Source: Terriglobales bacterium
Lineage (GTDB): Bacteria; Acidobacteriota; Terriglobia; Terriglobales; SCQP01
Assembly (NCBI GenBank): GCA_025450725.1
Contig: JANWLQ010000024.1
Location: 1 to 35,300, forward strand
DNA: 35,300 bases
Reading direction: 5' to 3'
Shown: piece by piece, positions 1-35,300 of the stretch
Numbering within the stretch: the stretch's first letter is position 1
Layout: each line of letters begins with the position of its first letter
The notes under the pieces: generated by a model
The model's database searches: none
What the model was told of the DNA's origin: nothing
The model's input: only the letters and a program-made list of their open reading frames with translations
Position numbers and translations under genes: made by a program

Positions 1-76
1 CCTCGACCAGCTGCGCGCTCCGAGACGAGTGCACCGAGACCATCCTCGGTCGCGATCTCCAAATCCAACGCCGCGC

Positions 77-850
77 CTACATCTGCTCGATCGCCATCCA
101 CATCCCCATCAATCCAACGCCGCCGCCGGTTGGATAAAAAAGTACATCCGGCACCTTCCAGCCAAGCTGCTCTACCACCTCGTATCCCATCGTCTTTTTG
201 CCCTCGACCCGGTACGGCTCCTTCATCGTGCTCACGTCATACCAGCCCTCCCGCTCGCGCCCTTCCTGCACCCGCTTGGCGCAATCGCTGATCAACCCGT
301 CGACCAAAGTCACTTTCGCGCCGTAAAAGTTGTACTCGGCCAGGTTGCCCTTGGGCACGTCCCGCGGCGCGAAAATGTGCGCCTCAATCCCCGCCGCGGC
401 GCAGTAGGCCGCCAGCGCGCTGCCGGCATTGCCCGCCGTGGGGATGGCAATCTTTTTCACCCCAAACTGATGCAGCATCGTCACCGCGCATCCCAATCCA
501 CGCGCCTTGAAGCTGCCCGTCGGGTTCAGCCCCTCGTCTTTCACGTACAGCCGGTTGCCGCCCATCGCCCGGCCCAGGCGCCGCGTCTGTACCAGCGGCG
601 TTTGCCCCTCGCCCAGCGTCACCGGCGTGTCGGTCGGCATTAGCTCGCGATACTTCCACATCGAGCGCTCCGCCTCTCCGGCCACCAGGCCCCGGCATCC
701 CAGCACCTTCGGATTGACAACCTTGGCAATCGCCTTCAGGTCATAACGCACATACAACGACCCCGCGCATTGCGCACAAACGGTCTGCGGACGATCGGCG
801 GCGGCGCTCGCGCCGCACCGGCTGCACTGTAGTTCGGTGACGTAGTTCAC
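77..850 (-). CDS. thrC: Threonine synthase, PLP-dependent; reading frame interrupted by an in-frame TAG at 77-79, homologous sequence continues to the window edge
   Basis: Protein has the zinc-ribbon-like N-terminus (LQCSRCG...CAQC), GEGQTPLV, NPTGSFKARG and PTGGGVGLMGMW motifs. Start proposed at GTG 850 (VNYVTELQCSRCG). After TAG the same frame reads ARRWIWRSRPRMVSVHSSRSAQLVE, which looks like the expected thrC continuation. Confidence 0.85.
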   Translation of the reverse strand: MNYVTELQCSRCGASAAADRPQTVCAQCAGSLYVRYDLKAIAKVVNPKVLGCRGLVAGEAERSMWKYRELMPTDTPVTLGEGQTPLVQTRRLGRAMGGNRLYVKDEGLNPTGSFKARGLGCAVTMLHQFGVKKIAIPTAGNAGSALAAYCAAAGIEAHIFAPRDVPKGNLAEYNFYGAKVTLVDGLISDCAKRVQEGREREGWYDVSTMKEPYRVEGKKTMGYEVVEQLGWKVPDVLFYPTGGGVGLMGMWMAIEQM

Positions 851-857
851 GAAAGGC

Positions 858-877
858 AGAATAGCACGTGCTATTCT
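858..877. promoter_or_regulatory. 20-bp perfect palindrome AGAATAGCACGTGCTATTCT between divergent thrC and the symporter gene, carrying a TATTCT -10-like hexamer on each strand
   Basis: Direct reading: the sequence equals its reverse complement. TATTCT at 872-877 (+) and at 863-858 (-). Confidence 0.6.
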
Positions 878-886
878 CGCTGCCAT

Positions 887-2149
887 ATGCGCCGCGTCTC
901 GCTCACCACCTGGATCTTCATCGCGCTCATCGCCGGCGTGGCTATCGGCGCGCTCTGGCCCCACCTCGGCGTCGCCCTCGACCCGCTCGAGGTCATCTTC
1001 CTCCGCCTCATCAAGATGATCGTCGGCCCCCTCATTTTCGCCACCCTGGTCGTAGGCATCGCCGGCCACGGCGACCTCAAGGGGCTGGGTCAGATCGCCT
1101 GGAAGTCAATTTTGTTTTTCGAGGTCGTCACCACCTTCGCCCTTGTGCTCGGCCTCGTTGCCGTCAACTGGGTGCAGCCGGGTCGTGGCGCCTCGCTCCC
1201 CGTTTCTCCCGCTGAAACCGCCTCGCTCAACGTCGCCGCCCACCAGACCCTGCTGCAAAGCCTGATCCTCCACACCTTCCCCCAAAGTTTCGCCCAGGCG
1301 CTGGCCAATGGCGAGATTTTGCAGGTGGTCGTGTTCAGCGTGCTCTTTGCCATTGCCATGGTCGTCGCCGGCACCGCTCCCGGCAAGCCCGCCCACGCCG
1401 TGCTCGTATTCTGCGAGGGCCTGGCACAAATCATGTTCAAGCTCACCGCCATCGTCATGTGGACCGCCCCCTTCGGCGTTCTCGGCGCGGTCGCCGCCAG
1501 CATCGGTCACTCCGGCCTGGGCGTGCTGGTGCCACTATTGAAACTCGTTGTCACCCTCTATGTCGCGCTCGCCGTTTTTGTCGTTGTGATTCTCGGCGGA
1601 ACGATACTGCTCTTCAAAATCCCCCTGCGCCGCTTCTGGGCCGCGGTCAAGGAACCAACCCTCATCGCTTTCTCCACCTCGAGTTCTGAAGCCGCGCTTC
1701 CCAGCGCCCTCGAAAATATGGAAGCCATGGGCGTGCCCCGGCGCGTCGTCGGTTTCGTAATCCCCACCGGCTACAGCTTCAACCTCACCGGCAGTACGCT
1801 GTACCTGAGCCTCGCGGCTATCTTCATCGCCCAGGCCGCCAACATGCATCTGAGCCTGGGTCAGCAAATCTTCATGCTGCTCACCCTCATGCTCACCAGC
1901 AAGGGCGTGGCCGGCGTCTCTCGCGCCGCTATCGTCGTCCTGGCCGCCACCGCCGCCACCTTCGGCCTGCCTCTGTCGGGTGTCGCCCTGCTGCCCGGTG
2001 TGGACCAATTTCTCGATATGGGCCGCACCGCCGTCAATGTGGTCGGCAACTGCCTCGCCGCCGCCGTCGTCGGCAGCTCTATGCGCGATCCATATGCTCA
2101 ATCAGCAACGCCCGCATCAGCCCAGCGAAACGCGGATGGTCGCCAATAG
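887..2149 (+). CDS. Dicarboxylate/amino acid:cation symporter (DAACS family)
   Basis: 420 aa, multiple TM segments, characteristic AFSTSSSEAALPSALENMEAMGVPRRVVGFVIPTGYSFNLTGSTLY motif. Confidence 0.93.
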   Translation: MRRVSLTTWIFIALIAGVAIGALWPHLGVALDPLEVIFLRLIKMIVGPLIFATLVVGIAGHGDLKGLGQIAWKSILFFEVVTTFALVLGLVAVNWVQPGRGASLPVSPAETASLNVAAHQTLLQSLILHTFPQSFAQALANGEILQVVVFSVLFAIAMVVAGTAPGKPAHAVLVFCEGLAQIMFKLTAIVMWTAPFGVLGAVAASIGHSGLGVLVPLLKLVVTLYVALAVFVVVILGGTILLFKIPLRRFWAAVKEPTLIAFSTSSSEAALPSALENMEAMGVPRRVVGFVIPTGYSFNLTGSTLYLSLAAIFIAQAANMHLSLGQQIFMLLTLMLTSKGVAGVSRAAIVVLAATAATFGLPLSGVALLPGVDQFLDMGRTAVNVVGNCLAAAVVGSSMRDPYAQSATPASAQRNADGRQ

Positions 2150-2999
2150 TCTTCACCCTCTCCATCTCCAGCCCCATCTCCGAGCACAACGCGCGCGCCG
2201 CAACATCGAGGTCGTAGACAACCTCCATATGATCGGAGAGAAACCCTAGCGGCGCGATCACGACGCGGAGCACGCCTTCCGCCACCGCCTCCCGCAGGCA
2301 TTCCTCGAGACTGGGTTCCAGCCACGGCTGGTGCGGCGGTCCGCTCCGGCTTTGGTATCCCAGCCTCCACCTCGTGCTCCCCGCCTTCGCGGCAATGCGC
2401 CCGCACGCCGCCTCGAGTTGCTGCACATATTGGCACCCCGCCGCCTGGCTCAGGGGAACGCTATGCGCCGTGAACAACACGCGCGCTCCCGGCAGGTTCG
2501 CCAACCCGCCCGCCACCCGTTCCGCCATCAAGGCATCGAACTCCGGATGATCGTGGAAAAGTCTGATCTTCTCAATCACCGGCGCCCGCGCGCCGACTGC
2601 CGCCCGCGCTCGTTCAATGTCCTCGACGTACTGCTGGCAGCCCGAATACGAATCAAATGCCGAGGTGACAAAGGCCATCGCCCGTCGCACTCCATCCGCC
2701 GCCATTTGCGCCACCGTGTCGGCCAACAACGGATGCCAGTTGCGATTGCCCCCATACACAGCGAGCGCCGGCCCCCGCGCCCGCAACTCCGCCTCCAGCG
2801 AGCCGATGATGCCCCGTGTCGCCGCGCCGATCGGGCTCGCGCCGCCAAAATGGTAATAATGCTCGGCCACCTCGAGCATCCGTTCCCGCGGCACGGCGCG
2901 TCCCCGCAGAACGTTTTCCAAAAACGGCAGCACGTCCTCCCGCCGTTCCGGCCCGCCGAACGACACCACCAAAACCGCGTCGTAATCACGCGCAGCCAT
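2079..2999 (-). CDS. hemH: Ferrochelatase (proto- or coproporphyrin ferrochelatase)
   Basis: LVVSFGGPERREDVLPFLENVLRG, HYYHFGGASPI, FTAHSVPLSQA, QSRSGPPHQPWLEPSLEE, PLGFLSDHMEVVYDLD motifs. Confidence 0.95.
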   Translation of the reverse strand: MAARDYDAVLVVSFGGPERREDVLPFLENVLRGRAVPRERMLEVAEHYYHFGGASPIGAATRGIIGSLEAELRARGPALAVYGGNRNWHPLLADTVAQMAADGVRRAMAFVTSAFDSYSGCQQYVEDIERARAAVGARAPVIEKIRLFHDHPEFDALMAERVAGGLANLPGARVLFTAHSVPLSQAAGCQYVQQLEAACGRIAAKAGSTRWRLGYQSRSGPPHQPWLEPSLEECLREAVAEGVLRVVIAPLGFLSDHMEVVYDLDVAARALCSEMGLEMERVKTIGDHPRFAGLMRALLIEHMDRA

Positions 3000-3000
3000 G

Positions 3001-3240
3001 CTAACTAAGCTGCAATTCGCGTTTCAGGATTGCTGGGTCATACGGACTGCAATGAAAAAAATGTCCGTCCCGGTCAAAGGTCGGTACCTTGCGCCGCCCC
3101 GCATTGCGGCTAATCACGATTTCGGCTGCGCCTGGCACTTCTTCGATGTTGATCGCCTCGAATTCGATCCCGCGTTCTTTGAGGAACCGTTCCGCCCGCC
3201 TGCAATCCGGGCACCACGTCGTTGTATACATTTTCAGCAT
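3001..3240 (-). CDS. Glutaredoxin/mycoredoxin-like protein with CPDC motif
   Basis: MLKMYTTTWCPDCRRAERFLKERGIEFEAINIEE...; stop lies 1 bp before the hemH start, so probably the same operon. Confidence 0.9.
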   Translation of the reverse strand: MLKMYTTTWCPDCRRAERFLKERGIEFEAINIEEVPGAAEIVISRNAGRRKVPTFDRDGHFFHCSPYDPAILKRELQLS

Positions 3241-3259
3241 CTTTTTCAGAATCGCTCCG

Positions 3260-3883
3260 CTATTGCTTTTTTAGCAACAACCACGCCCCCACCACCGCCA
3301 CCGGCAGCAGTTCGAGCGGCGCCAAAGCCTGCGCCAATGACAATGGCGCGCTCAGCCCTGGTGGCAGTCCCGGCAGATCGGTGCCGCTGACGAACGCCAG
3401 CGTGCCTACCACTCCGTAATACCCGGCGGCAATGCCGGGTATCAGCAGCAAAAACCCCAGCGTCTTTCGCGCCGTCCCGCCGTGGCGTGCCGCCCAAATG
3501 CACGCGCACACGGTTCCCGGCAGCAGCCAAATTCCGTCTCCGGCAAGGCTGAACAGCGCGCCGAATACGCAGAGCAGCATCCCCGCCGTGGGCGCGCGCT
3601 CCAGCATCAAAACTCCCGCCGTTGCCGCGCCCGCCAGCAGCGGAACAATGATCTCGCGGTACCCCGGCATTCCGGCCGCGTCACTGACCGGGGGCGCTTT
3701 CACCAGCCATGCGTTCAGCATCGTGAGCAGCGCGCCCAGCAAAATGCAGAATACCGCCACCCGCAGCCAACCGTCGCGCGCCGCCGCCATTGCCGGCGCC
3801 GCGCGTTCCAGCGGCATGGGCACGCCGATCATGGGCGTGCTCGGCGGCGCGGCTGGAATCGCGTTGGGCGTCGTCTCAGGCAC
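3260..3883 (-). CDS. Hypothetical multi-pass membrane protein
   Basis: 207 aa with about five hydrophobic segments; GTG start at 3883 preceded by TATGAT 7 nt upstream on the minus strand. Confidence 0.6.
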   Translation of the reverse strand: MPETTPNAIPAAPPSTPMIGVPMPLERAAPAMAAARDGWLRVAVFCILLGALLTMLNAWLVKAPPVSDAAGMPGYREIIVPLLAGAATAGVLMLERAPTAGMLLCVFGALFSLAGDGIWLLPGTVCACIWAARHGGTARKTLGFLLLIPGIAAGYYGVVGTLAFVSGTDLPGLPPGLSAPLSLAQALAPLELLPVAVVGAWLLLKKQ

Positions 3884-3938
3884 TCATCCGATCATAACGT
3901 TTTACACGGCGTTCCGTTTCCTGAGAAGATGGATTTCG

Positions 3939-5252
3939 ATGGCACGTATCCAACCGTTTTCCGCCCTTCGCTATGCCCCCGGCAAAGTGAAGATTGACGA
4001 CGTAGTGACCCAGCCCTACGACAAAATCACGCCCGCCATGCGCGAACGCTATCTGGCGCAAAGCCCTTACAATCTGGTCCGCGTAATTCTCGGCGAGAAG
4101 CGCGATGGCGATGACGACGACCACAACGTCTACACCCGCGCCCAGCAGTACCTCCAAGACTGGATCGCATCCGGCGTCCTCCGCGCCGATCCCGAACCCG
4201 GCATTTACGCCTACACCCAGACCTTCCGCTCGCCCCAGGGCGATGCTGGCCAACCCGCCGTCCGCCGCGGCTTCATCGCCCTCTGCGGTCTCGAGCCCTA
4301 TGCCAACCGCGTCGTCTTCCGCCACGAACAAACCTTGAGCGGCCCCAAGCTCGACCGGCAGAAATTGCTGCGCGCCACCCGCACCCACTTCGGCCAGATT
4401 TTCATGCTCTACAGCGACCCCAGTCAGAACGCCGAACGCGAACTGTTTGCGCGCGCCCTGACGCCCGAGGCCTCGACCACCGACGAGTACGGAACCTTGC
4501 ACCAGCTCTTCCGGGAAACCGATGCCGCCGTCATCGCCCGCCTCCAGGCCGCCATGGCGCCTCTTCCCCTGGTCATCGCCGACGGCCATCACCGTTACGA
4601 AACCGCCTTGCTCTGGAGTCAGGAGCAGGATGCCGAAAATCCCCAATCCTCCACCCGCCCCTGGCAATGGGTCATGACCACCTGCTTCAATCTCGACGCG
4701 CCCGGTCTCGTTGTGCTCCCCACCCACCGCCTCGTCTACGGATTGTCCAACTTCGACCCGGCGCGCGCTGCCCAGGCGTTGCGAAAATTTTTCGATTGGG
4801 AAAAGCTCGACGAAACCGCCTGGGCGGCGCTGGCCCCGCGCCTCGCGGCCGCCGCCGGCACTCGGCCTGTGTTCGCCGTGGTGCTCGCCGGCGAGGCCGC
4901 GCTGCTGCGTCCAAAAGCCGATCTCGACCTCGCCCGGCTTCTGCCCGACGCGCTGCCCGAGCAGCGCAAGCTCGATGTGTTGCTGCTGCACCAGTTGGCG
5001 CTCAACTTGGCTTTGGGCGTGACGCCTGATATGGTGCGTGAGGAGCGTCACCTGCGCTACGCCCGCGACGGTGCCGAAGCCCTGGCTGCGGTCCAAACCG
5101 GTGCCGCCCAGGCCGCTTTTCTGCTTAACCCAATTCCGCCCGAACAGGTGCGTGACGTCGCCCTCGCGGGCGGCGTCATGCCTCAGAAATCAACCGATTT
5201 CTTCCCCAAGCTGCTCACCGGCTTGGCCCTGTATCCAGTCCCGCGCGGCTGA
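3939..5252 (+). CDS. DUF1015 family protein
   Basis: MARIQPFSALRYAPGKV...DVVTQPYDKITPAMRERYLAQSPYNLVRVILG...IADGHHRYETALLW... is diagnostic for DUF1015; the upstream part of the listed ORF (3432-3938) is antisense to the membrane gene. Confidence 0.92.
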   Translation: MARIQPFSALRYAPGKVKIDDVVTQPYDKITPAMRERYLAQSPYNLVRVILGEKRDGDDDDHNVYTRAQQYLQDWIASGVLRADPEPGIYAYTQTFRSPQGDAGQPAVRRGFIALCGLEPYANRVVFRHEQTLSGPKLDRQKLLRATRTHFGQIFMLYSDPSQNAERELFARALTPEASTTDEYGTLHQLFRETDAAVIARLQAAMAPLPLVIADGHHRYETALLWSQEQDAENPQSSTRPWQWVMTTCFNLDAPGLVVLPTHRLVYGLSNFDPARAAQALRKFFDWEKLDETAWAALAPRLAAAAGTRPVFAVVLAGEAALLRPKADLDLARLLPDALPEQRKLDVLLLHQLALNLALGVTPDMVREERHLRYARDGAEALAAVQTGAAQAAFLLNPIPPEQVRDVALAGGVMPQKSTDFFPKLLTGLALYPVPRG

Positions 5253-5263
5253 GCCTGAGCCTC

Positions 5264-5608
5264 CTACCGGAAGCTGGCAACGGCGGCTTCTTCGTTGTCG
5301 TACACGTCGAAGACCGTCAACAGCTTGGTGATCATTAGCAGCTCGTGAAAGCGCTTCGTGATGGCCGCCAGCTTAATTTTTGCGCCCCGCGCGCTGGCCG
5401 TGCTGTACAGTCCGACCATCGCGCCCAAGCCGCTGGAATCAATGAAATCAACGTTCGCCAAATTGATGACGATCTTGGTCGTGCCGTTGGCGAGAAGCCC
5501 CTTAAGGCTTTCGCGCAAATCATTGGTTTCCTGGCCGAGAATTATGCGCCCGTTCGCTTCCACGACGGTGACGCCATCAACATTACGAGTGGTGAGTTTA
5601 AGTGCCAC
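5264..5608 (-). CDS. STAS-domain anti-sigma factor antagonist (SpoIIAA-like)
   Basis: GRIILGQETNDLRESLKGLLANGTTKIVINLANVDFIDSSGLGAMVGLYSTA; GTG start with GGGAG upstream. Confidence 0.92.
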   Translation of the reverse strand: MALKLTTRNVDGVTVVEANGRIILGQETNDLRESLKGLLANGTTKIVINLANVDFIDSSGLGAMVGLYSTASARGAKIKLAAITKRFHELLMITKLLTVFDVYDNEEAAVASFR

Positions 5609-5706
5609 GCTATTCTCCCTCTGATGAGTACAAGCTGCAATTAGACACTACTGCCGGTTCTCAGTCAACCATTCCCAATTCGCGCCCTTCGGTTAAGATC
5701 TCCTTT

Positions 5707-8133
5707 ATGGGGTTGGCCCGTGAAGCTTGGCGCAGCCTGCGCCAAACGCCGACGTTTACGCTCCTGGCCCTGCTAACGCTCAGCATCGGCTTGGGCGCCA
5801 ACATTACCATTTTTTCGATTGTCGACTCCGTGCTGCTCCGTCCGCTGGGATATGCCGCGCCGCAGGAGCTCTACGCCATTCGCGAGGTAATTCCTCAAGT
5901 TAGTCATCTCTACCCCTCCTTGCCCGTCAACGATCGCTCCTTCCTCGCCTGGCGTGCCGAGTCCCATTCCCTGGCATCGTTGGCGCTCATCCATCCCACC
6001 ACGCTCGACCTTACCCTCGCCAGCGAGCCCCAGCCCGTCGTCGCCGACCAGGTGAGCTCGAGTCTGTTCGCCGTGCTTGGAGTCAAACCCCGCCTGGGAC
6101 GTGACTTCCTCGCCACCGAAGATGCGCCTGGACGCAATCACGTTGTCATTCTGACCGATGCATTTTGGCGCCGCGCCTTCGGCGCCAATCCTGCCACCCT
6201 CGGTCGAACCCTCAACTTGAACGGCCAGCTCTGTCAGGTGATCGGCATCCTGCCCGCCGATTTTCATTTTCCGCGCGGCGCCGATTTTGGCCCGCTTACC
6301 GCCGTCGCCGCCGCCAGCGGATCACCCGAGCTGTTTCAGCCTTTCGGCCTCGATCCAGCCGGGCAGGAAATTATCGGCAATTTCGATTTCGGCGTGATTG
6401 CCCGCCTTCGTCCCGGTATGACCGCCGCCCGTGCCCAGACCGAGCTCAACCTCATCACAGCAAGGCTAGTCGCCAGCGCGCACCAGGCCGATGCCGAGGT
6501 GTTGACAACCTTTACGCCTTTGCGTGACCAGATCACCGCCGGCATCGCGCGCCAGCTTTGGCTCTTGCTTGCCGCCGTCTTCGCCATCCAACTGCTCGTC
6601 TGTTTGAACCTCGCCAATCTCCTCCTCGTGCGCGTGAGCCGCCGCGGACACGAGGCCGCCCTGCGACTGGCCCTGGGCGCCGGGCGCCATCGCCTCGTCG
6701 CCGCCATTCTCACTGAAGGCCTCGGACTGGCTGCCGCCGGATGCCTGCTCGGCGTTGCCATGGCGTTTGCCGGCGTGCGCTGGCTCGTCCATGCCGCGCC
6801 TGCCGGCATCCCGCGGCTTGAATCCGCAACCCTCGAGCCTGGCGCCATCGCCTTCGGTTTGGTCCTCGCCATGGCCGTCGCCGCCGGGTTCAGCTTCTGG
6901 CCCGCCTGGCGCTGGTCGCACATCCAGCCCCAAGCCGCGCTGCGCTCCGGCGGACGCGCCGGCGGCGGCAGCGCCTCCAGCCGCGGACGCTGGCTCCTCG
7001 TCGCCACCGAGTCGGCCCTCACCGCCATGCTGCTGATCATGGCCGGGCTCTTGCTGCACAGCTTCGTGCGCCTTTCCCAGGTTCACGTCGGCTTCGACCC
7101 CTCGCCCAAATTAATTGTCGCCGCCCAGTTAAGCGGGCCTGACCCCGCCCGACGCGCACTTTGGGATCAATTGCCCGTGCGCCTCCGTGCCATCCCCGGC
7201 GTCACCGCCGCCGCGCTCACCACCGAATTGCCGCTCCAGGGCACCGGCGTGACCGATGTCGTCTATCTCGATGGCGACACCCGTCCGCTCAGCCAGCGCC
7301 CCATTGCCAATTACCAGTACATCAGCCCCAATTACTTTGCCGCCATGGGCGTCGCACTGCTTTCTGGCCGTGACTTTACTCTCGCCGACGCCCCGCCCAG
7401 CCGCGACGTCGCCATCATTTCGGCCACCACCGCCGCCCGCGTCTTCCCCGGTCGCGATCCCATTGGCCGTCAATTTCGCTATACACCCGAGGGCCCGCCG
7501 ATTACCGTGGTCGGCGTCGCTGCCGATGTCCATACCAACCTGCAGACCCCGCCCGGCTTGATCGTCTACCAACCCTACTGGGACAATCTCCACCGCCACC
7601 TCGCCTACCTCGTCCTCCGCACCCCTGCCCCCATTGCGCTCGCGCCCTCGGTTCGCCGCGTCATTGCGGCGCTCGCGCCCGCCGCCACGGTTCCGAAGAT
7701 CGAAACCATGCGGTCGGTGCGCGCCTCGGCCGTCGCCACCCAGCAGTTCCAACTTTGGCTGGTGTTGTTGTTTGCCCTCTGCGCGCTGGCGCTGGCCAGC
7801 CTCGGGACCTACGCGGTCGTCGCCTACAACGTTGCCGGCCGCACCCAGGAGTTGGGCATTCGCCTGGCGCTGGGCGCCCACCGGGGCTCTCTCGCCGCCA
7901 TGGTATTTCGCCAGGGCATGCGCCCCGTCCTCGGCGGGTTGGCCATCGGCGCCGCCGGAGCGCTGCTGCTCGCCCGCGCCATGGCGTCGCAGCTTTTCGC
8001 CACCTCCACGTATGACCCGCTGTCGTTCACCCTGGCGCTGGCTGCCCTGCTCGCCTCCGCCGGCGCCGCGTGCGCTCTGCCGGCGCGGCGCGCGCTGTCG
8101 AGCGATCCTATGACGGCTTTGCGCTGCGAGTAG
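5707..8133 (+). CDS. ADOP-type (Acidobacterial duplicated orphan permease) FtsX/MacB permease
   Basis: MGLAREAWRSLRQTPTFTLLALLTLSIGLGANITIFSIVDSVLLRPLGY, duplicated FtsX domains, C-terminal DPMTALRCE. Confidence 0.93.
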   Translation: MGLAREAWRSLRQTPTFTLLALLTLSIGLGANITIFSIVDSVLLRPLGYAAPQELYAIREVIPQVSHLYPSLPVNDRSFLAWRAESHSLASLALIHPTTLDLTLASEPQPVVADQVSSSLFAVLGVKPRLGRDFLATEDAPGRNHVVILTDAFWRRAFGANPATLGRTLNLNGQLCQVIGILPADFHFPRGADFGPLTAVAAASGSPELFQPFGLDPAGQEIIGNFDFGVIARLRPGMTAARAQTELNLITARLVASAHQADAEVLTTFTPLRDQITAGIARQLWLLLAAVFAIQLLVCLNLANLLLVRVSRRGHEAALRLALGAGRHRLVAAILTEGLGLAAAGCLLGVAMAFAGVRWLVHAAPAGIPRLESATLEPGAIAFGLVLAMAVAAGFSFWPAWRWSHIQPQAALRSGGRAGGGSASSRGRWLLVATESALTAMLLIMAGLLLHSFVRLSQVHVGFDPSPKLIVAAQLSGPDPARRALWDQLPVRLRAIPGVTAAALTTELPLQGTGVTDVVYLDGDTRPLSQRPIANYQYISPNYFAAMGVALLSGRDFTLADAPPSRDVAIISATTAARVFPGRDPIGRQFRYTPEGPPITVVGVAADVHTNLQTPPGLIVYQPYWDNLHRHLAYLVLRTPAPIALAPSVRRVIAALAPAATVPKIETMRSVRASAVATQQFQLWLVLLFALCALALASLGTYAVVAYNVAGRTQELGIRLALGAHRGSLAAMVFRQGMRPVLGGLAIGAAGALLLARAMASQLFATSTYDPLSFTLALAALLASAGAACALPARRALSSDPMTALRCE

Positions 8134-8599
8134 CCTTGGCCGGCTTCTTCTTGCCCTTGTCCCGCGCCATGGCCCAGCGCTTGAGACTCCGCCGGTAAAC
8201 GTCTGGAAATTCCGCCCAGTTGCGCCGCGCCGCGATCAGTTCCATCGCCGCCTCGGGTCGATACCCCAACGCGCACAGCACCCCCGCCGCAGCCAGCGGC
8301 CCGCGGTGGACACCCGCCGCGCAGTGAACGTAAACCCGAGCCTTCTCGTCTTCCAGCGCCGATACGGCAAAGCTGGCCGCCCGCTCAAAGAATGCCCCCG
8401 GCTTCGGCGACAAGTCGTCTTCCGTCGGATTCCAAAGCACCTGCAGGCCCGCCATCCGCGCCATCTCCGTATGATCAAACTCCGCCTGCAAATTGACGAT
8501 GTGGGTGAACCCGGCCGCCGCCATCTCGGCCATATCCTCGGCCGTCCAAATACCGCCTCCGACCGCTAGGCGATTGTCAATGATGTAGGAAACGTCCAT
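8108..8599 (-). CDS. Dual-specificity / tyrosine phosphatase-like protein
   Basis: Cx5R signature HCAAGVHRGP; Lys-rich C-terminal tail. Confidence 0.88.
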   Translation of the reverse strand: MDVSYIIDNRLAVGGGIWTAEDMAEMAAAGFTHIVNLQAEFDHTEMARMAGLQVLWNPTEDDLSPKPGAFFERAASFAVSALEDEKARVYVHCAAGVHRGPLAAAGVLCALGYRPEAAMELIAARRNWAEFPDVYRRSLKRWAMARDKGKKKPAKATRSAKPS

Positions 8600-8636
8600 C
8601 GTCCGTCATCGTCCCGTCATCACGAAGAACCACCAC

Positions 8637-8688
8637 AAGGCGCGGGCCGGCAAGCCCGCGCCTTCAAATCGCCGGCCTTCGCCGGCGA
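8637..8688. terminator. Tandem GC-rich hairpins in the intergenic region downstream of the histone-like gene (minus strand)
   Basis: AAGGCGCGGGC-CGGCAA-GCCCGCGCCTT (11-bp stem, 8637-8664) followed by TCGCCGGC-CTTC-GCCGGCGA (8-bp stem, 8669-8688). Confidence 0.55.
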
Positions 8689-8709
8689 AAGCTTACGCAG
8701 CGATTGCGC

Positions 8710-9150
8710 CTAACGCCGCGATTTTTTCTTGGCGGTCTTTTTGGCTGCCGGCTTCTTCTTCGCCGCTGGTTTGCGTGATGTCTTCGAAGCTGACTTGGAC
8801 GGTTTCTTCGCCGCGCGTTTCGCCGGCGCCTTCTTCTTGGCCGCCTTCTTACCCGCGGACTTTTTTGCCGCCGGCTTGGCTGCCGCCTTCTTCGCGGCCG
8901 CCTTCTTGGCCGCCGGCTTCTTCTTCGCCACCGGCTTCTTCTTCGCTGCCGGCTTCTTCTTCGCTGCCGGCTTTGCCGGCGCCGCCTTCGCTGGCGCCGC
9001 CATCGGCTCGTCCGATTGGCTGCCGATCAGCGCGGCAAAGACATCAAGCTCTTCGTCGTCGCCGAAATCCTGTCCGCCATTGTCAGCGGGGAACACAAAG
9101 CTCTCATCATCGTCAGCCGCGGCAAACATTGGTGTTTTTATTTCGTCCAT
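8710..9150 (-). CDS. Histone H1-like / AlgP-like Lys-Ala-Pro-rich DNA-binding protein with acidic N-terminus
   Basis: MDEIKTPMFAAADDDESFVFPADNGGQDFGDDEELDVFAALIG... then (P)AAKKKPAAKKKPVAKKKPAAKKAAAKK... repeats; GGAG upstream of the ATG at 9150. Confidence 0.8.
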   Translation of the reverse strand: MDEIKTPMFAAADDDESFVFPADNGGQDFGDDEELDVFAALIGSQSDEPMAAPAKAAPAKPAAKKKPAAKKKPVAKKKPAAKKAAAKKAAAKPAAKKSAGKKAAKKKAPAKRAAKKPSKSASKTSRKPAAKKKPAAKKTAKKKSRR

Positions 9151-9221
9151 GGTTGAAGCTCCTTGCGCGCCGCATACGCGCGCTTCCACATTCTGGCAAG
9201 GCTTTGATGAATACTGCAAGC

Positions 9222-9656
9222 TTAAAGGTGGAGTTTTCTCGACGTTTTCTTCCGCGGTTTGCTTCCGCCCTCCTCCGTGGGCAGTAGCACCGCCGTGCCC
9301 TCGGCGATCAACGACGCGACACTTGCCGCGTTGGCTGCCGCCAGCCGCGACGGCGTCAGATGATACTCGCGCGCCAACCCCGCCCAACTATCGCCGGCGT
9401 GCGACCAATGCACCCGCCAGTTCAGCCGGTCTTTGGCCGGAATCCGTTCCAGCACTTGGGAAACTTGCTGCCCGGTTCCCTCCGGAAGTTTCAATTCGTA
9501 CCCCGCCGGTGCTCGCGTATGCAATAGGCTCGGATTCAAGTGTTGTAAATCTGACACGGTGGCTGAAGCGCACTCCGCCACTAGGTTGAGATCCACGTCT
9601 GCGTCCAACATGACCGTGTCAACTTGGTACGGCGTCTCCGGCACGATTGCCGGCAA
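9222..9656 (-). CDS. C-terminal part of MltD-like transglycosylase (LysM-containing), separated from the catalytic part by in-frame TAA at 9660-9662; potential TTG start at 9656
   Basis: Same frame as the upstream ORF; WRVHWSHAGDSWAGLAREYHLTPSRLAAANAAS resembles LysM; GGAGGAG just upstream of TTG. Confidence 0.8.
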   Translation of the reverse strand: MPAIVPETPYQVDTVMLDADVDLNLVAECASATVSDLQHLNPSLLHTRAPAGYELKLPEGTGQQVSQVLERIPAKDRLNWRVHWSHAGDSWAGLAREYHLTPSRLAAANAASVASLIAEGTAVLLPTEEGGSKPRKKTSRKLHL

Positions 9657-9659
9657 CCC

Positions 9660-10631
9660 TTACTCCTCCGGATTGCGCGCTATCAACGCCGTCGCCAAAA
9701 TCACCGGCACGTAGTTGCGCAAATACCGCGGGAGATCGTTCCGCGCATACAGCTTCCAATAGTCGGCGTAACCGGTGCGCGCGACGAGTTTTTGTATCGT
9801 CCCCGGTCCGGCGTTGTAGGCCGCCATCGCCAGATACCAATCTCCAAACTCATGGTGCAAATCCTTCAGGTGCCGCGCCGCCGCGAGCGTTGCCTTTTCC
9901 GGATCGTCGCGCTCATCCACCCAGGCCGTGCGCTTCAATCCGTAATCGTCCGACCGCGACGCCATGAACTGCCACATGCCCCTCGCCCCGGACCGCGACA
10001 CCAGCACCGGATCATAGCTGCTCTCCAATTGCGCCATGTAGATCAACTCGTCGGGAATGCCCTCGGCGGTGAAAATGCGGTCCATCATGGCGCGGTATCG
10101 CCCCGACCGGCGGTAATCCCGCATCAGGCCCTCCCGCCCCGTCGTGGTGAAATAGTGAATGTAGCGGATGACCGTATCGTTCAATTCAATCGGAAGCTGC
10201 TGCTCGCTGGGGCTCTTCGTCGCCGCCGGTGCCGTATTTTTTTCAATGGCCTCGCGCGTCGCGGCGTCAATGGGAAATGTGAGTTCGGGGATCGTCTCTT
10301 TCGGCGTCGGTTTTACATTGTTCATCCCGCCGCTGTCCAGCGTGTCGCTCTCGATCGCATGAATCCGGTCGAGCAGCGAATCCAGCTCGTTCTGCAGCGC
10401 TGGCGTGTCGAGAATGGAGTAGCTCGTCCCCAGCAAACGGTCCACTGTGGCGTCAAAGGCGGAGCGCGCTTCGTCCAATTGCCCGATCTGGTACAGGTGC
10501 AGCGCGGAGTTGTACTGCCGCTCCAGAGACTGCACCAGCGCCGCGACCGGGTCGCTTGGCGCTTGCGCCCGCCCCGGCGCACCCGCCAGCAGTGGCAGCA
10601 GCGCCGCCGCTGCCATAACGATTCGCCGCAT
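9660..10631 (-). CDS. mltD: Membrane-bound lytic murein transglycosylase D-like, catalytic part (SLT domain)
   Basis: Signal peptide; IPDELIYMAQLESSYDPVLVSRSGARGMWQFMASRSDDYGL...AAYNAGPGTIQKLV...YVPVILATALIARNPEE. Confidence 0.93.
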   Translation of the reverse strand: MRRIVMAAAALLPLLAGAPGRAQAPSDPVAALVQSLERQYNSALHLYQIGQLDEARSAFDATVDRLLGTSYSILDTPALQNELDSLLDRIHAIESDTLDSGGMNNVKPTPKETIPELTFPIDAATREAIEKNTAPAATKSPSEQQLPIELNDTVIRYIHYFTTTGREGLMRDYRRSGRYRAMMDRIFTAEGIPDELIYMAQLESSYDPVLVSRSGARGMWQFMASRSDDYGLKRTAWVDERDDPEKATLAAARHLKDLHHEFGDWYLAMAAYNAGPGTIQKLVARTGYADYWKLYARNDLPRYLRNYVPVILATALIARNPEE

Positions 10632-10634
10632 TGG

Positions 10635-11636
10635 CTAGGCGCGCTGCGGCTCCATCCGCAATGCGGCGCTGCGGCGCCGCGTCGCCGCACCAAGCTCGGG
10701 CGCCAGGCGCACTGTCTGCAGCAGCGCCTGGGGCAGGTCCGGAATTTTCCTCAGCGTCGCTTCCGCCGCCGTGATCGAGGCCTCGACCTCGCTCGTGCTC
10801 CGCTGCGACATCTCCGCCAACTCCTCTACTCTAAAGCCCTCGAGCAGGTACAACACCACATCCTGGCGCTGCGCCGCCGGCAGCCGCCGCACCGCATGCG
10901 CCAGCCTTCGCATCCACTCGTCCGTGTTGGCCAGCTCCTCCGGGTCCGCCTCCTCGGCGATTAGCGTGTTGTTCTCGATCGGTTCAAGCGGTTGTCCCTG
11001 TGGACTGCTGCCGTACTGTTTCACCAGCCTTCCAATCGCCGCCGCCGCCAGCACCAGCAGCCAGCGCGCGCGGTGGTCGCGCAACTCTCGCGTCCGGCTG
11101 TCCAGCGCCGCCACCACCACTTCATCTAAAACCTCGTGAGCGTCAATCTGTCCCGGCTCCAACTCGCCCAACCGCTCCCGCAACGCAACCTGCCGCTGCA
11201 CAAAGCCCAGCACATCCGCATAATGCTCGCCAAAGTATCCCATCAGGTCGGCCCCCGGCTCGAGCGACGGCCCGTTCCGATTCTCTTGCCGCGCGCTGGT
11301 TTCGGTCCTCGCACTCCGCTGGTGCGGACGCGTCTCCCGCAACTTCTGTTTGTGTTTCTTCAACTGCCTGAGCAATTCCTCGCTCGCGCCGCGAAACGCC
11401 GCTTGCGCCGTGGTGGCGACCTTTTCGCCGCTCAACTGCCCGGTGGGCAAGTGCAAGTTCAATCGGCACTCGACCCCTTCCCGGCTGGTGTGCCGCAACA
11501 ACCGCCCTTGCACTTGAATCAGGTCGGGTTGAAAAGCAATCAGCAACGGCTCGAGCTTCTGCTCAAAGCGATGGAATAGGGCATTAAGGTCGGGGGAACG
11601 AGGGACTTGAACGGTAAGCTGAACGTTCATAGGCAT
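10635..11636 (-). CDS. Fusion protein: HPF/RaiA (S30AE-like) N-terminal domain plus sigma-70-like C-terminal region
   Basis: N-term [32 protein letters not shown]...[32 protein letters not shown] is HPF-like; C-term [48 protein letters not shown] is sigma region 4-like. AGAGGA upstream of ATG 11636. Confidence 0.75.
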
Positions 11637-11720
11637 GGATCCTCTATTACTAGAACTACGCCTATTACGAGCCCAACGCAACTGGCTCATGGCAGCTTTC
11701 TTCCACGGTACAATTTCCAC

Positions 11721-12290
11721 ATGTCCACGCCACAGGCCGGTCTCGGTGCCAGCATTTCGCCCGCCGTCGTAAAAGTACTGAAGGCCCACATACGTGAAGT
11801 CCCCGATTTCCCAAAACCGGGAATTCTCTTCTACGACATCACCACTCTGCTTAAGAATGGCCCCGCCCTGGCGCAACTCATCGATACCCTCGCCGAACAT
11901 TACCGCTCCCAGCGCATCGATCTCGTGGCTGGCATCGAAGCCCGCGGTTTCATCTTTGGACCCGCCCTCGCCCTGCGCCTTGGCGCCGGCTTTGTGCCCA
12001 TCCGCAAGCCCCGCAAGCTGCCCGCCCCTACCGTGGCGGTCGAGTACGCGCTCGAATACGGCACCGACCGGCTCGAGCTCCACCGCGATGCCATCACCCG
12101 CGGCCAGCGTGTGTTGATCGTAGATGACCTCATCGCCACCGGCGGCACCGCCCTCGCCAGCGCCCAACTCGTCGAACAACTGAAAGGTACCGTCGCTGGC
12201 TTTGCCTTCATCGTTGAACTCACCTTCCTCGCCGGACGTCAGCGCCTCGCTTCCTACAACGTCACCTCCCTCCTCGCCTACGACGTATAA
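11721..12290 (+). CDS. apt: Adenine phosphoribosyltransferase
   Basis: [27 protein letters not shown]...[31 protein letters not shown]...[16 protein letters not shown]. Confidence 0.96.
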
Positions 12291-12296
12291 CCCAGC

Positions 12297-13022
12297 ATGC
12301 GCGCCATCGTCGGAATTAACGCGGTCCGCGAGGCGCTCCGGGCGCGCACGCCCTTGGCTTGGATTGCCGTTTCCCGTGACCGCCGCGACGCCCGCATTCA
12401 GGATCTAATCTCGCTCGCCCGCGCCGCCCATGTGAACGTTCGCTTCACCGCCGCTGCCGACCTCGACCGCCTTGCCGGAGCCGCGGCCGCCCACCACCAG
12501 GGTGCTGTGGCCCAGGCCGAGGCCAAAGCCGTTCTCGATCTTGAAGATCTCCTCGCCGACTCGCCCGCCGGCTTTCTTCTGGCGCTCGATGGCATCGAAG
12601 ATCCCCACAACCTGGGTGCCATCATCCGCGGCGCCTGCGGTGCCGGGGTGGATGGCGTCCTCCTGCCCGCGCGGCGCGCCGTCGGCCTGACCGAAACCGT
12701 CGAACGCGTTTCCGCCGGCGCGCTCGAACACGTCCGTGTCGCCCGCGTCGGCAACCTGGTACAGGCCCTCACGACATGCCAACAGTCAGGATGGTGGCTC
12801 GTCGGCCTCGATGCTTCCGCCCCCCGCACCCTTTGGGACCACGACTTCACTCCGCGCACCGTGCTTGTCATCGGCGCCGAAGGCAAAGGCCTGCACGCCC
12901 TCACCCGAAAGAGGTGTGATGCGCTGGTTTCCATCCCACTCGCTCCCGGAGTGGAATCGCTCAATGCATCAATGGCGGCCGGCATCGTACTCTATGAACT
13001 AGTGCGGCAGCGACGAAAATGA
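12297..13022 (+). CDS. rlmB: TrmH/RlmB-family 23S rRNA (guanosine-2'-O-)-methyltransferase
   Basis: IVGINAVREALRAR...LLALDGIEDPHNLGAIIRGACGAGVDGVLLP...VIGAEGKGLHALTRKRCDALVSIPLAPGVESLNASMAAGIVLYEL. Confidence 0.93.
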   Translation: MRAIVGINAVREALRARTPLAWIAVSRDRRDARIQDLISLARAAHVNVRFTAAADLDRLAGAAAAHHQGAVAQAEAKAVLDLEDLLADSPAGFLLALDGIEDPHNLGAIIRGACGAGVDGVLLPARRAVGLTETVERVSAGALEHVRVARVGNLVQALTTCQQSGWWLVGLDASAPRTLWDHDFTPRTVLVIGAEGKGLHALTRKRCDALVSIPLAPGVESLNASMAAGIVLYELVRQRRK

Positions 13023-14185
13023 TCATCCAGCAGGTCGAAGCCTTACAGCGATGGCGGCAAGCCCGGCAGGGAAGTGATCTCCTTTGGCCCGTGGTGCGCC
13101 CTGAGGCCCTCTACCAGCGCCCTGTACCTGAGCGCCACCGCCTGGTTTTTTACCTCGGCCACCTCGAAGCCTTCGATTGGAATCTCCTCGCTCCCGCGCT
13201 CGACATCAAGCCATTTCACCCTGAGTGGGATCAACTCTTTGCCTTTGGTATTGATCCGGTCGAAGGCGAGCTCCCCAATGATCCCGCGTCGGCCTGGCCC
13301 GCCATTGCCGATGTGCACGCCTACAACCAGCAGGCTCGTTCGCAACTCGATAGCGCACTCGCGCGGCCTCCGACACCAGAAGTCAAACTCCGTCTCGAGG
13401 TCGCCCTCGAGCACCGCTGGATGCACGTCGAAACGCTGAGCTACCTCTTCCACAACCTCGCCTACTGTCACAAACAGCCAGGCCCGCAACCCCACCCCGG
13501 CGCTGCCACGAACACTCCCGCGCCCCAGGTCCCCGTACCCGCCGGAACCGCCACGCTCGGCCAGCACCGCAACGGCAGCTTCGGTTGGGATAACGAATTC
13601 GACGCCCTCTCCGTCTCCATTCCTGCCTTCACCATTGACAAACGGAAAGTCACCAACGGCGATTATCTGAAGTTCGTCGAAGACGGCGCCGCCCCGCCGC
13701 ATTTCTGGTCCATGCGCGACAATGCCTGGCAGTACCGCGGCATGTTTGGCGAAGTCTCCCTTCCGCTTGACCTGCCCGTGTACGTCACCCACGCCGAAGC
13801 CGCCGCCTACGCTCAATGGCGCGGCGCGCGGTTGCCCACCGAAGCCGAATGGCACCGCGCCGCCGAAGGCTCGACCCCCGGCAACGCTGGCCTCCGCCAC
13901 TGGGATCCGGCGCCGGTGGATCCCGCCACCGCCTCTGTGCACGGTGTTGAAGATCTTATCGGCAACGGATGGGAATGGACCTCGACCGAGTTCTCCCCCT
14001 TTCCCGGTTTTAAACCGTTCGACTTCTACCCCGGCTACTCGGCCAACTTCTTCGATGGCAAGCATTTCGTCCTCAAGGGCGCCTCGCCCCGCACCGCCGG
14101 CTGCTTCTTCCGTCCCAGCTTCCGCAACTGGTTCCAGCCCAATTACCCTTATCTCTACGCCGGCTTCCGCTGCGTTTCCCGCTGA
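13019..14185 (+). CDS. egtB: EgtB-like ergothioneine biosynthesis protein (DinB_2 + FGE-sulfatase domains)
   Basis: HxxxHxE iron motif HRWMHVETL; FGE core GARLPTEAEWHRAA...VHGVEDLIGNGWEWTSTEF...GFRCV; 4-bp ATGA overlap with rlmB; followed by egtD. Confidence 0.88.
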   Translation: MIIQQVEALQRWRQARQGSDLLWPVVRPEALYQRPVPERHRLVFYLGHLEAFDWNLLAPALDIKPFHPEWDQLFAFGIDPVEGELPNDPASAWPAIADVHAYNQQARSQLDSALARPPTPEVKLRLEVALEHRWMHVETLSYLFHNLAYCHKQPGPQPHPGAATNTPAPQVPVPAGTATLGQHRNGSFGWDNEFDALSVSIPAFTIDKRKVTNGDYLKFVEDGAAPPHFWSMRDNAWQYRGMFGEVSLPLDLPVYVTHAEAAAYAQWRGARLPTEAEWHRAAEGSTPGNAGLRHWDPAPVDPATASVHGVEDLIGNGWEWTSTEFSPFPGFKPFDFYPGYSANFFDGKHFVLKGASPRTAGCFFRPSFRNWFQPNYPYLYAGFRCVSR

Positions 14186-14191
14186 CCCCAA

Positions 14192-15163
14192 ATGGCAAGC
14201 TCATTACTCATCCCGCCGCCTGCACAACTCACACTCGGCGATGAGGTTGTCGCCGGCCTCACCCGTCCCGGCCAGAAAACGCTGCCCAGCAAGCTCTTCT
14301 ACGATCAGGTCGGCTCGGTTCTCTTCGAAGCCATCTGCGCTCTGCCCGAGTACGGTTTGACCCAGGCCGACGCGCGGCTTCTGCAATCTCACGCCGCCGC
14401 CATGATCGCCCCCTTCGCCGGTGGCGTGACCGTCGCTGAATTGGGCAGCGGCACGGGCGAGAAAACCCGCTGGATTCTCGAAACCCTCTGCCGCCGCCAG
14501 CCGACCGATTATTACCCCATCGAAATCTCCTCTCTCGCCCTCAAACAATGCCAGGCCGAGCTGGCCGCAATCCCAGGCCTGACCATTCACCCCCAAGAAG
14601 CCGACTACCTTGCCGGCCTCGCCGCACTCGCCGCTTTACGCGGCCCCGCGCCCCTACTGGTACTGTTCCTGGGCAGCACATTCGGAAATTTCGACCCCGG
14701 TCCCGGCCACGATTTCTTGGTGAACGTGCGCAGCCTCTTGCGCCCCGGCGACGGCCTGTTGCTCGGTCTCGATCTCGTCAAGCCGGTCAAACGCGTCAAA
14801 CTCGCCTACGACGATCCCGCCGGTGTCACCGCTGCCTTCAACCGCAACGCCCTGGCCCGCCTCAACCGCGAGTTCGACGCCGATTTCGACCTGCGCTACT
14901 GGCGCCACAAGATCCGCTATACCCGCCCCTGTGAACGCGTCGAAATGCATCTCGTATCGCAGCGCGACCAGACCGCTCACCTCCGCGCCCTCGACCGCAC
15001 TGTCGCCTTTGCCCGCGGCGAGTCCATCTGGACGGAGAGCTCGCACAAGTTCCGCCCCGCCGGTATCGCTCCGCTCGTCGCCGCCGCCGGTTTCCGCCTC
15101 CACCGGCAATGGCGTGATGACCGCTGGCCCTTCGCCGAAAACCTCTGCCTCGCAATCGAGTAG
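14192..15163 (+). CDS. egtD: L-histidine N-alpha-methyltransferase EgtD
   Basis: LPSKLFYDQVGSVLFEAICALPEYGLTQADARLL...VAELGSGTGEKTRWILE...LFLGSTFGNFDPGPGHDFL. Confidence 0.94.
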   Translation: MASSLLIPPPAQLTLGDEVVAGLTRPGQKTLPSKLFYDQVGSVLFEAICALPEYGLTQADARLLQSHAAAMIAPFAGGVTVAELGSGTGEKTRWILETLCRRQPTDYYPIEISSLALKQCQAELAAIPGLTIHPQEADYLAGLAALAALRGPAPLLVLFLGSTFGNFDPGPGHDFLVNVRSLLRPGDGLLLGLDLVKPVKRVKLAYDDPAGVTAAFNRNALARLNREFDADFDLRYWRHKIRYTRPCERVEMHLVSQRDQTAHLRALDRTVAFARGESIWTESSHKFRPAGIAPLVAAAGFRLHRQWRDDRWPFAENLCLAIE

Positions 15164-15174
15164 CCTGTTGAGGT

Positions 15175-16809
15175 ATGTCCTCGCGCCGGAATTGGCTCGT
15201 CCTGGCCGCCCTTCTCGCCGCTGCCGCGCTCGTGCTCGCGCTGCTTCGCTGGCGCGGCTTTAAGGCCTCCTCGACGCCTACCCGCTTCGAAGCCCACATC
15301 GCCCGTTCCCTCCGCAACTTCGCCATTCCGGCGCGCGAAGCTAATCGCTCCAATCCATTTTCGCGGGACGAGCATGCCCGCGCGGCCGGCCAGCAGTACT
15401 TTTTCTCCCACTGTGCCCTCTGCCATGGCGTCGACGGCCGTGGTGGAACCGCCATCGGCGGCAACGAATATCCTCGCGTGCCCGACCTTCACGGTGCTCC
15501 CACTCAACACCTCACCGATGGCGAGTTGCATTACCTGATTGAGAACGGAGTCCAGCTCTCTGGCATGCCCGCTCTTCCCGGACCTCCCGCCGCCACCGAT
15601 CGCACTGGCTGGCAGCTCGTGACCTTTCTCCGCGGCTTGACTTCGACACCACCCGACGCCGCCGCTCTCGTCTCTGCCCACTATGTCGGCTCAGCCGCCT
15701 GCCGTCCCTGCCACGCCGGCATTTATGACCGTTGGCAAAAAACTCCGATGGCCAACGTTGTCCGCGATCCCAAGCTGTTTCCCCACGCTATCATTCCCGA
15801 TCTCGCCACCAACTCCGTGGCTCCGTTCGCGCTTTCCCAGGTCGCGCTCGTTTACGGCAGCCGATGGAAGCAGCGTTACTTCACCCGAATCGGCAACGAC
15901 TACTATCCTCTTCCCGCGCAGTGGGACGTCGGCACTCGTCAGTGGCTTCCGTATCATGTACCTGACAAAGGCGCTGACTGGTGGGCCGCCTCGTATCCCT
16001 CCGCCAACCTCCAGCGCCCCACCGGACCCACCTGCGACGGATGCCACTCCGTTGCCTACGATATCCAAACCCACCGCCCCGCCGAATGGAACGTCGGCTG
16101 CGAGCGCTGCCATGGACCCGGCGGCGAACACGCCGCCCACCCTACGCCCTCCAACATCCTCAACCCAGCCAGCCTCGACGATGTCGCCTCCGATGACACC
16201 TGCATCCAATGCCACTCCCAGGGTCGTCCACGCACCCCCATCATCAATGGACGCGCCTACGACTGGCCCGTCGGCTACCAAGCCGGCCTCCGCCTCGCCG
16301 ACTACTGGTCTCTTGATAACTCATCCTACGGTCAGAGTGACTTCCTCTATTTCCCGGACGGCACCGCCCACAAAAACCGAATGCAAGGCAACGATTTCGT
16401 CCAGAGCCTGATGTACCGCCGCGGCGTTACCTGCGCCACCTGCCATGACGTACACGGCACCGACAACGTGGCCCAACTCCGCCTTCCTCCCCAGCAGCTC
16501 TGCCTCAGTTGCCACGGCCCCAACTCGCCCAACGGCCCGCATGCCGCCACCATTGCCGAACACACTCACCATGCCGACGGCAGCCCCGGAAGCCAATGCA
16601 TTGCCTGCCACATGCCCAAAATTCAAACCCAGGGCGTCCCCGGCGCCTTCGTCAGCGCGCACACATTCCGTTTCATCCCGCCCGCCTTTACCGACAAATA
16701 CAAAATCCCAAACCCTTGCACCACCTGCCACACCGGTCAATCATCCGACTGGGCCAATCAGGCGCTGCTCCATTGGAGTTCCACCTCGCCGTGGCGCGTA
16801 ATTAAGTAA
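15175..16809 (+). CDS. Membrane-anchored nine-heme c-type cytochrome (class-I-like domain plus octaheme c554-like region)
   Basis: Nine CxxCH motifs: CALCH, CRPCH, CDGCH, CERCH, CIQCH, CATCH, CLSCH, CIACH, CTTCH; N-terminal TM helix. Confidence 0.9.
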   Translation: MSSRRNWLVLAALLAAAALVLALLRWRGFKASSTPTRFEAHIARSLRNFAIPAREANRSNPFSRDEHARAAGQQYFFSHCALCHGVDGRGGTAIGGNEYPRVPDLHGAPTQHLTDGELHYLIENGVQLSGMPALPGPPAATDRTGWQLVTFLRGLTSTPPDAAALVSAHYVGSAACRPCHAGIYDRWQKTPMANVVRDPKLFPHAIIPDLATNSVAPFALSQVALVYGSRWKQRYFTRIGNDYYPLPAQWDVGTRQWLPYHVPDKGADWWAASYPSANLQRPTGPTCDGCHSVAYDIQTHRPAEWNVGCERCHGPGGEHAAHPTPSNILNPASLDDVASDDTCIQCHSQGRPRTPIINGRAYDWPVGYQAGLRLADYWSLDNSSYGQSDFLYFPDGTAHKNRMQGNDFVQSLMYRRGVTCATCHDVHGTDNVAQLRLPPQQLCLSCHGPNSPNGPHAATIAEHTHHADGSPGSQCIACHMPKIQTQGVPGAFVSAHTFRFIPPAFTDKYKIPNPCTTCHTGQSSDWANQALLHWSSTSPWRVIK

Positions 16810-16812
16810 TCG

Positions 16813-17271
16813 TCATCGTCTGGTCGCCGCGCTTGCCAGCTCCAGTTGCGCCACATGATGGCGGATGTGGCTCAAATAATCGGTGATCAAAAACTCGAGC
16901 GTCACCGGGGCGTCGCTGCCCACCACGCAAAGGCTCTGCAGTTTGCCCGCCGGAATCCTCGCTACCAATTGCGCGATCGCCAGGTTCGCCGCCGCCCAAA
17001 GCTCGACCAATTCTCCCCACGGACGCTCATGGTAGCCATGCAGCGCGACCCATTCCTTTTGCGCGTAGCCTGGCCCGCTGTAGCTGCCGTCCAGCGCGGC
17101 GCGCACAAAGCGGTTGTGGTTGTTTACCGCCGAGTCGAGCAAGTGGCCGAGAATCTCGCGCCGCGACCACGCGCCAGCGTAGCGCCGCTCCCGGCTGCCA
17201 TCTTCGGAAATGGTATGCAAACTTGCGAGCGTAGCTTCAATCTGCCGCCCAAAATCGGCTGCAAGTGTCAT
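16813..17271 (-). CDS. DinB family protein
   Basis: MTLAADFGRQIEATLASLHTISEDGSRERRYAGAWSRREILGHLLDSAVNNHNRFVRA...LEFLITDYLSHIRHHVAQLE. Confidence 0.85.
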   Translation of the reverse strand: MTLAADFGRQIEATLASLHTISEDGSRERRYAGAWSRREILGHLLDSAVNNHNRFVRAALDGSYSGPGYAQKEWVALHGYHERPWGELVELWAAANLAIAQLVARIPAGKLQSLCVVGSDAPVTLEFLITDYLSHIRHHVAQLELASAATRR

Positions 17272-17294
17272 ATGGGATTCTACCGCCACGCCGC

Positions 17295-17323
17295 TTGACC
17301 GTGGCTCCCCGATGGCGTCTAAT
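17295..17323 (+). promoter_or_regulatory. Sigma-70-type promoter TTGACC-N17-TCTAAT
   Basis: -35 at 17295-17300, 17-nt spacer, -10 at 17318-17323; predicted TSS about 17330, the A of the downstream ATG. Confidence 0.65.
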
Positions 17324-17329
17324 TGAATC

Positions 17330-17899
17330 ATGCTGGTCAATTGGAATCGCACCGACGTGGACGCCGCGCTCGCCCAGGCGCAGCAGTCCTCGCGACCCAT
17401 CCTGCTCGACTTCAGCGCCGCGCCGCATTGATCCGCCTGCGCTCGGCTGGAAGCCGAGGATTACTCTGACCCCGCCACCGCCGACTACATCAACCGCGAG
17501 TTCGTCCCGGTCGAGGCCCACATCAAGGAAAATCCCGCCTGGTTCAAGCGCTTCAGCGTAGCCTGGACCCCAACCTTCATCGTCCTCGACCCCTCCGGCC
17601 GCGAACAATTCCGCAGCGAAGGCTATCTTCCGCCGCGCGAATTTCGCGCCGCGCTCGCCCTCGGCCACGCCCGGGCCGCCTTTCAGCAGAAAAAGTTCGA
17701 CCTCTCCGAGCGGGAATTCCGCCAGTTAATCGAGCAGTATCCCGACACCGCTGCCGCGCCTGAGGCACTCTACTGGGCCACCGTGAGCGGCTACCAGCGC
17801 GACCACGACCCCAAACGGTTCCGCCCCCTGGCGGAAGAACTCCAGCAAAAATACCCCGGCAGCATTTGGACCAAGAAAGCCGCCTTCTGGCTGGGTTAA
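17330..17899 (+). CDS. Candidate selenoprotein: thioredoxin-fold protein with UxxC motif and TPR-like C-terminus (TGA at 17429-17431 read as Sec)
   Basis: One frame open except a single TGA: MLVNWNRTDVDAALAQAQQSSRPILLDFSAAPH-U-SACARLEAEDYSDPATADYINREFVPVEAHIKENPAWFKRFSVAWTPTFIVLDPSGREQFRSEGYLPPREFRAALALGHARAAFQQKKFDLSEREFRQLIEQYPDTAAAPEALYWATVSGYQRDHDPKRFRPLAEELQQKYPGSIWTKKAAFWLG*. Thioredoxin-fold features (LLDFSA.P..., cis-Pro WTPTFIVLDPSG) flank the TGA; no ATG downstream of the TGA in this frame. Confidence 0.8.
17442..17458 (+). promoter_or_regulatory. Putative bacterial SECIS hairpin CUCGGC-UGGAA-GCCGAG
   Basis: Perfect 6-bp stem; apical loop UGGAA has G at position 2; 16 nt between UGA and the apical loop. 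Confidence 0.65.
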
Positions 17900-19182
17900 C
17901 TCCCCACCGCGGCCGGCTTTTCCGTCATCAGCAGATCAATCGCCTCGAGCGCCCGTCCCGTCGCGCCCCGCTGCGATTCCAGCAGCGCCCGCGCGGCGCC
18001 GCCCACCCGGGTCCGCAATTCGTTGTCGTCCAGCAGCCGCTGCCATACATGCGCCAGCTCATGCGCGCTGCCCGCGCGCAGCGCCGCCCCCACGGCCAGA
18101 AACTGCTCCGCAATGGCGGCGAAGTTCTCCATGTGCGGACCGAAAATCACCGGTACACCCCAATACGCCGGCTCCAAAATGTTGTGCCCTCCGTGGGCCG
18201 CCAGGCTGCCGCCGATGAAGGCCGACTCCGCCAACTGATAGACCGTCGCCAGCTCCCCCAACGAATCGAGCAGCAGCACTCCGCCCACGTGCAGCCCGGC
18301 CGTCTCGATCTGAGAACGTTTGGTCCACGCCAGCCCCCGCCCCGCCACCAACTCCCCCGCTTCCTGAAATCGCTGCGGATGCCGCGGCGCCAGTACCAGC
18401 AGCATCGTCTCCGGCCGAGCCGCCGTCTTCAGCAGGCGCTGGTACGCATCGAGCACCGGCCCCTCTTCGCCCTCCATCGTGCTGCCCGCCACCAACACCC
18501 GCGTAATCCCCGCCGCCGCCAACTTCCCCGACAGCGTCCGCAAAAACCCCGACTGCGCCGGTGGAATCAAATCGAATTTCAAATTGCCCGCCACCTGCAC
18601 CCGGCTTGCGTCCGCGCCCAAATCCAGCACCCGCTCGGCGTCCGTCGCAGTCTGCATCAAAAAATGCGCGCCGCCCAGTGTCGGCCGCAGCCACCGCCGC
18701 ACCAGCCGGTACCGCGCGTAGCTGCGCCCTGACACCCGGCCGTTGATGAACATCACCGGTACACCGCGCAGCCGCGCCTCGCGCAGAAAATTCGGCCAAA
18801 TCTCGGTCTCGGCGATCAGCACCAGTTCCGGCCGGATGGCGTCAAACGAGCGCCGCACCACATGCCTGAAGTCTAAAGGAAAATAAAAAATCCGGTCTGC
18901 CTGAATCCGTCGCTCCGCCACGCTGCGCCCCGTCGCCGTTGTCACCGACAGCACCACCGCCCGCGCCGGATAGCGGTCCCGCAACTGCCCAATTAACCGC
19001 TCCACCGCCAGTGCCTCGCCCACCGACACGGCGTGGATCCAAATCGTCCCCCGCCCCGCCCCGCGCACCCTGCCGAAGCGCTCCCCCACACAGCGCGTGT
19101 AGCGTCCGTCCGGCGTGTCGCGCAGCAACAGCCACGGCGTCAGCGCCACCAGTCCGCAGGCCAGTATGAAAGAGTAAATCAA
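17896..19182 (-). CDS. waaA: 3-deoxy-D-manno-octulosonic acid transferase
   Basis: IWIHAVSVGEALAVERLI...AETEIWPNFLREARLRGVPVMFINGRVSGRSYARY...VAGSTMEGEE...AFIGGSLAAHGGHNILEPAYWGVPVIFGPHMENF; TTG start. Confidence 0.95.
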   Translation of the reverse strand: MIYSFILACGLVALTPWLLLRDTPDGRYTRCVGERFGRVRGAGRGTIWIHAVSVGEALAVERLIGQLRDRYPARAVVLSVTTATGRSVAERRIQADRIFYFPLDFRHVVRRSFDAIRPELVLIAETEIWPNFLREARLRGVPVMFINGRVSGRSYARYRLVRRWLRPTLGGAHFLMQTATDAERVLDLGADASRVQVAGNLKFDLIPPAQSGFLRTLSGKLAAAGITRVLVAGSTMEGEEGPVLDAYQRLLKTAARPETMLLVLAPRHPQRFQEAGELVAGRGLAWTKRSQIETAGLHVGGVLLLDSLGELATVYQLAESAFIGGSLAAHGGHNILEPAYWGVPVIFGPHMENFAAIAEQFLAVGAALRAGSAHELAHVWQRLLDDNELRTRVGGAARALLESQRGATGRALEAIDLLMTEKPAAVGS

Positions 19183-19205
19183 GGTTCCGGCTGTTAAAAT
19201 GAAAT

Positions 19206-21500
19206 GTGTCCCTGCTCGCCGAACTCAATCCCCAACAGCGCGCCGCGGTCGAGCATGTCGAGGGCCCGCTGCTGATTCTCGCCGGCGCCGGCAGCGGCAA
19301 GACTCGCGTCATCACGCATCGTATCGCTCATCTCATTGCCCATTATCGCATCCCGGCCTCTTCGATCCTGGCGATGACCTTCACCAACAAGGCCGCCGAG
19401 GAAATGCAATCCCGCGTCGCCTCGCTGCTCAGCTATGAGGCCTACGCCCAGCCCCAGCTCTCGACCTTCCACTCCTTCTGTGTGCGTTCTCTCCGCCGCG
19501 ACTATCCCGCCATCGGCGGCAAGCGTGACTTCGTCATCTACGCCGACGACGAACAACTGCGCCTGATCAAAACGCTGGTCAAGTCCCTCGGCCTCGACGA
19601 CAAGTCCTTCGCCCCGCGCCAGGTCTTAAGCAAAATCTCCGGCGCCAAAAACCGAGGCCTATCGCCGCGGCAGTACCTCGCCATGGCCAGCGACCCCAAG
19701 CACGAACGCATCGCCATGCTTTATGAGCGCTACCAAAACGGCCTCCGCCTCGCCAACGCCCTCGACTTCGACGATCTGCTGCTGGAAACCGAGCGCCTGC
19801 TCCGCCAAAGCCCCGAAGTCGCCGAGCGCTACAACCAGCGCTATCCCTACATCATGATTGACGAATATCAGGACACCAACCGTCCCCAGTACGAGTTAAT
19901 GCGCCTGCTCACCAGTAAAACGCAAAACCTATGCGTCGTCGGCGACGAGGACCAAAGCATCTATTCCTGGCGCGGCGCCGACATCCGCAATATCCTCGAT
20001 TTCGAGCGTGACTACCCCTCCACCCGGGTCATCCGCCTCGAACAAAACTACCGCTCGACCAAAAACATTCTTGAAGCCGCCTCCTCGGTCGTCGCCAACA
20101 ACGTCGAACGCAAAGGCAAGGTCCTCTGGACCCAGGCCGAAGCCGGCCCCAAAGTCGGCTACTATCTCGCCCCCGAGGCCGAAGGCGAAGCCCTCTTCGC
20201 CGCTGAAACCATCCGCGCCTCGCTCGCCGCGAATCCCAGTCGTTCCATCGCCATTCTCTACCGCACCAACGCCCAGTCCCGCCTTTTCGAAGAGGCCTTA
20301 CGCCGCTACGGTCTCGCCTACCGCGTCATCGGCGGCTTCAGCTTTTACGAACGCGCCGAGGTGCGCGACATCCTCGCCTACCTCCGCGTGGCCGCCAACC
20401 CCGCAGACTCGATCGGCCTGCTGCGCATCATCAACACGCCCACTCGCGGCATCGGCAAGTCCACCGTTGACTCCCTCGAACACTTCGCGCTCGAACAGAA
20501 CCTCAGTCTGCTGCAAGCCATCGAGCGCGGCCTCGAGCGCACAGCCGGCCTCACCCCCCGCGCCCTGCAATCTCTCGCCGAGTTTTACAAACTCATGGCC
20601 GAACTCCGCACCCTGGCGCTCGTCCCCACCCCGGTGGACGAAATGGTCAAGCGCATCATCGAACGCACCGGCTACGCCAAGATGCTGCAAGCCGAAGCCA
20701 CGCCCGAGGCCGAAGGCCGCTTGGAGAATCTGAACGAACTCATCAACGCCGCCACCGACGCCGCCGCCCGCGGCGAGGACATTGCCGGTTTCCTCGACCA
20801 CGCCGCTCTCATCAGCGATCAGGACGACTACGACCCCACCGCCGCCGTCCAGCTCATGTCGCTGCACGCCGCCAAGGGGCTCGAATTCGCCACCGTTTTC
20901 CTCGCCGGCTTGGAAGAAGGCCTCTTCCCCCACAGCCGCACTTCCCAAAGTCCGAATGAGCTCGAAGAAGAGCGCCGCCTCTGCTACGTCGGCATGACCC
21001 GCGCCCGCCAACAGCTCTATCTCACCCACGCAGCCCGCCGTCGCCGCTACGCCGGCCAGGCCAGCGAACCCTCCCTGCCCTCGCGCTTTCTCAGCGAGGT
21101 GCCCCAGGCACTTTTGCAGGATCTATCGCCCGCCGCCGCCCCCCTCGGCCGCCGTTACGTCACGGAAGGTTATAACCAGGACGAATGCCCGAAACCCTTT
21201 GCCGCCTCCGGCCGTCCTACCTATAACTCGGTGGAAAGTATCCACCAGTTCTTTCAACGCCCCGGAACCCAGCGTCCGCCGGCTTTCGACCCGCCGGCCG
21301 TGCCGCCTCGCGCCGCCGCCGGCTCGAATGTCAAACTCCCCCTGTCGCGCACGGGGGCGCGCGTCCGCCACGCTAAGTTCGGCGTCGGCACCGTGCTGCG
21401 CGTCGAGGGCGAGGGCGACCAAACCAAGCTCACCATCTCGTTCCCCGGTTACGGACTGAAAAAACTCGTCGAGAAAATGGCCGGCCTGCAGCCGGCATAA
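19206..21500 (+). CDS. ATP-dependent DNA helicase UvrD/PcrA
   Basis: LNPQQRAAVEHVEGPLLILAGAGSGKTRVITHRIAHLI, DEYQDTNRPQYELMRLL, VVGDEDQSIYSWRGADIRNIL, Tudor-like C-terminus; GTG start. Confidence 0.96.
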   Translation: MSLLAELNPQQRAAVEHVEGPLLILAGAGSGKTRVITHRIAHLIAHYRIPASSILAMTFTNKAAEEMQSRVASLLSYEAYAQPQLSTFHSFCVRSLRRDYPAIGGKRDFVIYADDEQLRLIKTLVKSLGLDDKSFAPRQVLSKISGAKNRGLSPRQYLAMASDPKHERIAMLYERYQNGLRLANALDFDDLLLETERLLRQSPEVAERYNQRYPYIMIDEYQDTNRPQYELMRLLTSKTQNLCVVGDEDQSIYSWRGADIRNILDFERDYPSTRVIRLEQNYRSTKNILEAASSVVANNVERKGKVLWTQAEAGPKVGYYLAPEAEGEALFAAETIRASLAANPSRSIAILYRTNAQSRLFEEALRRYGLAYRVIGGFSFYERAEVRDILAYLRVAANPADSIGLLRIINTPTRGIGKSTVDSLEHFALEQNLSLLQAIERGLERTAGLTPRALQSLAEFYKLMAELRTLALVPTPVDEMVKRIIERTGYAKMLQAEATPEAEGRLENLNELINAATDAAARGEDIAGFLDHAALISDQDDYDPTAAVQLMSLHAAKGLEFATVFLAGLEEGLFPHSRTSQSPNELEEERRLCYVGMTRARQQLYLTHAARRRRYAGQASEPSLPSRFLSEVPQALLQDLSPAAAPLGRRYVTEGYNQDECPKPFAASGRPTYNSVESIHQFFQRPGTQRPPAFDPPAVPPRAAAGSNVKLPLSRTGARVRHAKFGVGTVLRVEGEGDQTKLTISFPGYGLKKLVEKMAGLQPA

Positions 21501-21509
21501 AGGTAAACA

Positions 21510-22247
21510 ATGCTGGCATTCGCACTGCTGCTGCTCACTCCTCTTCAAACCGCCTCGAACATTCACGCCAAAGAGTTGGTCTCGAGCGCCATCGCGATCA
21601 TGGGCGGCGATCATTACCTGCAGGCCAACGAGCGCAGCGGCAACGGACGCGTCTACACGTTTACCTCGACCGGCGATCTCGCCACCCCCGGAGACGTTTT
21701 CTGGAGCTACTACCGCTTTCCCTCCGACGAACGCATCGAGCTGACCAAGCACCACAGCATCATCTACATCTACTCCGCCGACCGCGGATGGGAAATCACC
21801 TACAAAGGCGTCGCCCCCATGCTGCGCAAGCAGTTGACCGCCTACCAGGACGCCAGCCGCCACTCCCTCGACGTAATTTTAAAAACCTGGGTCGGCAACC
21901 CGCAAACCCTAATGCTGTACCAGGGCCTGTCGAGCATAGACCAGGCCCAGGTCGAGTCCGTCGCCTTCACCACCGGCGACGGCGACAACGCCGTGGTCGA
22001 TTTCTCGATCACCACCCACCTCCCGCTGCGCGTCCATTGGCGTCGCGAAGATCCCGATACTGGCGGCCATTACGAGGAATCGGTAATCTACGGCAACTGG
22101 GTCCGCATCGGCGCGATCTACACCCCCTTCGCCCTCGACCACTTCGAAGGCACCCAGCGCGTCGACCAGCGCTTCTATACCAACGTCAGCTTCGCCCCCT
22201 TCCCCGATTCAATGTTCCAACCCACTCCCATCGGCAAGAAGCACTAA
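21510..22247 (+). CDS. Secreted LolA/outer-membrane-lipoprotein-sorting-like hypothetical protein
   Basis: Signal peptide, AIAIMGGDHYLQANERSGNGRVYTF... beta-rich sequence; family assignment tentative. Confidence 0.6.
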   Translation: MLAFALLLLTPLQTASNIHAKELVSSAIAIMGGDHYLQANERSGNGRVYTFTSTGDLATPGDVFWSYYRFPSDERIELTKHHSIIYIYSADRGWEITYKGVAPMLRKQLTAYQDASRHSLDVILKTWVGNPQTLMLYQGLSSIDQAQVESVAFTTGDGDNAVVDFSITTHLPLRVHWRREDPDTGGHYEESVIYGNWVRIGAIYTPFALDHFEGTQRVDQRFYTNVSFAPFPDSMFQPTPIGKKH

Positions 22248-22251
22248 ATAG

Positions 22252-22287
22252 CTGCGGGGCCCGGCGCAAATGTGCCGGGCCCCGCAG
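22252..22287. terminator. 14-bp perfect GC-rich hairpin between convergent genes
   Basis: CTGCGGGGCCCGGC-gcaaatgt-GCCGGGCCCCGCAG, 4 nt after the stop at 22247. Confidence 0.75.
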
Positions 22288-22303
22288 TGAAATCAAATCC
22301 CTT

Positions 22304-22546
22304 TCAAAGGCTGTTGAGCAAGTATCGCGCTTGCGCGATCACTTGCTGCGCGATCGCTGGCGGCACCCGACCCGAGTTCACCATCCCGTTGAGCTGATTG
22401 ATGAACGCGCCCAGTTGCCCGGAGGCTGCGTTGGTATTCCCCTTGGCCACTGACGCCAGTGCGTTCGGGGCCTTCGTGAGCAGCGCGCCCGAGTTCCCCG
22501 AAAGCGCCGCCGGAAGTCTTTGTAGTGGCGAAGTCGGGCTTCTCCG
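22304..22546 (-). pseudogene. Remnant of an extracellular-protein C-terminus (FIMAH-like), in frame directly after the guaB stop codon
   Basis: 80 sense codons plus TGA: RRSPTSPLQRLPAALSGNSGALLTKAPNALASVAKGNTNAASGQLGAFINQLNGMVNSGRVPPAIAQQVIAQARYLLNSL*; no plausible start. Confidence 0.5.
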
Positions 22547-24070
22547 CTAATCGCTCTGACCGTGGTAGTTCGGCGCCTCTTGCGTCACGGTCACATCGTG
22601 CACGTGGCTTTCGCGCAATCCGGCGTTGGAAATCCGTATGAACCGCGCCCGCGTCTGAAAATCGGCGATGGTCCGGCACCCGCAATAACCCATCCCCGCC
22701 CGCAATCCGCCCACTAACTGGTGCACCATCGCCGCCAGCGAACCTTTATAAGGTACGCGTCCTTCGATTCCCTCCGGCACCAATTTGCTGCTGCGGTTGT
22801 TCTCCCCGCTCGCCGTGCCGTTCTCATCGGTCATGTGCTGACCGTAACGCTCCGCCGAGCCCGCTTCCATGGCCGCCAGCGAACCCATGCCGCGGTAACT
22901 CTTGAACGACCGGCCTTGGTAAAGAATAATATCGCCCGGGCTTTCATGGGTTCCGGCGAATAGGCTCCCGATCATCACCGAACTCGCTCCCGCCGCGATC
23001 GCCTTGCTGATGTCGCCCGAATATTTCACCCCGCCATCGGAAATGATCGGCACCTCGCCGCCGGCCTCAACGCTGGCGCGCACCGCCGCCGCGATGGCGG
23101 TAATCTGCGGCACCCCGGCGCCGGTCACAATGCGCGTCGTGCAGATCGAGCCCGGCCCGATGCCGACCTTGATCCCGTCCGCGCCCGCCGCGATTAAATC
23201 CCGCGCCCCCTCGTAGCTCGCCACGTTCCCCGCCAGCACGTCCAAATGCGGCAGCGCGGCCTTGATCTTGCGCAATGCCTCAAGCACCCGCTGCGAATGC
23301 CCGTGCGCGGTATCAATCGCCAGCACGTCCACTTTTTTCGCCGCCATTTCCTGCGCCCGTTCCAGGTAATCGCCGGTCGCGCCCACCGCCGCCGCCACCC
23401 GCAGCCGCCCCTGATCGTCTTTCGCCGCCAGCGGATATTTCAGCTTCTTTTGAATGTCCTTGACCGTGATCAGCCCCTTCAACATGTAGCGGTCGTCCAC
23501 AACCAGCAGTTTCTCCACCCGGTGCCGGTGCAAGATGGCCTCGGCTTCCGCGAGCGTCGTCCCCACCGGAACCGTGATCAGGTTCTCCTTGGTCATGACT
23601 TCGCCGATCGGAATATCCGTGCGCGTCTCAAAGCGCAAATCGCGGTTCGTGAGAATGCCGACCAGCTTCCCGCCCCGCGTCACCGGCAGCCCCGAGATCT
23701 TGTATTTGCGCATCATCTCGAGCGCCTCTGAAATACGCTGATCCGGCCCCATCGTCACCGGGTCCACGATCATACCACTTTCCGAGCGCTTGACCTTGTC
23801 CACCTCGTCTGCCTGCTGCTCGATCGAGAGGTTGCGGTGGATCACCCCCAGCCCGCCCTGCTGCGCCAGCGAAATGGCCAGCCGCGCTTCGGTGACTGTG
23901 TCCATCGCCGCCGAAATGATCGGAATGTTCAGCCGAATCCGGCGGCTCAACCGTGTGGCCGTCTCCACCTCCGTCGGCAGCAGGTCGGAGTATGCCGGTA
24001 CCAGTAGAACATCATCAAACGTCAGCGACTCGGGGACGGGAAATTCAATCATGGTGGGTAAGCCTTTCAT
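22547..24070 (-). CDS. guaB: Inosine-5'-monophosphate dehydrogenase
   Basis: [25 protein letters not shown] domains, [41 protein letters not shown]. Start at 24070 ([10 protein letters not shown]) or 24052 (MIEF). Confidence 0.96.
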
Positions 24071-24091
24071 TTTACCTGAGACAATAGAAAC

Positions 24092-25288
24092 ATGCCGATC
24101 CCCACGATTAACGTGGACCCGTTCGCGATCCAGGTGATCGCCGATGACCCTTGGCCCGCCATTGCGCCCTCCACCGGCGCCGGAATCGCCCAATGGGTGG
24201 AAGCCATGCTGGCCCGCGCCGGCGCTGCCGAAGCCGTCGAAGCTACGATCACCGGCCACATCTGGATCAGCGACCGCTGGCAAGCCGAGATCACCGTCAA
24301 CGGCAAACGCCACTCCGAGGAAGCCGCCTTCGACCAGGGCCACCACTGCCTCTACCGGCTGGTGCAATTCGCGGCGTCCGAGTTGAAGCTCGACCTTCCC
24401 GACCCCCTGACCCGCGCCTTCGATGATTGGCAAACCCACTCCCCGGGCGCGCTGCTGGCCTATTTCGCCGGCGATTACCGCCGCGCGTTTGAACTCGACC
24501 CCGCCATGCCCGCGCCCCGCATCGCCCTTGCTCGCCAGCAACTGGCTCGTAATGACGCCCGCGCCGCGGCCGGATTAATGCAGGGCGCCACCGTGCATGA
24601 TGCCCAGGCCGCCGCCGAACTCGGCATCGCCATTTGGGCCGGCGCCCCCGGCACGGGCGAAGCCGCCGCCGCCGTCGCCGAAATCGCCGCCCTGCTTTTG
24701 CAGCAAGCCGTCAAGGCCAACCCTGATGATGCCGTGGCCGCTGCCGCCCTCGCCGCGCTCCTCGTTCGCCGCGGCGCCGAAGGCCAGGCGCTCGACGAGG
24801 CGCTGCTGCTCGCCACCCACGCCACGCAACTCGCCGCCGACGACTTCCGCTGTTGGGCCGCCCTCGCCGACGTTCATCGCGCCCAGGGCGACATGCAACA
24901 GGCCGGATTTTTTTACGGCTTTGCCCTCCGCCTCGAACCCAACGCCCCCACCGTACTCAAGGATGCCGCCGCCACCTGGCTCATTGCCCGCGATCTCGAC
25001 CGCGCGCTTCCTCTTATCGAGCAGGCGCTCGCCCTCGCCCCCACCGACGCCGAAAACTGGGGCAATCTCGCCTTCGCCCGCGACCTCGCCGGCACCCCCG
25101 CCCCCGCACTCGAGGCCGCCCGCCACGCCACTGGCGCCAACCCCGCCGACCCCCGCCTGCATATCCTGCACGGCGACCAAGCCATCAAGGCCGGGAAAAA
25201 AACCGAGGCCCTCGACGCCTGGGCCCGCGCCACCGCGATTGACTCCAGCTTGCTCATCAATCCCCAGGGCGGCAATATAGGTATCTAA
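24092..25288 (+). CDS. TPR-repeat protein
   Basis: Ala-rich helical repeats ([74 protein letters not shown]...). Confidence 0.8.
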
Positions 25289-25304
25289 CCAGGTAGTGAA
25301 CCCT

Positions 25305-25637
25305 ATGCCCGACATCGAAATCACTCCCGCCGAACTGCACCAGCGTCTCTCCGCCGGCGAGCCCCTCCGCCTGCTCGATGTGCGCGAGCCTTGGGAATTC
25401 GAACAAGCCTCGCTCGCCACCGCCGAGAACATTCCCCTCAACCAAATCCCCATGCACCTCGAGGCCATGGCCGCGAGCGACGCTAACGCGGAAATCATCT
25501 GCTTCTGCCATTCCGGTCGCCGCAGCCTCACCGCCGCCGACTGGCTCCGCCGCTCCGGCGTCCCCGGCGCGCGCTCGCTCGCCGGCGGCATTGACCAATG
25601 GTCGCGCGACATTGATCCCTCTATTCCACGCTACTAA
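25305..25637 (+). CDS. Rhodanese-like domain protein
   Basis: ITPAELHQRLSAGEPLRLLDVREPWEFEQASLATAENIPLNQI...IICFCHSGRRSLTAADWLRRSG...LAGGIDQWS. Confidence 0.92.
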   Translation: MPDIEITPAELHQRLSAGEPLRLLDVREPWEFEQASLATAENIPLNQIPMHLEAMAASDANAEIICFCHSGRRSLTAADWLRRSGVPGARSLAGGIDQWSRDIDPSIPRY

Positions 25638-25641
25638 CACC

Positions 25642-26268
25642 ATGCGCAAACTCACTTCCGCTCTCGCTCTCGTCTTATTGATCACTCTCGCCGGCTGCCA
25701 CCGCTCATCCACATCAACATCGGCCGTCACCGGACCCAAGCCCGCCCCTCCTGGCAGCTACACCGCCGACATCCAGACCGACCTGGGGACGATCACCGTG
25801 CAACTGTTTCCCCAGCAGGCGCCGCTCGCCGTCGGCAATTTCATCGGACTAGCCGAGGGCACGCAAGCCTGGCGCGACCCCGCCACCGGAACCGTCGAAA
25901 CTCACAAGCGTTTCTACGACGGCCTAACCTTCCACCGCGTTATTCCGCAGTTCATGATTCAGGGCGGCGACCACCTCGGCACCGGTTCCGGCGACGGCGG
26001 ATACCAATTCGCCAATGAAACGACACCGGACCTCACCTTCGATCGCCCCGGGCGTCTCGCCATGGCCAACGCCGGCCCCAATACCAACGGCACCCAATTC
26101 TTCATCACCACTGTCCCCTACGCCAGCCTCAACGGCAACTACACCATCTTCGGCCAGGTAACCAACGGACAGCAGGTCGCCGACGCCATCAGCCAGGTGC
26201 CCCGCGACGGCAGCGACAAACCGCTCACGCCCGTCCATATTGTCAAGATCACTATTCATCGCGGATAA
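25642..26268 (+). CDS. Peptidyl-prolyl cis-trans isomerase, cyclophilin-type lipoprotein
   Basis: Lipobox LITLAGC; FHRVIPQFMIQGGDHLGTGSGDGGYQFANE...NAGPNTNGTQFFITT...LNGNYTIFGQV. Confidence 0.94.
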   Translation: MRKLTSALALVLLITLAGCHRSSTSTSAVTGPKPAPPGSYTADIQTDLGTITVQLFPQQAPLAVGNFIGLAEGTQAWRDPATGTVETHKRFYDGLTFHRVIPQFMIQGGDHLGTGSGDGGYQFANETTPDLTFDRPGRLAMANAGPNTNGTQFFITTVPYASLNGNYTIFGQVTNGQQVADAISQVPRDGSDKPLTPVHIVKITIHRG

Positions 26269-26280
26269 CACTGGATTACT

Positions 26281-27858
26281 GTGGCACGCCGTCGCCGCAT
26301 CCTCATCTCCCTCGCGCTCTTGACGGCGAGTCTCGCCGCGCAAGGTCGCGGCTTTGGTGGACCTGGATGGGTCGCCCTAACGCCGCCAAAGCCCAAAGAA
26401 ACCTTGGCCGAAGCTGTGGATCTATTCACGCAGGCCCGCCTCGCCCTCGCCGCCCTCCCCGATTTCGCCGTACCCCGTCTTCTCTCCAGCATCGCGCGCG
26501 ACGAGTACCGCGTCGCCCCCGGCCAAAGCCAGGCCGATGACGAGCGTGCCTTCTCCGATGCCCGCGCCCTGCCCGGCCCGCAGGGCGTCGGTGACACCGC
26601 CGGCGCCGTACGTGAGTTGGTCAAGCAACAGGTTGAACTCAGCGCCATCGCCGACATCGCCCGCCACCGTGAAGCCGATCGCTCGGCATTCGATCGCGCC
26701 CTCGAACTCACGCGCCTCGCCGACGTGCCCAAAGGCCCGCTCTACGACCAGCTCATCATGACCAGCAGCGGCGCGGATCTGCCGGACGACGATCCCGCCG
26801 CCCCCGACAACGCCGATGCCGGCGATCGCGTCTTTGCCCTGGTCGAGGAATGCAAACGCGACGACGGTGCCTTTCCCTATCGCGGCGTTGCCAACGCTCT
26901 GCGCCGCGGCGCCGGCGCCATGGACCCCACTACGCGCCTGCTCCTCGTCCGCGAAGGTTATCAGATGGCCGCCGACCTCACCGATCCTGGAGCCGCCGCT
27001 CAAGCCTTTCTTTTTCTCCAAGCCGCGCATCGTGCCGAGCCTGCGTTGGACGGCGAACTGGAATCCTCGCTCCAAGCCATGATTCGCACTCTCTCCTACG
27101 ACGGCGCCGCCGACACCATCGGCACCGCCTCCGCCACCAGCCATCGCCTGCTCTCGCTGCTTGGGACCATAGATCCCGCCCGCGCCCTCGCGCTCGGCGC
27201 CAACCTGACCGACTTGGTGCCGCCGGCGTCCAATCCCCGCCAGGGTTCCATTACCATCAATGTCGGTATGAACGGCGGCATGAACGGCGGAATGTTCGGC
27301 ACCATCTCCGGAGCCCTCACCTTCGTCCCCAACGTCCGCTCCAATCCCATCAACAGCGCGCCGCCGCCCGATGCCGCCACGCTCGCCGACGATGCCGCGT
27401 TCACCACGCTGCTCGCTCAGGCGGAAAGCCTGCAGCGCCGCGATCCCCGCCAGGCTCTAAGCCTGGCCGATGCAGCCTCCGACCACGTCAACGCCACCCT
27501 TCTCGCCAACCAGCTCGATGCCGTCGGCCGTCTCGCGGCCATCTACTATCAATTGGGTTCGCACCAACAAGGCGCGCGCATTTTCTCGCTGGCCCTCGAC
27601 GCGGCCGACCAGCTAGCCCGCGCTCAGGATGCCGATTTCCAATCCTCCGATCAGGTGCGCCAGTTGCAGATCGCCGCTTCGCTCGATTCGCCCGCCTCGC
27701 CTGTGGTTGAGCTCTACAGCCTCGCCGCCCGCTTCGATTTCCCCGGCACGGCCCGCCGCGCCGAATCCGTCCAATTCACGTTGTTAAAGCCGACCCTGCT
27801 GTTGCGCCTCGCTGTCATCGCGAGCGTCAACCAGCGCCCCGTGCGCATCTTACGCTGA
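26281..27858 (+). CDS. Secreted hypothetical protein (helical, repeat-like)
   Basis: GTG start, N-terminal signal peptide (RRRRILISLALLTASLAAQG), 525 aa, no family recognised. Confidence 0.65.
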   Translation: MARRRRILISLALLTASLAAQGRGFGGPGWVALTPPKPKETLAEAVDLFTQARLALAALPDFAVPRLLSSIARDEYRVAPGQSQADDERAFSDARALPGPQGVGDTAGAVRELVKQQVELSAIADIARHREADRSAFDRALELTRLADVPKGPLYDQLIMTSSGADLPDDDPAAPDNADAGDRVFALVEECKRDDGAFPYRGVANALRRGAGAMDPTTRLLLVREGYQMAADLTDPGAAAQAFLFLQAAHRAEPALDGELESSLQAMIRTLSYDGAADTIGTASATSHRLLSLLGTIDPARALALGANLTDLVPPASNPRQGSITINVGMNGGMNGGMFGTISGALTFVPNVRSNPINSAPPPDAATLADDAAFTTLLAQAESLQRRDPRQALSLADAASDHVNATLLANQLDAVGRLAAIYYQLGSHQQGARIFSLALDAADQLARAQDADFQSSDQVRQLQIAASLDSPASPVVELYSLAARFDFPGTARRAESVQFTLLKPTLLLRLAVIASVNQRPVRILR

Positions 27859-28824
27859 CGATCCCATTCCTATGGCCCGCCGCACCCGCGCCATACGCGC
27901 ACTCGCCAACGCGCGCGCCCGTTCGGCGCCGTCGCGCAGCACTCCCGCGAGCTTGTCCGCGTCGCCCATGATTTCCCTATACCGCGTGCGCGCCTCCCCC
28001 AGGCTCGCTTCCATCGCATCAAACAATGCCTGCTTCGCCACCGCCCACCCGGTGCCGCCCGCACGCAGTTTTTCGGCCAGCGCCTCCGCATCGGAAGCTC
28101 CGGCGAAGTGGCGATACAACTGAAACACCGCCGCGCTCTCTGGCAGTTTGGGCTCTTCCACCGGAACCGAGTCGGTTTGTATCCGCATCACCAGCTTGCG
28201 CAACTGCGCCGCCGGCAAAAACATCGGCACCGTGTTGTCGTAACTCTTGCTCATCTTACGACCATCGAGTCCGGGAATGGTTTCGACTTCTTCCTGAATC
28301 AGAGCTTCCGGCACTATAAGCAGATCTCCGTATGCGTGGTTAAACCGCTGCGCAATATCTCTGCACATTTCGAGATGTTGCTTCTGATCGCGCCCCACCG
28401 GCACCACATCCGCGCCAAAGGCGAGAATGTCGGCCGCCATCAGGATGGGGTATGTGTACACCCCGGCGCTGATCTCTCGCTGCTGCGCCTGCGCATCCTT
28501 GAACGCGTGTGCGCGGTCCAGCAGCCCCTTGCCGGTGAAGCAACTGAGTATCCACGCCAGCTCCATCACCTCGGGCACATCCGATTGCCGGTACAGCAAA
28601 TTACGCGTCGGGTCGAGTCCCAGCGCCAGCCATGTCGCCGCCACGCTCAGCGAGTGCGACCGTAATTCCGACCCGTTGTGCAGCGTTGTCAACGCGTGGT
28701 AATCGGCAATGAAATAAAGACATTGGTATGAATCCGCCAGCCGTAGTGCCGGACGGATCATCCCCAGATAATTACCAATGTGCGGCAGCCCGCTGGGCTT
28801 GATACCGCTGAGTGCGATTTTCAT
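27850..28824 (-). CDS. trpS: Tryptophanyl-tRNA synthetase
   Basis: SGIKPSGLPHIGNYLG (HIGH-type), GRKMSKSYDN (KMSKS). Confidence 0.96.
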   Translation of the reverse strand: MKIALSGIKPSGLPHIGNYLGMIRPALRLADSYQCLYFIADYHALTTLHNGSELRSHSLSVAATWLALGLDPTRNLLYRQSDVPEVMELAWILSCFTGKGLLDRAHAFKDAQAQQREISAGVYTYPILMAADILAFGADVVPVGRDQKQHLEMCRDIAQRFNHAYGDLLIVPEALIQEEVETIPGLDGRKMSKSYDNTVPMFLPAAQLRKLVMRIQTDSVPVEEPKLPESAAVFQLYRHFAGASDAEALAEKLRAGGTGWAVAKQALFDAMEASLGEARTRYREIMGDADKLAGVLRDGAERARALASARMARVRRAIGMGSSA

Positions 28825-28840
28825 TTCGGGAAAAACGTGG

Positions 28841-28914
28841 TGCGCCTGGTAGGAGTTGAACCTACGACCTCTCGCTTCGGAGGCGAACGCTCTATCCAGC
28901 TGAGCTACAGGCGC
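28841..28914 (-). tRNA. tRNA-Arg (anticodon CCG)
   Basis: Cloverleaf: GCGCCTG/CAGGCGC acceptor, GCTC..GAGC D-arm, TTCGC-CTCCGAA-GCGAG anticodon arm, GTAGG-TTCAACT-CCTAC T-arm. Confidence 0.93.
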
Positions 28915-28966
28915 ATATCCGTCACCTGAAGTTTACCGCAGTCGCGGCCACCGCGCATAAACGGAA

Positions 28967-29006
28967 GGCGCGGACGCGCGGCGGCAGCCGCGCTGGGGCC
29001 CGCGCC
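28967..29006. repeat. Nested inverted repeats upstream of the transpeptidase gene
   Basis: Outer arms GGCGCGG (28967-28973)/CCGCGCC (29000-29006), inner arms GCGCGGC (28976-28982)/GCCGCGC (28987-28993). Confidence 0.45.
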
Positions 29007-29038
29007 AAGATAGTCAACAAAATGTTTCGACGTTTTGC

Positions 29039-29066
29039 TTGCTTCGCGCGTCTATGTGAGTACAAT
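29039..29066 (+). promoter_or_regulatory. Putative promoter TTGCTT-N16-TACAAT upstream of the transpeptidase gene
   Basis: Direct reading; -10 lies 19 nt before ATG 29086. Confidence 0.35.
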
Positions 29067-29085
29067 CGCTGTACCGCGTCTCATC

Positions 29086-30162
29086 ATGTCGTCCCATTTT
29101 AACATTCGCATATCCGTCCTTTTGCTTAGCGCCGCGATGCTCACTGCGCTGCCGCTAAACGCGCAAAAGCGCCGTCGCCGTAGGGTTTCCAAGCCCGTCG
29201 GACAAACCTGGACCGCCAAACCCATAGCCTACGGCCTGGGCGCGGACGACCTCACCGCCGGCGATGACGCCACCATCCGCGCTGCCGCCGTCCACGCTCT
29301 CGGCGACTTAAATGGCACCGCCGTAGTGGTAGATCCCAACACCGGCCGTGTCCTCACCATGGTTAATCAGTCGCTCGCGCTTTCGGCCGATTACCAACCG
29401 TGCTCGACGACAAAAATGGCGGTCGCGCTGGCCGCCCTCGACCACGGCATCGTCAACGAAAATACTCCCGTGCGTATCGCCGCCCACTGGTCGGTGAATT
29501 TGACCCAGGCCTTGGCCTATTCGATCAATGCATACTTCGAAGCCTTGGGCGAAAAACTCGGCTTCGCCACCGTCACCGGCTACGAGCGTCAATTGGGCCT
29601 GGGCGAAAAAGCCGGCTGGAATATTCCCGGCGAAGATCCCGGCTCGGTGCCCGATGAACCCGGCCCCGGCGGCGTCGCCAAGCTCAGCAGTTTCGGCGAA
29701 GGCGTGCGCATTTCGCCGCTGCAGTTGGCCGCCATCACCGCCGCCATCGCCAATGGCGGAACGCTCTACTATTTGCAGTACCCAACCACGGCCGCGCAGA
29801 TTCAAGACTTTGAACCCAAGATCAAGCGCACCTTGCCGATCGGCGCATTTACGCCTCAAGTGAAGGATGGAATGTTGGCCGCCGTGCAATACGGCACCGC
29901 CAAGCTGGCCCGCCTGCGCGACGAGGAAATCCTGGGCAAGACCGGCACCTGCAGCCGTGATGGTACGCGTTACGGATTATTCGCCAGCTACCTCGGCAAC
30001 CCCAATCCCAAACTGGTCGTGGTGGTGGTCCTCCGCGGCAACCGCGCCGTCTTCGGCCCCCGTGCCGCCCAAGTTGCCGGCGAAATCTACCGCTCTCTGG
30101 ACGCCGAGCACTTCTTCCTGGCGGCGAATACGCAAGCCCGCACCGTTGCCAACAACCAGTAG
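29086..30162 (+). CDS. Penicillin-binding transpeptidase-domain protein (single-domain)
   Basis: SxxK (CSTTK), SxN (YSINAYFE), KTGT (ILGKTGT) catalytic triad; signal peptide. Confidence 0.88.
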   Translation: MSSHFNIRISVLLLSAAMLTALPLNAQKRRRRRVSKPVGQTWTAKPIAYGLGADDLTAGDDATIRAAAVHALGDLNGTAVVVDPNTGRVLTMVNQSLALSADYQPCSTTKMAVALAALDHGIVNENTPVRIAAHWSVNLTQALAYSINAYFEALGEKLGFATVTGYERQLGLGEKAGWNIPGEDPGSVPDEPGPGGVAKLSSFGEGVRISPLQLAAITAAIANGGTLYYLQYPTTAAQIQDFEPKIKRTLPIGAFTPQVKDGMLAAVQYGTAKLARLRDEEILGKTGTCSRDGTRYGLFASYLGNPNPKLVVVVVLRGNRAVFGPRAAQVAGEIYRSLDAEHFFLAANTQARTVANNQ

Positions 30163-30249
30163 GGCGACGCGAATCGCAAGAAAGCTTCAATGCCGGAATT
30201 CGATAGCTTTCGCCTTGCATTATTGGCGCTCGGCAACCACGCTTGCCCG

Positions 30250-30934
30250 CTACGCGGTAATGCTGTGCCCCCACACCGCGCGCCCAATAAAAAACGGTCC
30301 CATCTGCTGAATGTAGCTCGCCGTCTGCCTCGTCTTGCGCATCGCCTGCACGCACGCCGATAACGGATACAGCTCGCTGCCGACAAGCCCAATCACAAAG
30401 TCGTTGTCGTTGCGGTCAAGCCCCGCGCACGCAAGACGAATATCCTGCGCGTAACCCGCTGTGCCGAACGCGTGCCCTATGACTCCGTGCTCCCGCAAAA
30501 TCGCCGTCTGCTCTTCCGAAGTCAGCGCCGAAAACGCGCCCGCCCTTCGCAGCGGATACCACACCGCCCACGGACTCTCCTTTTGCGTCGCTGTGCGCCG
30601 CGGCTTGTCAATGAGCCAATCTTCCAAATTCGGTTCATGTCCCAGCGAGTACGTGCGCCCCATCATGGTGTACTCCGGCTTGCACCGCAGCTCATTGAAG
30701 GGCTCGTGCTGCAACCGCGCGCGCAACTCGGTGACAAAATAGCTGGGATCGTCGCTCCAGCTCAGCAGCGCCACGCCCTGCGGATCGTTGACGTCTTCAT
30801 AAAGCACTCCCTCGGCCCCCGAGGCGGAGAGTTCGCGCACCAGCCCCGACGTAATGCGGCAATCGCCGAACGCCAAAAGCTGCATAAATAAACGTCGGTC
30901 CAGCGTGCTCTGGTTGCCGCCCTTCTCGCGCAGG

Positions 30935-30963
<29 letters not shown>
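30250..30963 (-). CDS. Chlorite dismutase-family / HemQ (coproheme decarboxylase-like) protein
   Basis: [100 protein letters not shown]. Confidence 0.87.
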
Positions 30964-33837
<2,874 letters not shown>

Positions 33838-33869
33838 TCAGGTGGCTGCGGCGCTAAACTATTCTCCCC

Positions 33870-34835
33870 GTGCCCTCTGCCATGCGATTTCGCGCCCGCG
33901 CCTATGCCAAGCTCAATCTCGGCCTAAAGATCGTCGACCGTCGTCCTGATGGCTTGCACGAACTCCGCACCATCTTCCAGACCATCTCCCTCGCCGACAC
34001 CCTGGAAGTTATCGTCTCAAGAGGGCAGGGAATTACCCTGCAAGTCCACGGCGAAGCGCCCGGCAGCGAAGAAAACCTGGCCTACCGTGCCGCCGCGCTA
34101 TTCCTCCGCGAACGCAACGTCCGGCGCAACGTCGCCATCACACTCACGAAACGTATCCCATCCGGCGCCGGTCTCGGCGGCGGCTCGAGCGATGCCGCTG
34201 CCGTGCTCCGCACACTCGCCCTGGCATTCAACCTCGCCCCTACCAGCCTGCTTCCCGTCGCATCGCGCCTCGGCGCAGATGTTCCCGCGTTCCTCATCGG
34301 CGGCACCGTTCTTGGCCTTGGCCGCGGCGATGAAGTCTACCCACTCACCGACCTCGCCCCATGGCACTGCGTCGTCGCGCAACCCCCCGCGACCGCCATT
34401 TCCACCCCCAACGCCTTCGCCGCCTGGGATGCCACGCATCCTGCTACATTGACGCCCGGCGCCAATCACGCTACACTGATGGAGTTCTGCAGCCTGCTAC
34501 AGCAGGTGCTGCCGGCGTTCCGAACCTTGCCCAGCTCGGCTCGGAACCGCGAAGCGGGTCCAACCGCATCGAGAGTCCATGCCGGAATCGAGAACGACTT
34601 CCAACCGGAAGTGTTTTCTCATTCCCCTGACTTTCCGCGCATCCACCAAACTCTGCGGCGTGCAGGCGCTGTCTGGGTCAGTTTGACCGGCAGCGGCGCG
34701 GCCCAATTCGGCCTGTTCCCACAGGCTTGCGTTGCGGCGGCGACAGCGGCCCGTTTGGGCGCTCGCGACCGGAGCTGGCACTCCCGCTTCGTCTCTCGCG
34801 CGGCCTGCGACCGTGGCGTGGTGCGGTTGGCATAG
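33870..34835 (+). CDS. ispE: 4-diphosphocytidyl-2-C-methyl-D-erythritol kinase
   Basis: ARAYAKLNLGLKIVDRRPDGLHELRTIFQTISLAD...PSGAGLGGGSSDAAAVLR...SLTGSGAAQFGLF; start GTG 33870 or ATG 33882. Confidence 0.94.
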   Translation: MPSAMRFRARAYAKLNLGLKIVDRRPDGLHELRTIFQTISLADTLEVIVSRGQGITLQVHGEAPGSEENLAYRAAALFLRERNVRRNVAITLTKRIPSGAGLGGGSSDAAAVLRTLALAFNLAPTSLLPVASRLGADVPAFLIGGTVLGLGRGDEVYPLTDLAPWHCVVAQPPATAISTPNAFAAWDATHPATLTPGANHATLMEFCSLLQQVLPAFRTLPSSARNREAGPTASRVHAGIENDFQPEVFSHSPDFPRIHQTLRRAGAVWVSLTGSGAAQFGLFPQACVAAATAARLGARDRSWHSRFVSRAACDRGVVRLA

Positions 34836-34840
34836 CATGG

Positions 34841-34914
34841 TGGGGCGTCGTCCAATGGCAGGACACATGCCTTTGACGCATGTTATTTAGGTTCGAATCC
34901 TAACGCCCCAGCCA
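34841..34914 (+). tRNA. tRNA-Gln (anticodon TTG), 3' CCA encoded
   Basis: TGGGGCG/CGCCCCA acceptor, GTCC..GGAC D-arm, CATGC-CTTTGAC-GCATG anticodon arm, TTAGG-TTCGAAT-CCTAA T-arm, GCCA end. Confidence 0.94.
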
Positions 34915-34950
34915 AAACAGAAGATTGTTCGGCGGCAAAGTCATTTAGTC

Positions 34951-35300
34951 ATGGCGACCAGCGCGATCAAAATCGAGAAGCCCGAGCGAACCCCGCGCAA
35001 GACGCGTATGGACGAGAAGCTCCGCGTCTTCAGCGGCACTTCCAACCCCGCCCTGACCGGGGAAATCTGCGAGCGCCTCGGCATCCAGGCCGGCCAGTGC
35101 AAGCTCGCCCGTTTCAGCGACGGCGAAAATTACGTCCAGATTCTCGAAAACGTCCGCGGCGCCGACGTCTTCGTCGTGCAGCCCACCTGCGATCCGGTGG
35201 ATGTCCATCTCATGGAGCTGCTCCTGATGATTGACGCGCTGAAGCGCGCCTCCGCCCGCCGCATCACCGCCGTCATCCCCTACTTCGGCTACGCCCGCCA
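34951..35300 (+). CDS. prs: Ribose-phosphate pyrophosphokinase, partial (runs off window)
   Basis: [56 protein letters not shown]...[28 protein letters not shown]. Confidence 0.95.
   Translation, partial: [116 protein letters not shown]

Follow-up and report, generated by a model that had tools for sequence, protein, structure and literature searches.

The 35,300-nucleotide stretch of DNA analyzed here (the window) encodes a protein in which an N-terminal S30AE domain of the ribosome hibernation type (HPF/RaiA) is fused to a module derived from an ECF sigma factor. The domain fusion, its conservation, its gene context and the loss of residues from the sigma part were established by sequence comparison and structure prediction. 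We lean modestly toward reading this protein as a stress-linked ribosome hibernation factor of undescribed architecture, in which the sigma module has been repurposed for docking and does not read promoters. This reading draws on the S30AE/HPF fold, the wide conservation of the full-length protein, a baeRF10 neighbor, the presence of members in the tLST stress island, the position of the fusion as the sole S30AE protein of its family, and the residue losses. Weighing against it are an S30AE domain that differs in places from stand-alone HPFs, a tLST member (orf11) whose S30AE part is unseen by Pfam, a comparison set of four ECF sigmas, and the lack of baeRF10 in the window's own family.

Domain architecture and neighboring genes

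The fusion gene, its domains and its two flanking genes are listed in Table 1. Pfam Ribosomal_S30AE was matched at residues 26–100 of the window protein (E 3.3e-7, 31.4 bits with a cut-off of 23.7). The sigma part gave matches under the cut-offs, both to Pfam Sigma70_r4_2 at residues 243–293 (E 5.5e-4) and to the NCBIfam sigma70-ECF model TIGR02937, with model positions 9–163 of 165 aligned to the C-terminal part (E 1.4e-8). All three models exceeded their cut-offs in the relative L120, with 45.5 bits for S30AE, 31.4 for Sigma70_r4_2 and 64.3 for TIGR02937 (cut-off 42.9). S30AE and sigma-70 region 4 were both matched in each of the 15 members of alignment A3, 13 of which are diverged, and in 52 and 51, respectively, of the 53 members of alignment A2. 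Pfam Sigma70_r2 was recognized in only one member of each alignment (1/15 and 1/53).

Table 1. Location of the fusion gene, its domains and adjacent genes within the window
Feature	Coordinates	Strand	Basis or remark
S30AE-sigma fusion gene	10635..11636	(-)	333 aa; ATG at 11636, or 11630 as in relatives
S30AE (HPF/RaiA) domain, residues 3-102, b-a-b-b-b-a	11331..11630	(-)	PF02482 above cut-off; AlphaFold; Foldseek HPF matches
Sigma region 2-like helices, residues 129-209	11010..11252	(-)	WLYRLA-type core; promoter-side basic stretch lost
Shortened linker, residues 210-231	10944..11009	(-)	Alignments; FYQPDExLxLEDL in most relatives
Sigma region 4-like helix-turn-helix, residues 232-296	10749..10943	(-)	PF08281 sub-threshold; TIGR02937; Foldseek
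SLT lytic transglycosylase, downstream neighbor	9660..10631	(-)	PF01464 E 1.4e-25
Adenine phosphoribosyltransferase-like gene, divergent, upstream	11607..12290	(+)	Name by eye; start likely near 11721

An AlphaFold model of the window protein, with 53 relatives as input, had a mean pLDDT of 81 and a pTM of 0.57. The N-terminal part was modeled as b-a-b-b-b-a at residues 4–102 followed by disorder near 104–125, and the C-terminal part as three sigma2-like helices (129–209), a disordered linker (~221–227) and four sigma4-like helices (232–296). Foldseek searches against the PDB matched the N-terminal part to HPF structures, with target-normalized TM-scores up to 0.84, and the C-terminal part to the ECF sigmas SigE, SigH and SigW. 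A second model, of relative L074, gave the same domain picture with a pTM of 0.33, a low value expected for domains that are loosely tethered. A first-pass annotation made by eye had described the N-terminal ~105 aa as HPF/RaiA-like and the remainder as carrying a sigma region 2-like stretch and a region 4-like helix-turn-helix. The profile and structure matches bear out all three calls, its boundaries were correct to within a few residues, and the fusion was not refuted by the profile searches for S30AE and sigma-70 matches.

The QLKKHK-type end of S30AE helix 2 was retained in the window protein, and residues 1–104 carried a net charge of +6. The S30AE domain of the fusion departed from the order's stand-alone HPFs in several stretches that those proteins conserve, and the Pfam scan found no S30AE_C dimerization domain (PF16321) in the window protein. 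The protein begins with MPMNVQL, and its relatives begin at the second of these methionines (11630).

The SLT lytic transglycosylase gene starts 4 bp past the end of the fusion gene, the same neighbor was observed in seven other loci of the family, and the two genes are likely co-transcribed. An in-frame TAG (stop 9660–9662) breaks an SLT plus LysM gene at 9222–10631 (-) into ORFs at 9660–10631 and 9222–9656. This transglycosylase is a single ORF of 514–706 aa in relatives from the family, and the TAG may be a true mutation or a sequencing error. The listed ORF start of the phosphoribosyltransferase-like gene (11607) overlaps the fusion gene, and this gene was conserved in four family loci. 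Elsewhere in the window, adjoining genes at 13019–14185 and 14192–15163 (+) resembled, by eye, the ergothioneine-synthesis genes for EgtB (sulfatase-modifying-factor type) and EgtD (histidine methyltransferase), and 8710–9387 (-) encodes a lysine/alanine-rich tail with KKPAAKKAAAK repeats that is histone-H1-like by eye.

Conservation of the fusion within Acidobacteriota

The fusion was present in 13 of the 14 genomes of the window's family, the exception being an 82% complete genome (G003). Most of these genomes showed one copy. A second copy, 56% identical, was observed in the window's own genome (contig C127:20515–21450; L002, L119) and may be a paralogue or may come from a contaminating relative in the MAG. 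A related-loci search with the single window protein gave no match, and an alignment query was needed to find relatives. A profile built from 30 members yielded 136 relatives in named genomes, and the best 80 of these 136 all carried Acidobacteriota titles, mostly Terriglobales MAGs. When 396 genomes from across the phylum were sampled, nine other families gave diverged matches (E 1e-27 to 1e-60), almost all of which extended over both domains. Beyond Acidobacteriota the distribution was sampled through plasmids and E. coli genomes only (see below).

The members of A3 had a motif of ~DExLxFYQPDExLxLEDLxxD in common in the linker that joins sigma2 to sigma4, and FYQPDExLxLEDL was observed in the linker of most members (alignments A1, A3 and A4); the motif is eroded in the shortened linker of the window protein. 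The shared motif and the full-length alignment suggest a single origin of the fusion. We ruled out a chance fusion or assembly artifact, as the full-length architecture recurs in many independent genomes, and also two genes misread as one, as the aligned relatives have a single open frame. No paper on an S30AE-sigma fusion was found in the literature searched, which lay largely outside subscription journals.

Every S30AE match in the window's family was the fusion, and the C-terminal domain of long HPF (PF16321) was absent from all 14 genomes, several of which are incomplete MAGs and seven of which are at least 95% complete. Because the fusion was the sole S30AE protein found and long HPF was absent, the window's lineage seems to depend solely on the fusion. 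The sister family carried the long HPF C-terminal domain in 16 of 17 genomes searched and kept the fusion as well.

Loss of promoter-contacting residues from the sigma module

We compared the fusions with four ECF sigmas from the same genome, the only ones in the comparison set, with charges taken from alignment-column counts. The fusions retained the frame of region 2.2 (EDLVQETFL in the ECFs vs EVxDEAIA), and both the WLYRLA core and the helix-turn-helix of region 4 were present in them. They had lost the arginine-rich segment that follows WLYRIA, where the mean net charge was +2.75 in the ECFs, -1.3 in A2 and +0.07 in A3, and most lysines and arginines of the recognition helix (4.2) were gone (+3.75 in the four ECFs, +1.28 in A2, 0 in A3); the fusion lacks the basic -35 recognition helix of an ECF sigma. 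The first-pass annotation had offered two alternatives, that the protein could couple ribosome silencing to transcription or that the sigma part may be degenerate. The comparison points to degeneration of the promoter-contacting residues, the basic residues of 2.4 and 4.2 being mostly gone, with the fold conserved, and the protein may still be coupled to RNA polymerase. As judged from these alignments, the fusion has probably kept a sigma fold and lost promoter reading, as in the PhyR sigma-like domain.

The loss of DNA-contact residues also suits a purely structural module that dimerizes or adds ribosome contacts like the tail of long HPF, unrelated to transcription. We regard this as a possible though tentative explanation, about as likely as a direct link to RNA polymerase or a sigma-pathway partner. 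The window's family, with the fusion and no long HPF, looks as if the module had replaced the tail; however, sister-family genomes keep both proteins, which argues against a simple replacement of one by the other, and dimerization alone would not call for an entire two-domain sigma fold plus a conserved linker motif. It is improbable that the module acts instead as a PhyR-like sigma mimic, titrating an anti-sigma or competing with sigmas and so releasing a stress regulon at the same time as ribosomes are silenced through S30AE. The residue losses would fit a mimic and 50 of the 53 A2 members matched Pfam PhyR_sigma-like, but this match is unspecific, since the model overlaps those for ECF region 4, Pfam scans of the window protein and of the A2 and A3 members found no receiver domain, and no anti-sigma gene was seen adjoining the fusion in the Acidobacteriota loci examined. 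A working ECF sigma whose S30AE domain senses the state of the ribosome is very unlikely: both sigma regions are present, several members are annotated as sigma-70 family or FliA in RefSeq and one diverged member lies above the TIGR02937 cut-off, but the basic 2.4 stretch and the K/R positions of the 4.2 helix are lost and Sigma70_r2 is hardly recognized in either alignment.

Association with baeRF10

The same next gene followed the fusion in 46 of the 61 loci that extended over 9 kb or more, mostly 11–73 bp downstream; in those of the 46 outside this range, the mechanically chosen start of the neighbor overlapped the end of the fusion. This gene encoded a baeRF protein in all four cases checked, with baeRF_family10 as the best match (E 1e-15 to 1e-21). 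Balon is an aeRF1-related hibernation factor that acts on the ribosome together with RaiA, and its genes most often adjoin RaiA and lie in stress operons with Hsp20, HdeD and 'alternative sigma70 factors' (PMC10901736). Our observations suggest that some of these 'alternative sigma70 factors' beside Balon genes may be the fusion described here, and so may themselves be hibernation factors. We did not find baeRF10 in the eight genomes tested of the window's family, where the next gene is the SLT lytic transglycosylase, and because of this the baeRF10 context offers no direct support for the window's own family.

Past the baeRF gene, a second conserved gene was observed in 33 Terriglobales loci (L093:10394–11626, L074:10414–11616), by eye a twin-arginine-exported protein resembling glycosylasparaginase/isoaspartyl peptidase. 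The gene directly after the fusion in loci from other Acidobacteriota families (L121, L124, L125, L129, L130) was aminotransferase-like by eye and not baeRF, and that in L120 looked baeRF-like.

Proteobacterial members and orf11 of the tLST

A tblastn search with an Acidobacteriota member matched 22 plasmids from hosts including Shinella, Agrobacterium, Paracoccus, Methylorubrum, Sphingomonas and Burkholderia relatives; in 20 of these plasmids the match covered 80% or more of the query. These plasmid members were annotated in RefSeq as sigma-70 factor, FliA, sigma-28 or hypothetical protein, and Hsp20 and GroEL were found near the Paraburkholderia member. With the latter as query, 277 plasmids were matched, mostly from Klebsiella, Enterobacter, Acinetobacter and Escherichia. 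Three of these plasmids were opened, and in them the match was a 381-aa hypothetical gene flanked by hdeD-GI and trx-GI. Since the gene order of the tLST is hdeD-GI, orf11, trx-GI (PMC8290217), we identified this gene as orf11, and the proteobacterial members are located in this stress island.

Orf11 and the Paraburkholderia member were 28% identical over 366 aa (E 4e-31), and a profile-profile comparison of the Acidobacteriota members with the proteobacterial members including orf11 covered 330 columns (probability 100%, E 4e-53). Shared between orf11 and the family was FEFYQPDDTLRLADII. The Pfam scan of orf11 did not detect S30AE, and its link to the fusion is drawn from full-length homology to intermediates, not from Pfam S30AE. 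Among 5,426 complete E. coli genomes, 144 carried orf11 with a match covering 80% or more of the gene. The literature lists orf11 as lacking close relatives whose function is known (PMC8290217). In LHR2 the gene is interrupted (PMC5383660), and deletion of orf11 left lipid oxidation by chlorine unaltered (PMC8407380). Membership in the family gives this gene of the heat-resistance island a concrete and testable role hypothesis.

Proposed function

In the hibernation-factor reading, the S30AE domain most likely occupies the mRNA/decoding channel of the 30S subunit, where its presumed binding would keep idle ribosomes silent. A flexible linker would tether it to an ECF-sigma module that is complete (sigma2 plus sigma4) but has been repurposed, and that retains the sigma fold along with some of the sigma2.2 clamp-contact motif. 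As few of the basic residues for recognizing -10 and -35 DNA remain, this module is unlikely to start transcription; its most likely role is in protein docking, with RNA polymerase, a partner from the sigma pathway, a further hibernation factor or a second copy of the protein as candidates. Any effect of the fusion on translation or transcription is one that we infer. A more speculative proposal, which we put forward with reserve, is that of a two-handed factor, found in Acidobacteriota and, as tLST orf11, in Proteobacteria associated with food and the clinic, whose S30AE domain parks idle ribosomes while the sigma module parks RNA polymerase or a sigma-pathway regulator.

These results define a family of S30AE-sigma proteins that is concealed in annotation by the names 'sigma-70 factor', 'FliA' and 'hypothetical protein'. 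They raise the question of whether ribosome silencing is physically coupled to the transcription machinery.

Comparison with known systems

The orf11 proteins of E. coli, Klebsiella and Acinetobacter are full-length homologues of the family with the same linker motif, although orf11 is only ~20% identical to the window protein, has an S30AE part below Pfam detection and lies in a different gene context. Balon/baeRF proteins, encoded immediately beside the fusion in most Terriglobales loci by a gene of the Balon-related release-factor group, are likely partners of the fusion and not homologues. HibA (PMC13324472) is an archaeal HPF/RaiA protein fused to a CBS module, whereas the present fusion is bacterial and carries a different module; the main-text section on HPF evolution in that paper does not mention a sigma fusion. 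The PhyR sigma-like domain (PF22233) has a sigma fold without promoter reading, as the fusion probably does, but the fusion has S30AE in place of the receiver domain. ECF sigmas (TIGR02937; SigW, SigE, SigH) have the sigma2 plus sigma4 fold and core motifs in common with the fusion, which differs in its N-terminal S30AE domain, its conserved FYQPDE linker and its depleted DNA-contacting basic residues. Long HPF (PF02482 plus PF16321) has the same layout as the fusion, with an N-terminal S30AE domain, a flexible linker and a C-terminal module, but in the fusion this last module is derived from an ECF sigma and is not S30AE_C.
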